A stretch of DNA of 64,000 nt from Candidatus Nanopelagicus abundans (GTDB lineage Bacteria > Actinomycetota > Actinomycetes > Nanopelagicales > Nanopelagicaceae): positions 620,001-684,000 of the forward strand of contig NZ_CP016779.1 in assembly GCF_002288305.1 (NCBI RefSeq), given 5' to 3'. Below, one piece after another: positions 1-64,000 of the stretch (position 1 is its first letter; each line of letters opens with the position of its first letter). The notes beneath the pieces were generated by a model. That model saw nothing but the letters and a program-made list of their open reading frames with translations, was not told the origin of the DNA and did not search any database. The translations under genes and the position numbers were made by a program.

Positions 1-1349
1 GGAAGCTCTTTCGCGATTGGTTCAATAAAGCCGCGAACAATCATCGCCATTGCTTCATCTTCACCTAAGCCACGTGACATTAAATAAAAGAGTTGATCAT
101 CGCTAATTCTAGAAACAGTTGCCTCATGTCCCATCGAAACATCATCTTCGCGGACATCAACATACGGATATGTATCAGAGCGAGAAATATTATCGATCAA
201 CAATGCATCACACTTAACAGTGCTCTTTGAGTGATGAGCGCCCTCTTCAACCTTTATCAAGCCTCTATATGAGGTACGACCGCCACCTCGCGCTACTGAT
301 TTAGAAATAATTGTTGAAGATGTATAAGGAGCCGCATGAACCATTTTGGCACCAGCATCTTGATGTTGTCCTTCACCTGCAAATGCAATTGAAAGTGTCT
401 CACCCTTAGAGTGTGGACCCATCAACATTACAGCTGGATACTTCATAGTTACTTTGGATCCAATATTTCCATCGATCCACTCCATTGTTGCACCCTCAGC
501 ACATGTTGCTCGCTTGGTCACTAAGTTATAAACATTGTTAGACCAGTTTTGAATTGTTGTGTATCGAACACGTGCATTCTTTTTCACAATAATTTCAACA
601 ACAGCAGAGTGAAGTGAATCTGATGAGTAAACCGGAGCAGTACAGCCTTCAACATAATGAACATATGAATCTTCATCAGCGATAATTAAAGTTCGCTCAA
701 ATTGACCCATGTTTTCAGTATTAATTCGGAAATAGGCTTGTAGTGGAATATCTACCTTTACGCCCTTAGGAATATAGATAAATGAGCCACCAGACCAAAC
801 AGAAGTATTAAGAGCGGCAAACTTATTATCACCAACTGGGATTACAGTGCCGAAGTACTCTTTAAAAAGATCTTCGTGTGTGCGAAGTGCGGTATCGGTA
901 TCAAGGAATAAAACTCCTTGTTTTTCTAAGTCCTCACGAATTGAGTGGTAAACCACCTCTGATTCGTATTGAGCTGCAACACCTGCTACTAAGCGTTTTT
1001 TCTCTGCCTCTGGAATACCAAGGCGGTCATATGTGTTTTTAATATCATCAGGTAGATCTTCCCAAGAGGTTGCTTGTTTTTCAGTTGAGCGAACAAAATA
1101 TTTAATAGTGTCAAAGAAAATACCACTTAGATCCGAGCCCCAACTTGGCATGGGCTTCTTATCAAATAACGATAATCCTTTAAGTCGTAGATCTAACATC
1201 CATTGTGGTTCATTCTTTTTTGAAGAAATATCGCGCACAACCTCTTCATTTAGACCACGACGACTATTTGAACCTGCATCTGTTTTATCTGCCCAGCCGT
1301 ACTCATACTTGCCAATACCATCTAACTCTGGGTGCGCGATCTGGGTCAT
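1..1349 (-). CDS. sufB: SufB, Fe-S cluster scaffold subunit (3' end cut by window edge)
   Basis: Encodes SufB, the scaffold and core subunit of the SufBCD complex that assembles iron-sulfur clusters in the cytoplasm. Translating the minus strand from the ATG at 1349 gives 449 codons without a stop, running off the left edge. The product starts [13 protein letters not shown]. It carries the family's beta-helix core (for example [10 protein letters not shown] and [14 protein letters not shown]) and the conserved near-C-terminal stretch [15 protein letters not shown]. SufB proteins are about 470-480 residues, so only some 20-30 residues should be missing. The ATG overlaps the stop of sufR by one base (TAATG), so the two genes are translationally coupled and sufB is probably under SufR control. 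Other suf genes should follow to the left. Identification is certain; the end is not visible. Confidence 0.96.
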
Positions 1350-2035
1350 TAGCGTGCTCCTTCTATTACTTTAGTTTTTCTGGTCTGGGAAATATTTGAG
1401 GGAATAAATGTTGTACAAACTCCATCACCATGGGCGATAGTTGCAAGTCTTTGAACATGAGTTCCAAGAATTTCTGAAAATGCGGCAGTTTCTGCTTCAC
1501 ATAGTTGTGGAAATTCAGAGGCAACATGGGCAATTGGACAATGGTGTTGGCAAATTTCTTCACCATTTCCCATCTTATCCGTAGTTGCTGAATACCCCTC
1601 TTTAGTTAAAAGCTTTGCAAGTGCCTTAGATTTTTCTGAAACTGATTTACTTGAACTTTTAATTTGTTCACCCTTACGCACAAACTCATTAGCCCGACTT
1701 TGCGCAAACTCATCTACTAAGTGAGAACCATTTTTACTTGCCATAAATTTAAGAGCAGCAACTGCTAGGTCATCATATGAGTGCTCAAACTTTTCACGTC
1801 CGCTATCTGTCATTACAAAAACCTTTGATGGTCTACCTCGACCGCGCACTGCTCGGCCTTGAAAAGGCTCTCGCGCAGTAAGGACACCTTCGGCAATTAA
1901 AGTTTCTAGGTGCCTGCGAATTCCAGTTGGAGTTATTAAAAGTTTTTCAGCAAGATCAACTGCACTAGCAGGACCGCCTTCTAAAATCGTTCGGGCGACC
2001 TGATCACGGGTCTTATCTGGCTCACTCTTTTTCAC
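1349..2035 (-). CDS. sufR: SufR-type iron-sulfur transcriptional repressor of the suf operon
   Basis: A helix-turn-helix regulator that senses an Fe-S cluster and represses suf genes in actinobacteria and cyanobacteria. From the chosen GTG it is 228 aa. The N-terminal winged HTH lies at about residues 10-70. The C-terminal cysteines are C162, C166, C179 and C207, spaced 4, 13 and 28 residues, in the [10 protein letters not shown] and HGDGVCTTF segments. This is the ligand pattern expected of SufR. The frame stays open to a TTG at 2122 (257 aa). I prefer the GTG at 2035 because a SufR-like operator overlaps it, the HTH begins just downstream, and it leaves room for the divergent ctaA promoter. 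No Shine-Dalgarno precedes either start. It is followed by sufB with a one-base overlap. Family assignment is firm, start position is not. Confidence 0.88.
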
Positions 2036-2046
2036 AACATAAGTGT
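2032..2046 (-). promoter_or_regulatory. Predicted SufR operator over the sufR start
   Basis: Read on the minus strand this is ACACT-TATGT-TGTGA, matching the ACACT-N5-TGTGA motif I recall being reported for mycobacterial SufR. Its TGTGA arm covers the proposed GTG start, and its ACACT arm lies where a -10 element (AACACT, 2042-2047) would sit for a leaderless transcript starting at 2035. Binding would block transcription of sufR-sufB, giving autorepression. The match is seen directly; function is inferred. Confidence 0.6.
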
Positions 2047-2144
2047 TGCGTAATTCCTGCGCAAGCGCCAATCCCCTTGCTCTATTTGGGTGTGAATTGC
2101 GCCTTACCAGCGGGTGAATCAAGCAGTGGCCCCAAAGAAAGCAA

Positions 2145-2150
2145 TAGGCT
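2145..2150 (+). promoter_or_regulatory. Putative -10 box of ctaA (leaderless)
   Basis: TAGGCT fits the actinobacterial -10 pattern TANNNT and ends six bases before the ctaA ATG, so transcription should start at or within a base or two of the start codon. No Shine-Dalgarno is present. No convincing -35 is visible. Confidence 0.45.
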
Positions 2151-2156
2151 TAAATC

Positions 2157-3056
2157 ATGTTGGTAGCCAAAAACTCAATATCTGCAAAACCCTTCTGGCT
2201 CCTAGTTTTCCTGCAAGGGGCCCTAATTGTTACTGGCGGGGCGGTGCGCCTTACCGGATCGGGGTTGGGTTGTCCGACTTGGCCTGAGTGCACCCCAGGT
2301 TCATACACGCCAGTGCCTTATCAGGCAGAAGGGCAACTACACGCTTGGATTGAATTTGGTAATCGATTATTAACTTTTGTTCTCCTGCTAACAGCTGTTG
2401 TTGTAGTAGTTATTGCGTTTAGAAGCTCTAAAAATGCCATCTCAAAAAGGCGAGTAAGAGCACTAGCAGCCCTGCAAATACTAGGAATTTTAGGTCAGGG
2501 CCTTCTAGGTGGAATAACAGTACTAACCGGCTTGCATCCAGCTACCGTTGCTGCGCATTTCTTGTTATCAATTTTTCTTATTGCAGGAGCAATTTCTCTT
2601 AGATATGAAATGATCGGAATTATCAAACAATCACCAACTGGATTAATTGCTTCTCTTATCCCGATTCTTATTTGGCTGACACTAATCGTGATAATAGTTG
2701 GAACAATAGTTACCGGCAGCGGTCCACATGCTGGTGATGCTGATGCAAAGAGATTTGGGCTTGACCCTAAATCCCTCTCCTGGCTCCATGCAGATCTTGT
2801 AATTGCTTTGCTTGTGCTTACTACAATCCTTTGGCTACTCATAAGACAAACAAATGCCAATTTACTAACTCGAAAAATTCAAATATTTCTTCTAATTAGC
2901 CTCTCCCAAGGCTTAATCGGGTATATTCAGTATGTTACCGGTTTACCAGAATTAGTTGTGGGCTTTCACCTATTAGGTGCTGCCCTAGTTTGGGGTAGTA
3001 GCTGGAGCTTTGTTAAGGTTGCCGGATCTGGGTTTAAGTTGAAGGGATTTAATTGA
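2157..3056 (+). CDS. ctaA: Heme A synthase (COX15/CtaA family)
   Basis: Membrane enzyme that oxidises the C8 methyl of heme O to give heme A for the aa3-type cytochrome oxidase. The 299-aa product has about eight hydrophobic helices. It shows the family hallmarks: GGAVRLTGSGLGCPTWPEC with the extracytoplasmic cysteine pair C39 and C45, and the heme-ligand histidine candidates H62, H127, H134, H191, H211 and H271 placed around the helices. It is divergent from sufR, and its last bases overlap the tkt start, so it heads a ctaA-tkt-tal-pgi transcript. The heme O synthase gene ctaB, commonly found beside these genes in actinobacteria, is not here. The ATG is preceded by a -10-like box rather than a Shine-Dalgarno. 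Confidence 0.93.
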   Translation: MLVAKNSISAKPFWLLVFLQGALIVTGGAVRLTGSGLGCPTWPECTPGSYTPVPYQAEGQLHAWIEFGNRLLTFVLLLTAVVVVVIAFRSSKNAISKRRVRALAALQILGILGQGLLGGITVLTGLHPATVAAHFLLSIFLIAGAISLRYEMIGIIKQSPTGLIASLIPILIWLTLIVIIVGTIVTGSGPHAGDADAKRFGLDPKSLSWLHADLVIALLVLTTILWLLIRQTNANLLTRKIQIFLLISLSQGLIGYIQYVTGLPELVVGFHLLGAALVWGSSWSFVKVAGSGFKLKGFN

Positions 3057-5119
3057 AAATAAGTCAGTGGCAAGATTTAGACGATAGAGCGGTTGCAATA
3101 TCACGCGCATTAGCAATGGATGCGGCACAAAAAGTTGGGAACGGGCATCCTGGAACTGCAATGTCTCTCGCGCCAGTGGCATACACACTTTTTCAAAGAA
3201 TTATGCGGCATGACCCGGCGCATCCAAATTGGCTAGCACGGGATCGTTTTATACTTTCTTGTGGTCATTCTTCACTGACTCTATATATTCAACTTTATCT
3301 ATCTGGTTACGGAGTTGAACTTGATGACCTTAAAAGCTTTCGTACATTTAATGCTAAAACTCCTGGACACCCTGAGTATGGACACACTCTAGGAGTTGAA
3401 ACAACGACCGGTCCTCTTGGCCAGGGAGTCGCTAACGGTGTTGGGATGGCGATGGCGGCTAGATTTGAAAAAGGTTTACTAGATCCTGAAAATACAACAG
3501 ATATTTTTGATCATAATATCTGGGTAATGTGTTCTGACGGTGATCTCCAAGAGGGAGTAAGTGCGGAGGCTTCTTCCCTAGCTGGCACTCAACAACTTGG
3601 TAATTTAATAATGATTTATGATGATAATCGTATTTCAATTGAGGGTGACACACATATTACTTGTACAGAAGATATCGATGCTCGCTATCTTGCATATGGC
3701 TGGGATGTCATTGTCGTACCAATAAAGGCTGATGGAGATGTCGACCGAGAAAATTTGGAACGTGCGATGTTATCGGCAATTGCTAACAAAGATAAACCAG
3801 TTTTAATACATATTCATACAGTAATTGCTTGGCCTGCGCCAAATGCTAAGGGTACGTCAAAAGCTCATGGTTCAGCTCTTGGTAATGAGGAAATAAATGC
3901 GACAAAGCTTTTATTAGGATTAAATCCCGAAGAAACATTTATAGCTCCCACAGAAGTTATCAATCATGCAAGAGATGTTAAACGGCGTGGCACAGAAATG
4001 TATAACCAGTGGCAAACAAAATTTCAAGCCTGGGAAAAAGCGAATAGTGAATCTGCTGAACTTCTAAAAAGATTGCTTAGTAAGAAACTACCACTCGATT
4101 TCGAAAGTTCTTTTCCAGTATTTCCTAGTGACAAAGAAATATCTACAAGAGCTGCATCTGGAAAAGTAATTCAATCTATTGCAAAAATGTTGCCAGAGTT
4201 TTGGGGTGGTTCAGCTGATTTAGCTGAGAGTAACAACACCACAATTGAGGGTGGCGGTTCATTCCTACCAACTGCTAGCAAAATGGCTGGTGCTGATCCG
4301 TACGGTCGAATAATTCATTTTGGAATTCGTGAACATGCAATGGGCGCGATTTTAAATGGAATGGCTTTACATGGTTTAGTAAAACCGTTTGGTGGAACCT
4401 TTCTAGTATTTAGTGATTACATGCGCGGAGCTGTTCGCCTATCTTCGTTAATGCAATTGCCTGTAACTTATGTTTGGACCCATGACTCAATTGGCCTTGG
4501 TGAAGATGGACCAACTCATCAACCTGTTGAACATCTTGCTTCTTTGCGAACCATTCCAGGATTTTCAGTTATAAGACCATGCGATGCAAACGAAGTTAGT
4601 GTTTGCTGGCAAGAGATCATAAAGCGTTCAAAACCATCAGGGTTAGTACTGTCTCGTCAAAACTTACCTGTCCTTGACCGTTCTAAGTTCTCATTAGCTA
4701 AAGAGGCAGCAAAAGGTGCATACGTATTGGCCTATGGAAGTAACTCTTCAAGGGATGAGTGTGAAGTAATTCTAATTGCAACCGGATCAGAAGTTTCATT
4801 AGCTATAGCTGCTCGTGAGAAATTAATTTCAGAAGGTGTAAAAGTCAGATTAGTAAGCGCGCCATGTTTGGAGTGGTTTATGGAGCAATCTGAGAATTAC
4901 CAAAACGAAGTACTTCCAAAATCAATTAAAGCTAGAGTAAGTATTGAAGCAGGCGTTGCTCAGCCTTGGTACCGATTTATAGGAGATAGTGGCATTGCTG
5001 TCTCAGTTGAAAAATTTGGTGCCTCTGCTAGCGGAGATATTATGTTTAGAGAGTATGGATTTACCGTTCAGAATATTGTTAATGCTGTAAAGGAAAGTAT
5101 TAAAAAATCTAATGCTTAA
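3053..5119 (+). CDS. tkt: Transketolase
   Basis: Thiamine-diphosphate enzyme that moves two-carbon units between ketose donors and aldose acceptors in the non-oxidative pentose phosphate pathway. The 688-aa length is normal. The ThDP/Mg motif SDGDLQEG is at residues 161-168 with the paired DN at 191-192. H32 and H72 sit in the usual substrate and cofactor segments. The transketolase signature GEDGPTHQPVEHL lies in the pyrimidine domain. The start is a TTG at 3053 overlapping the ctaA stop (TTGA) and preceded by GAAGGGA at good spacing, indicating translational coupling. Its 3' end overlaps tal by 8 bases. Confidence 0.96.
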   Translation: MKISQWQDLDDRAVAISRALAMDAAQKVGNGHPGTAMSLAPVAYTLFQRIMRHDPAHPNWLARDRFILSCGHSSLTLYIQLYLSGYGVELDDLKSFRTFNAKTPGHPEYGHTLGVETTTGPLGQGVANGVGMAMAARFEKGLLDPENTTDIFDHNIWVMCSDGDLQEGVSAEASSLAGTQQLGNLIMIYDDNRISIEGDTHITCTEDIDARYLAYGWDVIVVPIKADGDVDRENLERAMLSAIANKDKPVLIHIHTVIAWPAPNAKGTSKAHGSALGNEEINATKLLLGLNPEETFIAPTEVINHARDVKRRGTEMYNQWQTKFQAWEKANSESAELLKRLLSKKLPLDFESSFPVFPSDKEISTRAASGKVIQSIAKMLPEFWGGSADLAESNNTTIEGGGSFLPTASKMAGADPYGRIIHFGIREHAMGAILNGMALHGLVKPFGGTFLVFSDYMRGAVRLSSLMQLPVTYVWTHDSIGLGEDGPTHQPVEHLASLRTIPGFSVIRPCDANEVSVCWQEIIKRSKPSGLVLSRQNLPVLDRSKFSLAKEAAKGAYVLAYGSNSSRDECEVILIATGSEVSLAIAAREKLISEGVKVRLVSAPCLEWFMEQSENYQNEVLPKSIKARVSIEAGVAQPWYRFIGDSGIAVSVEKFGASASGDIMFREYGFTVQNIVNAVKESIKKSNA

Positions 5120-6194
5120 TACACTTGCGCAGATATCAGAAGCAGGTGTTGCGGTATGGCTCGATGACTTATCTCGAGAGCGATTAAAAAATGGGTCATT
5201 AGCAAAATTAATTGCTGAAGATAGTGTGGTTGGAGTAACTACTAATCCAAGCATCTTCGGATCAGCAATTAGTAAATCAGACCTTTATCGAAATGACATT
5301 TTGCAGAATAAAGATAAGAGTATTGAAGAAATAATTACAAAGTTAACAACAGATGACGTAAGAGAAGCATGTGATCTTTTCCATAATACGTTTAAAGCTA
5401 GTAATGAGATAGACGGGCGAATATCCCTTGAAGTCGACCCGCGCTTTGCTCATGATGCTATGGCAACAATTAAGCAAGGAAAGCAACTTTGGGAGATTGT
5501 TGATCGAAAAAATTTGTTAATTAAAGTGCCCGCTACTGTTGAGGGATTACCAGCAGTAACTGAACTAATTGCACAAGGAATTAGCGTCAATATTACTTTA
5601 ATTTTCTCTTTGGATCGTTATAAAAAAGTTTTAGATGCTTTTGCTGCTGGGCTCGAAAAAAGAGTAAATGCTTCACAAGAGATAGGTAGCATCCATTCGG
5701 TTGCTTCATTTTTTGTGAGCCGAATCGATGCTGAAATTGACAAACAATTAGGAGATAAATCAGAGCTGAAAGGCTTAGCAGCGATTGCAAACGCAGTTAT
5801 GGCTTACGAAGTTTTTCTTGAATTTGAAAAAAGTAGCCGCTGGCAAAAATTATTGAGCCACGGCGGGAATTTGCAACGGCCTTTATGGGCATCTACTGGC
5901 GTAAAGGATCCTTCCTATGATCAAACTCGCTACGTAATGTCTTTAATTGCTCCTAACGTCATAAATACGATGCCAGAGGCAACTCTAAATGCAGTTAAAG
6001 CGTCAGGGGTATTTTCAGGCGAGACAATTACTCCAAATATTAAAAATGCGAAAATTAACTTAGCAAAGATTGCTATGGCTGGGATTGATATTGCCAAAGT
6101 AACTGATGCCCTTGAAATTGACGGTATTGCCAAGTTTGAAGCATCTTGGCTAGATTTGATGAGTTCAGTGAAGTCTGTAATTTCTGGATCTTAA
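5112..6194 (+). CDS. tal: Transaldolase
   Basis: Transfers a dihydroxyacetone unit between sedoheptulose 7-phosphate and glyceraldehyde 3-phosphate. The product is 360 aa, matching the long actinobacterial type rather than the roughly 220-aa short form. The signature VGVTTNPSIF is at about 40-49, and the Schiff-base lysine is K138 in LIKVPAT. The ATG lies 8 bases inside tkt, and the stop is followed directly by the pgi ATG with no spacer. This tight tkt-tal-pgi linkage suggests co-translation of enzymes that exchange fructose 6-phosphate. Confidence 0.95.
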   Translation: MLNTLAQISEAGVAVWLDDLSRERLKNGSLAKLIAEDSVVGVTTNPSIFGSAISKSDLYRNDILQNKDKSIEEIITKLTTDDVREACDLFHNTFKASNEIDGRISLEVDPRFAHDAMATIKQGKQLWEIVDRKNLLIKVPATVEGLPAVTELIAQGISVNITLIFSLDRYKKVLDAFAAGLEKRVNASQEIGSIHSVASFFVSRIDAEIDKQLGDKSELKGLAAIANAVMAYEVFLEFEKSSRWQKLLSHGGNLQRPLWASTGVKDPSYDQTRYVMSLIAPNVINTMPEATLNAVKASGVFSGETITPNIKNAKINLAKIAMAGIDIAKVTDALEIDGIAKFEASWLDLMSSVKSVISGS

Positions 6195-7709
6195 ATGAAA
6201 TTGTCAGGGCAAATTCTTGCAAATATTGATCCTGAAATATCTAGGCAGCTGCGTGAAATCACACCTCAAGTAGCCAAGAAAGATGTGAATGTTTGGGTCA
6301 CTGACAACGAAACAGCCAACAGACTTAACTGGATCGATCTGCCAACAAAATCACGAGATTTATTGCCAGAGTTAGATGCTCTTTCAGCATGGGCGCGCAG
6401 CAATGGCTTAACTCAAATTGTTTTATGCGGAATGGGTGGCTCTTCATTAGCCCCTGAAGTAATTGCATCGACCTATAAAAAGTTATTAACTACGCTCGAC
6501 TCAACTGATCCAGACCAAATACTTAACTCTATTCCATCTGATTTAAGTAAAGCACTAGTTGTAGTTGGTTCAAAATCAGGAACAACTATCGAAACATTAT
6601 CTCAATTTGAGTTTTATATAAATATATTTAAGGAAGCAGATTTAAATCCAATTGAACATATAGTGATAGTTACTGATCCAGGTACTCCTCTTGATATTCG
6701 TGCTAGAAAAGAAAGTTACAAAGTTGTAAATGCAGATCCAAATGTTGGTGGACGCTTTAGTGCGCTATCTGCATTTGGCTTGGTTCCAGCAGCTTTAATC
6801 GGTGTAGATATTTCACTGCTTCTAGATGATGCTGAAAAATTAAGCTTAATCCTTTCATCAAAGGAATCACCAGCCATTGAAATAGCGGCTTGCCTCTACT
6901 CCTTAACTGATCAGATAATAAATTTTTGTGATAATGGATCGGCGGCACCTGGACTGTCTAATTGGATCGAACAACTAATTGCTGAATCAACTGGCAAAAA
7001 TTTATCTGGCAGATTGCCAGTTGTAATCGAAGAAGTAGAAAGTGCAATTTCTGGTATAACAGTTGGCTTTACTCCCGGTGAATATGACCTAGTGATCGAA
7101 GCCACTCTTGGTGAGCAATTCATCTTATGGGAGTGGGTAACTGCTTTACTTTGCTACTTATTAAAGGTTAATCCATTTAATCAGCCAAATGTAGTAGAGG
7201 CAAAAGATCGCACAACAGCAATTCTTTTATCATTAGGCAGTAAAGGTTTTGATACTCCTACCCCAGCATATGAAGATTCTGATTACTTAATCTATTCAAA
7301 TCAAAAAATTAATAGCCTTTCAGACTTTCTTAAATCTAATGTGAATTATTTTGCAGTATTGGCATACCTTGATAGAGGTAGCGATGATGAAATATATAAG
7401 ATCAGAAAACTGATTGCTGCAAAGAGTAAAACAGCAACTACCTTTGGTTGGGGACCGAGATATCTTCATTCAACTGGACAGTTCCACAAGGGTGGGCAGC
7501 AAAATGGGGCATTTATTGTGATTACCGGTGATTCAGGCAGTGATATAGAAATACCAAATAAGGATTACACATTTTCGCAGTTGATCATGGCGCAAGCACT
7601 TGCAGATATCGAATCTATTTCTGAAAGAAATTTACCGGTTATTAGAATTCATCTTAAAAATCGCAAGAAAGCAATAGCAAGACTTATCTCAGACTTAGAA
7701 AAGAATTAA
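6195..7709 (+). CDS. pgi: Glucose-6-phosphate isomerase
   Basis: Interconverts glucose 6-phosphate and fructose 6-phosphate. The 504-aa protein has the SIS-fold phosphate-binding segments GMGGSSLAPE (79-88) and GSKSGTTIETLS (about 125-136), and a C-terminal active-site stretch STGQFHKGGQQNGAF. It belongs to the divergent Pgi type that in some bacteria is fused to transaldolase. Here the two are separate but abut exactly (tal TAA followed by ATG). The stop overlaps the convergent rbpA stop by four bases. The zwf-opcA-pgl genes that often share this cluster are absent. Confidence 0.92.
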   Translation: MKLSGQILANIDPEISRQLREITPQVAKKDVNVWVTDNETANRLNWIDLPTKSRDLLPELDALSAWARSNGLTQIVLCGMGGSSLAPEVIASTYKKLLTTLDSTDPDQILNSIPSDLSKALVVVGSKSGTTIETLSQFEFYINIFKEADLNPIEHIVIVTDPGTPLDIRARKESYKVVNADPNVGGRFSALSAFGLVPAALIGVDISLLLDDAEKLSLILSSKESPAIEIAACLYSLTDQIINFCDNGSAAPGLSNWIEQLIAESTGKNLSGRLPVVIEEVESAISGITVGFTPGEYDLVIEATLGEQFILWEWVTALLCYLLKVNPFNQPNVVEAKDRTTAILLSLGSKGFDTPTPAYEDSDYLIYSNQKINSLSDFLKSNVNYFAVLAYLDRGSDDEIYKIRKLIAAKSKTATTFGWGPRYLHSTGQFHKGGQQNGAFIVITGDSGSDIEIPNKDYTFSQLIMAQALADIESISERNLPVIRIHLKNRKKAIARLISDLEKN

Positions 7710-8047
7710 TCATCCCCACGTAGTTTTTTAAGTGCAATGTCTAAAACTTTATTTGCTTCAGCTTCAGTTCTACGCTCTTTCACGTAAGCTAAGTGAGTTT
7801 TATAAGGCTCATTTTTCATTGGCATTGGTGGTTTATTTTTATCTTGTCCTGCCGGAAAACCACATCTTGGGCAATCCCATTCAGCTGGAACCTCTACAGT
7901 GCCGTCTTCAGCAAATGATGGTTTAGTTTCATGTCCGTTAGCACACCAATATGAAACTCGAAAGCGAGCAATTGATTCCCCGCGCTCTGCTTCGCCCATA
8001 GGACCAGCACCGACACGACTTCCGCGAATAGCACTTCCACCAGCCAT
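7706..8047 (-). CDS. rbpA: RbpA, actinobacterial RNA polymerase-binding protein
   Basis: Actinobacteria-specific activator that binds RNA polymerase with the housekeeping sigma factor and stabilises open complexes. The 113-aa sequence shows the invariant N-terminal GGSAIRGSRVGAGPMGEAERG tail. The zinc-binding core has C35, H39, C59 and C62 (YWCANGH and CPRCG). The basic and sigma-interaction segments follow. GGGGAG precedes the ATG by 7 bases. It follows secG by 14 bases. Its 3' end overlaps the 3' end of pgi, so the two transcripts are antisense at their termini. This gene is one of the strongest markers of the phylum in the window. Confidence 0.96.
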   Translation of the reverse strand: MAGGSAIRGSRVGAGPMGEAERGESIARFRVSYWCANGHETKPSFAEDGTVEVPAEWDCPRCGFPAGQDKNKPPMPMKNEPYKTHLAYVKERRTEAEANKVLDIALKKLRGDD

Positions 8048-8061
8048 TATTTACTCCCCTT

Positions 8062-8292
8062 TTAATTTTTCAATAACAAGCTAAGTGCAATAACTGAAGC
8101 AAACCAAATTCCACCGACAACGATTGTAATTCTGTCAAGGTTTTTCTCAACTACAGATGAGCCACCATATGTTGATGAAACTCCGCCACCAAAAAGATCT
8201 GACAGTCCAGATCCTTTGCCCTTATGTAATAAAACCAAAATAATCATAAGCACACTTGATAGCATCAAGATAATCGAAAGAGCTAAATTCAT
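8062..8292 (-). CDS. secG: SecG, Sec translocase subunit
   Basis: Small non-essential subunit of the SecYEG channel in the cytoplasmic membrane. The 76-aa protein has two hydrophobic helices at about 3-22 and 53-74. Between them is the conserved cytoplasmic loop with HKGKGSGLSDLFGGG. AAGGCGAG precedes the ATG. It sits downstream of tpiA and upstream of rbpA on the same strand, the usual actinobacterial order. Confidence 0.94.
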   Translation of the reverse strand: MNLALSIILMLSSVLMIILVLLHKGKGSGLSDLFGGGVSSTYGGSSVVEKNLDRITIVVGGIWFASVIALSLLLKN

Positions 8293-8342
8293 TTACTCGC
8301 CTTCATCTAAATAGAGCCTTAATCTGTGGCTAGGGGGAAAGG

Positions 8343-8370
8343 ATACTATCTTTTAGGTAAATCTTCTTAA
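8343..8370 (-). promoter_or_regulatory. Candidate promoter for secG-rbpA
   Basis: The 87-base gap between tpiA and secG holds TTAAGA (8365-8370) and TAGTAT (8343-8348) on the minus strand with a 16-base spacer. This would give secG an independent transcript with a leader of about 45 bases. Only the resemblance is seen; readthrough from tpiA is equally possible. Confidence 0.3.
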
Positions 8371-8379
8371 TCGGCCTAA

Positions 8380-9162
8380 TTATGCCTTTTTTAATACCCT
8401 ATGGAATTTAGATATCCGCGCAAATTCTTCAGGATCTAGCGAAGCCCCTCCAACAAGGGCGCCATCTACATCTTCTTCCTTCATAATATCTAAAGTATTA
8501 ATCGACTTAACCGAGCCACCATAAAGGATCCGACAGTTATCAGCGATTTCATCACTACCTATTTTTCTAAGCTCTTTTCTAATTGCAGCACAAACTTCCT
8601 GTGCATCTTCTGGAGTGGCAGTTTTACCAGTACCAATCGCCCATACTGGCTCATATGCAATAACAATTTTCTTAAGATCAGGTTTGTGAAAACCTTTTAG
8701 TGCATTTCTTAATTGCTCTAACACATACGGAATATGATTTCCAGCCTCTCTTACCGCTAGTTCCTCACCAACGCAGAGAATCGGCTTAATCTCATTTGCG
8801 AACGCAGCTTTAATCTTCTTATTAATTAACTGATCATCTTCATTGTGGTTCGCTCGGCGTTCGCTATGACCAATTAATACATATGTGCATCCAAGTTTAG
8901 AAAGCATTGATCCTGAAATATCTCCGGTATGAGCACCTGAATCCGCAGCAGATAAATCTTGCGCACCGTAAAGTAAACGCAGACGATCGCCATCAACTAA
9001 TGTTTGAACAGATCGAATATCAGTAAATGGTGGAATAATTACAACCTCTACTGCGTCATAATCACGATCCTCAAGGGAGTAAGCCAGCTTTTGGGTAACG
9101 GCAATCGCCTCTAGATGATTTAAGTTCATCTTCCAATTTCCAGCAATTAAAGGTTTACGCAT
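8380..9162 (-). CDS. tpiA: Triosephosphate isomerase
   Basis: Interconverts dihydroxyacetone phosphate and glyceraldehyde 3-phosphate. The 260-aa TIM barrel has all catalytic residues: N9 and K11 (GNWKMN), H99 (IGHSERR) and E171 ([11 protein letters not shown]). The phosphate-binding loops LYGGSVK and GALVGGAS are present near the C-terminus. It is third in the gap-pgk-tpiA operon, 12 bases behind pgk, and presumably driven from the gap promoter. Confidence 0.97.
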
Positions 9163-9174
9163 TTTTCTCTTTCT

Positions 9175-10359
9175 CTAACTTAGTGCGATCAGGCCTGGTA
9201 GTTCTTTACCTTCAAGGTACTCAAGAGATGCGCCACCACCTGTTGATATATAACCAAAATCCTTATCAGCAAATCCTAGTTTACGAACAGCTGCAGCTGA
9301 ATCTCCCCCGCCGACTACGGCCATACCATCAACCTGAGTTAAAGCTTGCGCTATCACTTTTGTGCCATAGGAAAAATTTGTAAACTCAAATACACCCATC
9401 GGGCCATTCCAAAATACAGTTTTACACAACTTTATCTCTAGAGCAAAGTTCTCAGCACTTTTTGGCCCGATATCCAAACCCATTTGATCAGACGGAATTT
9501 GATCTGAATCTACAGTGGTCGGCAATGAGTCTGCCGAAAATTCAGAAGCAACTACTATATCGATTGGAAGTAGAAATTTAACTCCCAGTTTTTCAGCTCG
9601 AATCATTAATTCTTTAACAGTATCAATTAAATCATTTTCAACTAAAGACTTTCCGATTTCTTTTCCTTGAGCTGCTAAAAACGTGAAGACCATGCCCCCA
9701 CCTATTGCAATTAAGTTTGCTTTGTCTAAAAAATTTGAAATAACGCCAATTTTGTCAGAAACTTTTGCCCCACCTAGAACAACTCCATACGGGCGGCTAG
9801 GATTTTTTGTTAACTGCTCTAAGACTGCAACCTCACCTGAAATAAGATCTCCAGCAGCATGCGGCAGTAATTTAGCAAGCTCATAAACTGAAGCATGCTT
9901 GCGATGAACAGCTCCGAAACCATCTCCAATATAAATGTCGCCATAAGTTGAAAGTTCATTTGCTAGCTTCATGCGCTCAGATTCTTCCTTACTTGTTTCG
10001 GAAGATAAGAATCGAATATTTTCTAGCAGTAAAATTTGACCTGATTTAAGTGCCCTAGCTTTATCGGAAATTCCAGTTATCTCTGGTGAGAATAAAACCT
10101 CTTGATTTAGTAACTCGCCTAACTTTTTAGCAATTGGAGCGAGGGATAACTCAGGCTTTACCTCTCCCTTTGGTCTACCCAAATGGGCAATTATTACCAC
10201 TGAACAGTTAGCAGCAAGTAGCTTCTTAATTGTCGATAATGAGGCAACTATTCGACCAGCATCACCTATAACACCATCTTTAATTGGAACGTTAAAATCA
10301 CAACGCAAAATAACCTTAGCGTTTTGCAGATTTAGCTGGGATAAGCTTTTAATACCCAT
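9175..10359 (-). CDS. pgk: Phosphoglycerate kinase
   Basis: Transfers phosphate from 1,3-bisphosphoglycerate to ADP. The 394-aa protein carries the N-domain signature RCDFNVP (about 19-25), the substrate-binding AHLGRP segment, GGAKVSDKIGVI, and the C-domain nucleotide loop GGGDSAAAV. It starts 5 bases after the gap stop and is 12 bases ahead of tpiA, so all three lower-glycolysis genes form one transcript. No unusual features. Confidence 0.97.
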   Translation of the reverse strand: MGIKSLSQLNLQNAKVILRCDFNVPIKDGVIGDAGRIVASLSTIKKLLAANCSVVIIAHLGRPKGEVKPELSLAPIAKKLGELLNQEVLFSPEITGISDKARALKSGQILLLENIRFLSSETSKEESERMKLANELSTYGDIYIGDGFGAVHRKHASVYELAKLLPHAAGDLISGEVAVLEQLTKNPSRPYGVVLGGAKVSDKIGVISNFLDKANLIAIGGGMVFTFLAAQGKEIGKSLVENDLIDTVKELMIRAEKLGVKFLLPIDIVVASEFSADSLPTTVDSDQIPSDQMGLDIGPKSAENFALEIKLCKTVFWNGPMGVFEFTNFSYGTKVIAQALTQVDGMAVVGGGDSAAAVRKLGFADKDFGYISTGGGASLEYLEGKELPGLIALS

Positions 10360-10364
10360 CTAAT

Positions 10365-11405
<1,041 letters not shown>

Positions 11406-11411
<6 letters not shown>

Positions 11412-11419
11412 CATTGTGA
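11406..11419. promoter_or_regulatory. 14-bp perfect palindrome over the gap -35 (candidate operator)
   Basis: TCACAACATTGTGA is a perfect inverted repeat with 6-base arms and a 2-base centre. One arm coincides with the putative -35 hexamer, the position expected of a repressor site. The cognate regulator is unknown. One half shares the ten bases ATGTTGTGAA with the predicted SufR operator near 2032. Confidence 0.45.
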
Positions 11420-11450
11420 GATGTATATCTTAGCAGTCCGCAAGTAGTGA

Positions 11451-12428
11451 TTAATTCAATAAATCTGGGCTAATACTCGCCTCAGTATCAGGTACTCCTA
11501 ATTCACGGGCTCGTTTATCTGCCATTGCTAATAATCGCCTGATTCGCCCAGCAATTGCATCTTTTGTCATTGGTGGAGTTGCAAGTGAACCTAATTCTTC
11601 CAAACTTGCTTGCCCATGGTTAACCCGAAGTTCACCTGCTTCTTTTAGATGATCTGGGATTTCAGCACCAAGGATCTCCATCGCTCTTTGTACTCTCGCT
11701 GAAGCTGCAACAGCGGCTCTAGCGGATCTGCGTAAATTTGCATCATCAAAGTTTGCTAATCGATTTGCAGTTGCTCGAACCTCTCTTCGCATCCTTCGCT
11801 CTTCCCAAGCTAGGACTGTTTCATGTGCACCTAATCTTGTAAGTAGCGCGCCAATAGCATCACCATCTCGAATAACAACTCGATCGACGCTGCGCACCTC
11901 TCGAGCTTTTGCAGTGATTCCTAATCTTCTAGCTGCGCCAACTAAAGCCAATGCTGATTCTGGTCCAGGACAAGTAATCTCAAGTGCAGAAGATCTTCCT
12001 GGCTCAGTAAGTGAGCCATGCGCTAGAAATGCCCCGCGCCATGCTGCTTCAGAATCACAAATAGCTGCAGAAACAACTTGCGGTGGCAGGCCTCTGATCG
12101 GCCGATTGCTAGCATCAACTAATCCTGTTTGTCGAGCAAGTGCATCACCATCTGCTAAAACTCTGACAATATACCGACTGCCTTTACGAATACCACTTGA
12201 AGAAACTACTGACAACTCACTTTCATGTCCAAATACCTCTGATATGTCTTTGCGTAGCCTGCGTGCACTTTGAGCTGTATCTAATTCAACCTCAATAATA
12301 ATTTTACCCGCTGCTATATGTAATCCACCTGCAAACCTAAGTAATGAAGAAACTTCTGCTTTACGGCAACATGGTTTAGTTATTGAGAGTCTGCTTAACT
12401 CATCTTTAACCGCTTCTGTCATTGCCAT
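11451..12428 (-). CDS. whiA: WhiA, sporulation/division regulator family
   Basis: DNA-binding protein conserved in Gram-positive bacteria. In Streptomyces it works with WhiB to activate cell division genes; elsewhere it affects division and metabolism. The 325-aa protein has an N-terminal LAGLIDADG-endonuclease-like fold lacking nuclease function (about 20-220) and a C-terminal HTH near 270-310 ([16 protein letters not shown]). GGGAG precedes the ATG. It lies downstream of yvcK and rapZ, a conserved trio. In a small non-sporulating cell the division role is more likely; its control of ftsZ is an inference. Confidence 0.92.
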
Positions 12429-12469
12429 TAATTCTCCCTAACTCGTCTATGGGGTTATCTAAGCAGGTC

Positions 12470-13402
12470 TTAACCAAAAATGTGGCTGAAAGCCAAAATT
12501 AATTTCTCTCTATCATGGTGGAATATTTGCTTACTATCTGCTAGGTCAAAACCCATAACCTCTCCCCCGCACGCAGCAACTAGAGCATTAAACCTTGAGT
12601 CTGATTGAGCAAGTGATTTATCTACTAAGGCTACATCAATTTTCAGATCTGGAATATGATCTAAAACTAATTGTAGGTGAGCTTCAAGTGAGAAGCCTGC
12701 GTACTCATCTAATATGTTTTTATCCGGTAGATTAAATATCATAATTTTTTTTGCTTTACTTTTTTGAATTTGTTCTGCTTGCTTTCCAAGGAGAAAATGT
12801 GGCATAACACTAGAAAGCCATGACCCTGGCCCAATTGTTATCCAGTCTGCATTTTCAAGAGCAGTTAGTACTTCTGGAGTTGGCTTAGGTTGATTTGGAA
12901 TTAATTTTAGTTCATTAACTTTTCCAATCGCCTGCGATACCTCAACCTGGCCTCTTACTATTTCAACCCCATTTTTTGTGGTAAAACTTCCTTCAATATC
13001 AAGGGGCTCCAAAGCCATTGGTAGTACCCGGCCAACTACTTTTAATAATTGACCAACCCGGTCCAAACCTTTAACTGGATCAGTATCTCGATCCCAAAGT
13101 GCGGTTAAAAGAAGATTACCTACCGCGTGATTATCCATCTCACCTTGGCTGGTAAATCTATATTGCATAATTTCAGCCCAACTTCTGCCCCACTCATCAT
13201 CAGCGCAGAGTGCTGCAAGTGCCATTCGTAAGTCACCGGGAGGTAGGGAATTAAATTCAGCACGTAATCGCCCGGATGAACCACCATTATCTGCAACTGT
13301 TACCACTGCAGTAACTTGATTAGTAAGAGTACGCATTGCGCCAAGTGTTGCTGCTAATCCGTGTCCACCGCCTAAGCAGACAACCTTTGGATTTTTATTC
13401 AT
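12470..13402 (-). CDS. yvcK: YvcK/GlmR, gluconeogenesis and envelope regulator (CofD-like fold)
   Basis: Member of the YvcK/GlmR/CuvA family, which binds UDP-sugars and helps direct carbon into cell-wall precursor synthesis. The 310-aa protein has the nucleotide-binding N-terminus CLGGGHGLAATLGAMR, the TVADNGGSSGRLR segment, and ITIGPGSWLSSVMPHFLL. One base separates it from the rapZ stop, so the two are co-translated, with whiA 41 bases downstream. It is related in fold to CofD but lies in the rapZ-yvcK-whiA context, which favours GlmR. Confidence 0.9.
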   Translation of the reverse strand: MNKNPKVVCLGGGHGLAATLGAMRTLTNQVTAVVTVADNGGSSGRLRAEFNSLPPGDLRMALAALCADDEWGRSWAEIMQYRFTSQGEMDNHAVGNLLLTALWDRDTDPVKGLDRVGQLLKVVGRVLPMALEPLDIEGSFTTKNGVEIVRGQVEVSQAIGKVNELKLIPNQPKPTPEVLTALENADWITIGPGSWLSSVMPHFLLGKQAEQIQKSKAKKIMIFNLPDKNILDEYAGFSLEAHLQLVLDHIPDLKIDVALVDKSLAQSDSRFNALVAACGGEVMGFDLADSKQIFHHDREKLILAFSHIFG

Positions 13403-13403
13403 A

Positions 13404-14282
13404 CTATATTTCTCGACCCAAATCTCTATGCATTACCTGTGTATCAATCTTGTAATTAGATAATTTATCACCACTTTTTAATCTGGAAACTAATTCTGCG
13501 GCAACTGCTACTGATCGGTGTTTACCACCGGTACAACCGATTGCCAGTGTTAAAAACTTTCTACCTTCAGCGATAAAACCTAATGCCATAGTCTCAAAAA
13601 GTGCCTGATACCTTGTTAAAAATTCTTTTACGTTATCACTTCCTAATACTGCATCACTTACCGGTTTATCAAGACCTGTCAGTGGCCTAAGGTGTGGCAC
13701 CCAATGTGGATTTGATATAAATCTACAATCTACAACTAGATCTGCATCTACTGGCAGTCCATACTTGTAGCCAAAAGAGAGAATATTTACTCTAAGATCA
13801 GAGCCAGAGTCTTCATGAAAATAATCTGAAATTTTCTTCTCAAGCTGATGAATATTTAATGCCGATGAATCAATAATTATGTCTGCAGAATCTCTTACTT
13901 CCCGAAGTCGCTCTCTCTCCTTAGTAATTCCATCAAGAATACGATCGGCCCCTTGTAAAGGATGAGGTCTGCGGGTTGACTCAAATCTTCGAACAAGTGA
14001 ATCATCTGCTGCATCTACGAAAAGAATTTTGCGAGATATACCTAGGTCTGCTAGTTCAGCTAACGATTTGGTTAGATCATCAAAAAATGCTCTGCCTCTT
14101 ACGTCAATTACAACGGCAACTTTTTTTACCGATGTAGAAACTAACTCAATTAAATTGCCGAGTAAGGCTGGAGGCAAATTATCTACAACATACCAACCAA
14201 GATCTTCTAATCTGTGGGCTATCGTGGATCTACCGGCGCCACTCATTCCGCTTATAACAAGTATCTCGGTATCACTCTTCAT
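13404..14282 (-). CDS. rapZ: RapZ-family nucleotide-binding protein
   Basis: P-loop protein of the RapZ/YvcJ family. In E. coli it adapts small RNAs controlling GlmS; in actinobacteria the target is not established. The 292-aa product has Walker A SGMSGAGRST (about 11-20), a VVDNLPPALL segment, the Walker B-like FVDAADD, and the C-terminal domain with GCTGGKHRSVAVA. It follows uvrC by 21 bases and is nearly fused to yvcK. The pairing suggests a role in amino-sugar supply. Confidence 0.93.
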   Translation of the reverse strand: MKSDTEILVISGMSGAGRSTIAHRLEDLGWYVVDNLPPALLGNLIELVSTSVKKVAVVIDVRGRAFFDDLTKSLAELADLGISRKILFVDAADDSLVRRFESTRRPHPLQGADRILDGITKERERLREVRDSADIIIDSSALNIHQLEKKISDYFHEDSGSDLRVNILSFGYKYGLPVDADLVVDCRFISNPHWVPHLRPLTGLDKPVSDAVLGSDNVKEFLTRYQALFETMALGFIAEGRKFLTLAIGCTGGKHRSVAVAAELVSRLKSGDKLSNYKIDTQVMHRDLGREI

Positions 14283-14303
14283 GGCAATATCTTCCTACAC
14301 ATG

Positions 14304-16217
14304 TCAAGCATCTAAAATTTCACCACTTTGCATATCAATACGGACTTGCTCTGCTTGATTTTTGATTTGATCAATAATTGTCTTTGCCATTTTCTCGCCA
14401 ATGCCTGGAACAGCAGATAACTCTGAAAGGGTTGCCGACTTTAATGCAGTAACTGAACCAAAGTGTGTAAGTAATGATTTTCTTCTAACCTCACCTAGCC
14501 CAGAAATCTGATCGAGTAATGATTCCAGCATAACTTTTGAGCGCTTGCTTCGGTGAAAATTTATAGCAAATCGATGTGCTTCATCTCTTACCTTCTGTAG
14601 TAAATACAGAGCCTCACTATGGCGTGGAAAGATAATTGGCTCGCTATTATTTGGTAGCCAAACCTCTTCTAGTCTTTTTGCAAGACCACATAAGGCAATG
14701 TCTGTTATTCCAAGTTCACGTAACGCTTTTGCAGCAGCATTAACTTGAGGCTTACCACCATCAACAACTACTAATTGTGGGGGGTATGCAAACTTTGGCC
14801 TGCTACCACCTTGCGCAGTTGCCTCTGCAACATCTATATCTTTTTCATCTAAATACCGTTTAAATCTCCGTGTTATTACATGGTGCATTGCTCTCGTGTC
14901 ATCAAAGCCAGCATCATCATCAATTGAAAATCTTCGATAGTCACTCTTTTTGGGTTGACCATCTTCAAAAACCACCATTGATGCGACCATGCTTGTCCCT
15001 TGAATATTTGAAATATCAAAGCACTCAATTCGTAGTGGTAATTCAGCAAGCTCTAACTGCTCCGCAATTTCAGCTAATGCACTGCCACTTACCGCAGCAT
15101 CATTTGCACGCTTACTTAAATATTGAATTAGGGCCTGGTTGGCATTTCGCTTTACGGTTTGTACTAGTTCTAATTTTTCACCTCTAGCTGGCTGGGTTAA
15201 AGTTACAGATTTACCTCTCTGCTCAGTGAGCCATTGCTGCAGTAAGTCAGAATCTTCAGGCAATTGATCAACTAACACTTCAGGTGGTGGCTTACTTTCA
15301 GCATAGATTTTTCCAAGCATTGCAGAAATAATACTTTCATCTTCTAATAGATTTGCTCTATCTATAACCCAGGATCGAGAACCTGTGATTCTGCCTGCAA
15401 CTATATTAAATTGAGAAAGTGATGCATGGGTAATTTCCTCATGAATTGCTAGCACATCTGCATCAATATTTTCATTTAGAAATCTGTCGGTAGATTCATA
15501 CGCTTTATTAATTGCTTCTAGTTGATCCCGCAGCTTTCCAGCCTTCTCATACTCTTGTGCTTGCGATGCTTCTTGCATCTCTTTTTCAATTCTTACTGAA
15601 ATTTCTTCAGGTGACTTCTCTAAAAAATTAACTAGATCATTAGCAAGTTTTTTGTGTTCTTCTTGCGTAACCCAATTAACACAAGGGGCAGCACATTTAC
15701 CTATATCTCCTAATAAGCACTGCCGTTTACTGCGTACAGCCGAAACAAAGTTAGATTCACTACATGTACGAACTGGATATATTTTAATTAAGGTTTCAAA
15801 TGTACTACGCAGCGCCCAAGCGTGTGAGTAAGGTCCAAAATAGCGAACTCCTGGAATCTTTTTAGAACGAGATATAAACAGTCTTGGAAATTCAGATTTT
15901 AAGTCAATCGCTAAATGAGGATATGACTTATCATCTTTAAATTGAATATTAAAATCTGGGCTGTACTGTTTAATCCAAGTAAATTCAAGCTGCAGTGCCT
16001 CAACCTCAGTTTTTACTAATGTCCAGTCAACTCGGACAGCAGTATTAACCATCCGCCTTGTTTTAATTTGTAGATTATTACCAAAGTATGTATTTAGTCT
16101 ATTTTTAATATTCTTTGCTTTACCTACATAAATTACCTTTTCATTCTTATCAAAAAATCTATAAACACCAGGATCACTAGGTAGGTTACTTGGCCGATAA
16201 CTTTGTGGATCTGCCAT
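14304..16217 (-). CDS. uvrC: UvrC, excinuclease nuclease subunit
   Basis: Makes both incisions in nucleotide excision repair. The 637-aa protein has the N-terminal GIY-YIG nuclease (about 15-95, with VYRFFD and IYVGKAKNIKNRL). A UVR motif for UvrB binding is near 210-235. The RNase H-like 5'-incision domain has ECFDISNIQG and VVDGGKPQV, and tandem helix-hairpin-helices near the C-terminus have ISGLGEVRRK and VPGIGEKMAK. It directly follows uvrA (2-base gap). uvrB-uvrA-uvrC in one transcript is the usual order at this locus. Confidence 0.97.
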   Translation of the reverse strand: MADPQSYRPSNLPSDPGVYRFFDKNEKVIYVGKAKNIKNRLNTYFGNNLQIKTRRMVNTAVRVDWTLVKTEVEALQLEFTWIKQYSPDFNIQFKDDKSYPHLAIDLKSEFPRLFISRSKKIPGVRYFGPYSHAWALRSTFETLIKIYPVRTCSESNFVSAVRSKRQCLLGDIGKCAAPCVNWVTQEEHKKLANDLVNFLEKSPEEISVRIEKEMQEASQAQEYEKAGKLRDQLEAINKAYESTDRFLNENIDADVLAIHEEITHASLSQFNIVAGRITGSRSWVIDRANLLEDESIISAMLGKIYAESKPPPEVLVDQLPEDSDLLQQWLTEQRGKSVTLTQPARGEKLELVQTVKRNANQALIQYLSKRANDAAVSGSALAEIAEQLELAELPLRIECFDISNIQGTSMVASMVVFEDGQPKKSDYRRFSIDDDAGFDDTRAMHHVITRRFKRYLDEKDIDVAEATAQGGSRPKFAYPPQLVVVDGGKPQVNAAAKALRELGITDIALCGLAKRLEEVWLPNNSEPIIFPRHSEALYLLQKVRDEAHRFAINFHRSKRSKVMLESLLDQISGLGEVRRKSLLTHFGSVTALKSATLSELSAVPGIGEKMAKTIIDQIKNQAEQVRIDMQSGEILDA

Positions 16218-16219
16218 GG

Positions 16220-19060
16220 CTACTTCTTTAGTACTGGAGCTAAATACTTTCCAGTGTAGCTCTTTGGATTTTTTACAATCTCTTCCGGTCTACCTTCGGC
16301 GACAACTAATCCACCTCCAGAACCACCTTCTGGTCCAAGATCAATCACCCAATCCGCTGATTTAATAACATCAAGATTATGCTCAATCACAATTACAGTA
16401 TTTCCAGTATCAACTAATCTGTTAAGAACTAATAAAAGCTTTCGCACATCTTCAAAATGTAATCCAGTTGTTGGCTCATCTAGAACATAAATTGTTCGAC
16501 CCGTTGATCTTCGCTGAAGTTCTGTTGCGAGCTTTACTCTCTGAGCTTCACCACCTGACAAGGTTGGAGCTGATTGACCAAGTCGCACATAACCAAGACC
16601 AACGTCACAAAGAGTCTTTAAAAATCTGGAAATTGCGGGCACGGATTCAAAAAAGTTATTAGCTTCCTCAATGGACATATCTAGTACTTGCGCAATTGTC
16701 TTACCCTTGTAGTGAACTTCAAGTGTTTCTCGGTTATACCTTGCGCCATGACACACTTCGCACGGAACATATACATCAGGTAAGAAGTTCATTTCAATCG
16801 TGATAGTTCCATCACCGGAACAGTTCTCGCATCTGCCACCTTTAACGTTAAAGGAAAATCGCCCCTGCTGATAACCTCTTACTTTTGCTTCGCTCGTTTC
16901 AGAAAAAAGTGCCCGTACTTTGTCAAAAACTCCAGTATAAGTTGCAGGGTTTGATCGAGGTGTTCTACCAATAGGTGATTGATCAACATGCACAACTTTG
17001 TCTAGCTGATCTAGGCCAGTAATAGTTCTGTGCCGGCCTGGAACAATTCTTGCGCCATTTAATTTATTTGCTAGAACTGAGTACAAAATATCATTTACTA
17101 ATGTTGATTTGCCAGAACCGCTGACACCAGTAACTGCAATAAATGCTGCTAGTGGAAAGGTCACATCAATATTTTGTAGATTATTCTCTTTCGCAGCCTT
17201 TACTACTAACACTTTTTTTGCGTCAATTGGCCTGCGTTTTTTAGGAATTGCAATAACAGATTTTCCAGAAAGATAGGCACCGGTTATCGAATCTTTTGCG
17301 GCAATTAGATCGGCGTAACTTCCCGATGAGACAACTTTTCCACCATGTTCACCCGCTCCTGGGCCAATATCAACAATCCAGTCTGCAGTTCGAATCGTAT
17401 CCTCATCATGCTCAACAACAATTAATGTATTACCAAGATCGCGTAATCTAGTAAGCGTTTCAATTAATTTACGATTATCACGTTGATGTAAGCCAATGCT
17501 TGGCTCATCTAGAACATATAGAACCCCAGTTAATCCTGAACCTATTTGAGTTGCTAAGCGAATACGTTGAGCTTCTCCTCCCGAGAGAGTTGCAGCAGGT
17601 CTTGCGAGGGACAAGTAATCAAGTCCAACATCTAATAAAAATCCTAATCTGGCATTAACCTCTTTAAGTACGCGCTCGGCGATCTTCTTCTCTCGAGCTG
17701 ATAATGAAATATTCTTAAGAAAAACTTCACACTCGGCAATTGAAAATTCACATATTTGAGCAATATTTTTTCCACCAAGTGTTACTGCTAATACCTCAGG
17801 CTTTAATCGACTGCCATTACAAACGGGACATGGTGTCTGTCGCATATATGCCTCGTATTTATCTCGACTAAAATCACTATCAGTTTCAGAATGGCGCCTA
17901 TGAATAAATGGCACAACACCTTCAAACCCAGTTGAATAGTTGCGAACACGTCCATATCTATTTTTATATTTAACATGGACTTCATAATCCCAGCCGTGCA
18001 AAATCGCATCCCTTACTTTCTCAGATAGCTTCTTCCAAGGATTATCAAGAGAAAACTTCAAGTCAGTTGCAAGGCCTTCAAGGAGTCTTAAAAAGTACTC
18101 AGAGGATTGGCCACCAGACCATGGAGCAATTGCGCCTTCATATATTGAAATCGAATCATCTGGAATTAACAATTCCTCATCAACCTCAAGCTTTGTACCT
18201 ATTCCACTGCACTCAGGGCAAGCACCAAATGGTGAGTTAAATGAAAACGATCTAGGCTCTAACTCCTCAAAGGAGATCTCACAATCATGACAAGCCATAT
18301 GCTCACTAAAGGTTTTCTCTTTATCAGGTGAACCAGCCTTTATATCAATAAAATCTAAAATTACTAACCCGCTTGCAAGTCTTAGTGCAGTTTCAATTGA
18401 ATCTGTTATGCGCGATTTACTCTCATTCTTAACACTTAAGCGGTCAACTACAACCTCGATGGTGTGTTTTTCTTGTTTCTTAAGTTTTGGTACCTCAGAT
18501 ATTTGATAGACGCTGCCATTAATTCGAACTCTTGAATATCCTGCGGTTGTAAAATCTTTAAAAAGATCTAAGAACTCACCCTTGCGCGCTCTAATAACTG
18601 GAGCCAAAACTTGGAATTTACTCCCTTCAGGCATTTGCATAATCTGGTCGACAATATTTTGCGGAGTTTGTTTTGCAATAGCTTTGCCACATTTAGGGCA
18701 GTGCGGTTTACCTGCACGTGCAAAAAGTAAGCGCAGATAATCATAAACTTCTGTAATTGTTCCAACTGTTGAGCGTGGGTTTCGATTAGTAGATTTCTGA
18801 TCAATTGAAACTGCTGGTGATAAGCCCTCAATAAAATCAACATCTGGCTTATCCATTTGCCCTAAGAATTGGCGAGCATAAGCAGAAAGAGACTCAACAT
18901 ACCTTCGCTGGCCTTCCGCAAAAATAGTGTCAAATGCTAATGAAGACTTGCCTGAGCCCGATAGACCAGTGAAGACAATTAGTGAGTTGCGAGGCATATC
19001 AAGTGAGACATTTTTAAGATTATGCTCGCGGGCGCCACGAACTATTAAACGATCGTTCAT
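16220..19060 (-). CDS. uvrA: UvrA, excinuclease damage-recognition ATPase
   Basis: ABC-type ATPase dimer that finds bulky DNA lesions and loads UvrB. The 946-aa protein has two ABC modules: the first P-loop GLSGSGKS at 32-39, the second GVSGSGKS near 645. Both signature motifs are LSGGEAQR. Zinc modules include [14 protein letters not shown] with CPECSGIG, and CENCSGDG with CEVCHGARY. Its ATG overlaps the uvrB stop by one base. Full length, with no visible defects. Confidence 0.98.
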
Positions 19061-21129
19061 TAGTTACCCGCCTCCTGCATTCCTTTTAATTCCCGCTTTA
19101 ATTCTCGAATTTCATCACGTAACCTAGCGGCTAGTTCAAAACTCAATTCTGCTGCTGCTAATTTCATCTGGTCAGTAAGTGACTCAATTAATGCAATTAA
19201 CTCCCGCCTTGGAAGTGAATGAGCATTTTTACTATGAACACCACTAGTAAATCCACTTTTTTTGTTTGTGGCGGCCAAATCGTCTGTGTCATCTATCTCT
19301 TTTGCGATTAAATCAGTGATATCGGCAATTTTCTTCCGCAGCGGAGTCGGATCGATTCCATGTTCGCTGTTGTAAGCGACCTGCTTGGCCCGCCTGCGAT
19401 TTGTTTCGTCTATGGCGCGAGTCATTGATTTCGTCATGTTATCTGCATACATATGAACCTCACCAGAGACATTTCGCGCTGCTCGCCCAATTGTTTGAAT
19501 TAATGATGTAGCAGATCTTAGAAATCCTTCTTTATCAGCATCTAATATGGCAACTAATGAGACTTCAGGTAAATCTAAGCCTTCACGTAATAAGTTAATT
19601 CCGATTAATACGTCATACTCACCTGTTCTTAACTCACGTAATAATTCAACTCTTCGCAAAGTATCAACCTCAGAATGTAAATATCTAACTTTAACTCCCA
19701 GACCTAACATGTAATCAGTTAAGTCCTCTGACATTTTTTTAGTTAGCGTTGTAACCAAAACACGCTCATTCTTTTCAGCTCTGATTTTAATCTCATTAAC
19801 CAAATCATCAATCTGGCCCTTAATAGGTTTGACTATAATTTTTGGATCAATTAGTCCAGTAGGTCTAATTACCTGTTCAACCACACTGTTATTAGTTTTT
19901 TCTAACTCATACTTTCCAGGCGTAGCTGATAAATAAACTTTTTGGCCACATCTTTCTAGAAACTCAGCAAACTTAAGTGGACGATTATCCATAGCACTTG
20001 GTAAGCGAAACCCATGCTCCACTAAAGTGCGCTTTCTTGCAGCATCACCCTCGTGCATGGCACCGATTTGTGGCACCGTGACATGTGATTCATCAATTAC
20101 AACTAAAAAATCCTCTGGGAAATAATCGAGTAAACAGTTTGGGGCAGAACCAGCCACTCGTCCATCTAATTGCCTAGAATAATTTTCTATTCCAGAGCAG
20201 AACCCTAATTGCCTCATCATCTCTAGATCAAAAGTTGTTCGCATTTTAATTCGCTGGGCTTCAAGTAATTTTCCAGCTCTTTCAAACTCATCTACTCTCT
20301 TTGCTAATTCAGCCTCGATTTCACCAATTGCTCGCTCCATTGTTTCAGGACCTGCGGCATAGTGAGTTGCCGGAAATACATACATTTCACTTTCATCTCT
20401 AATGATTTCACCAGTTAATGGATGCAAAGTCATTATTTTTTCAATTTCATCCCCGAACATTTGAATTCGAAGTGCCAATTCTTCATACATCGGAATGATT
20501 TCAATTGTGTCACCTCTAACCCGGAACGTACCCCGCTCAAATGCCATATCGTTTCGCTTATATTGGATATCAACAAATTTACGGAGTAATTGATTTCGAT
20601 CAATGAAATCACCAACTTTTAAACGCACCATTCGATCTACATACTCTTGCGGTGTTCCTAAACCATAAATACATGAAACAGTTGCAACCACAATCACATC
20701 CCGCCTAGTTAGTAAGGAATTTGTAGCTGAGTGACGCAATCTTTCTACTTCATCATTTACCGATGAGTCTTTCTCAATAAACGTATCGGTTTGAGGAACA
20801 TATGCTTCAGGTTGATAATAGTCATAGTAAGAAACAAAGTATTCAACAGCATTATTTGGTAATAGCTCTTTGAATTCATTTGCTAACTGAGCGGCTAAAG
20901 TTTTATTTGGCGCCATAACTAGTGTTGGGCGCTGTACTTGTTCTATTAACCACGCAGTTGTTGCAGATTTTCCGGTTCCAGTTGCTCCAAGCAACACAAC
21001 ATCTTGCTCCCCTTTTGCCAAACGCTGAACAAGCTCTGCTATTGCAGTTGGTTGATCACCGGATGGGACATAATCACTGATAACTTGAAACGGCTCAACC
21101 CGTCGGGTCAAATCTGTTATTGGTCTCAT
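19060..21129 (-). CDS. uvrB: UvrB, excinuclease helicase-like subunit
   Basis: Receives damaged DNA from UvrA, verifies the lesion and recruits UvrC. The 689-aa protein has Walker A GATGTGKS (48-55), the damage-probing beta-hairpin with [12 protein letters not shown] (about 101-112), the helicase motifs DESHVT and QTIGRAARN, and a C-terminal UVR motif (about 645-680). It overlaps coaE by one base upstream and uvrA by one base downstream, so coaE-uvrB-uvrA-uvrC form one tightly coupled unit. Confidence 0.98.
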
Positions 21130-21725
21130 TACTTACTCTTACTTTTGTTTTTAAGGCTTTCCCAAACCTTCTCAACCTGGGCAAGTAATTCTTGCTCAGA
21201 TTTATCATTAACTATCACGGTATCTGAAATCACTTCACGCTGAGCATCTGTTGCTTGGGCTTTCATTCTTTGATCAATCTGGGTAAGTGTTAAACCCCGC
21301 TTTATTAGGCGCTCAGTTCGTATTTTTTCAGGTACGGAAATAGTAATTACATGATCAAATTTATAATCATGCTTTGATTCAACAAGTAGTGGAATTTGAT
21401 TAATGATAATTGAATCACTACCTGCAGAACTAACTATTTTTGCAAAAGATTGTCGAATTAGAGGGTGGGTAATCTCCTCTAACTTGGCGCGCTTTTTTGG
21501 ATCTTTAAATATTAAAGAGGCTAATGCAGCGCGATCTAAATCCCCATTTTTAAGAATCTCATCACCAAATTCGGTAACAATTAGATCAAAGCCCTTACTT
21601 CCTCGTTCAACAACCTCACGTGCTAGTTGATCTGAATCAACTACTAACGCACCAAGTTCAGCAAAAATCTCACCGACCATAGTTTTGCCGGATCCGATTC
21701 CACCTGTTAAAGCGACTATTAACAT
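21129..21725 (-). CDS. coaE: Dephospho-CoA kinase
   Basis: Last step of coenzyme A synthesis, phosphorylating the ribose 3'-OH of dephospho-CoA. The 198-aa protein has the P-loop [10 protein letters not shown] (6-15), the [10 protein letters not shown] segment that binds CoA, and the EITHPLIR lid motif. In many actinobacteria CoaE carries an extra C-terminal domain; here it is the minimal single-domain form. It sits just downstream of the rpsA terminator, and its stop overlaps the uvrB start by one base. Confidence 0.95.
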
Positions 21726-21732
21726 AAGTTAA

Positions 21733-21738
21733 ACCCTA
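21733..21738 (-). promoter_or_regulatory. Putative -10 box of coaE (leaderless)
   Basis: TAGGGT ends seven bases before the coaE ATG and directly follows the U-run of the rpsA terminator. A promoter is expected here because the terminator would isolate coaE-uvrBAC from rpsA. No clear -35 or Shine-Dalgarno is seen. Confidence 0.4.
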
Positions 21739-21744
21739 CACAAT

Positions 21745-21773
21745 AAAAAAATGGCCCCAGTTTCCCGAGGCCA
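21745..21773 (-). terminator. Rho-independent terminator of rpsA
   Basis: On the minus strand TGGCCTC pairs with GGGGCCA (one T-G wobble), forming a 7-bp GC-rich stem around an 8-base loop, followed by seven T. It lies 16 bases after the rpsA stop. This is the only textbook intrinsic terminator I recognise in the window. Confidence 0.85.
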
Positions 21774-21788
21774 AATTTAAGTTAAACC

Positions 21789-23132
21789 TTACTCGCCCGC
21801 AGGTGCGGCAGGAGCTGCAGCATCTGCTGCCTTAGCCTCAGACTTTTGCTTCTTGTGTGCCATAAAACGTGATTGTGCTTCAGCGTACTGACGCTCCCAC
21901 TCTTCACGTTGACTCTCATAGCCAGGCTTCCACTCTTGAGTATCTGAATCAAATCCTTCTGGATAAATAAAGTTTCCAGCAGCATCATATCGAGCAGGCA
22001 TTCCATATTGTGTTGGATCAAATGCTTCAACCTCAACTTCTTGACCTTCATTAGCTTGCTTTAATGAAAGGGATATACGGCGACGCTCTAAATCAATATC
22101 AATAATCTTTACAAACAACTTATCGCCAACTTGAACTACCTGCTCTGGAATTTCAACATGGCGTTCAGCAAGTTCGGAAATGTGAACTAAACCTTCAATT
22201 CCTTCAAACACCTTAATGAAAGCACCGAATGGAACTAGTTTGGTAACTTCACCAGGCACAACTTGATTAATTGTGTGGGTGCGGGCAAATGCTTGCCAAG
22301 GATCTTCTTGAGTAGCTTTAAGTGAAAGTGATACACGCTCTCTTTCAAAATCTACCTCTAATACTTCAACTGTAACCTCATCGCCAACTTCGACAACCTC
22401 AGATGGGTGGTCAATATGCTTCCAAGATAATTCAGATACGTGAACTAACCCGTCAACGCCACCTAGATCAACAAATGCACCAAAGTTAACAATTGATGAA
22501 ATAACACCAGATCGAACCTGGCCTTTAGTTAATTGATTTAAAAATGTAGTTCGTGAAGCAGATTGTGATTGCTCAAGAAATGCTCTACGAGAAAGAACTA
22601 CGTTATTTCGGTTCTTATCTAACTCGATAATTCGGCACTCAACTTGTTGACCAATGTATGGAGTCAAATCTCTAACGCGACGCATTTCAACTAACGATGC
22701 AGGAAGGAAACCACGAAGACCAATGTCAACTATTAGGCCACCTTTAACAACTTCAATAACTGTTCCTGTAACAACTTCATCACGTTCTTTCTTCCCTTCA
22801 ACATCTCCCCAGGCTTGCTCATACTGAGCACGCTTCTTAGAAAGAATTAGACGGCCTTCTTTATCCTCTTTTTGAAGTACTAACGCTTCAATACGGTCTC
22901 CGACTTTTACTAACTCACTTGGAGCAACATCGTGGCGAATAGATAGCTCACGCGATGGAATTACACCCTCTGTTTTATAACCAATATCAAGTAATACTTC
23001 TTCGCGATCGATTTGAACAACAATTCCTGAGACTAAATCTCCGTCATTAAAATTTTTGATTGTGCCTTCGATAGCGGCTAAAAAATCTTCTGCAGATCCA
23101 ACATCATTTACAGCAATTTGAGAGGGGGTCAT
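21789..23132 (-). CDS. rpsA: 30S ribosomal protein S1
   Basis: RNA-binding ribosomal protein that helps mRNA loading. The 447-aa product has four S1 (OB-fold) repeats at about 32-105, 115-185, 205-275 and 290-360. They are recognisable by the recurring G-V-I/V...GAFV-D-LGG...G-L-VH-SEL pattern. An acidic and alanine-rich C-terminal tail follows. Four repeats is the actinobacterial form; E. coli has six. It has its own promoter and a strong terminator. S1 may matter less for the many mRNAs here that look leaderless. Confidence 0.96.
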   Translation of the reverse strand: MTPSQIAVNDVGSAEDFLAAIEGTIKNFNDGDLVSGIVVQIDREEVLLDIGYKTEGVIPSRELSIRHDVAPSELVKVGDRIEALVLQKEDKEGRLILSKKRAQYEQAWGDVEGKKERDEVVTGTVIEVVKGGLIVDIGLRGFLPASLVEMRRVRDLTPYIGQQVECRIIELDKNRNNVVLSRRAFLEQSQSASRTTFLNQLTKGQVRSGVISSIVNFGAFVDLGGVDGLVHVSELSWKHIDHPSEVVEVGDEVTVEVLEVDFERERVSLSLKATQEDPWQAFARTHTINQVVPGEVTKLVPFGAFIKVFEGIEGLVHISELAERHVEIPEQVVQVGDKLFVKIIDIDLERRRISLSLKQANEGQEVEVEAFDPTQYGMPARYDAAGNFIYPEGFDSDTQEWKPGYESQREEWERQYAEAQSRFMAHKKQKSEAKAADAAAPAAPAGE

Positions 23133-23183
23133 TAGGTGGGTGTACTCCGAGGGTAATTCAACTAGTAGGGGCAGGGACGGGCA

Positions 23184-23213
23184 AGGTTACTTTCCAAGTA
23201 TGCGCAGGGTCAA
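23184..23213 (-). promoter_or_regulatory. Predicted rpsA promoter
   Basis: TTGACC (23208-23213) and TAACCT (23184-23189) on the minus strand are 18 bases apart in the 168-base gap after polA. The start near 23177 would give a leader of about 45 bases. The rest of the gap shows no gene. Confidence 0.55.
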
Positions 23214-23300
23214 ACTGGACAGCCTAAGATCAGATTCACGCCTGATAATTGGGTACTTTGTTCAAATCCACCGTAAATATTTGCCCTATTTATCTAATAC

Positions 23301-25874
23301 TTAATGAGCTGCTAAATCCCAACTCAAACCAAATCCAATATTCACATCTAACGGAACTCTTAATTGATAAGCGTTGGCCATCTGGGTTTTGACTATTTCT
23401 TCAAGCTTATCTTTTTCACCTTGTGCTACTTCAAGGATTAATTCATCATGCACTTGTAACAGCAATCGTGATTTTAGTTGATTTTCATTAATTTCTTTTG
23501 AAACATTGAGCATGGCAATTTTAATAATATCTGCTGCTGATCCCTGAATCGGTGCGTTTAGAGCTGCTCTTTCGGCAATATCTCTGCGTTGGCGATTCTC
23601 ATGATTTAAATCAGGAAGATATCGCCGTCTACCTAAAACAGTTTCGGTATATCCTTTTTCTCGAGCTGCTACTACAACAGTTTTAAGGTAATCCCTAATT
23701 CCGCCAAATCTTTCAAAATACTTGCTCATTAACTCAGCTGCTGCAGCTGGATCTATATCTAAGGTTTGTGAAAGGCCAAATGATGAAAGCCCGTATGCAA
23801 GACCATATGACATCGCTTTTATAGTACGCCTCATTTCAGCATCTACCTCTGTAGATTTAACTCCAAAAACTTGTGATGCCACAGTTGAATGCAAGTCCTC
23901 CCCTAATTCAAATGCTTCTATTAAACCTTTGTCATTAGAAAGATGGGCCATAATCCGCATTTCAATTTGACTGTAATCAGCGGTTAATAAATTCTCATAT
24001 GGCTTTTGGGCTATAAAGCAATCTCTAATTTGCCGGCCTTCATCTGTTCTAATCGGAATGTTTTGAAGATTTGGCTCAGTTGATGAAAGACGACCCGTTG
24101 CAGCAACTGTTTGTTGAAAACTAGTATGGATTCTGCCATCAGATGCGGTTGCAGCAATTAATCCATCGACTGTGGCAAGTAATTTACTCACCTCTCTAAT
24201 TCTAAGGAGGTGCTTAAGTAATGGATGCTTAGTCTTTACCGCAAGCCATTCTAAGCTTTCACCGTCAGTTGTGAAGCCGGTTTTAATCTTCTTAGTCTTT
24301 GGAAGCTTTAATTCGTCAAATAAAACTGCTTGTAACTGCTTTGGGGAATTAACATTAAATTCATGCCCAGCCTCTTTATATGCAGAACTTGTCTCCTCTG
24401 AAACAATCTTTAAAAACTGCTCGGATAACTTTGCTAATTTAATTTGGTCAACTGCTATCCCAGTCTCCTCTATTTGAGAAAGTAGTAATAGCGTTGGTTG
24501 TTCAAGGTTTGAATACAATTCAAGCATCGCCTTTGCTTTGATTTCTGATTCAAGCTCTTTTTGTAAAGTAAATATCCATGCAGCAGTTTTTGGCTCAAAA
24601 GCTACAAATAGGTTTTCATCACTAGTTGAAACTCCTAACAATCTTTCAGCGAGATCAGTTAATGAAAGGTTTCTACTGCCAGGGTTTATCAAATATGCCA
24701 GAATCTCTATATCTGCTGCTAACCCTTTCATTTTTAGTTTCTTTAAAGCAAATTTGCCCCCATGAACATACTTAGGCAGATTAGGATTTGTAATCCAGCT
24801 TCCAATTTCAGCGCTGTTAACATTGAAAACCTCACTTTCACTTGTGGCAATTGCATAACCTATAAGTTTATCTTCAACAACTTCTAGTGATACTCCAATA
24901 GGATTTTTTCTATCACTTAGGATCGAGTCGAGTTCATCTGAACTAAGCACTTTAACAACTACAGAAACTTCACTAACTTGTTCTCCACCTATTTGAGGTA
25001 AAGATTTAAGACGCTCTTTAAGGGCTCTGATCTCTAATTTCTCAAAAAATGAACTCATTAATACTGCGTCAAAGCCTGCCCATGCCAGGTCATCAATGTC
25101 AGAATTTATTTTTACATCATCTAATAAGTGAGTAAGTTCTCGATTTAGCTTTACCATCTCAATATTTGTTCTCAAAGACTCACCTACTTTTCCACCAAGT
25201 TCATCTGATTTTTCTAATAGTTTTTCCAGGCTCCCATAATCAACGATCCATTTAGTGGCAGTTTTCTCCCCTACTCCTGGCACAGATGGCAAATTATCAC
25301 TTGGGTCTCCGCGCAGTGCTGCAAAATCTGGGTACTGCTTTGGCGTTAAGCCATATTTTTCAAATACCGCCTCAGGTGTCATTCGATTCATCTCGGTAAC
25401 ACCTTTTTTAGGATATAAAACTGTTGTTTTCTCATTTACTAATTGAAATGAATCTCGATCACCAGTACAAATTAAAGTTTGAAACCCTTTTTTCTCAGCT
25501 GCCTTAGCAAAAGTTGCGATGATATCGTCTGCTTCATAACCTTCTAATTCAAAGTGTTTAATACCAAACCCATTGATCATTTCATTAATATGGGATAGTT
25601 GAGAGCGAAACTCATCCGGAGTTGATGCTCGGTTTGCTTTATAATCAGCAAACTTTTCAGTACGAAATGTTCGTCTTGAAACATCAAATGCCACGGCTAT
25701 ATGAGTGGGTTTCTCCTCTTTAATTAGATTTATTAGCATGCTAGCAAATCCATAGATCGCATTAGTTGGTTGCCCGGTTGAGGTTTTAAAATTTTCAGCA
25801 GGCAGAGCATAAAACGCACGGTAAGCCATAGAGTGGCCATCGATAAGTAGTAATCGCCTCTGGCTGGTGCTCAT
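23301..25874 (-). CDS. polA: DNA polymerase I
   Basis: Repair and Okazaki-fragment polymerase. The 857-aa protein has an N-terminal 5'-3' exonuclease (about 1-290; LLIDGHSMAYRAFYALP and YEADDIIATFA). The central 3'-5' exonuclease-like domain lacks the DxE metal-binding motif, so it is probably inactive, as in other actinobacterial PolA. The polymerase domain has motif A DYSQIEMRIMAHLS, motif B RRTIKAMSYGLAYGLS and motif C QVHDELILEV. It has its own leaderless-type promoter and is divergent from the thioesterase gene. Confidence 0.97.
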   Translation of the reverse strand: MSTSQRRLLLIDGHSMAYRAFYALPAENFKTSTGQPTNAIYGFASMLINLIKEEKPTHIAVAFDVSRRTFRTEKFADYKANRASTPDEFRSQLSHINEMINGFGIKHFELEGYEADDIIATFAKAAEKKGFQTLICTGDRDSFQLVNEKTTVLYPKKGVTEMNRMTPEAVFEKYGLTPKQYPDFAALRGDPSDNLPSVPGVGEKTATKWIVDYGSLEKLLEKSDELGGKVGESLRTNIEMVKLNRELTHLLDDVKINSDIDDLAWAGFDAVLMSSFFEKLEIRALKERLKSLPQIGGEQVSEVSVVVKVLSSDELDSILSDRKNPIGVSLEVVEDKLIGYAIATSESEVFNVNSAEIGSWITNPNLPKYVHGGKFALKKLKMKGLAADIEILAYLINPGSRNLSLTDLAERLLGVSTSDENLFVAFEPKTAAWIFTLQKELESEIKAKAMLELYSNLEQPTLLLLSQIEETGIAVDQIKLAKLSEQFLKIVSEETSSAYKEAGHEFNVNSPKQLQAVLFDELKLPKTKKIKTGFTTDGESLEWLAVKTKHPLLKHLLRIREVSKLLATVDGLIAATASDGRIHTSFQQTVAATGRLSSTEPNLQNIPIRTDEGRQIRDCFIAQKPYENLLTADYSQIEMRIMAHLSNDKGLIEAFELGEDLHSTVASQVFGVKSTEVDAEMRRTIKAMSYGLAYGLSSFGLSQTLDIDPAAAAELMSKYFERFGGIRDYLKTVVVAAREKGYTETVLGRRRYLPDLNHENRQRRDIAERAALNAPIQGSAADIIKIAMLNVSKEINENQLKSRLLLQVHDELILEVAQGEKDKLEEIVKTQMANAYQLRVPLDVNIGFGLSWDLAAH

Positions 25875-25880
25875 ATTGGG

Positions 25881-25886
25881 ATTCTA
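25881..25886 (-). promoter_or_regulatory. Putative -10 box of polA (leaderless)
   Basis: TAGAAT, a near-consensus -10, ends exactly six bases before the polA ATG, and no Shine-Dalgarno lies between. This predicts transcription starting at the ATG. Confidence 0.5.
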
Positions 25887-25901
25887 ATTGCAGTAACAGG
25901 T

Positions 25902-25907
25902 TAAACT
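25902..25907 (+). promoter_or_regulatory. Putative -10 box of the thioesterase gene (leaderless)
   Basis: TAAACT ends seven bases before the ATG at 25915. With the polA box only 15 bases away on the other strand, the 40-base gap would hold two back-to-back leaderless promoters. Confidence 0.42.
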
Positions 25908-25914
25908 AATAGGC

Positions 25915-26319
25915 ATGAGCGAATTTCTTGAAGCAATTCTAAAAAGAGGTATTGGTGCCCTTGATAAAAAAATGGGTATTGAAATCATTGAGGCATCACC
26001 TGAGAGATTAGTTGGCACAATGCCGGTGGAAGGTAATACCCAACCTATTGGACTTCTTCACGGCGGTGCTAACGTTGTTTTAGCAGAGAGCCTAGGTTCA
26101 ATAGGGACACAACTCCATGCTGGAGCGGATAGAAAGATTGTTGGAATTGATATCAATGCTACTCATCATAAATCTGCAACAAGTGGAGTAGTGACCGCGG
26201 TTGCCACTGCAATTTCTTTAGGAAAAACTATCTGTTCATACCAAGTTGAGATTACAAATGATAAAGGTGAGCGTACGTGTAGCGCTCGTATTACTTGCTT
26301 AATTCTTGCTGTACGTTAA
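25915..26319 (+). CDS. PaaI-type hotdog-fold thioesterase
   Basis: A 134-aa single-domain 4HBT-family protein, likely hydrolysing an acyl-CoA or aryl-CoA thioester. The active-site segment QPIGLLHGGANVVLAESLGS holds H49, G50, G51 and the candidate nucleophile/base E58. The later GIDINATHHK segment binds the CoA moiety in relatives such as YdiI/MenI and EntH. It stands alone on the plus strand between polA and the liv operon. Its substrate cannot be read from context; a menaquinone-pathway thioesterase (MenI-like) is one possibility. Confidence 0.85.
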   Translation: MSEFLEAILKRGIGALDKKMGIEIIEASPERLVGTMPVEGNTQPIGLLHGGANVVLAESLGSIGTQLHAGADRKIVGIDINATHHKSATSGVVTAVATAISLGKTICSYQVEITNDKGERTCSARITCLILAVR

Positions 26320-26328
26320 AAATATTTC

Positions 26329-27045
26329 TTAAGCACCAGTACCGAGATAAGCAGCCTTTACATAAGGATCATTTAGTAAATCCTTTGCATTTGCCTCTTT
26401 AGTAACCAAGCCAGTTTCAAGAACATATGCTCTATGGGCGTGAGTTAATGCTTGCTGTGCATTTTGCTCAACTAGCAAAATAGTTACACCTTGCTTATTA
26501 ATTTGAGTAATAATTCGGAAAATATTTGCAATCATTTGTGGAGCAAGTCCCATTGATGGTTCATCAAGAAGTAACACCTTAGGACGAGACATTAAAGCAC
26601 GCCCAATCGCTAGCATTTGCTGTTCTCCGCCAGATAATGTTCCACCAGCCTGAGAACTTCGTTCTTTTAATCTTGGGAACAATGTATAGATATTATCGAG
26701 ATCTTCATTCATTTCAGCTTTACGATTTTTACGGTGAAACTTTCCCATCTCAAGGTTTTCTAAAACAGTCATACCTGGAAAAATACCGCGCCCTTCAGGA
26801 GCTTGTGAGATACCAAGATCTACTCTTTCATGTGCCGGTACCTTAGATATGTCCTGACCATCAAACATAATTGCACCGCTAGATACTTTTCGAAGCCCTG
26901 AAATAGTTTTAAGCGTTGTTGTTTTTCCAGCGCCATTAGCACCGATCAATGTGACAATTTCACCCTCATTTACAACAACAGAAATTCCTTTAATTGCCTC
27001 AATTTTGTCGTAGTGAACATGTAGATCTTTAATTTCAAGACGCAT
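26329..27045 (-). CDS. livF: LivF, branched-chain amino acid ABC transporter ATPase
   Basis: Second of the two cytoplasmic ATPases driving uptake through LivHM. The 238-aa protein has Walker A GANGAGKT (35-42), signature LSGGEQQML (about 138-146), Walker B VLLLDEPSMGLAP and the H-loop-equivalent segment. It overlaps livG by 11 bases and is last in livKHMGF. Its end is 9 bases from the convergent thioesterase gene. Confidence 0.93.
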   Translation of the reverse strand: MRLEIKDLHVHYDKIEAIKGISVVVNEGEIVTLIGANGAGKTTTLKTISGLRKVSSGAIMFDGQDISKVPAHERVDLGISQAPEGRGIFPGMTVLENLEMGKFHRKNRKAEMNEDLDNIYTLFPRLKERSSQAGGTLSGGEQQMLAIGRALMSRPKVLLLDEPSMGLAPQMIANIFRIITQINKQGVTILLVEQNAQQALTHAHRAYVLETGLVTKEANAKDLLNDPYVKAAYLGTGA

Positions 27046-27811
27046 CAGCAGGCACCCCTAAATATGCTTCTATAACTTTAGGATCTTTCTGGACATTACT
27101 TGGCAGATCATCTGCAATCTTCGCGCCAAAATCTAGGACAATAACACGATCTGAAATACCCATAATCAGTGACATATCATGTTCAATTAGAAGCACCGTA
27201 TATCCAGCATCTCGAATCCTTTTAATCAAAGCAGCTAACTCAACTTTTTCGGCTGGATTAAAACCTGCTGCTGGTTCATCAAGTAAAAGTAGACGTGGTG
27301 ATGTTCCTAGTGCCCTTGCAATCTCAAGGCGTCTTTGAACACCATAGGGTAGATTTTTTGCTAGTCGATCGGCATATTCTTCAATTCCAATAAAGCGAAG
27401 CATTTCCATAGCGTGCTCACGATTTTCGCGCTCTTCACGTCGCGCACGCGGTAGACCGAAAAGTGCGCCAACTAAACCGCTCTTTTTGTGAACATCAGTT
27501 GCAGTAATAACATTTTCTAGGGCTGTCATCTCTCCCCAGAGGCGAATATTTTGAAATGTACGAGCAAGTCCAAGTTGTGTAATTTTATATCGCGCTTGAT
27601 CACGAATCTCAGTTCCCTCAAATGTAACCACACCACTTGTAGCTTTATAAACACCTGTGATGACATTAAAAACTGTTGTTTTACCTGCTCCATTAGGACC
27701 TATCAGAGCTAAAATCTCACCTTTTTTTACTTCAATAGTGACGTCATTAAGGGCGGTAACACCACCGAACTTCATAGTTAAATTCTTAATTGAAAGAAGT
27801 GTCTCTGACAT
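27035..27811 (-). CDS. livG: LivG, branched-chain amino acid ABC transporter ATPase
   Basis: ATPase partner of LivF. The 258-aa protein has Walker A GPNGAGKT (38-45), a signature region reading LPYGVQRRLEIARAL (family usually LSYGQQR), Walker B LLLLDEPAAGFNP and an IEHDM switch histidine. The extended C-terminal segment typical of LivG/BraF is present. Its start overlaps the livM stop by one base. Confidence 0.93.
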   Translation of the reverse strand: MSETLLSIKNLTMKFGGVTALNDVTIEVKKGEILALIGPNGAGKTTVFNVITGVYKATSGVVTFEGTEIRDQARYKITQLGLARTFQNIRLWGEMTALENVITATDVHKKSGLVGALFGLPRARREERENREHAMEMLRFIGIEEYADRLAKNLPYGVQRRLEIARALGTSPRLLLLDEPAAGFNPAEKVELAALIKRIRDAGYTVLLIEHDMSLIMGISDRVIVLDFGAKIADDLPSNVQKDPKVIEAYLGVPADAS

Positions 27812-28848
27812 TATTTATTTACCCCTTTCTTAACTATCGCCTTTTCACGTTTCTTACGCGGCAATAATCCATCGGGTCTAAAATTCATTACAACAACTAG
27901 AACTATTCCAAAGACAAGAAGTCTTGCGTCAGAGATAAAACGAATGCGTTCCGGTAGGTATCCAATAATAGTTGCGCCAACTACAACACCCCAAATATTA
28001 CCGATTCCGCCAAGAACTACGCAAGCAAGAATCAATACTGAAACGTTAAGAGTAAACATTTCAGGTGCTATGTATAAGTTCTTAGATGCATAAAGCACAC
28101 CAGCTGCGCCACCAATAGCTGCGCCTAAGGTAAAGGACCAAATCTTATATTTAAGTGTTGGAATTCCCATTAGCTCTGCTGCATCCTCATCCTGACGAAT
28201 TGCCTCCCAGGCACGGCCTGGTCGACGCACGCTTAAACGGCGAATCATCCAGATAGTAAGTAATATCATTATTAAAACTACCCAGAAAAATAATTTTTGA
28301 TTAAACAAATCAAATTCAAGTGGTCCGATATTAGGAGGCATTGGAATATTAGCAATTCCATTTGGTCCTTTTGACCAAGTGGAGTTTAAAACCACTAAAC
28401 GTACTATTTCGCCAAAGCCTAAAGTTACAATAGCCAAATAATCTCCACGCACACGCAGTGTCGGTAGACCAAGCAATACCCCAGCAATCATTGCAAAAGC
28501 AATTCCAAAAGGCATAATCTCCCAAGTATTTAAACCTGTCAGAGTGCCCATTAGCGCCATTGTGTATGCACCAATTGCAAAGAAAGCAACATAACCTAAA
28601 TCAAGCATTCCGGATTTACCCACGACTATATTTAAGCCCAATGCCATAAGAATAAATATTGCGACAGGATAAACTAGAACTGCATCATATGCAGAAATTG
28701 GTGTCGCTAAAATTCCATTTCCTGCAAATGGCAATAAAGCAACTAGAAAAATTGCAATAAGTGCAATTACTACCCGCTGAATGCGATTAGATTTCTCCCA
28801 TAAATTTGCGCCAAAGTCACGCAAGTTCCAGTAGTTACGAATTTTCAT
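27811..28848 (-). CDS. livM: LivM, branched-chain amino acid ABC transporter permease
   Basis: Inner-membrane permease subunit that forms the channel with LivH. The 345-aa protein has about eight to ten hydrophobic helices and the family motif LTLGFGEIVRLVVLN-like segment (IVTLGFGEIVR). It also has the coupling EAA-like loop RPGRAWEAIRQDEDAAELMGI, which contacts the ATPases. A basic C-terminal tail follows. A 3-base gap separates it from livH. Confidence 0.93.
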   Translation of the reverse strand: MKIRNYWNLRDFGANLWEKSNRIQRVVIALIAIFLVALLPFAGNGILATPISAYDAVLVYPVAIFILMALGLNIVVGKSGMLDLGYVAFFAIGAYTMALMGTLTGLNTWEIMPFGIAFAMIAGVLLGLPTLRVRGDYLAIVTLGFGEIVRLVVLNSTWSKGPNGIANIPMPPNIGPLEFDLFNQKLFFWVVLIMILLTIWMIRRLSVRRPGRAWEAIRQDEDAAELMGIPTLKYKIWSFTLGAAIGGAAGVLYASKNLYIAPEMFTLNVSVLILACVVLGGIGNIWGVVVGATIIGYLPERIRFISDARLLVFGIVLVVVMNFRPDGLLPRKKREKAIVKKGVNK

Positions 28849-28851
28849 CTC

Positions 28852-29802
28852 TTATGCCCTCGTTTGCTGAACTGCTTCGCCAAACAAACCGTTTGGCTTG
28901 AAAAGAAGTACCAAAACTAAAACTACAAAAACAGTAACAGCTTTCCACTGAGTGCCAAGAACTGCTGAAGCATAAACTTCAAGTAATCCAAGACTTAAAC
29001 CGCCCCAGAATGCACCACGGATGTTTCCTATTCCACCAAGCACTGCTGCAGTAAATGCTGCCAACCCCATAGTAAAACCAATGTTAAATTTCGTGTATTC
29101 AAATACTGTAACGTAAAAGAATGCTGCTGCGCCGGTAGCCAAGCCACCGATCAAAAATGTCACTGTGATAACTCTGTTTAAGTTTACGCCCATTAATTTT
29201 GCCGCATCTTCATTCTGAGATACCGCACGTATTGCTTTACCCATGCGAGATAATTTAATAAAGCGCTCTAATATAAAGTAAATTACCGCTGCTGCAATGA
29301 TAGTAATCACAGTATCTAAGCGAATATTAGCGCCCCAAACTTCACTTAAAATAATTTTTTCTAACACTCGTGGTGAACCAACTGGGCGTGAATCGGTAAG
29401 TAAGCGCATAACTTCAGCCAGTGCAATAGATACTCCAATAGCTGAAATTAATGTAGCAAGCCGGTTAGTTCCTCGCATGCGCAGTCGACGGTAAGCCACA
29501 AATTCAACAAAGACTGCGGTTAAGGCGGCGATAAACATGGAAACTAGCAGGCCGGTAAGAAGGACAACTAGTAATTTTAAACCTGTAGCTGGCTCACTTG
29601 TTTGCGTGTATTTAAACAAATCCCGATTGGAGACAATTGCTCCAAATGTGCCCCACATAAATATCTCAGAGTTTGCAAAGTTAATCATTCGAAGAACGCC
29701 ATAAACCATCGTGTAGCCCAGTGAAACTAATACATAGATAAACCCAAGAGCAATGCCCGCTATCGTTAAGGACCAGAACTGGTCAATTAATACTGCAAAC
29801 AT
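28852..29802 (-). CDS. livH: LivH, branched-chain amino acid ABC transporter permease
   Basis: First permease subunit of the importer. The 316-aa protein is very hydrophobic, with GFIYVLVSLGYTMVYGVLRMINFA near the N-terminus and the coupling loop MGKAIRAVSQNEDAAKLMGV at about 200-220. AAGGAGAAG gives the ATG a strong Shine-Dalgarno. A 120-base gap with a large hairpin separates it from livK, which probably sets a lower level for the membrane genes than for the binding protein. Confidence 0.93.
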   Translation of the reverse strand: MFAVLIDQFWSLTIAGIALGFIYVLVSLGYTMVYGVLRMINFANSEIFMWGTFGAIVSNRDLFKYTQTSEPATGLKLLVVLLTGLLVSMFIAALTAVFVEFVAYRRLRMRGTNRLATLISAIGVSIALAEVMRLLTDSRPVGSPRVLEKIILSEVWGANIRLDTVITIIAAAVIYFILERFIKLSRMGKAIRAVSQNEDAAKLMGVNLNRVITVTFLIGGLATGAAAFFYVTVFEYTKFNIGFTMGLAAFTAAVLGGIGNIRGAFWGGLSLGLLEVYASAVLGTQWKAVTVFVVLVLVLLFKPNGLFGEAVQQTRA

Positions 29803-29848
29803 TCTTCTCCTTGCAAATAAAAGGCAATTAATTTAACCATCTGCTTAT

Positions 29849-29908
29849 ACAAGTGTGGGTGCTTTGGCCCTCTTTTTCAAGAGTTTTCCAAAACACCCAC
29901 CAACTTGT
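29849..29908 (-). other. 60-base three-tier hairpin between livK and livH
   Basis: On the minus strand the outer arms ACAAGT/ACTTGT, then GTGGGTG/CACCCAC, then TTTGG/CCAAA, and an inner CTCTT-GAAA-AAGAG hairpin with a GAAA tetraloop nest inside one another with small bulges. There is no T-run after it, so it is not a plain intrinsic terminator. It most likely stabilises the livK message or limits readthrough into livHMGF. Confidence 0.7.
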
Positions 29909-29922
29909 AAAGGTATTAAGTG

Positions 29923-31068
29923 TTACTTAATAATACCTGTATTTACTAGAACTCCACCCTTTGAGGTAAATCCAGCAAATAGTCCGTAAGAAATATCACC
30001 GTTCTTATCGAACTTAATTGTGTTTCCAGTGACGCTCTTACCGTTGTAAGACTTTACATACTTAAGCATTGCTGCTCGAGTTGTCTTTCCGGCTTTGATT
30101 CCGTTAAGAAGAAGGTTTGCTGCATCGAAGGATTCAACTGAATAAACGCCAGATGAAGCACCCATTTTCTTCTTGTAGTCAGCCTCAAGTGCCGCACTAA
30201 TACCAGCAAGACCACCTACACCAGTAACTCTTGAACCTTCAGCTGCAGCTCCTGCAAGCTTTGGGTACTCCTGGTTGAAGACTCCGTCGCCACCAGCGAA
30301 TATCGCTGTTGAACCTGAGTCACGTAGCTGCTTAATAAAGATTGCGCCTTGGCTGTAGTAGCCAGTGTAGATAACTACAGTTGCACCAGAGGTCTTAATC
30401 TTTGCAATAGTTGGGCTGAAATCAGTTGTTGTATTAGGAACTGAATCTCCACCAACAAGTGTTGCACCAGCTACTTTCTTCAATCCTGCTTCAACGTAGC
30501 CACGAAGTGGAACTGCGTATGAAGACTGATCATCAAATACAAACACCTTTGCGTTTGAAACTCCAGCAGTTGCATACTTAGCTAAAGCTGGGCCCTGTAA
30601 ATCATCTTTTCCTACTACACGGTGGAACACAGGTCCGCCGAAATCAGGTGATGTTGGGTCTGTTATTGAAACGCGAGTTGCTGATGGTGAAACCATTACT
30701 AATCCACCAGCCTTGTAATAAGGAAGTGATGCGATAGTTGCACCTGAATAAGCAGGACCAACAAGACCAAGGATCTTCTTGTTAGAGCCAACTCCTGGAG
30801 CAACTGTTCCTGCAACAGCAGGATCTCCTTGATCATCAACGGCTACAACATTAATTTTGAAGCCTTTGTTCTTGGCCATAAATACCTTTGCAGCATACTT
30901 AACTGCGTTTAACTCATCGGTACCTGTTGAGGCTTCTCCACCAGAAAGTGGGCCTTGGTAGGCGATCGTATAAGTTCCAGCAGCATTTGCAGATGAAGCT
31001 ACTACAGCGCTTAATGCAAGGGCTGCAGAAGTTACAATCGCAAGTGATTGTTTAATCTTCTTGTTCAT
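29923..31068 (-). CDS. livK: LivK-like branched-chain amino acid-binding protein
   Basis: Extracellular solute-binding protein (periplasmic-binding fold type I) feeding the LivHMGF importer. The 381-aa precursor has a signal peptide at about 1-29 ending SANA before AG. There is no lipobox cysteine, so it looks like a type I-cleaved secreted protein and not a lipoprotein. The mature part starts TYTIAYQGPLSGG and keeps the ligand-binding region VGPAYSGATIASLPYY and SPSATR. AGGAAGG precedes the ATG. Whether it binds branched-chain amino acids, other amino acids or amides cannot be settled from sequence. Confidence 0.9.
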   Translation of the reverse strand: MNKKIKQSLAIVTSAALALSAVVASSANAAGTYTIAYQGPLSGGEASTGTDELNAVKYAAKVFMAKNKGFKINVVAVDDQGDPAVAGTVAPGVGSNKKILGLVGPAYSGATIASLPYYKAGGLVMVSPSATRVSITDPTSPDFGGPVFHRVVGKDDLQGPALAKYATAGVSNAKVFVFDDQSSYAVPLRGYVEAGLKKVAGATLVGGDSVPNTTTDFSPTIAKIKTSGATVVIYTGYYSQGAIFIKQLRDSGSTAIFAGGDGVFNQEYPKLAGAAAEGSRVTGVGGLAGISAALEADYKKKMGASSGVYSVESFDAANLLLNGIKAGKTTRAAMLKYVKSYNGKSVTGNTIKFDKNGDISYGLFAGFTSKGGVLVNTGIIK

Positions 31069-31111
31069 TTATGCCTTCCTGTTCATGTTTTCCCTGGCAA
31101 GGGAGATGAGA

Positions 31112-31141
31112 AGGGTAATGCAGAAGGCTTAGAAATGACAA
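31112..31141 (-). promoter_or_regulatory. Predicted livK promoter
   Basis: TTGTCA (31136-31141) and TACCCT (31112-31117) on the minus strand are 18 bases apart in the 137-base gap upstream of livK. A small hairpin overlapping the stop of the preceding gene (AGGTAT/ATACCT, 31186-31207) may slow readthrough, but it lacks a T-run. Confidence 0.45.
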
Positions 31142-31205
31142 CCCGAAATCTTTCGTATATTACATAGCGATTTTGTTATAAATGCAGGTATATGAGGCTT
31201 AATAC

Positions 31206-31790
31206 CTAATTATTAGGCATTGCGTCGGGGTTGATGACAGCCTCCGCCACAGCCTTCATTGAGATTCGCCGGTCCATTGCAGTCCGCTGAATCCACGAGT
31301 AACTCTCAGGTTCAGATAAGTTCATGGCCTTCATAAGTATGCCCTTAGCTCGATCAATAACCTTTCTAGTTTCAAGCCTTTCATAAACATCTGCTACTTC
31401 ATTTTCAAGCAGCTTCATTTGCCGATGCCTACTTATTGCTATCTCAATGGCAGGAATTAGATCATCGAGTGAGAAGGGTTTAACAACGTAAGCCATTACG
31501 CCAGCATCCCTGGCTCGTTCAACTAACTCACGCTGACTAAATGCAGTCAACATTAATACTGGAGCGATTGGAATAATTTGTTCCGCGGCTGTTATTCCAT
31601 CAACTACTGGCATCTTTACATCTAATATTGCAAGATCAGGTTTGAACTCTTTTGCAAGTTCAATTGCTATTGCGCCGTTTTCTGCTTGTGCCACTACCTC
31701 ATAGCCAGCCTCAGTTAACATTTCAACTAAATCTAACCGAATGATAGTTTCATCCTCGGCAACAAGCACTCTTACTTTTTGATTATTCAT
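31206..31790 (-). CDS. pdtaR: ANTAR-domain response regulator (PdtaR-like)
   Basis: Receiver plus RNA-binding ANTAR domain; the family binds paired hairpins in nascent RNA to block terminators. The 194-aa protein has a receiver at about 5-118 with acidic pocket E12-D13, phosphoacceptor D57 (ILDVKMP) and K103-type KPF. The ANTAR helices are at about 130-185 (RKVIDRAKGILMKAMNLSEPESY). Its usual partner is a PdtaS-type kinase, not present here. The ATG begins one base after the mature 3' end of the upstream tRNA, with no room for a Shine-Dalgarno. The gene product is clear; its targets are unknown. Confidence 0.92.
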   Translation of the reverse strand: MNNQKVRVLVAEDETIIRLDLVEMLTEAGYEVVAQAENGAIAIELAKEFKPDLAILDVKMPVVDGITAAEQIIPIAPVLMLTAFSQRELVERARDAGVMAYVVKPFSLDDLIPAIEIAISRHRQMKLLENEVADVYERLETRKVIDRAKGILMKAMNLSEPESYSWIQRTAMDRRISMKAVAEAVINPDAMPNN

Positions 31791-31791
31791 G

Positions 31792-31864
31792 TGCCTCGAG
31801 TCGGATTCGAACCGACACTATACGGTTTTTGAGACCGTCCTCTCTACCGTTGGAGTACCGAGGC
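31792..31864 (-). tRNA. tRNA with anticodon CAA (Leu by anticodon), short variable loop
   Basis: The minus strand folds as a 73-base cloverleaf: acceptor GCCTCGG/TCGAGGC, D-stem CTC/GAG, anticodon stem ACGGT/ACCGT with loop CTCAAAA, a five-base variable loop ATAGT, T-stem GTCGG/CCGAC with TTCGAAT loop, and discriminator A. The anticodon CAA reads UUG (Leu). Bacterial tRNA-Leu normally has a long variable arm; this one is class I. CCA is not encoded. It lies between pyk and the ANTAR regulator. Confidence 0.9.
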
Positions 31865-31877
31865 GTTAGAGAGAATT

Positions 31878-31906
31878 AGTTTATCGGTCTTACTTTTTTT
31901 AGCGAA
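31878..31906 (-). promoter_or_regulatory. Candidate promoter of the tRNA-pdtaR unit
   Basis: TAAACT (31878-31883) on the minus strand fits a -10 and would start transcription near 31871, a few bases before the tRNA. The hexamer 17 bases further up, TTCGCT, is a poor -35. No terminator after pyk is visible in the 43-base gap. Confidence 0.35.
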
Positions 31907-31907
31907 A

Positions 31908-33350
31908 TTACTTTCGGTAAGCCGCAGCGACTCCGCTTACAGCATCACCAATTTTATGAACGCGCATCGCATTTATAGAACCAGGGATTCCAGGAGGTGA
32001 ACCTGCAACGATTAAAACTAAATCACCAATTTTTACTCGTTTAGATTCAATCAAGATGGTATCTACCTGCATAACCATTTCATCAGTGTGATTAACTGTT
32101 GCGGTAAGTAGTGATTCAACTCCCCACGAAAGAGCTAATCTGTTATAGGTACCAATTTCAGGAGTAAGTGCCAGCATTGGAATAGGTGATCGAAGCCGCG
32201 ACATTCGCCTTGCTGAATCACCACTTTGCGTAAAGGCAACTAAATACTTTGCACCAACTGTTAAACCAACCTCAGTTGCAGCTTTTGTAATTGCGCCAGC
32301 TTTTGTAGCTGGTGAGTGTTTAAGGGGAGGAATTTGATCTAATGCCACATCTTCAGTTCGCTCAATAATTCTTGCCATAATTTTTACTGAATCAATTGGA
32401 AAATCACCAACGCTTGTTTCGCCAGATAACATAAGAGCATCTGCTCCATCTAGTACTGCATTAGCGCAATCAGTAGCCTCAGCCCTAGTTGGTTGAGAGT
32501 TACTAATCATTGAGTCAAGCATCTGTGTTGCGACAATTACTGGTTTTGCTGACTCTCTTGCCATCGTAATACATCTTTTTTGGACCATTGGCACATCTTC
32601 AATTGGTAATTCAACTCCAAGATCTCCTCGGGCAACCATAATCCCATCGAATGCATCAACTATTTCCTGCAGATTTTCAACGGCCTGAGGTTTTTCAATC
32701 TTGGCGATAACTGGAACTTTAACTCCAACCTCATCCATAATCTTATGAATATCCTTAATGTCTGCAGCGTTTCTCACAAATGAGAGCGCAATAAAGTCTG
32801 CGCCAGCCTTTAGTCCCCAGCGTAAATCTGCAATATCTTTTTCCGATAAAGCCGGCAATGAAACTGCAACACCTGGAAGATTGATACCTTTGTTATTACT
32901 TACCATTCCAGGTTGAATTACCTTGGTAATTACATCATTACCCTTAACCTGAACCACTTGAACAGATACTTTTCCATCATCAATCATGATTGCATCTCCA
33001 GCTTTGCAATCTCCTGGCAGACCTTTGTAAGTTGTACTTACCTTATCTTTTGTACCTGCAACATCATCAGTTGTAATAGTAAAAGTATCTCCACGTAATA
33101 ATTCATGCGGTCCAGATGAAAATCTACCTAATCGAATCTTTGGTCCTTGCAGATCTACCAAAATTGCAACTTCTTTGTTTGCCTTTTTTGCAGCTGCTCT
33201 AACTAGATCAAGTCTTTTTTGATGTTCATCATGACCACCATGAGAAAGATTTAATCTGGCCATATTCATGCCAGCATCAATTAACTCAGTGATTTTTTCA
33301 ATTGATTCAACTGCAGGACCCAATGTGCATACAATTTTCGCGCGGCGCAT
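31908..33350 (-). CDS. pyk: Pyruvate kinase
   Basis: Converts phosphoenolpyruvate and ADP to pyruvate and ATP. The 480-aa protein starts MRRAKIVCTLGPA and has the barrel segments MNMARLNLSHG and ILVDLQGPKIRLG. The catalytic signature VIAKIEKPQAVENL and MVARGDLGVE are present, followed by the C-terminal allosteric domain. It is 9 bases behind gltD, so it may be co-transcribed with glutamate synthase, linking carbon flux to nitrogen assimilation; this pairing is inferred from spacing only. Confidence 0.97.
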   Translation of the reverse strand: MRRAKIVCTLGPAVESIEKITELIDAGMNMARLNLSHGGHDEHQKRLDLVRAAAKKANKEVAILVDLQGPKIRLGRFSSGPHELLRGDTFTITTDDVAGTKDKVSTTYKGLPGDCKAGDAIMIDDGKVSVQVVQVKGNDVITKVIQPGMVSNNKGINLPGVAVSLPALSEKDIADLRWGLKAGADFIALSFVRNAADIKDIHKIMDEVGVKVPVIAKIEKPQAVENLQEIVDAFDGIMVARGDLGVELPIEDVPMVQKRCITMARESAKPVIVATQMLDSMISNSQPTRAEATDCANAVLDGADALMLSGETSVGDFPIDSVKIMARIIERTEDVALDQIPPLKHSPATKAGAITKAATEVGLTVGAKYLVAFTQSGDSARRMSRLRSPIPMLALTPEIGTYNRLALSWGVESLLTATVNHTDEMVMQVDTILIESKRVKIGDLVLIVAGSPPGIPGSINAMRVHKIGDAVSGVAAAYRK

Positions 33351-33359
33351 ATATTGACC

Positions 33360-34817
33360 TTAAACCATCAAGGGGCGAGCCGTTGGCTCTATTGGAAATG
33401 GTAGCTGCGTGTGTCCGGAAAGATATGTATCAACGGCTGCAGCAGCACTTCGCCCTTCAGCAATTGCCCACACAATTAGGGATTGTCCCCTGCCTGCGTC
33501 TCCACAAACATAAACACCCTCAGCTGATGTTGCATACTCACCATCACGCTTTATGATTCCACGTTCATCTAATTCAACCTCAAGTTGGGTAAGCAGATCA
33601 CTCTTTTCAGGTCCAGTAAATCCCATTGCTAGAAATACTAAGTCTGCTGGTATCTCTTTCTCACTGCCCGATACTGGTTGGAACTTGCCATTTATGAATT
33701 CAGTTTCAACTAACACTAACCCCTTAAGATTTCTATCCTTATCTTTAACAAACTCTTGAGTTGAAACCGCATACATTCGCTCACCAGCCTCTTCATGGGC
33801 GCTGCTTACACGGTAAATCATTGGATAAGTTGGCCATGGTTGAGTGCTTGGTCTTTCATCACTAGGCCTTGGCATGATTTCAAGCTGAGTAACAGATTTT
33901 GCCCCCTGCCTAATTGCAGTTCCCAAACAATCTGCCCCGGTATCACCACCACCAAGAATTACAACATCTTTACCTTTTGCATTAATTGTTGGCTCACCTT
34001 CTAATTCATCTAATGCCTGTTTATTTCCCCAAGGTAAATACTCCATAGCTTGATATACACCTTTAGCATCTCTGCCAGGAATAGGAAGATCGCGCCAGTT
34101 AGTTGCGCCAATAGCAATTACAACTGCGTCATACTTATTACGTAGTGCACTACCAGTAATATCTTTACCAACCTCAACACCAGTTCTAAATCTTGTACCC
34201 TCTTGCTCCATTTGGTAAAGTCTTCGATCAACTATTGCTTTCTCCATTTTAAATTCTGGAATTCCATAACGCAGAAGCCCACCAATTTTGTCAGCTCGCT
34301 CATAGACAGCAACAGTATGTCCAGCTCTAGTTAATTGCTGAGCTGCGGCAAGTCCAGCCGGACCAGAACCAATTACTGCAACAGTTTTACCAGATAATCT
34401 GTCTGGAATTAATGGCACAACTCTTTTTTCAAGAAATGCTTCCTCTATTGTTCTTAGTTCTACCTGCTTAATAGTCACTGCTTCAGCATTAATTGCCACT
34501 ACGCAAGCAGTCTCACAGGGAGCTGGACATAATCTGCCAGTAAACTCTGGAAAATTATTAGTTGCATGTAGACGATCAATCGCCTCTGCCTTTTCACCTC
34601 GCCAAATTAACTCATTCCACTCAGGTATTAAATTGCCAAGTGGGCACCCTTGGTGGCAAAAAGGAATTCCACAATCCATACAACGACCAGCTTGTTTTTG
34701 AAGATGGGAAAACTCCTGCTCTTGGTAAACCTCTTTCCAATCTTTAATACGCACATCAACTGGTCGACGCTTTGGTAACTCTCGATTAGTTGTTAAAAAT
34801 CCTTTTGGATCAGCCAT
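33360..34817 (-). CDS. gltD: Glutamate synthase small subunit
   Basis: NADPH-oxidising FAD subunit that supplies electrons to GltB. The 485-aa protein has N-terminal cysteines for 4Fe-4S clusters at C46, C49, C54 and C58 ([13 protein letters not shown]) plus a later [10 protein letters not shown] group. The FAD Rossmann motif is [11 protein letters not shown], the NADPH motif is GGGDTGADC, and a C-terminal [13 protein letters not shown] completes the FAD site. Its start overlaps the gltB stop by 8 bases, fitting equimolar subunits. Confidence 0.96.
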
Positions 34818-37800
34818 TGATCGCCGCCATAACTGCGCTCTCGATCGGCAATCCTTCGCGCTGCGCTTTTGCCATCACATCTAAAACTCTAGCGTAATCA
34901 CGTGGCATCACCATTGAAATGCGTTTCTTAGCACTTTGCCAATCCTTAATTAGCTCACCAGCAATTTTTGATCCAGTCTCTGCGTAAAATTTTGAAATAT
35001 GAGATTTAATAATCTCTTCTTGATCACTTGATAGAGCTAATATATCTACCATCTCAGTATTTACTAATCGCACATCAAGATCTAATACAAATGCTCGACC
35101 ACCAGACATACCAGCTGCAAAGTTTCTACCAGTATTTCCAAGAACAAGCACAGTTCCACCAGTCATGTATTCACATCCATGATCGCCAACACCTTCAACT
35201 ATGGCAGTTGCGCCAGAGTTTCGAACACAAAAGCGCTCACCAACTACGCCAGCAATCATTATTTCACCAGATGTTGCGCCATAGCCGATTACATTGCCAG
35301 CAATCACATTTGCACTTGATGAAAATTTTGCCTTCTCATCCGGTCTAATAATCACGCGACCACCAGATAAACCCTTACCAACATAATCATTACTATCACC
35401 ATAAAGTCTTAGTGTTAGTCCAGATGGCACAAAGGCGCCAAATGATTGTCCGGCTGAACCATGGAAAGTAATATCAATTGTGTCTGCAGGTAAACCAGAT
35501 CCACCATATTTACGGGTTATCTCAGCACCCAACATAGTTCCAACAGTTCGATTAACATTTCGCACTGGCATTTCTAACCTAACTGGAGTTGCTTTATTTA
35601 ATGCCTCAGCTGATAATTTAATTAACTCATTATCAAGAGCATTTACGAGACCATGATCTTGTTTAGTCAGATTCCGCCTTGGTGAATTAGCCTTTGGCGC
35701 GATAAGTAGGGGCGAAAGATCTAAGCCATTTGCTTTCCAATGATCAATGGCTGATTTTGTATCTAGTAATTCAACCTGGCCAATTGCATCCTCTAATTTC
35801 TTAAAGCCAAGTTGTGCTAATAACTCCCTTACCTCTTCAGCAATATATTCAAAAAATGTTTCAACAAATTCTGGCTTTCCAGTAAATTTCTTTCGTAGTT
35901 CAGGGTTTTGACTAGCAACACCAACTGGGCAGGTATCTAAATGACAAACTCGCATCATCACACATCCAGAAACAACAAGTGGAGCAGTAGCGAAACCGAA
36001 CTCTTCAGCACCTAATAGCGCTGCAATTAAAACATCTCGGCCAGTCTTCATTTGCCCATCTACTTGAACAACAATTCGATCGCGCAAACCATTTAGCATT
36101 AATGTTTGTTGAGTCTCAGCCAGACCTAACTCCCATGGAGCACCCGCATGCTTTAAAGATGTCAGTGGAGATGCACCGGTACCACCATCATGGCCAGAAA
36201 TTAAAACTACGTCTGCATGTGCTTTACTAACACCGGCTGCTACTGTGCCAACGCCAACTTCTGCAACTAACTTAACATGGACTCTAGCGCTGTTATTTGC
36301 ATTTTTTAGATCATGAATTAGTTGAGCAAGATCCTCGATTGAATAAATATCATGATGTGGTGGTGGTGAAATTAAACCAACTCCAGGAGTTGAATAACGA
36401 ATCTTGGCTATCCATGGGTAAACCTTATTTCCAGGTAATTGACCACCCTCACCTGGTTTTGCTCCTTGTGCCATTTTTATTTGAATATCATCTGCATTAA
36501 CAAGGTACTCACTTGTTACACCAAATCTTCCACTTGCTACCTGCTTAATTGCAGAACGGCGTAAATCACCATTTGAATCTGGAATATTACGAGCTGGATC
36601 TTCACCACCCTCACCAGTATTTGATTTGCCGCCAATACGATTCATTGCAATTGCTAAGGTTTCATGTGCTTCTTGAGAAATTGATCCAAGAGACATCGCA
36701 CCTGTGGCAAATCTTTTTAGTATCTCTGAAATAGGCTCAACTTCCTCAATTGGAATTGGCTTTCTCACATCTTTTTTAAAATCAAATAGACCACGTAATG
36801 TCATTAATCTGCGAGATTGATTATCGACTCTTTCGGTATATCGCTTAAACACATCAAATCTTTTTGACCTTGTTGCATGCTGGAGAGTAAAAACTGTTTC
36901 AGGATCAAATAAGTGTGGCTCACCCTCCCGACGCCATTGATACTCGCCACCAATTTGTAGTTTTTTAGCTCCTGGTATTTCTCCACCCGGTGGATAAGCA
37001 ATGTGATGTCTTTTAATTGTTTCTTGGGCAATTACATCAATACCAACTCCACCTAATCTTGATATAACACCAACAAAATACTCATCAACTACCTCTTTGG
37101 ATAAACCAATTGCCTCAAATATTTGAGCGCCAGTATAGGAAGCAATAGTTGATACTCCCATTTTTGACATAACTTTTAGCACACCCTTGCCAAGTGATTT
37201 AATTAAATTTCTAACTGCTTTTTCAGGTGTAATACCGGTGATAACTCCTTGGCGAACTAAATCTTCAGCACTCTCCATCGCTAGATATGGATTAATTGCG
37301 GCTGCGCCAAAACCAATTAGTAATGCAACATGGTGAACCTCTCGTACCTCACCGCTTTCAACAACTAAGCCAACCTGAGTTCTAGTCTTTTCGCGAATTA
37401 AGTGGTGATGTACAGCCGCAGTTAATAACAAGGATGGAATAGGCGCATTTTCAGCATCCCCATCTCTATCTGATAAAACAATAATTCTGGCGCCTTCACT
37501 AATAGCTTTTGATATCTCTGCTCTAATTTCATTAATTCTTGCTACTAATGATTTGCCGCCGCCTGCAGTTTTAAATAAACCGCGAACTACATGACATACA
37601 AATCCAGGTTGATCGCCGTCAACATTAACATTAATTATTTTGGCTAGCTCATCATTATCAATTACTGGAAATTGCAAGGAAATTTGCTTGCAAGAATCAG
37701 GACCAGGATCTAATAAATTATGCTCTGGGCCAATTGAGGCTCCTAGTGATGTTACAAGCTCTTCCCGAATTGCATCAAGAGGTGGGTTTGTTACTTGAGC

Positions 37801-39330
37801 AAATAGTTGAGCAAAGTAATCAAATAACAGGCGAGGTTTGGTAGAGAGAGCTGCAATTGGTGTATCGGTTCCCATTGAACCAAGTGGTTCTGCACCATTT
37901 TTTGCCATTGGTGTAATAATCATTCGAATTTCTTCTTCGGTATAACCAAAGGCTCGCTGCCTTCTAACAACTGAAGAGTGTGGGTAAACAATGTGTTCTC
38001 TGGCAGGTAAATCACTAAGTCGTACTAAGCCAGCACTTAGCCATTTAGAGTAAGGAGCTGCAGTTGCAAGTGATTGTTTAATTTCATCATCTTCAATAAT
38101 CCGACCCTCTTGAATATCAACTAAAAACATCTTTCCAGGTTGAAGTCTTCCTTTTCGAATAATTTTCTCAGGTGGAAAATCAAGCACACCGACTTCACTA
38201 GCAAGAACTACTAATCCATCATCTGTTACCCAAAACCTTGATGGTCGTAAACCATTTCTATCAAGTACAGCGCCTACTTGTTTACCATCTGTGAAAGTAA
38301 CGCAGGCAGGTCCATCCCATGGCTCCATTAGAGCAGAATGAAATGCATAAAAATCTTTACGCTCTTGCGACATGGTTGTGTGATTTTCCCAAGCTTCAGG
38401 AATCATCATTAATATTGAGTGAGGTAGAGATCTACCACCTAAATACAGCAGCTCTAAAACTTCATCAAATGAAGCTGAGTCACTGCCAGATTCATTCACA
38501 ATTGGAAATAGTCGTTTTAGATCACCTGGGATTAATTCACTTTCAAGTAATGTCTCACGAGCTCTCATCCAGTTTCGGTTTCCCTTAACTGTATTTATCT
38601 CACCGTTGTGTGCAATAAATCGATATGGATGTGCGAGGGGCCAAGATGGAAATGTGTTTGTTGAAAATCTTGAGTGAACAAGAGCCATTGGAGACTCAAC
38701 TAATGAATTAGATAAATCCGGAAAAAATTCTTCGAGCTGACCAGTTGTAAGCATTCCTTTATAAACAATTGTCCTTGAGGAAAGTGATGGGATATATATC
38801 GGAAGTGTGTGCTCAACTCGCTTGCGTAGACAAAATGCCATTCTCTCAAGGACTAGATCATCCTCATTTTTGCCACCAGAGATAAATATTTGTTTAAACT
38901 CTGGCATAACTGAAATCGCAGTTTTACCAAGAGATTTTGAATTTATTGGAACATCACGCCAACCTAAGACTTTTAATCCCTCTTCTTTAGCAATTTTTTC
39001 AATACTCTCTTGATAGCCGGTCTCTCCTGGCTTAACAAAGAATATACCTGTCGCATATTCGCTAACTTTAGGGAGATCAAAGTTAACTACTGATCTATAA
39101 AATTTATCTGGTATTTGAATAAGTATTCCTGCACCATCACCACTATCTACTTCAGCTCCAGAAGCACCACGATGTTCAAGATTTCTTAGCGCAGTAAGCG
39201 CTTTCGAAACAATCTCATGTGTTGGTAACTTATTTAAAGTTGCGACCATAGCAACACCACATGCATCATGCTCATTAGCAGGGTCATATAACCCAACTGC
39301 ATTTGGGGTGGTAGAAAAAAGCCTATTCAT
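34810..39330 (-). CDS. gltB: Glutamate synthase large subunit
   Basis: Transfers glutamine amide nitrogen to 2-oxoglutarate. From the ATG at 39330 it is 1506 aa. A short propeptide precedes the N-terminal nucleophile C24 (HDACGV) of the class II amidotransferase domain (about 24-400). Central and FMN-binding synthase domains follow ([28 protein letters not shown]). The 3Fe-4S cluster cysteines lie in [15 protein letters not shown], and a C-terminal glutamine-rich beta-helix has the repeated GxxSGG pattern. A TTG two codons upstream (39336) is an alternative start. Neither has a good Shine-Dalgarno. A hairpin lies in the leader. Confidence 0.96.
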
Positions 39331-39343
39331 TTCCAATTAAATG

Positions 39344-39371
39344 GTCGCTCCCGTTAAAGGGTCGGGACGAC
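39344..39371 (-). promoter_or_regulatory. Hairpin in the gltB leader
   Basis: On the minus strand GTCGTCCCG pairs with CGGGAGCGAC (nine pairs, one bulged G) around a 9-base loop, ending 13 bases before the ATG. The GGGAG in its 3' arm is the only purine-rich tract near the start, so folding could hide the ribosome site. No known riboswitch class is recognised. Confidence 0.45.
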
Positions 39372-39402
39372 TATGGCCCAACTTTTACAACTTGATAGGC
39401 AA

Positions 39403-39411
39403 ATAATAGCA
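39403..39411 (-). promoter_or_regulatory. Extended -10 of gltB
   Basis: TGC followed by TATTAT on the minus strand is an extended -10 element. Transcription from about 39396 would include the leader hairpin at 39344-39371. No clear -35 is seen. Confidence 0.42.
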
Positions 39412-39417
39412 GGATAC

Positions 39418-40122
39418 TTAAATTCCAGTCAGCCCCAATAAGTAACCAATTCCTGCGGTAATGATCACACCTAACGCTCCACCAAGGAATATCCGAGCTA
39501 TAGTTTTAAACATTGGTGAGGCAGCAATCTTGGCGCTAATAAAGCCTGCAGTAGTTAAACCAACTGCTGTAAAAATAAGAATAAAAACTACCTGATTTGA
39601 TTTGGAAATCAGTGCTCCGGCTAGGGGAATTACGCCACCGAATGTAAAAGCAATAGCGGATGCAACAGCCGCCTGTACTGGCCGGGCTTTAGAATGTTCA
39701 AAATATCCGAGTTCATCTCGTAAATGAGCATCCAGCGGATTTTGTTTATAAAATGCTGCTACTACCTCAGTAGCTAGTGGTTTTGATAAACCGCGCTTCA
39801 TATAGATGTTAACTAACTCAGCGAATTCACCGTCAGGATCTGCTTCTAAATGTTTTATTTCTAGTTCACGGTCAGTATTTTCGATATCAGTCTGGGATTT
39901 AACTGAAACGTATTCGCCAACTGCCATTGACATAGCACCAGCAACAATTCCAGCAAGACCTGCAGTTATTATAAATTCACTTTTACTTGCAGCTGCTATA
40001 CCTATCATTAAACTTGCAGTTGAAACTAAACCATCATTTGAACCAAGCACGGCTGCTCGGAGCCAATTTGAGCGGTTTGAGCGGTGCTCCATATTTCGTA
40101 TTTGAACCTCTTCTAAGCCCAT
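39418..40122 (-). CDS. VIT1/CCC1-family iron/manganese transporter
   Basis: A 234-aa membrane protein of the VIT family, which moves Fe2+ or Mn2+ out of the cytosol. It shows the family start HRSNRSNWLRAAVLGSNDGLVSTASLMIG, the second-helix GAMSMAVGEYVSVKSQ, and a hydrophilic metal-binding loop with several acidic residues (about 80-135). Three further helices follow. It is 9 bases behind lgt and 81 bases ahead of gltB. Its position beside two Fe-S enzymes is suggestive only; metal specificity is not readable. Confidence 0.85.
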   Translation of the reverse strand: MGLEEVQIRNMEHRSNRSNWLRAAVLGSNDGLVSTASLMIGIAAASKSEFIITAGLAGIVAGAMSMAVGEYVSVKSQTDIENTDRELEIKHLEADPDGEFAELVNIYMKRGLSKPLATEVVAAFYKQNPLDAHLRDELGYFEHSKARPVQAAVASAIAFTFGGVIPLAGALISKSNQVVFILIFTAVGLTTAGFISAKIAASPMFKTIARIFLGGALGVIITAGIGYLLGLTGI

Positions 40123-40131
40123 GGCCTAATC

Positions 40132-40965
40132 CTAACTTGCAGGTTGGGTATTAGATAAATAGCCACGACGATTACTACGAATTAAATAAATTACGGATGA
40201 AGCGATCACGATAAAGCTGACCCAAATGTTAAGCCTTAGTCCCAATATATAATTTGCATCATCTATTCGAATTGCCTCTATCCACACCCGGCCGAGTGTG
40301 TAGCCACATACATAGAGAGCAAATACATCTCCCTGATTCTTAACAATTTTCCTAAAAAAGATAGGTAACTTAATTAAAAGGTAAGCAACTAGCAAGCACC
40401 AGATTGCCTCATACAGAAAAGTAGGATGAAAGGTTAAAAACTTCTCATATCCATCTGGGCGATTAGCAAGATCAATCTCTAAGCCCCACGGAAGTGATGT
40501 TGGTTTACCAAAAACTTCTTGATTAAACCAGTTCCCAACTCTGCCAATTGCTTGCGCAATTACTACGCCAGGAGCTAACGCATCTAAAAAATGGGGGAAA
40601 TTTAAAGTAGTTTCGTGAGTGCGAAAATATATGTATGCACCAAATGCACCCAAAGAAATAGCACCCCAGATACCAAGTCCCCCTTGCCAAATCCGAAGTG
40701 CATCAACTGGATTTCCACCTGAGCCAAAATACTGTTGAGGTGATGTAATTACGTGATAAATACGTCCGCCAATAATTCCAAATGGCACTGCCCAAATTGC
40801 AGCTTCTGAGACATCATCAGCTGATCCACCATTTGCCGCATAGCGTTTTCTACCAAGCCAAATTGCTACAGATATTCCTGCAATTATGCATAGTGCATAG
40901 TAATGAAGTGTTGCAGGCCCAATTGAAATTTGCGATGAACTAGGACTTGGTATTAAGGCATACAT
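40132..40965 (-). CDS. lgt: Prolipoprotein diacylglyceryl transferase
   Basis: Membrane enzyme attaching diacylglycerol to the lipobox cysteine of prolipoproteins. The 277-aa protein has about seven helices, the GGRIYHVITSPQ segment with the essential histidine, the Lgt signature IGRVGNWFNQEVFG, and GRVWIEAIRIDD. Together with lspA in this window it shows that lipoproteins are made, which makes the cysteine-free signal peptide of LivK notable. It lies between the DsbA-like gene and the VIT gene. Confidence 0.95.
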   Translation of the reverse strand: MYALIPSPSSSQISIGPATLHYYALCIIAGISVAIWLGRKRYAANGGSADDVSEAAIWAVPFGIIGGRIYHVITSPQQYFGSGGNPVDALRIWQGGLGIWGAISLGAFGAYIYFRTHETTLNFPHFLDALAPGVVIAQAIGRVGNWFNQEVFGKPTSLPWGLEIDLANRPDGYEKFLTFHPTFLYEAIWCLLVAYLLIKLPIFFRKIVKNQGDVFALYVCGYTLGRVWIEAIRIDDANYILGLRLNIWVSFIVIASSVIYLIRSNRRGYLSNTQPAS

Positions 40966-40983
40966 GGAAATTAAGTAGAAAGA

Positions 40984-41658
40984 CTACTTAACACCACCTG
41001 CAGCAAGTGCTGCCTTAAACTTAACTGGATCTCCATACTCTGTATTTCGATCTAAATCCTTACCGTTAATTCGAATAGTTGGTGTGCTATTCACGTTTTT
41101 ACTAGCGGATGCATCAGTTACATTGCGTGTCCACTTTACGTAATTACCTTCCCTTACACACTCCTTAAAACTATCTGATTTAATTCCAATAGAATCGCCA
41201 AGTGCGAGCATCGCATCCCCTTGCCACTTGCCAGAGTTTTCACTACTGGCTTGATTTTGGAAAAGCGCAAGGTTCATATCAACAAATTTATTCTCATCAG
41301 CAGCACATGCAGCAGCATTCGCTGCAATTATAGATTCAGCGCCAATAAAAGTTAATGGATGAAAAACTACTTTTGCTTTCTTCTGAGCAATTATTTCATT
41401 TATATAACCACCATTTAAGACCTCAAATGAGCGACATGCCGGGCATTGGTAATCGACCCAGATATCAATTGTTGGAGTTGCAGTCGGGTTTAAAACAATT
41501 CCATAACCATCAGCCTCAGATACAGCTGCAGGAATTGCAAAATTTGAACTAGCACGATTACTAATAAAGGAAAAAATAATTCCAACAGCCACTATAAATA
41601 AAACCATTCCAATAACTAAGTTACGAGTTCCCTTATCAGATCCACTATTCGCAGCCAT
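40984..41658 (-). CDS. Membrane-anchored DsbA-like thiol oxidoreductase
   Basis: A 224-aa protein with one N-terminal transmembrane anchor (about 13-33) and an extracytoplasmic thioredoxin-4/DsbA domain. The redox motif is C72-P-A-C75 in DYQCPACRSFE, and the cis-proline loop reads NSTPTIRINGK. Two additional cysteines (near 118 and 168) could form a structural disulfide. AAAGGAGAG precedes the ATG. It follows the MauE-like gene by 27 bases, so the two probably form an oxidative-folding or electron-transfer pair. Confidence 0.88.
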   Translation of the reverse strand: MAANSGSDKGTRNLVIGMVLFIVAVGIIFSFISNRASSNFAIPAAVSEADGYGIVLNPTATPTIDIWVDYQCPACRSFEVLNGGYINEIIAQKKAKVVFHPLTFIGAESIIAANAAACAADENKFVDMNLALFQNQASSENSGKWQGDAMLALGDSIGIKSDSFKECVREGNYVKWTRNVTDASASKNVNSTPTIRINGKDLDRNTEYGDPVKFKAALAAGGVK

Positions 41659-41685
41659 TTCGCTCTCCTTTATTTATCTCGTTAT

Positions 41686-42144
41686 TTATTTCTCTATGGC
41701 AAATCTACCCTTTGGGTATAAATATAAGAAAATTCCCAGCCCCATTAGGCCTATGTCTCTAATGATTTCTGAGAGATATTTCGTATCTTCAGGGTCAATT
41801 GTGCCCCCGCCACCAAAACATCCACAGTCAATGCTCAGGCCTCTTGCCCATGCTTGTGCAATCGCAACAATAAATGCCAACATAGTTAAGGCGCCTAATG
41901 CACCTGAAATCTTTACTGTAACTCCAACAAATAAAAGAAGTCCTAGCCCAATTTCAATCCATGGCAGGGTATATCCTAAAAAATTAGCTATAGGAATTGG
42001 CAACATTTCATACGCCCTGACTGCCATCGCAGATTTTGGCAAGTTAGGTACTTTAAGAGCACCTGCTACAAGTAAAACAGCTCCCAATATTAATCTAGCC
42101 AAAAGAGTCAGCCATGGTTGGGCTACTTTAAATTTATCTGCCAC
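41686..42144 (-). CDS. MauE/DoxX-like membrane protein with a CxC motif
   Basis: A 152-aa protein with four hydrophobic helices (about 10-30, 53-75, 80-100, 128-145). A loop at 106-115 reads DCGCFGGGG, with C107 and C109. This motif is typical of MauE-type DoxX relatives found beside DsbA-like genes and thought to recycle them. Its ATG overlaps the trpA 3' end by 11 bases, so it is translated from the trp operon message. Function as the DsbA partner is inferred from neighbours. Confidence 0.82.
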   Translation of the reverse strand: MADKFKVAQPWLTLLARLILGAVLLVAGALKVPNLPKSAMAVRAYEMLPIPIANFLGYTLPWIEIGLGLLLFVGVTVKISGALGALTMLAFIVAIAQAWARGLSIDCGCFGGGGTIDPEDTKYLSEIIRDIGLMGLGIFLYLYPKGRFAIEK

Positions 42145-42937
42145 TTCTTACTCCTTTCGAAAGTGATTCAGCAAGTTGCTTAATCTTCTTAAGTCCTGAC
42201 CTACCGGCTCCATGCTCTTGGATTACTTTAATAAAAGCAGAGCCAACAATTACACCATCAGCGTAAGAGGCAACCTCACTAGCCTGTTCTTTATTTGAAA
42301 CTCCTAAGCCAACTGCTACTGAAGTATCACTTGAAATTCGAATTCGATCAACTAAGGCACTTGCATTAACAGAAACAGTTGTTCGAGCCCCTGTTACTCC
42401 CATTAAACTTGCGGCATAAATAAATCCAGAACACTCTGAAGTAACTTTTGCTAAGCGTTCATCAGAAGTGCTTGGTGCTACTACATATATTCGGTTTATC
42501 GATTCATTCTTTGCTTGACTCTTCCAAAGTTCTGACTCCTCTATTGTTAAATCTGGAGTAATCACACCAGAACCCCCAGCAGCAGATACAGCAGAAGCAA
42601 ATTTTGCTGAACCATACTTTTCAATTGGACTCCAGTAACTCATTACGACAGATGGAACTCCATAGCCAACACTTATTTTAAGTAGATCAAAAACCTCTTC
42701 AACGCCGGCACCATTAGAAATCGCTTGTTCAGAAGCCGCCTGAATTACCGGCCCATCCATAATTGGATCAGAGTATGGATAACCAATTTCAATCGCATCT
42801 ACCCCACCGTCAATCATTGCTTTAATAATTAATTTTGATTCCTTTTGAGTTGGAAATCCAGCAGGTAAATATCCAATTAGCGCTGCTCTATTCTCTGATT
42901 TTGTTTTAATAAATAGCTGTTCAAGAGCAGTTGGCAT
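42134..42937 (-). CDS. trpA: Tryptophan synthase alpha subunit
   Basis: Cleaves indole-3-glycerol phosphate to indole, which passes to TrpB. The 267-aa TIM barrel has both catalytic acids, E50 (IEIGYPYSDP) and D61, and the phosphate-binding VGLGVSNK and VIVGSAF segments. Its start overlaps the trpB stop by one base (ATG inside the stop region), and it overlaps the MauE-like gene downstream. Confidence 0.96.
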   Translation of the reverse strand: MPTALEQLFIKTKSENRAALIGYLPAGFPTQKESKLIIKAMIDGGVDAIEIGYPYSDPIMDGPVIQAASEQAISNGAGVEEVFDLLKISVGYGVPSVVMSYWSPIEKYGSAKFASAVSAAGGSGVITPDLTIEESELWKSQAKNESINRIYVVAPSTSDERLAKVTSECSGFIYAASLMGVTGARTTVSVNASALVDRIRISSDTSVAVGLGVSNKEQASEVASYADGVIVGSAFIKVIQEHGAGRSGLKKIKQLAESLSKGVRSGR

Positions 42938-44151
42938 TAAAGCGGCATTCCAAAGTATTCAGCAGCAGTCTGCACATCTTTATCGCCTCGACCTGAAAGA
43001 TTAATAAGCAGTACCGCCTCTTTGCCTAATTCATTTCCGATCTCTAGTGCACCTGCTAAAGCGTGGGCTGTTTCAATTGCTGGAATAATTCCTTCAGACT
43101 TACAGAGTAATGAAAATGCATACATTGCCTGATCATCAGTAACTGGTCTGTACTCGGCGCGACCAATGTCATTTAAATATGCATGCTCTGGTCCAACGCC
43201 AGGGTAATCAAGACCCGCAGAAATCGAATGTGACTCAATAGTTTGACCATCTTTATCTTGTAATACATAAGAACGGGTGCCATGTAAGACACCAGGAGTA
43301 CCACCTGAAATAGTGGCAGCATGTAATCCAGTTTCAATCCCACTACCACCGGCTTCAAGTCCAATTAAGCGAACTGATTTATCATCTATAAATGGGTGGA
43401 AAATACCAATTGCATTTGAACCACCACCGACACATGCTAAAACTGCATCTGGCAATCTACCGGTTAGATCTAACACCTGTTGCCTAGCTTCAATACCAAT
43501 TATTCTCTGAAAATCTCTGACCATAGTTGGAAATGGATGTGGTCCAGCAACGGTGCCTAACAGGTAATGTGTTGTTTCAACATTTGTAACCCAATCTCGC
43601 ATTGCCTCATTAATTGCATCTTTTAAAGTCTTAGAGCCCTGTGTTACTGGTACAACTGTTGCGCCAAGTAACTTCATTCGAGCAACGTTTAACGATTGTC
43701 TTTTAATATCAGCCTCACCCATATAAACAACACATTCCAGGCCAAATAATGCAGCGGCGGTTGCAGATGCCACGCCATGTTGACCCGCTCCAGTTTCAGC
43801 AATAATTCTTTTCTTGCCCATACGCTTTGTTAGTAATGCCTGACCAAGCACATTATTTATTTTATGACTACCGGTATGGTTTAAATCTTCTCGCTTTAAA
43901 AGTATTTGAGCACCACCTGCGTATTCAGAAAATCTTTTAGCATCAGTTAAAATACTTGGACGCCCAGAATACGTTTTATGTAGTTCTAGCAACTCTGCTT
44001 GAAAACTTGGATCTGACTGAGCAGAAATATGTGCAGCTGATAACTCATCTAATGCGGCAATTAATGCCTCAGGCACAAATCTTCCACCGTAAGTACCAAA
44101 ATGCCCAAGTATGTTTGAATCCATACTTTGCAATACCTTGTCATTAGCCAT
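42937..44151 (-). CDS. trpB: Tryptophan synthase beta subunit
   Basis: PLP enzyme joining indole and serine to form tryptophan. The 404-aa protein has PLP lysine K97 in [11 protein letters not shown], the phosphate-binding GGGSNAIG, and the GRFVPEAL N-terminus typical of the standard TrpB1 form that works with TrpA. It follows trpC by 20 bases. Confidence 0.97.
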
Positions 44152-44171
44152 AGTAGGAGTTTATAAGATCT

Positions 44172-44951
44172 TTACCGGTTAAGAAGTTCTTTTATAGTAT
44201 GAACTGGATTACCTGTTCTCACTAGAGTCTCACCGATGAGAACCGCCTTTGCGCCTAACTCTTGTACAGATAAGACTTGGCCCCTGGTACTAATTCCAGA
44301 CTCTGCCACCTTAAGAACAGATGCTGGGAGCTGGGGCAGGATTAACTCAAAATTCTTATCATTTACTTCAAGAGTTTTTAGGTTTCTACAATTTACGCCA
44401 ATAATTTTTGATCCGATATCTACGGCTATTTCTGCCTCCGCTAAATCATGAACTTCAACTAAAACATCCATCTCTAATTCTGTGGCTAATTGATAAAAGT
44501 CAACTAATTGTGAGTTTGAAAGTCCTGCGACAATTAACAGCATTAAGTCAGCGCCTAAAAGCCTAGACTCATACACTTGAAACTCAGTAACAATAAAATC
44601 TTTACGAAGCACTGGTAGATCAACCGCAGATCTAACTGCAATTAGATCAGAAATATTTCCTTTAAACCTTCGGCTCTCAGTTAAAACACTTATTAGATCA
44701 GCTCCGCCACTTTGATAATCACTAGCTAATGAAACAGGATTCTCTATGGCAGATAAATCACCTTTACTTGGAGATGATCTCTTAATCTCAGCGATTAAGC
44801 GCATCCCATCTTTGTTTAAGGCTTCATAAGCATTTCTAAGTTTTGGAGCATTTTCAAGCTGCTCATTAAGTTGTGAAATTGGAACTTTTCGCTTTTCAAC
44901 ATCTTCAATAACACCTTCAATAATGGAGGTAAGAATATTTGAATCACTCAT
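44172..44951 (-). CDS. trpC: Indole-3-glycerol phosphate synthase
   Basis: Closes the indole ring from CdRP. The frame is open further upstream, but I choose the ATG at 44951 (259 aa, MSDSNILTSIIEG), which fits the family N-terminus and overlaps the preceding small gene by 8 bases. Motifs include IAEIKRSSPSKG, LRKDFIVTEFQVYESR and VGVNCRNLKT-like GVNCRNLKTLEV. The C-terminal VAESGIST and AVLIGETLVR phosphate loops are intact. No trpF is fused. Confidence 0.95.
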   Translation of the reverse strand: MSDSNILTSIIEGVIEDVEKRKVPISQLNEQLENAPKLRNAYEALNKDGMRLIAEIKRSSPSKGDLSAIENPVSLASDYQSGGADLISVLTESRRFKGNISDLIAVRSAVDLPVLRKDFIVTEFQVYESRLLGADLMLLIVAGLSNSQLVDFYQLATELEMDVLVEVHDLAEAEIAVDIGSKIIGVNCRNLKTLEVNDKNFELILPQLPASVLKVAESGISTRGQVLSVQELGAKAVLIGETLVRTGNPVHTIKELLNR

Positions 44952-45099
44952 CAGTTGGATCGATCCCTTCTGAAAGAGAATTCCAAGTATTTTTTTCTTT
45001 ACGTTCATACTTATTAGAGTTTGCGCGTTTGCTTAGTCTAGTAATTAGATAGGTTGAGATCGCAACTAAAAGCAGGCTGGTAATAATTGAGGACTTCAC
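44944..45099 (-). CDS. Small single-pass membrane protein between trpE and trpC
   Basis: A 51-aa product from a GTG one base after the trpE stop, overlapping the trpC ATG by 8 bases. It has one hydrophobic helix near the N-terminus (ITSLLLVAISTYLI) followed by a basic, hydrophilic tail ending EGIDPTDE. I do not recognise the sequence. Many actinobacteria have small membrane proteins between trpE and trpC, and this may be the streamlined counterpart. The tight coupling on both sides supports a real gene. Confidence 0.6.
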   Translation of the reverse strand: MKSSIITSLLLVAISTYLITRLSKRANSNKYERKEKNTWNSLSEGIDPTDE

Positions 45100-45100
45100 A

Positions 45101-46594
45101 TTAACCAGCCATCGCATTTGCTGTGGCAATAGCACCTAACACTGCTGCAGCCTTATTAATGCACTCTTGATTTTCAGAAATCGGATCTGAGTCGGCAACA
45201 ATTCCAGCACCAGCTTGAACATAGGCAACACCATCCTTAATTACTGCAGTTCGAATCGCAATACAAGTATCGATATTGCCTGTGAAATCTAAATAACCAA
45301 TCGTTCCACCGTATATACCTCTTCTTGTTGGTTCATTCTCTTCAATAATCTCCATAGCCCTAGGCTTTGGCGCCCCCGATAAAGTTCCGGCTGGAAATAC
45401 TGCGAAGAGTGCCTCAATCGGTGCAAACTGTTTTGCTAATTTGCCAACAACTGTTGAAACAATATGCATAACATGTGAATACTTTTCAATCTGCATAAAC
45501 TCTGTAACTTCCACAGATCCTGGACTACATACTCGTCCTAAATCATTACGTCCTAAATCAACCAACATTAAATGCTCTGCGCGCTCTTTCGGATCTTCCA
45601 GCAATTCCTTTGCCAAGGCATCATCGATTTTTGGGTCTTTATCTCTAGCTCTAGTTCCGGCAATTGGATGAATCATTACTTCATTACCGATAACTTTAAC
45701 TAATGCTTCAGGGCTTGAACCAACAACTGATAGGCCATTAGCAAATCGAAACAAATACATATAAGGACTTGGATTTTGTTCTCGCAATACTCGGTATAAA
45801 TCAAAGGGATCTGAATCAGATGACATAGTAAATCTCTGTGATAGAACAACCTGGAATGCTTCACCAGATTTAATTTCTTCCTTTATTAGTTCAACTTTAT
45901 TTACATATCCCTCATCAGTTGTATTGCGCTTAAATTGTGGCGATACCCTATCCGGAATTTCTTTAAATAGATTATCAGTATTTTTTAATAAATCGGACTC
46001 CATTTTATCTAGCCTCTTAATAGCTAAGCCATAAACCTCATCAACGCGCTCTGTACTGCCGTCCCAATTTATTACATTGGCAATTAATGTTATATCCCCT
46101 TCTTTATGATCATAGACTGCTAAATCTGACGTGAGCATCATGGCAATCTCTGGAATATCAACATCTGTGCTTGCAAGATTTGGTATTTTTTCTAATCTTC
46201 TAACAATTTCATAACCAAGATAGCCAACAAGTCCACCAGTAAGTGGTGGTAAGTCAGGAAGTTTTGGTGAGCGCAGATGAGCCGTTGAAATTCGCAGCGC
46301 TGATAATGGATCAATTCCAGTTGGCGCTCCAGATGGCATTACTCCTTCCCAAATTGCTAACCCGTTTGATTCAGTAAGGGTAGCCTCGCTATTTATTCCA
46401 ATAAATGAGTAACGTGCCCAAACTCCAGCCTCTGCTGATTCAAGTAAAAATGTTCCACTTCTATTTGAAGCTAATTTATTATAAATAGAAAGTGGAGATT
46501 GGCCAGCTAATGATATTTTTCGAGCTACTGGAATGACATTAAAATCACGTGCGTATTCTCGAAACGATTCAAGTAAGAGCAGTGCCTTTTCCAC
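45101..46594 (-). CDS. trpE: Anthranilate synthase component I
   Basis: Converts chorismate to anthranilate using ammonia from a TrpG subunit, which is not encoded here. The 497-aa protein has the N-terminal feedback-site LLESAE segment, then the chorismate-binding domain with GEAFQVVLSQRF, PSPYMYLFRF, HPIAGTRARD, VDLGRNDLGRVC and FPAGTLSGAPKPRAMEII. It starts with GTG. A CAGAAT six bases upstream could be a leaderless -10. Head of the trpE-C-B-A unit; trpD and trpF are elsewhere. Confidence 0.95.
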   Translation of the reverse strand: MEKALLLLESFREYARDFNVIPVARKISLAGQSPLSIYNKLASNRSGTFLLESAEAGVWARYSFIGINSEATLTESNGLAIWEGVMPSGAPTGIDPLSALRISTAHLRSPKLPDLPPLTGGLVGYLGYEIVRRLEKIPNLASTDVDIPEIAMMLTSDLAVYDHKEGDITLIANVINWDGSTERVDEVYGLAIKRLDKMESDLLKNTDNLFKEIPDRVSPQFKRNTTDEGYVNKVELIKEEIKSGEAFQVVLSQRFTMSSDSDPFDLYRVLREQNPSPYMYLFRFANGLSVVGSSPEALVKVIGNEVMIHPIAGTRARDKDPKIDDALAKELLEDPKERAEHLMLVDLGRNDLGRVCSPGSVEVTEFMQIEKYSHVMHIVSTVVGKLAKQFAPIEALFAVFPAGTLSGAPKPRAMEIIEENEPTRRGIYGGTIGYLDFTGNIDTCIAIRTAVIKDGVAYVQAGAGIVADSDPISENQECINKAAAVLGAIATANAMAG

Positions 46595-46631
46595 TCACCT
46601 ATTCTGCCGTAAGTATCTATTGCGGTGTGCC

Positions 46632-46681
46632 AGATATTTGCTAGGCCCATGGCCTACGCAACATCAATTACCCCAATATCT
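46632..46681 (-). other. Nested hairpin between dnaE and trpE
   Basis: The minus strand holds TAGGCC-ATG-GGCCTA (46642-46656) enclosed by the distal arms AGATATT/AATATCT (46675-46681 with 46632-46638). No T-run follows. It could be the dnaE 3' end structure or a trpE leader. A short frame MLRRPWA with one Trp codon runs through it, too weak to call a leader peptide. The remaining bases of this 132-base gap show nothing else. Confidence 0.4.
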
Positions 46682-46726
46682 AAGGGTGACTTCTATTAAT
46701 GCGAAGTAAAATTCAGGTTATTACAA

Positions 46727-49700
46727 CTAGAGAACTAAGCAATCAGGACCTAATACAGTTTTAAGATCAGCACTTAAACTTGGTGATGATGTAACTTTTA
46801 AACCCTCATCTAACTTAAGCACGGTCTTCTTCTCCCCATCTACAAGTCTGAGATGAACTTCTCGCCCCCCTGGATGTGATCGCAAAATTTCATTCATACG
46901 ATCAATTACTGGAGGTGTGCAACGCGACATTTCCATTGAAATAACAAGTGGGCCTGTTGGTATCTGTTTTAAATCCGGCAGAGTTAAATCTAATGCTGAA
47001 ATTCTAGGTTGTTCCTCACGCTTATCAACTCTGCCTCTAATTGCCACAATTCGATCTTCAACTAAATTAACACCATGATTTGCATAAGCATTAGAGAAAA
47101 ACAAAACATCGACTGCGCCATCTAAATCTTCAACAGTCACAATCGCCCATGGTGTGCCTTGTTTTGAGACTTTACGTTGAATTTGTGTAATTAATCCACC
47201 AATTGTAATTATTTGATCATGGCTAACCTCAGAAATTTGGCTAATTGAAAAATCAGCTACTGAACGTAAAATATGTTCAACGCCAAGTAGTGGATGATCA
47301 GAAACATAAAGCCCAAGCATCTCTCGCTCATAACCAAGTAACATCATTTTTTCCCATTCAGGGCTTGGAATATCTAATACAACTCCACTAACACTTGTTG
47401 AATTTGCAGCACCAAATAAATCAAACTGTCCAATGGATTCTGCCCGTTTAGTTTCAGAGACTGCATCTAGTGCTTCTAGAAAAACCATCATTAAACCTCG
47501 CCGTGAATGATTTAGCGAGTCAAATGCTCCAGCTTTAATAAGTGATTCGATACTTTTTTTATTACACACAATTGCATCAACTTTTGTTAAGAAATCGCCA
47601 AAACTGTCATACCGACTCTTGGCCTTTCGATTATTAATTATTGAGGCAACTACATTTTCACCAATATTTCGAATAGCAGTTAATCCAAATCTAATATCAG
47701 ATCCAATAGGGGTGTATTCCGAATCTGACTCATTAACATCCGGTGGCAATACTTTTATACCCATACGCCTGCACTCATTTAGATAAAGTGCACTTTTATC
47801 TTTATCATCTCGAACGCTGGTGAGTAACGCAGCCATATACTCTGATGGATAGTTAGCTTTTAAATAAGCAGTCCAAAATGAAAGTAGTCCATACCCTGCG
47901 CTATGTGATCTATTGAAAGCATAATCAGAGAATGGGATCAATGTTTGCCATAGCTTCTCAACTGCATCTTCAGAAAAGCCGTTTGCTTTCATACCATCTT
48001 CAAAGTGCACTTTCTCTTTGTCCAATATCTTTTTATCTTTCTTTCCCATTGCCTTACGTAGTAGATCAGCGCGGCCCAGGGTGAAACCAGCAACTTTTCG
48101 TGCAATTGCTAACACCTGCTCCTGATAAACAATTAGCCCATAGGTGTCTTTTAATATTTCATTTAAAGGCATATCTAATTCAGGGTGAATACCAATTGGG
48201 GCTTTGCGACCATTTTTATAATCCGCGTATTTATTATGTGAATCTTCACCCATAGGGCCTGGACGATAAAGAGCAATTACAGCAGCAATATCTTCAAAAC
48301 TATCAGGTGCCATTGAGCGCAACAAAGATCTAATTGGAGCACTATCTAATTGAAATACTCCGAGAGTGTCACCACGAGAAAGTAATTCGAAAGTCTTTTT
48401 ATCAGATAGCGGCAAGCTTTCTAATACCACTTTTTTACCAAGATTTTTTTCAATATTTATTAAGCAATCATCTAAGACAGATAGATTCCTAAGTCCTAAA
48501 AAGTCCATCTTTAGTAAACCAGTAGCTTCACATGCTCCCATATCAAACTGGGTAATAATGGCGCCATCTGCATCGCGGCGATGAATCGGAATTACATCAA
48601 GTAATGGCTCCTTACTTAATATCACTCCAGCTGCGTGCACTCCCCACTGCCGTTTTAATCCTTCAATTCCAAGGGCGGTATCAACAATCTTTTTTGAATC
48701 AGGATCACTTTCATATAAATTTCTAAATTCAGATGCCTCGCCATAGCGCTCATTATCCATATTAAATATGCCAGAAAGTGAAATATCTTTACCCATAACT
48801 GAAGGTGGTAGTGATTTAGTTAAGCGCTCACCTAGTGCATATGGATATCCGAGCACTCTGGTGGAATCTTTAATTGCTTGCTTTGATTTAATTGTGCCGT
48901 AGGTAATTATCTGAGCAACTCGGTCATCACCGTATTTAGTAGTTGCGTATTGAATCATTTCAGAACGTCTGCGCTCATCAAAGTCCAGGTCAATATCAGG
49001 CATGGAGATACGCTCTGGATTTAAAAATCGCTCAAATAACAATCCAAACTTAATCGGATCAAGTCCAGTAATTCCTAGAGAATAAGAAACTAAAGATCCA
49101 GCAGCTGATCCACGACCTGGACCAACTCTAATCCCCACCTTACGTGCATGATCACAAAGATCTGCCACAACTAAAAAGTAACCTGGAAATCCCATCTTAA
49201 TCATTACTTCTAATTCAAAGTTAAGACGATCCTGGTATTCAGTTGGAATGCTGTTGCCCATCTTTATGGCTAAACCGTCATTAGCTAATTTAATCAACCA
49301 ACTATCTTCACTTTGTCCAGCAGGCACTGGAAATTGCGGCAGTAAATTCTCACCTTCACGCATAGTAGTTTCACAACGCTCGGCTACTAGTAATGTGTTA
49401 TCACAGGCTTGCTTAAAATCTTTGAATATTTCTCGCATTTGCGCTGGGCTCTTTAGGTAAAACTCCGAGTTCTCAAACTTAAATCTCTTTGGATCAGCCA
49501 TTGTCGAACCAGACTGAATACAAAGTAATACCTCATGTGCTGCTGCATCATCATGGTGTGTATAGTGAAGATCATTAGTTGCTAATTGCGGAAGGTTTAA
49601 CTCTTTACCTAATTTAATTAAATCAGCAAACGCTCTTTGCTCAATCTCAATTGAGTGATCCATTATCTCTAGATAGAAATTTTCTGGACCAAAAATATCT

Positions 49701-50251
49701 CTGTACTCACTTGCAGCTTTGATCGCTTCTTTATAGGCGCCCATACGTAATCGGGTCTGAATTTCTCCTCCTGCGCAACCTGTTGTAGCAATTATTCCCT
49801 TTGAATACTTTGAGAGTAACTCTCGGTCAACTCTTGGTTTGTAATAAAAACCCTCTAAAGAAGCTAATGATGAGAGCTTAAATAAATTAGAAAGTCCCTG
49901 ATTATTTTCAGCAAGCAAAGTCATATGGGTATATGCCCCACCACCAGAAACATCATCTTGTCCGCCTTCAGCCCACTTAACTCTTCGCTTATCAAATCTT
50001 GATTCTGGGGCTACATAAGCTTCAATACCAATTATTGGTTTAACTCCGGCAGATTTAGCGCTCTTATGAAACTCAAATGCACCAAAGACATTTCCATGAT
50101 CTGTCATCGCAATTGCTGGCATTTCTTGGCGTGCTACTTCAGCAACTAACTCAGAAATTTTTGCAGCACCATCTAACATGGAGTATTCGGTGTGCACATG
50201 TAGGTGCACAAAATTCTCCGAATTTTTCGGGTTTCCAGTTAAATCAGACAT
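46727..50251 (-). CDS. dnaE: DNA polymerase III alpha subunit
   Basis: Replicative DNA polymerase. The 1174-aa protein begins with a PHP domain (HLHVHTEYSMLDGAA, about 17-31) and has the catalytic acidic motif PDIDLDFDERRR with the PGRGSAAGSLVSYSLGI palm segment. A tandem helix-hairpin-helix region and a C-terminal OB-fold follow (ITIGGLITQIQRKVSKQG). This is the DnaE1 type by length and layout. It follows rluD by 30 bases and has a candidate leaderless promoter. Confidence 0.97.
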   Translation of the reverse strand: MSDLTGNPKNSENFVHLHVHTEYSMLDGAAKISELVAEVARQEMPAIAMTDHGNVFGAFEFHKSAKSAGVKPIIGIEAYVAPESRFDKRRVKWAEGGQDDVSGGGAYTHMTLLAENNQGLSNLFKLSSLASLEGFYYKPRVDRELLSKYSKGIIATTGCAGGEIQTRLRMGAYKEAIKAASEYRDIFGPENFYLEIMDHSIEIEQRAFADLIKLGKELNLPQLATNDLHYTHHDDAAAHEVLLCIQSGSTMADPKRFKFENSEFYLKSPAQMREIFKDFKQACDNTLLVAERCETTMREGENLLPQFPVPAGQSEDSWLIKLANDGLAIKMGNSIPTEYQDRLNFELEVMIKMGFPGYFLVVADLCDHARKVGIRVGPGRGSAAGSLVSYSLGITGLDPIKFGLLFERFLNPERISMPDIDLDFDERRRSEMIQYATTKYGDDRVAQIITYGTIKSKQAIKDSTRVLGYPYALGERLTKSLPPSVMGKDISLSGIFNMDNERYGEASEFRNLYESDPDSKKIVDTALGIEGLKRQWGVHAAGVILSKEPLLDVIPIHRRDADGAIITQFDMGACEATGLLKMDFLGLRNLSVLDDCLINIEKNLGKKVVLESLPLSDKKTFELLSRGDTLGVFQLDSAPIRSLLRSMAPDSFEDIAAVIALYRPGPMGEDSHNKYADYKNGRKAPIGIHPELDMPLNEILKDTYGLIVYQEQVLAIARKVAGFTLGRADLLRKAMGKKDKKILDKEKVHFEDGMKANGFSEDAVEKLWQTLIPFSDYAFNRSHSAGYGLLSFWTAYLKANYPSEYMAALLTSVRDDKDKSALYLNECRRMGIKVLPPDVNESDSEYTPIGSDIRFGLTAIRNIGENVVASIINNRKAKSRYDSFGDFLTKVDAIVCNKKSIESLIKAGAFDSLNHSRRGLMMVFLEALDAVSETKRAESIGQFDLFGAANSTSVSGVVLDIPSPEWEKMMLLGYEREMLGLYVSDHPLLGVEHILRSVADFSISQISEVSHDQIITIGGLITQIQRKVSKQGTPWAIVTVEDLDGAVDVLFFSNAYANHGVNLVEDRIVAIRGRVDKREEQPRISALDLTLPDLKQIPTGPLVISMEMSRCTPPVIDRMNEILRSHPGGREVHLRLVDGEKKTVLKLDEGLKVTSSPSLSADLKTVLGPDCLVL

Positions 50252-50259
50252 GAATGGTG

Positions 50260-50265
50260 AGATTA
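50260..50265 (-). promoter_or_regulatory. Putative -10 box of dnaE
   Basis: TAATCT fits TANNNT and ends eight bases before the dnaE ATG. No Shine-Dalgarno is visible in the 30-base gap, which would fit a leaderless or very short-leader mRNA. Confidence 0.33.
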
Positions 50266-50281
50266 CTACTGACTTTAATTT

Positions 50282-51220
50282 CTAGCGGGCTAAATCTGAA
50301 AGAAGCGCTAGTGAGCGTGTCAGATCCTCTGGATACTCAGCGTTAAAGGATAGGCGCTCACCACTGCCTGGATGGGTAAAGGCAAGTTGCTTGGCATGTA
50401 GCCAAGGCCGAGTGATTGTAAGTTTTTGCGCAAGTACTGGATCTGATCCATAGGTTAGATCACCAACTAAGGGATGGTGCAGCGCAGCAAAATGGACTCT
50501 AATCTGATGAGTTCTACCAGTCTCTAGTTCAATTTCAAGCAACGTAACAGCTGGGAATGCTTCCAACGTTTTATAGTGAGTAATACTTGGTTTTCCATTT
50601 GCAACAACTGCAAATCGATAATCCTCTTTTGGATGTCGATCAATTGGCGCATCAATTGTGCCAACGGTTGGATCCATATGGCCTTGTACTAAAGCGTGGT
50701 AAACCTTAGAAACGGTGCGCTCACGAAACTGATCTTTTAAATGAGAGTATGCAATCTCATTTTTTGCAACCACCATTAATCCAGATGTTCCAACATCTAA
50801 CCTGTGAACAACTCCTTGGCGCTCTGCTGCACCCGATGTAGCAAGTTGATAACCGGCAGCAAATATTGCCCCAACAACTGTCGCGCCCTGCCAACCAGGA
50901 CTTGGATGAGCCGCTATCCCAACTGGCTTATCAATCACAATTAAATACTCATCATCATAGACAACTTTTAAACCATCAATCGGAGTTGCAACTAGCTTTG
51001 CTTCACCTTTAGCAGCTGGCATTAAAACTTCAATTTGATCTCCAGTAATCACTCGATCAGATTTACCAATTGGTTTACCAAGTTTAGATATTTCACCTGA
51101 TTCGATTAATCCAACAATTACATTACGAGATAGTCCGAGTAATCTAGATAACGCCGCATCTACTCGTTCCTGATTTAATCCCTCTGGGATTGATAAGTTT
51201 CTAACCTCGCGTGAACTCAT
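50282..51220 (-). CDS. rluD: RluD-type 23S rRNA pseudouridine synthase
   Basis: RluA-family enzyme. The 312-aa protein has an N-terminal S4 RNA-binding domain (about 14-75) and the catalytic domain with D142 in HRLDVGTSGLMVVAK. The GRTHQIRVH segment is also present. Family members modify helix 69 of 23S rRNA or tRNA; the rluD name follows the S4 domain and its position after lspA. ATG overlaps the lspA stop (ATGA). Confidence 0.92.
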   Translation of the reverse strand: MSSREVRNLSIPEGLNQERVDAALSRLLGLSRNVIVGLIESGEISKLGKPIGKSDRVITGDQIEVLMPAAKGEAKLVATPIDGLKVVYDDEYLIVIDKPVGIAAHPSPGWQGATVVGAIFAAGYQLATSGAAERQGVVHRLDVGTSGLMVVAKNEIAYSHLKDQFRERTVSKVYHALVQGHMDPTVGTIDAPIDRHPKEDYRFAVVANGKPSITHYKTLEAFPAVTLLEIELETGRTHQIRVHFAALHHPLVGDLTYGSDPVLAQKLTITRPWLHAKQLAFTHPGSGERLSFNAEYPEDLTRSLALLSDLAR

Positions 51221-51702
51221 AGATCCCCCTTACCTTTAGTAAATGGCACATTTTTCCAACTTAGAAATGTAATCAGTATTGCAGCACTAACCACTGACAT
51301 ATCTGCAATATTAAAGACTGGCCAGTTAGGTATTTGAATCCAATCGATAACCTCACCCTGTAAGGCACCTGGTGTGCGAAAAATTCGATCAGATAAATTA
51401 CCAAATATTCCGCCCAACGCTAAGCCAAGGGCGATCGCCCAGGGATTAGACCTAACGCTTCTCCCATAATAAAAGATCACACCCGCTATAATAATTGCAA
51501 AACTTGATAGGAATATTGTGCCACTTGAAGCAAGATTAAATGCCGCCCCTGAGTTAAATACGAGTCGAAATTGCAGCAGTGAACCAATTATTTGTTTTGG
51601 CTCATCTGATAAATAGTTAAGAGCTGCTACTTTTGTTAAATAATCTATGGCAAAAACTATTAAAGCGGTAGCCGCTAACCATTTGCGCTGAAGATAGTTC
51701 AG
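51217..51702 (-). CDS. lspA: Lipoprotein signal peptidase, apparent CTG start
   Basis: Membrane aspartyl protease that removes signal peptides from lipidated prolipoproteins. Read from a CTG at 51702 it gives 161 aa with four helices, the N-terminal DYLTKVA, NSGAAFNL, and both catalytic aspartates in GNLSDRIF and FNIADMSV. There is no ATG, GTG or TTG in frame before about residue 74, and starting there would remove the essential first half. The CTG overlaps the dksA-like stop (CTGA), and AGAGGA lies six bases upstream, so a CTG start is well supported. Its stop overlaps the rluD ATG. Confidence 0.9.
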   Translation of the reverse strand: MNYLQRKWLAATALIVFAIDYLTKVAALNYLSDEPKQIIGSLLQFRLVFNSGAAFNLASSGTIFLSSFAIIIAGVIFYYGRSVRSNPWAIALGLALGGIFGNLSDRIFRTPGALQGEVIDWIQIPNWPVFNIADMSVVSAAILITFLSWKNVPFTKGKGDL

Positions 51703-52466
51703 CGTCGTTCCTCTTTTTGTTTACAAACCATACAAAGTGTTGCTCTTGGAAAAACTTGTAGCCTTGCTTTGCCTACAAAATTTCCACACTCTTCGCACTT
51801 GCCGTAAGTTTTATTATTAATTCGCTCAAGGGCTCGCTCAGTTTGCTGCACCATGTCTCGAGCGTTATATACCAATGACATTTCATGCTCACGCTCAAAA
51901 GTTTTTGCACCAGCATCTGCTTGGTCATCTCCCGCGCCAACTCCTGCTGCCTCAACTAAATCTTCCATCTCAGCCTCTGCTGTTTCCAACTCTTTCCGCA
52001 ACCTAATTAAATCCTTTGAAAGTTCAGCCTTGATGCTTTTTAACTCAGTGGCGTTCCATGCCATCTCACTCGCTGTCGCCACAAGTGGAGCTGGCGCACT
52101 TTTAATTGGTTTTAGTGCTGCTGCTTTCTTTGACTTTAACACTGGCTTTGGTGGTGGCAACATAACTAATCTGCGCTCTTCCACAATTGGAGTTGCATTT
52201 GCATTTGGAATTGTTGATGTTACAGAAATAGTTGTTGAGGAACCTGAAGTTGAAGTTTGTAACTTAGCTGGAAATGGCTTACCAGGTGCTTTTTTAAATG
52301 CTGCTTTCTTAGCAAGTTTAGGCTTAACGATATTTGGTGATCGCTTTGCCACCTTCTTAGCAGGTGCTTTTTTCGTTGACTTTTTAACGGCTGACTTAGC
52401 CGGCTTTTTTATGGAAGGCTTCTTACTTTTTTTTGCTGATTTCTTAAATAACTTGCGAATAGCCAC
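51699..52466 (-). CDS. DksA/TraR-type zinc-finger protein with lysine-rich tail
   Basis: A 255-aa protein from the GTG at 52466, chosen because AGGAGG lies just upstream; the frame is open to 52505. Residues 1-60 are a Lys/Ala/Pro-rich tail with repeated KKxAKK-like units, resembling histone H1 tails. Residues 60-130 are low-complexity. About 135-215 is a predicted coiled coil, and the C-terminus is a DksA-type C4 finger with C224, C227, C245 and C248. DksA proteins act in the secondary channel of RNA polymerase; the tail suggests added nucleic-acid binding. Position before lspA and beside ileS is the usual actinobacterial one. Confidence 0.85.
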   Translation of the reverse strand: MAIRKLFKKSAKKSKKPSIKKPAKSAVKKSTKKAPAKKVAKRSPNIVKPKLAKKAAFKKAPGKPFPAKLQTSTSGSSTTISVTSTIPNANATPIVEERRLVMLPPPKPVLKSKKAAALKPIKSAPAPLVATASEMAWNATELKSIKAELSKDLIRLRKELETAEAEMEDLVEAAGVGAGDDQADAGAKTFEREHEMSLVYNARDMVQQTERALERINNKTYGKCEECGNFVGKARLQVFPRATLCMVCKQKEERR

Positions 52467-52486
52467 GATACCTCCTGGAGGGGCAA

Positions 52487-52516
52487 AGGTTATGGCTTGT
52501 CGCAACTAATTACCAA
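52487..52516 (-). promoter_or_regulatory. Predicted promoter of the dksA-like-lspA-rluD unit
   Basis: TTGGTA (52511-52516) and TAACCT (52487-52492) on the minus strand have an 18-base spacer. The -10 is identical to that proposed for rpsA. Start near 52480, giving a short leader with the AGGAGG site. Confidence 0.5.
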
Positions 52517-52567
52517 CCGCCACCCCTGCGCGTAATGAGAGTTCAGAAAAAGGTATCAATCCCGCGT

Positions 52568-52573
52568 TAGAAT
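52568..52573 (+). promoter_or_regulatory. Putative -10 box of ileS (leaderless)
   Basis: TAGAAT ends five bases before the ileS GTG, with no Shine-Dalgarno between. No T-box leader of the kind seen upstream of some actinobacterial ileS genes fits in this 112-base divergent region. Confidence 0.5.
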
Positions 52574-52578
52574 GTAGG

Positions 52579-55500
52579 GTGGATACGAACTCGAAGCGCA
52601 CAATTAACGCCTTACCTGCGCAAATTGATCTTCCATCAATGGAAGCTAGTATTTTGGATTTTTGGTCACAAAATCAAATTTTTGAAAAGTCAGTTGCAAA
52701 TCGAAACGGTGCACCGCGTTGGAGTTTTTATGAAGGCCCTCCTACTGCAAATGGAATGCCTGGCACCCACCATATTGAAGCTAGAGTTTTTAAGGATTTA
52801 TTTCCACGCTTTCAAACAATGAAAGGCAAGCAAGTAATTCGTAAAGCGGGTTGGGATTGTCATGGATTACCAGTTGAAATTGCAGTTGAAAAAGAATTGG
52901 GTTTTACTGGAAAAGCAGACATCGAAAAATTTGGTGTAGCAGAATTTAATGAAAAGTGTCGTGAATCGGTGCAACGGCATGTTGGTGAGTTCACTAATAT
53001 GACAAAGCGCATGGGTTTTTGGGTGGATTTTGATGAAGCCTATTGGACTATGTCACCTGCATATATTGAAAGTGTTTGGTGGTCACTAGCGCAAATTTGG
53101 AAAAAAGGATTACTAGTTCAAGACCATAGGGTTGCGCCATATTGCCCAAGATGTGGAACAGGCTTATCCGATCATGAATTAGCACAAGGTTATGAAACTA
53201 TTAAGGATCCATCTGTTTTTGTTAGATTTAAAGCAACCTCTGGAAAGTTAGCAGAACTAGAAGCAAGCCTGCTGGTTTGGACTACTACCCCATGGACATT
53301 AATTGCAAATACTGCTGTTGCAGTAAATCCTAAGGTGGAGTACCAGGTAATTGAAATAACAAATGAGGATTTAACTGAACGGTTGGTAGTTGCTGCAGAT
53401 CTAGCATCAGTTCTAGGAGAGGACCGAAAGGTATTAGCTACATTTAAAGGCAGCGAACTAGAGCACACTAAATACACTAGGCCATTTGATTTCATTGAGA
53501 TTGAAAATGCTCACTATGTAGTTTTAGCTGATTATGTAACAGTTGAAGATGGAACTGGATTAGTTCACCAGTCCCCTGCCTTTGGTGCTGATGACTTAGA
53601 GGTTTGTCGAAAATATAACCTGCCGGTAGTCAATCCAATTGAACCCGATGGTCACTTTAAAAAAGAGGTCGCATTAGTTGGTGGTGTATTTTTTAAAGAA
53701 GCAGATAAGGCATTAATTAAGGATTTAAAATCTCGCAATTTAATGTTTAAGAGCTCTCAATTTGAGCATTCCTATCCACATTGCTGGCGATGTCACACAG
53801 CTTTAATGTATTACGCACAACCATCCTGGTATATCAAGACAACCTCAATTAAGAAAGATCTGCTGCGTGAGAATTCGAAAACTGATTGGCACCCAGAGAC
53901 AATTAAAACTGGTCGCTTTGGTGATTGGTTAAATAATAATATTGACTGGGCCGTTTCTCGTAATCGCTATTGGGGAACGCCACTTCCAATATGGCGATGT
54001 GAGAATAAGCATGAAATCTGCGTAAGTTCACTATCTGAATTAGGAGAACTAGCTGGTAAAGAGTTAAGTAAATTAGATCCACACCGTCCATTTGTCGATG
54101 ATATTAAGTTTAAATGTAAAGATTGCTCATCGATTATGGAGCGTACGCCTGAGGTAATTGATTGTTGGTATGACTCAGGGGCAATGCCATTTGCGCAGTG
54201 GGGTTACCCACATCAGGCGGAATCTGAAAAGGAATTTAAAGCTGCATATCCTGCAGATTTTATTTGTGAAGCAATTGATCAAACTCGTGGTTGGTTCTAC
54301 ACCTTAATGACAATTGGAACTTTAGTATTTGATAAATCATCATATAAAACTGTGCTTTGCCTTGGCCATATTTTAGATAAAGATGGCAGGAAAATGAGCA
54401 AGCATTTAGGAAATGTATTAGAGCCAATACCGTTGATGAACCAACATGGCGCAGATGCCGTGCGCTGGTACATGCTCGCAGCTGGCTCACCGTGGAGTGC
54501 TCGCAGAGTTGGACATGATGCGATATCAGATGTGGTTAGAAAAACTCTGCTTACCTACTGGAATACCATTTCTTTCTTTACCCTCTATGCAAATGCAGCA
54601 GATTTTAAAGTTTCATCCCTACCTAAAGATTTAACACTTATGGATCACTGGATTCTCTCTGAACTTAATAAACTAATTAAAGGTGTAGATGATGCCCTTG
54701 AAAGTTTTGATTCGCAAGGTGCCGGAGCTTTACTTGCTGCATTTATTGATGATCTCTCAAATTGGTATGTGCGCAGATCTCGTCGTCGCTTCTGGGATGG
54801 TGACCCAGTAGCACTTAATACTCTTTACTTCTGCCTTAAGAACTTAACCCTTCTGCTAGCTCCTATGGTGCCATTTATCTCTGAACATGTTTGGCAAAAA
54901 CTTGTTAAATCATCTGAAGCAGATCAAGTTGAATCAGTTCACCTAGCAGACTTTCCACAATTTGATAAAGTGATGATTGATGAAAAATTATCAACTTCTG
55001 TTGCACTTTCGCGAAGACTAGTTGAATTAGGAAGAGCTGCTCGGGCAGAGTCAGCAATTAAAATTCGCCAACCACTATCTCGCGCCTTAATCTCTGCTCC
55101 TGGCTGGGATCAGATATCTGAAGAGATTAAATCTCATATCGCTGATGAGCTAAATATTTTGGCACTAGATGGTATTCATGCGGCTGGATCAGATCTCGTA
55201 GATATCTCAGTAAAGGCAAACTTTCGCACCCTTGGCACAAAATTTGGTGCAAATGTTCAAGAGATTTCAAAACAAATCTCGGTAACTGATGCAACTGCTA
55301 TGGTTAAAGATCTGCGGAAAAATAAAACCTTTAAATTAAATGTTGAAATCAATGGTAAGTCTAAAGGCATTGAGATTGAAATTGAAGATTTGATAATTAC
55401 TGAAACCCCTCGAACTGGATGGTCTGTTGCCTCACATGCAGGTGAAAGTTTGGCACTTGATCTTGAGTTAACTCCAGAGTTAATTAGAGCTGGATTAGTG

Positions 55501-55725
55501 CGTGAGGTAATTAGAGCAATTCAAGAGGAACGTAAAAATATTGGTTTAGATGTCAGCGACCGGATAACAGTTAGCTGGAATGGCCCAACCGAGTTAGCAA
55601 AGGTAATCTCATCAGCAACGGCAGAAATTAGTGCTGAAGTATTGGCTACACAAATGCAGCAGGTTAGCACCGAAAAATCTGATGAGAATGAACTCGGCTT
55701 GTGGTTAAAACTAATTAAAAACTAA
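52579..55725 (+). CDS. ileS: Isoleucyl-tRNA synthetase
   Basis: Charges tRNA-Ile and edits valine. The 1048-aa protein is the long, eukaryote-like (type 2) form usual in actinobacteria. The HIGH-type motif is in PPTANGMPGTHH (about 54-65), the CP1 editing domain runs about 190-400 (LVWTTTPWTL), and the KMSKS-type motif is K605-M-S-K608-H. The anticodon-binding and C-terminal domains follow. It starts with GTG. It ends immediately before the convergent yggT stop with no spacer. It is the only large gene transcribed rightward between 26 kb and the end. Confidence 0.97.
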   Translation: MDTNSKRTINALPAQIDLPSMEASILDFWSQNQIFEKSVANRNGAPRWSFYEGPPTANGMPGTHHIEARVFKDLFPRFQTMKGKQVIRKAGWDCHGLPVEIAVEKELGFTGKADIEKFGVAEFNEKCRESVQRHVGEFTNMTKRMGFWVDFDEAYWTMSPAYIESVWWSLAQIWKKGLLVQDHRVAPYCPRCGTGLSDHELAQGYETIKDPSVFVRFKATSGKLAELEASLLVWTTTPWTLIANTAVAVNPKVEYQVIEITNEDLTERLVVAADLASVLGEDRKVLATFKGSELEHTKYTRPFDFIEIENAHYVVLADYVTVEDGTGLVHQSPAFGADDLEVCRKYNLPVVNPIEPDGHFKKEVALVGGVFFKEADKALIKDLKSRNLMFKSSQFEHSYPHCWRCHTALMYYAQPSWYIKTTSIKKDLLRENSKTDWHPETIKTGRFGDWLNNNIDWAVSRNRYWGTPLPIWRCENKHEICVSSLSELGELAGKELSKLDPHRPFVDDIKFKCKDCSSIMERTPEVIDCWYDSGAMPFAQWGYPHQAESEKEFKAAYPADFICEAIDQTRGWFYTLMTIGTLVFDKSSYKTVLCLGHILDKDGRKMSKHLGNVLEPIPLMNQHGADAVRWYMLAAGSPWSARRVGHDAISDVVRKTLLTYWNTISFFTLYANAADFKVSSLPKDLTLMDHWILSELNKLIKGVDDALESFDSQGAGALLAAFIDDLSNWYVRRSRRRFWDGDPVALNTLYFCLKNLTLLLAPMVPFISEHVWQKLVKSSEADQVESVHLADFPQFDKVMIDEKLSTSVALSRRLVELGRAARAESAIKIRQPLSRALISAPGWDQISEEIKSHIADELNILALDGIHAAGSDLVDISVKANFRTLGTKFGANVQEISKQISVTDATAMVKDLRKNKTFKLNVEINGKSKGIEIEIEDLIITETPRTGWSVASHAGESLALDLELTPELIRAGLVREVIRAIQEERKNIGLDVSDRITVSWNGPTELAKVISSATAEISAEVLATQMQQVSTEKSDENELGLWLKLIKN

Positions 55726-56010
55726 TTAAAGAACAGAAACTAAACGCATAAGTAATTGCACAACAAAAAACACAACAATAAAAGATAGATCAAGTGAAAC
55801 TGCGCCTAACCGAAGTGGTGGCACAAACTGCCTAACAAAAGATAATGGCTTATCGGTAATTGTATAAACCAACTCGGCTAGGGCAAGTACAACTCCTTTT
55901 GGACGCCAGTTTGGTGAGAAGATTCGAATGTAATCTAAAATTAAACGGCCGATTAGTGTAATTAAAAATAGATTAAGAGCCCAGTAAATTAAACCAAAAA
56001 TTGCACCCAT
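55726..56010 (-). CDS. YggT-family membrane protein
   Basis: A 94-aa protein with two hydrophobic helices (about 3-25 and 68-92) joined by a loop containing YTITDKPLSFVRQFVPP, the YggT family signature. The family lies beside sepF and ftsZ in many Gram-positives and has been linked to division, envelope or osmotic tolerance; its exact role is unknown. The divIVA gene expected next in this cluster is absent. Confidence 0.85.
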   Translation of the reverse strand: MGAIFGLIYWALNLFLITLIGRLILDYIRIFSPNWRPKGVVLALAELVYTITDKPLSFVRQFVPPLRLGAVSLDLSFIVVFFVVQLLMRLVSVL

Positions 56011-56023
56011 GGTTTAAAGGTTT

Positions 56024-56476
56024 TTAGCTTTGATTAAAAAAACTTGCTTGTGCTGCTGAATTCTTATCTTCAACACTAACTGAAACATTTGGCGGTGTTA
56101 ATAAAAATACTTTTGGAGTTACTCGTTCAATACTTCCATGGTGACCAAAAACTAGACCAGAAGCAAAGTCAACTAAACGCTTACGCTCTGTCTCTTCCAT
56201 GTCACTTAAATTCATAATTACCGGCTTACCCTCGCGGTAATGCTCACCAATTAATCGGGCTTCACTATAAGTTCTAGGAGTTAGCGAAATAATATGATCC
56301 ATAATTTTACTTTGTGCAGATGCTGGAAGTAATTCAACATTTGACTTTGCAGCAGATTTTGAATTAGCACGAACTAATCTAGGTGCTCGCTCAGTTAGTT
56401 GATTATTGCCATGGTCAAGCTCTTCCTCATCCATAAGACCGAGGTAACCTGCAACCCGCTTAAATGCACTAGCCAT
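56024..56476 (-). CDS. sepF: SepF, FtsZ membrane anchor and ring organiser
   Basis: In actinobacteria, which lack FtsA, SepF tethers FtsZ to the membrane. I start at the ATG 56476 (150 aa), since MASAFKRVAGYLGLMDEEE matches the family N-terminal amphipathic helix; an upstream ATG (56548) would overlap yggS. The central DUF552 core runs about 65-135 (RTYSEARLIGEHYREGKPVIMNLSDM and VDFASGLVFG). It lies 10 bases after yggS. A key partner for the ftsZ in this cluster. Confidence 0.93.
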   Translation of the reverse strand: MASAFKRVAGYLGLMDEEELDHGNNQLTERAPRLVRANSKSAAKSNVELLPASAQSKIMDHIISLTPRTYSEARLIGEHYREGKPVIMNLSDMEETERKRLVDFASGLVFGHHGSIERVTPKVFLLTPPNVSVSVEDKNSAAQASFFNQS

Positions 56477-56486
56477 AGACCAAAGG

Positions 56487-57173
56487 CTATGCGATCGGAG
56501 ATCTAATACCGAGGATTGAACTGCCAATTCTGATATGTGTCGCACCATATTTGATGGCTATTTGATAGTCACCACTCATCCCAATTGATAAGGATTTAGC
56601 AGCTGGGAAAGTGCGCAGGAAATCACTGCGGATAGCCACTAATTCAGCAAAGGCTTCCTCAGCAGGTGAATCAACTGGGGCAACTGCCATTAAGCCCTGC
56701 AAACTAATTCCTGGTAACTCAGAAATAGCACCTGCTAATTCGATTAAATCAGAAGGGTTAACGCCGGATCTAGACTGTGGCGGCTTATCCAGTGAGACCT
56801 GAATAAAAATTGGCTTTTCTATGCCACCGCTGTGCTGAGAGATAATTTGCGCATATTTTAGTTGATCAACTGAATGTATATAACTTGCCCAAGATGTGAT
56901 TGATTTTAATTTATTGCTCTGAATCTGGCCTTGAAAATGCCACTTCACATCATCTGGTAATAGTGAAACCTTCCCACTTGCCTCCTGATCACGATTCTCA
57001 CCAAACTCTCGGATACCAAGAGAATAGAGAATTTCGATATCAGATACTGGAAAGGTTTTAGTAACTGCAATTAAAGTTATTTCACCAGTTGACCGGTTAG
57101 CTTTTTCAGCCGCTAACTTGATCTGCTCATTTACCTTTTCAAGATTTGCACTAATTTCATCAATACGGTTCAT
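56487..57173 (-). CDS. YggS/PLPBP-family pyridoxal phosphate homeostasis protein
   Basis: Small PLP-binding TIM-barrel protein that buffers vitamin B6 and keto-acid pools. The 228-aa protein binds PLP through K39 in LIAVTKTFP, and has the FGENRDQE, WHFQGQIQSNK and SMGMSGDY-like LSIGMSGDYQIAIKYGATHIRIG motifs. The ATG overlaps the pgeF stop (ATGA). Standard member of the ftsZ-pgeF-yggS-sepF-yggT string. Confidence 0.95.
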   Translation of the reverse strand: MNRIDEISANLEKVNEQIKLAAEKANRSTGEITLIAVTKTFPVSDIEILYSLGIREFGENRDQEASGKVSLLPDDVKWHFQGQIQSNKLKSITSWASYIHSVDQLKYAQIISQHSGGIEKPIFIQVSLDKPPQSRSGVNPSDLIELAGAISELPGISLQGLMAVAPVDSPAEEAFAELVAIRSDFLRTFPAAKSLSIGMSGDYQIAIKYGATHIRIGSSILGIRSPIA

Positions 57174-57784
57174 AAGCTAATTACACCAACCTGCCGGCCT
57201 AGGGTGGCATCTGCGCGGTGTGAAAAGTAGTCAGAATTTTCCTTTGTGCAAATTCCTAAACTTGTTATTTCAACTTCACTTAATTGATCTTTTAGACCTG
57301 CGAACAGATTTAGGTGATTACTTTTGCCACCTGTTGCTGGATGCTCTTTAACAATCTCGCCATACATCACCGGGTCCACTTCATAACAGTTGCCACAAAT
57401 ATGCGGGCCAACCACCCCAGATATCTGATCTGCGCCCAGTTTCTTCATTTGATCTAACGCAGCTAGTGCTACTTTATTTAATAACCCCTTGCGGCCAACG
57501 TGAACTGCTGCAACTACACTTTTTGAAATAAGCAGCAGCGGAAGACAATCAGCTACCTGCACTGCTAATGCGACATTTGGTTTATCAGTTACAACTGCAT
57601 CACCATCATAAATTGCCCCATTTGGTGAGCTCTGGCTATCGACCACAGTTACTTTATTACCATGCGTTTGTTTCATAAAATAAATGGGATTGCCAATTAA
57701 TTTTGAAAGCTGTTTTGCGCTATCAGATGCTTGTGGATTATCTAGTGAGCCGAAGTGTCGCGAGGTAAAGAGCAACCGAGCCAT
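57170..57784 (-). CDS. pgeF: PgeF (YfiH), multicopper-like peptidoglycan editing / purine nucleoside enzyme
   Basis: A 204-aa DUF152 protein. Relatives remove misplaced serine from UDP-MurNAc precursors and also act as purine nucleoside phosphorylases or deaminases. The metal site residues are visible: the histidine in KQTHGNKV, the cysteine in VQVADCLPLLL, and the histidine in VAAVHVGRKGLL. GPHICGNCYEVD also matches. It is shorter than the E. coli protein (about 243). It follows ftsZ by 9 bases, consistent with a wall-quality role. Confidence 0.9.
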   Translation of the reverse strand: MARLLFTSRHFGSLDNPQASDSAKQLSKLIGNPIYFMKQTHGNKVTVVDSQSSPNGAIYDGDAVVTDKPNVALAVQVADCLPLLLISKSVVAAVHVGRKGLLNKVALAALDQMKKLGADQISGVVGPHICGNCYEVDPVMYGEIVKEHPATGGKSNHLNLFAGLKDQLSEVEITSLGICTKENSDYFSHRADATLGRQVGVISL

Positions 57785-57793
57785 GCTCGATTC

Positions 57794-58936
57794 CTAGCGC
57801 ATGAAATCAGGGATATCGATCTCATCTTCTGCGACTAAATCTTCAAAAGTTATCCGCTTGCGTGAGCGTGGTTCCCCGCCATTAACATCTAGATCAAGTG
57901 CAATTGCAATTGGATCATTAGCAGCGATTGGATCTGCTTCACCACTTAGTGCGGCCGCATTAATCACTGGCATTAATACACGCTTTGGTTCACCACCAGC
58001 AAAGCCTGCTGCAATAACTGTTACACGGACTTCATCACCTAAGGCATCATCAATTACAGTGCCATAAATAATATTTGCATCTGGGTGAGCAGATTGCGCA
58101 ACTAATTCAGCGGCCTCTGATATTTCAAATAAACCAAGATCTGATCCACCAGCAATTGAAAGTAATACGCCATGTGCACCATCAATTGAAGCTTCAAGAA
58201 GTGGACTTGAGATTGCAAGCTCTGCTGCGCGAATAGATCTTGCTTCACCTCTTGCTGAACCAATTCCCATCAATGCAGAACCAGCACCTGACATGATGCT
58301 TTTAACATCAGCAAAGTCAAGGTTTATTAATCCAGGTGTTGTAATTAAGTCTGTGATTCCTTGAACTCCAGATAATAAAACTTGATCAGCAGTTCTAAAT
58401 GCTTCCAGAGCACTAATTGAACGATCTGAAATTGCAAGCAGACGATCGTTTGGAATTACAATTAAAGTATCAACTTCTGTTCGTAAATTTTCTATTCCTT
58501 CATCTGCTTGTGCAGTTCTACGTTTTCCTTCAAATGTAAATGGTTTTGTAACTACACCAACTGTTAGCGCACCAAGATCTTTTGCAACCTTTGCGACAAT
58601 TGGAGCACCGCCAGTACCAGTTCCGCCACCTTCACCTGCAGTAACAAAAACCATATCGGCGCCACGTAATACTTCTTCAATTTCATCAATGTGATCAAGA
58701 GCTGCTTGACGACCAATCTCTGGCGCAGCACCTGCACCTAATCCTCTTGTTAACTTTCTACCAATATCTAATTTCACATCAGCATCTGACATTAACAATG
58801 CTTGTGCATCTGTATTGATTGCAATAAATTCAACACCTTTTAAACCAACGTCAATCATTCGGTTAACAGCATTAACTCCGCCGCCGCCAATACCAACAAC
58901 TTTAATTACAGCTAAATAATTTTGCGGTGTTGCCAC
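57794..58936 (-). CDS. ftsZ: FtsZ, bacterial tubulin
   Basis: GTPase that forms the division ring. The 380-aa protein has the G-box [10 protein letters not shown] at 103-112, the T7 loop [11 protein letters not shown], and a linker of about 50 residues. The C-terminal peptide EIDIPDFMR is the site expected to bind SepF. The GTG start is preceded by GAAGAGG. It is separated from ftsQ by 190 bases that hold a promoter and a palindrome, so ftsZ transcription can be set independently of the mur genes. Confidence 0.97.
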
Positions 58937-58961
58937 GTTGCGCCTCTTCCCTAGCCCTAAA

Positions 58962-58974
58962 TCTCAACTTGAGA
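58962..58974. promoter_or_regulatory. 13-bp perfect palindrome in the ftsZ leader (candidate operator)
   Basis: TCTCAACTTGAGA has two 6-base arms around one base. It lies 26-38 bases upstream of the ftsZ GTG and just downstream of the proposed start of transcription. It could bind a dimeric regulator. The factor is unknown. Confidence 0.4.
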
Positions 58975-59003
58975 GTTAAAGTTATTGCTTTTCCGATTAC
59001 GCA

Positions 59004-59032
59004 AAAGTATGCATTAGAGGCATCTCAATCAA
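59004..59032 (-). promoter_or_regulatory. Predicted ftsZ promoter
   Basis: TTGATT (59027-59032) and TACTTT (59004-59009) on the minus strand are 17 bases apart. The start would be near 58997, giving a 60-base leader. The rest of the 190-base gap (59033-59126) is AT-rich with no frame of note. Confidence 0.5.
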
Positions 59033-59126
59033 ACACCGACACGATATTTAGTGAGATAAATATTTATGCAGTTTATGGATTTTTATAAAGAATTAATGCC
59101 AAATTCAGATTTACTTTTAATCAAAA

Positions 59127-59858
59127 TTAACTGACTATTGGCGAATCTGGCTGCGATAAATCCACCTGTTTAATTGCCTTATTTTCCGGTAGTTTCAAGA
59201 GGGCGGTTAATACTTTTGATTTTTGCCCAATATCAGTAGCCCCTCCCCAATTAATGCGAAGAGTGGAAGCATTAAGTCGGGTATCCATCAAAATAAAGCT
59301 TGATTTTGTGATGGAAATTGACTCAAGATCTAGTAATAAATATCGCAGATCACTTGGAATTTGCTCTAATAAAGTAGCTATTGCGGTCAGGTCCTCATTA
59401 CTGCGACTCTGACTTGTTACCGAAGGTAATTTACCTTGCGCCATAAGTTGATTTGGTGAAGTAGGTGTAAAAATAAAGCCCTTGCTATCAAAATTTACTG
59501 AGGCATTTTGCACAGAAATCGTTTTAGCAATTGCAACTCTCTCTTGAACCACTATTGAGACCTTTTTATTAAACCAGTTCCTAGAAACATCACTGCTAGA
59601 TATCCAATCTAATTGATTAAGGGTTCTTTTTATGGATCTAACATCCACCCTGGCTAATTGATCACCAGGCTTTGGCTCAATCCCATTTCGAGAAAGCTCA
59701 TTTAAAACTAGATTCGCAGCACCACTACCATTAACTGATACCTGTGCTACTGAAAGAAGTGAAGACCAACCAAGAAGATAAGCAGAGGCCGAGATTGCGC
59801 TAACTACCAGTATGGATGTTAATAATCGCTTTAGCCGCTTAGAAATCCTTAAACTCAT
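59127..59858 (-). CDS. ftsQ: FtsQ/DivIB cell division protein
   Basis: Bitopic membrane protein of the divisome that recruits FtsL and FtsB. The 243-aa protein has a basic cytoplasmic N-terminus, one membrane helix at about 13-32, and an extracytoplasmic POTRA domain (about 34-105; LSVAQVSVNGSGAANLVLN). A beta domain follows. Sequence is poorly conserved, and the call rests on layout and the murC-ftsQ-ftsZ order. It follows murC by 6 bases. Confidence 0.9.
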   Translation of the reverse strand: MSLRISKRLKRLLTSILVVSAISASAYLLGWSSLLSVAQVSVNGSGAANLVLNELSRNGIEPKPGDQLARVDVRSIKRTLNQLDWISSSDVSRNWFNKKVSIVVQERVAIAKTISVQNASVNFDSKGFIFTPTSPNQLMAQGKLPSVTSQSRSNEDLTAIATLLEQIPSDLRYLLLDLESISITKSSFILMDTRLNASTLRINWGGATDIGQKSKVLTALLKLPENKAIKQVDLSQPDSPIVS

Positions 59859-59864
59859 TAAGTA

Positions 59865-61268
59865 TTACCGATCAGCAAGTGATTGCAGAATAGGTTCTCC
59901 TAGTGAACTAATATCTCCTGCTCCTAATGTAATAATTACATCTCCGCTTTTTGCCATTTTTGTAATTTCTGAAACTACTTCTAACATCGAAGGTTCGAAT
60001 TTAACCTTGCTCTGGTCCATATTTCGCGCAATCATTAAGGAGGAGACGCCAGGAATTGGCTTCTCACTAGCTGCGTAAACTTCTAGTAGAAAAGTAAAAT
60101 CAGCATTTGATAATGCTGCACTAAATTGTTCTGAAAAGGCAGCCGTTCTTGAGTATCTATGAGGCTGAAAAATAACTAGCACTCGAGCAGATTGGGCTAA
60201 ATTTTTAGCTGCAGTTAAGGTTGCTATTATTTCAGTCGGATGATGGCCATAATCATCAATTACCTTAACTCCAGAAACCTCACCTTTTAATTCAAATCTG
60301 CGCCGGGTTCCGGTAAAGCTCTTAAGCCCAGCGAATAACTTATCTTCTGCCATATTTAAGGCACTTGCTGCCGTAAAGGCGGCTAATGCATTTAGCAGAT
60401 TGTGCTTTCCAACAACTGAAAGACTTAACTCACCAACCCTGCGGCCAGTACTTGAAACTGTGGCTAGGGAAGATAACGGGTCTAGTTGAATTCGCTGGAT
60501 TTGGAAATCATTATTTTCACCCTGTCCATATAACAATATCTTCAGGTCTTTTCTAGTTATCCGAGTAAGTAGTTGTTTAACTCCTGCGTCATCTCCGCAG
60601 GCAACTAAAAATCCATTATCTTGAATGGAGGAAATAAATTGCTCAAACACTTTAAAAACTGCCTCTTCATCAGCAAAGTGGTCAACATGGTCTAACTCAA
60701 CATTTGTGATGATGGCTCCACTTGGCTTATACGCTAAAAATGATCCATCAGACTCATCTGCTTCGGCAATAAAGATTGATCCACTACCACTGTGAGCATT
60801 TGTGCCAGCTGTGTTAATTGTTCCACCAACTGCAAAAGATGGGTCAGCTCCAGCTGTTTGTAACGCCACCGCCAACATTGCAGTTGTTGTGGTCTTACCA
60901 TGTGTACCAGCAACTGCAATTGATGTGGATTCTGACATTAACCATGCTAAAGCTTGGGCTCTAGCCGCCACAGGGATCATCTTTTTACGCGCTAGGGCTA
61001 ACTCTGGATTATTTTCATCAATCGCGGCTGAAATAATTACTAGATCAGCTGCTCCCAAATTCTCTTGTTTATGTCCAACTTCTACTTTTGCACCAAGTGC
61101 TTTTAAAGAGGTAAGCATTGCTGAATCATTTTTATCTGAACCAGAAACTGTAAAGCCTTTGGCTAACATTATTCTGGCAATTCCACTCATACCAGAACCA
61201 CCAATACCAATAAAATGGATATTTAGTTTTGCTAATTCAGATAGTGAGTAATCAGTTTTTAAACTCAT
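59865..61268 (-). CDS. murC: UDP-N-acetylmuramate-L-alanine ligase
   Basis: Adds L-alanine to UDP-MurNAc. The 467-aa protein has the N-terminal UDP-binding loop GIGGSGMSGIA (21-31), ATP loop GTHGKTTT (121-128), EADESDGSF, and VDHFADEE. The C-terminal DDYGHHPTEI completes the set. Its start overlaps the murG stop by four bases. Confidence 0.97.
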   Translation of the reverse strand: MSLKTDYSLSELAKLNIHFIGIGGSGMSGIARIMLAKGFTVSGSDKNDSAMLTSLKALGAKVEVGHKQENLGAADLVIISAAIDENNPELALARKKMIPVAARAQALAWLMSESTSIAVAGTHGKTTTTAMLAVALQTAGADPSFAVGGTINTAGTNAHSGSGSIFIAEADESDGSFLAYKPSGAIITNVELDHVDHFADEEAVFKVFEQFISSIQDNGFLVACGDDAGVKQLLTRITRKDLKILLYGQGENNDFQIQRIQLDPLSSLATVSSTGRRVGELSLSVVGKHNLLNALAAFTAASALNMAEDKLFAGLKSFTGTRRRFELKGEVSGVKVIDDYGHHPTEIIATLTAAKNLAQSARVLVIFQPHRYSRTAAFSEQFSAALSNADFTFLLEVYAASEKPIPGVSSLMIARNMDQSKVKFEPSMLEVVSEITKMAKSGDVIITLGAGDISSLGEPILQSLADR

Positions 61269-62356
61269 TTATCTCCACTGACCTCCTGAATAATTGCATT
61301 TCCAATTAACTCACTTGCTGATAACTCAGTGTTAGCAGTTCCTTGATACCCTGTGGCACTGCGCCAAATTTCATCCCAGTTGCTTGAAAGCCAGCCTGAA
61401 TTAAATTTATCATCAGCCACAACGATTGCTGCTCCGGCGGTTTGTAAATCAGAGGCATTTGCTGCTTGCTCACCATTTCCAATTGGCAGTGGAATTAAAA
61501 CTGCAAATTTTCCAACTGCTGCAAGTTCAGCACAGGTCAGTGCGCCACTTCTTGCGATTACAAGGTCAACTGCATGGTAAGCAGATGCCATATCTTCGAT
61601 ATATGCGAGGGCAAGATAATTTTCTGTTCTAGTTGGTAATGGATTATTGCGCCCAACTGAATGAACGACCTGCACACCTTTTTCGGTAAAGCTAGAAAGA
61701 GACTGCAAGATTGCTTCGTTGATATGACGAGAGCCAAGTGATCCGCCGAAAACTAAAACGGTTTGCTTATCAGCAGAAAGTCGCCATTTTTCTAATTGCT
61801 CTTTGCGTTTAACAGCAATTCCTTCTTGAGATTGGTAGGTACTAGAAATTATCTCTGCTCTGATTGGCATGCCACTTAATTTGGCATTTCTCCATCTCCC
61901 GATTTTTAACCCTGCCCGAGAAAAAGCAATAAAAATTTTGCGCGCAAAAGGAGCACCTAATTTATTGGCCCAACCTGGAATTGCATTTGCTTCATGAATA
62001 AATATTGGCTTGCGCAGAAGCGCACCAGCTAAATAGAGCGGTGGGCAGGCATAACCACCAAATCCAATAATTAAATCAGCATCTTTGCAGATTTTAATAC
62101 CTTTCCAAGTTGCTAGCAGAATTCTAACTGGCCAAAATAATGCACCAGGAGTTAACTGCCTTGGCATTAATACCTTAGGAATATGGACAAGCTCAAAACC
62201 TGCCTCTGGAACAAGTTGATTTTCAAGACCAGTTTTTGTGCCAACAAATTGATACTGCCAATCCGGCTTTTTATCTCTAAGCCAATTTGCAACAGCTAAC
62301 GCTGGTTCAACATGGCCAGCAGTGCCACCACCTGCAAAAATTATTTTAGGAGTCAT
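61265..62356 (-). CDS. murG: MurG, lipid II N-acetylglucosaminyltransferase
   Basis: Adds GlcNAc to lipid I at the inner membrane face. The 363-aa GT-B protein has the GGGTAGHVEPALAVA loop (about 9-23), IIGFGGYACPPLYLA, FGGSLGSRHIN in the C-domain, and the acceptor loop RSGALTCAELAAVGKFAVLIPLP. Overlaps ftsW and murC by four bases each. Confidence 0.97.
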   Translation of the reverse strand: MTPKIIFAGGGTAGHVEPALAVANWLRDKKPDWQYQFVGTKTGLENQLVPEAGFELVHIPKVLMPRQLTPGALFWPVRILLATWKGIKICKDADLIIGFGGYACPPLYLAGALLRKPIFIHEANAIPGWANKLGAPFARKIFIAFSRAGLKIGRWRNAKLSGMPIRAEIISSTYQSQEGIAVKRKEQLEKWRLSADKQTVLVFGGSLGSRHINEAILQSLSSFTEKGVQVVHSVGRNNPLPTRTENYLALAYIEDMASAYHAVDLVIARSGALTCAELAAVGKFAVLIPLPIGNGEQAANASDLQTAGAAIVVADDKFNSGWLSSNWDEIWRSATGYQGTANTELSASELIGNAIIQEVSGDK

Positions 62357-63534
62357 CTGCCTAATTTTCTCATCCTGCTTAACTTAATACCTTCAGATAT
62401 CTCCGGTGTTCGCCTTGCAACACCTAATACATAGCCAACTGCAAGCAGATTAGCCAGCAAAGATGAACCTCCATATGAGATAAATGGCAAAGTAACTCCA
62501 ATTACTGGAATTATCGATGTAACTGATCCGATATTCACAGTTACTTGGGCAATAAACCAGCATGCAATTCCTGCGGTTGCATATCTTGAAAAATCATCTT
62601 TAGTTTTAATAGCAATTCGCAACATAGAATAAATCAAAGCTGCATAAAGGGCTAAGACTAGAAGTGTTCCTAATAGTCCGAGCTCTTCACCAATTACTGA
62701 AAAAATAAAATCAGTATGAGCTTCAGCTAAATTAGCCCATTTTTGCTTGCTTGCCCCAAGCCCACTTCCCCAAAGGCCACCACTTGCTAACCCCATAATG
62801 CTGTGGGCTGGTTGCCAACCAGAGAACTTGTAATACCTCTCATCAAATGGATCAAAAAGAGCAGCAAATCTGCTCATTCGATAGCTATTACTAAATATAA
62901 GTACCGCACTAATAACGCTAGCTAAAATAGCTACTGCGATAAAATTCTTAATTGGTGCGCCAGATACAAATAAAATACCACCAAAAATAATTAAAACTAG
63001 TAATGCAGTTCCTAAATCCCTCTCTAATATAATTAATCCCTCAATAACCACTAAACCAGGGAAAATTAAACCAATAGGATTTTTACCTGCAACTAGATCG
63101 ATCCTTCGTAATTGAAATGCACACCAAAGAATTAATCCAAATTTAGCAAACTCTGACGGCTGTAGTGTGAAGCCGGCAATCTCAATCCAGTTCCTATTTC
63201 CATTGATATTTTTTCCTAGATTGGGAATAAATGGGAGTAGTAATATAAATATTGAAATCGTTAGACTTACTTTGGCTAATCTTAACCAAATGGCACCTTG
63301 CACTTTAAATGCCCAATATGCTGTGGCTGCGCCAAGAATTAAGAATAAGAACTGCCTGATAAATATTGAGTAACTATTACCACTTTCCTGTAAGGATGTG
63401 ACTGTTGAGGAAGATAAAACCATAGTTAGACCAAGGGCGCATAAAAATATGGTGCTCCAGATTATTAGAAAATATGGTAACTCTGGGCGGGTAAGTATTT
63501 TTGAATATTTTCTAACCGTTAAATTATTAGCCAT
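62353..63534 (-). CDS. ftsW: FtsW, SEDS-family septal peptidoglycan polymerase
   Basis: Polymerises lipid II at the septum with a class B penicillin-binding protein. The 393-aa protein has about ten helices, the SEDS segments NGNRNWIEIAGFTLQPSEFAKFGLI and ERDLGTALLVLIIF, and the C-terminal GVTLPFISYGGSSLLAN signature. Being between murD and murG it is FtsW and not RodA. One base separates it from murD. Confidence 0.96.
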   Translation of the reverse strand: MANNLTVRKYSKILTRPELPYFLIIWSTIFLCALGLTMVLSSSTVTSLQESGNSYSIFIRQFLFLILGAATAYWAFKVQGAIWLRLAKVSLTISIFILLLPFIPNLGKNINGNRNWIEIAGFTLQPSEFAKFGLILWCAFQLRRIDLVAGKNPIGLIFPGLVVIEGLIILERDLGTALLVLIIFGGILFVSGAPIKNFIAVAILASVISAVLIFSNSYRMSRFAALFDPFDERYYKFSGWQPAHSIMGLASGGLWGSGLGASKQKWANLAEAHTDFIFSVIGEELGLLGTLLVLALYAALIYSMLRIAIKTKDDFSRYATAGIACWFIAQVTVNIGSVTSIIPVIGVTLPFISYGGSSLLANLLAVGYVLGVARRTPEISEGIKLSRMRKLGR

Positions 63535-63535
63535 A

Positions 63536-64000
63536 CTAAACCTGCGCTTTCACGGCTTGAGCAAATAACTGTCCACGCTGCACGTAGGAATCAAATTGGT
63601 CCATTGAGGCACAAGCTGGAGCCAATAAAACGGTATCACCAGGCTGGGCTAATTTGATCGCAGCACTTACTACATCATTCATTAACGTTTTAGCATCACT
63701 TAATTGATTAACTCTTACCACTTCAATCTTCGGTGAATAATCTCCAATAGCCTTCGCAATTAATTCGCGATCTTCCCCAATTAAAATAACAGCCTTAATT
63801 CTAGATGCGCATCTTTTAACTAGGTCACTCATACTTGCACCCTTTGCTAGCCCACCAGCAATCCAAACTACTTTAAAGTTTGAAAGTAATGATGCGGCGG
63901 CGGCATGCGGATTAGTTGCTTTTGAGTCATCGATCCAATTAATCTCATTCTTACTAAGTACTAATTCCATTCGATGATGGTCGGGTGAAAAATTCTTTAA
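63536..64000 (-). CDS. murD: UDP-N-acetylmuramoylalanine-D-glutamate ligase, C-terminal part (cut by window edge)
   Basis: Adds D-glutamate to UDP-MurNAc-L-Ala. Only the last 154 codons are inside the window, and the frame is open through base 64000, so the gene continues to the right. The segment HHRMELV near the edge and INWIDDSKATNPHAAAASL mark the C-terminal ligase domain. GDTVLLAPACASMDQFDSY is the MurD end signature. An ATG at 63970 is internal, not the start. Confidence 0.93.
   Translation of the reverse strand, partial: LKNFSPDHHRMELVLSKNEINWIDDSKATNPHAAAASLLSNFKVVWIAGGLAKGASMSDLVKRCASRIKAVILIGEDRELIAKAIGDYSPKIEVVRVNQLSDAKTLMNDVVSAAIKLAQPGDTVLLAPACASMDQFDSYVQRGQLFAQAVKAQV

Follow-up and report, generated by a model that had tools for sequence, protein, structure and literature searches.

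A type I tRNA-Leu(CAA) as the only leucine tRNA for UUG in Candidatus Nanopelagicus abundans, and probable exchange of type I and type II forms at the actinobacterial pdtaR locus

The window analysed here, a stretch of 64,000 nucleotides of the Candidatus Nanopelagicus abundans genome, encodes on its minus strand a tRNA-Leu(CAA) with a short variable loop (31792-31864), which is a genuine tRNA and the sole tRNA-Leu for UUG in this genome. We consider it very probable that this only UUG-reading tRNA-Leu represents a conserved type I form which is most likely charged by leucyl-tRNA synthetase (LeuRS), that UUG still specifies leucine, and that genes of the two types have been exchanged at pdtaR.

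The 73-nt tRNA, in which CCA is not encoded, has the sequence GCCTCGGTACTCCAACGGTAGAGAGGACGGTCTCAAAAACCGTATAGTGTCGGTTCGAATCCGACTCGAGGCA. It was called as tRNA-Leu(CAA) by ARAGORN (31791-31864, minus strand) and matched by Rfam model RF00005 at 31792-31864 of the minus strand (57.6 bits, E=3.7e-11), in agreement with a sequence-only reading of the window, which had reported a tRNA with anticodon CAA, a five-base variable loop and discriminator A. The anticodon (positions 34-36; 31829-31831, minus strand) is contained in the loop CUCAAAA, and the discriminator A73 is located at 31792 of the same strand. The variable loop, AUAGU (positions 44-48; 31817-31821, minus strand), is 5 nt long, with U48 pairing with A15, as opposed to the arm of at least 10 nt with its own stem that characterizes class II tRNAs. 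The sequence-only reading had also described all stems as canonical, which holds for the acceptor (7/7), anticodon (5/5) and T (5/5) stems, but not for the D stem. The latter is represented by three pairs (C10-G25, U11-A24 and C12-G23) and a C13.A22 mismatch, which is common to the type I tRNA-Leu of this lineage, within a D arm (31840-31855, minus strand) that further includes A14 A15, G18G19 and U20 A20a G21.

The genome consists of a single contig of 1,161,863 bases (99.9% complete) with 39 tRNA matches, among which the leucine set comprises type I tRNAs with CAA and UAA anticodons and type II tRNAs with UAG (11-nt arm) and GAG (15-nt arm) anticodons. The gene at 31792-31864 is the only tRNA-Leu(CAA), and the only tRNA-Leu(UAA) (C1:977923-977995, L025) exhibits the same core; as both are type I, decoding of UUA and UUG depends on type I tRNAs in this genome. 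A second, class II tRNA-Leu(CAA), for which the sequence-only reading had recommended a search, was absent from the tRNAs of the genome. A single protein scored above the TIGR00396 cut-off for LeuRS. Separately, a tRNA-like gene called Gly(acc) (L039, C1:249547-249618; 34.7 bits), with a poorly paired anticodon stem, is possibly a pseudogene or an odd tRNA.

The tRNA is flanked by a gene encoding a pdtaR-like ANTAR response regulator (31206-31790, minus strand), which served as the syntenic marker, and by the upstream pyruvate kinase gene pyk (31908-33350), which lies on the same minus strand and is separated from the tRNA 5' end by 43 nt. A tRNA-Leu(CAA) upstream of pdtaR, as present in the window, was observed at 80/80 named genome loci and at 97/101 further loci of the class (177/181 overall), which confirms the suggestion of the sequence-only reading that other actinobacteria have a similar tRNA here. 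Among these 177 tRNAs, 112 were type I and 65 were type II. The tRNA is co-directional with pdtaR in the Nanopelagicaceae and divergent from it in most other families. Both types were found inside several families and, judged by record name, within Streptomyces (type I at L149, L161 and L171; type II at L163, L174 and L186). On a single-gene PdtaR tree, at least 23 switches of type were required, a number that is approximate given the short tree. From this observed distribution, we infer repeated replacement of type I by type II genes, and vice versa, at the pdtaR locus. The possibility that, in Streptomyces, a type II CAA paralogue already residing in type I genomes had taken over was rejected, as no close type II paralogue was found.

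Furthermore, the ATG of pdtaR begins 1 nt after A73 of the tRNA in the window (31788-31795). The same arrangement, with pdtaR starting exactly 1 nt past A73 (A73-C-AUG or GUG), was found at 45 of 50 distinct Nanopelagicales loci (L049-L086 and L109-L124, covering the genus Nanopelagicus and most of the family), whereas the remaining five exhibited a pdtaR leader of 28-50 nt. A scan of most tRNAs in the genome revealed no other with a following gene as close. As pyk precedes the tRNA in the same orientation at a distance of 43 nt, no terminator-like site was found in this 43-nt interval, and pdtaR starts 1 nt past A73, the arrangement suggests that 3' processing of the tRNA would leave the pdtaR message with a one-base, near-leaderless 5' end. 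This proposed release resembles tRNA punctuation in mitochondria.

Comparison of 120 distinct sequences (72 type I and 48 type II) revealed that the core of the tRNA is linked to the type of its variable loop. All 72 type I sequences carry A9 and C12-G23, with C (69) or A (3) at position 13, whereas G9 and G12-C23 are present in 47/48 and G13 in 48/48 of the type II sequences; position 22 is A in all 120. The sole exception, L095 (G089), is an intermediate tRNA-Leu(CAA) that combines A9, C12-G23 and G13 with a 15-nt arm. The usual type I loop is NCAGU. Standard pairs filled 98.9% of the 441 pair cells in a set of 21 divergent type I homologues, in which 88 double-sided changes were counted, compared with 21.3 +/- 4.0 in shuffles, while the tertiary pair 15-48 covaries among type I sequences (A-U in 101, G-C in 10, mixed in none). 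Since the compensatory changes exceed those of shuffles and position 15 covaries with position 48, conservation of the type I fold goes beyond chance.

A total of 246 genomes sampled over the phylum were searched with a covariance model built from type I sequences, with a threshold of 70 bits. Approximately 70 of these genomes, including members of other classes, contained a match of at least 70 bits. All such matches that were read represent tRNA-Leu, mostly with UAA or CAA anticodons and, in one family, UAG; one locus called Phe by ARAGORN proved to be a type I Leu form with a one-base anticodon misframe. Below the gap at 70 bits, mostly Met, Lys and other tRNAs were found, along with one more type I tRNA-Leu at 67.9 bits. 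The UAG-bearing family (f59; L483, L485, L486 and L489) extends the type I form to the CUN box. In one Streptomyces genome, the single CAA tRNA is type I and the UAA tRNA is type II, and no class II CAA tRNA was found among its tRNAs; conversely, genome G079 encodes a type II CAA and a type I UAA tRNA. These opposite combinations indicate that the CAA and UAA isoacceptors switch type independently.

The consensus type I sequence also matched 148 phage records, mostly annotated as tRNA-Leu. A9, C12-G23, C13.A22 and a CAGU-like loop were present in examples from phages of Prochlorococcus, Pseudomonas, Erwinia, Lactobacillus, Corynebacterium and Escherichia, while the core or the loop varies in Bonray (CAA), StarPlatinum and Mx1. 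A search of E. coli chromosomes with the type I tRNA of an Erwinia phage returned no match. On a Tsukamurella tyrosinosolvens plasmid (L528), a type I Leu(CAA) gene adjoins a site-specific integrase gene, a neighbour through which the tRNA could possibly be moved or replaced. Another plasmid, pA of the cyanobacterium Kovacikia minuta (L525), carries a tRNA array in which several tRNA-Leu (CAA, UAG and CAG) have short loops.

With regard to origin, the type I form may have arisen many times from type II genes that simply lost their arm, with subsequent core changes demanded by a 5-nt loop, rather than through takeover of the locus by a distinct type I lineage. The 23 or more switches on the PdtaR tree and the intermediate L095, with its type I positions 9 and 12-23, G13 and 15-nt arm, agree with such convergence, which we regard as a tentative possibility somewhat short of even chances. 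Against it stand the otherwise perfect linkage of core and loop, the NCAGU loop that type I sequences have kept in common and the occurrence of the same form in phages of unrelated hosts, and for these three reasons the spread of a lineage fits better than convergence. A more specific proposal, namely that type I tRNA-Leu forms a distinct lineage, carried in part by phages and governed by core rules of its own, which moves between genomes and has repeatedly replaced type II because it lacks an arm that some tRNA-targeting toxins or nucleases use as a handle, appears unlikely when taken as a whole. The mycobacterial toxin MenT3 is known to require that tRNA-Ser has its long arm (PMC11541572).

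Irrespective of its origin, the CAA tRNA retains the leucine determinants A73, A15-U48, G18G19 and A20a (set taken from PMC9976931). Within the genome, the D-loop end A20a-G21-A22 is restricted to the four Leu tRNAs, as is the fuller combination of A14A15..GGYA-G21-A22 with U48 and A73. E. coli LeuRS requires A73, A15-U48, G18G19 and A20a, and variants without the long arm are still active; human mt-tRNA-Leu(UUR) is also recognized without a long arm (PMC9976931). In ten actinobacterial type I tRNAs, A15-U48 is replaced by G15-C48, indicating that this determinant is not strict there. The cell's one LeuRS would most likely leucylate the CAA tRNA through A73 and the elbow and core (A15-U48, G18G19 and A20a), with no need for the absent long arm as a contact, while the alternative core (A9, C12-G23 and C13.A22) would suit a five-base loop and take the place of the type II core (G9, G12-C23 and G13.A22).

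Leucylation of the type I CAA tRNA by an ordinary LeuRS is the best reading, because the determinants are kept, the genome encodes a single LeuRS, type II tRNAs interchange with type I at the same locus and the arm is dispensable in E. coli. The same combination of determinants, syntenic interchange, single LeuRS and published E. coli data favours one of the two options offered by the sequence-only reading, namely that LeuRS accepts a type I tRNA-Leu. A special LeuRS was rejected as the cause, as type I tRNAs occur both with and without a one-piece LeuRS match; the association of such a match with type is weak (32 type I and 6 type II with a match versus 23 and 16 without, p=0.02, uncorrected for kinship).

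The meaning of UUG was examined by aligning gltB, gltD, leuS, pyk and pdtaR with 24-64 orthologues, those of the closest loci being left out, a column being regarded as conserved at 85% conservation or above. The alignments provided 132 UUA columns and a small sample of 17 UUG columns; UUG is rare in this genome. The mean leucine fraction was 0.76 for UUA and UUG, compared with 0.76-0.80 for CUN codons, and conserved columns represented leucine in 81/83 cases for UUA and 11/13 for UUG. The two other conserved UUG columns were valine, a substitution also observed at CUN codons, and UUG was not found to mark sites conserved for another amino acid. As UUA and UUG columns carry leucine about as frequently as CUN columns do, and conserved UUG columns are mostly leucine, UUG remains a leucine codon and the genetic code is unchanged.

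The second option of the sequence-only reading, charging by another synthetase with UUG recoded or ambiguous, could draw on a variable loop that is atypical for a textbook bacterial tRNA-Leu and on the single CAA anticodon of the genome, but it is contradicted by the codon test, by the retained leucine determinants and by syntenic orthologues that are ordinary type II tRNA-Leu(CAA), and was rejected as extremely improbable. Equally negligible is the notion that the CAA tRNA is a pseudogene or degenerating and that UUG is actually read by the UAA tRNA: wobble and the rarity of UUG would permit this, yet most loci of the genus carry exactly the same sequence, and across the phylum it is conserved with compensatory changes.

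Bacterial tRNA-Leu is described as class II in reviews and tRNA-seq pipelines (PMC9976931, PMC7609411), and long variable regions are assigned to Leu, Ser and Tyr tRNAs (PMC6297222). The present findings bear on this rule, UUA and UUG being read here only by type I tRNAs, of a form frequently encountered both in a major phylum and among phages of several phyla. Individual type I genes are carried in databases simply as tRNA-Leu, and it is implied in one paper that not all M. tuberculosis tRNA-Leu have a long loop; a literature search, extending to little of the subscription literature, returned partial mentions only and no description of the class, the core rule or the switching. Repeated natural swaps of two tRNA architectures at one locus, for the same amino acid, make the purpose of the long arm testable, and since phages of E. 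coli K-12 carry the type I form, a laboratory test would be easy.

Compared with known systems, the window tRNA resembles bacterial type II tRNA-Leu, such as those of E. coli and the Streptomyces bldA tRNA-Leu(UAA), in A73, A14, A15-U48, G18G19 and A20a, in a 3-bp D stem with 13.A22 unpaired, in its leucine codon and, in many species, in genomic place; it differs from them in having a 5-nt loop rather than an arm of 11-17 nt, and A9, C12-G23 and C13 rather than G9, G12-C23 and G13. Mammalian mitochondrial tRNA-Leu(UUR) likewise lacks a long arm and is leucylated by mitochondrial LeuRS through A73 and A14 (PMC9976931), but it is mitochondrial with a weak anticodon stem, whereas the tRNA described here is bacterial, is fully paired and has a conserved core. 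The mycobacterial array tRNA-Leu(TAG) (PMC6582537) also originates from an actinobacterium and has a short variable loop, yet is an additional gene gained by horizontal transfer and accompanied by a normal isoacceptor, whereas the window tRNA gene alone serves its codon. Short-loop tRNA-Leu from phages of actinobacteria and of other hosts (Bonray, StarPlatinum, Felix O1-like phages and cyanophage P-RSM6) share A9, C12-G23, C13.A22 and an NCAGU-type loop in most of those read, but are located in phage tRNA arrays and also carry UAA, UAG and GAG anticodons.
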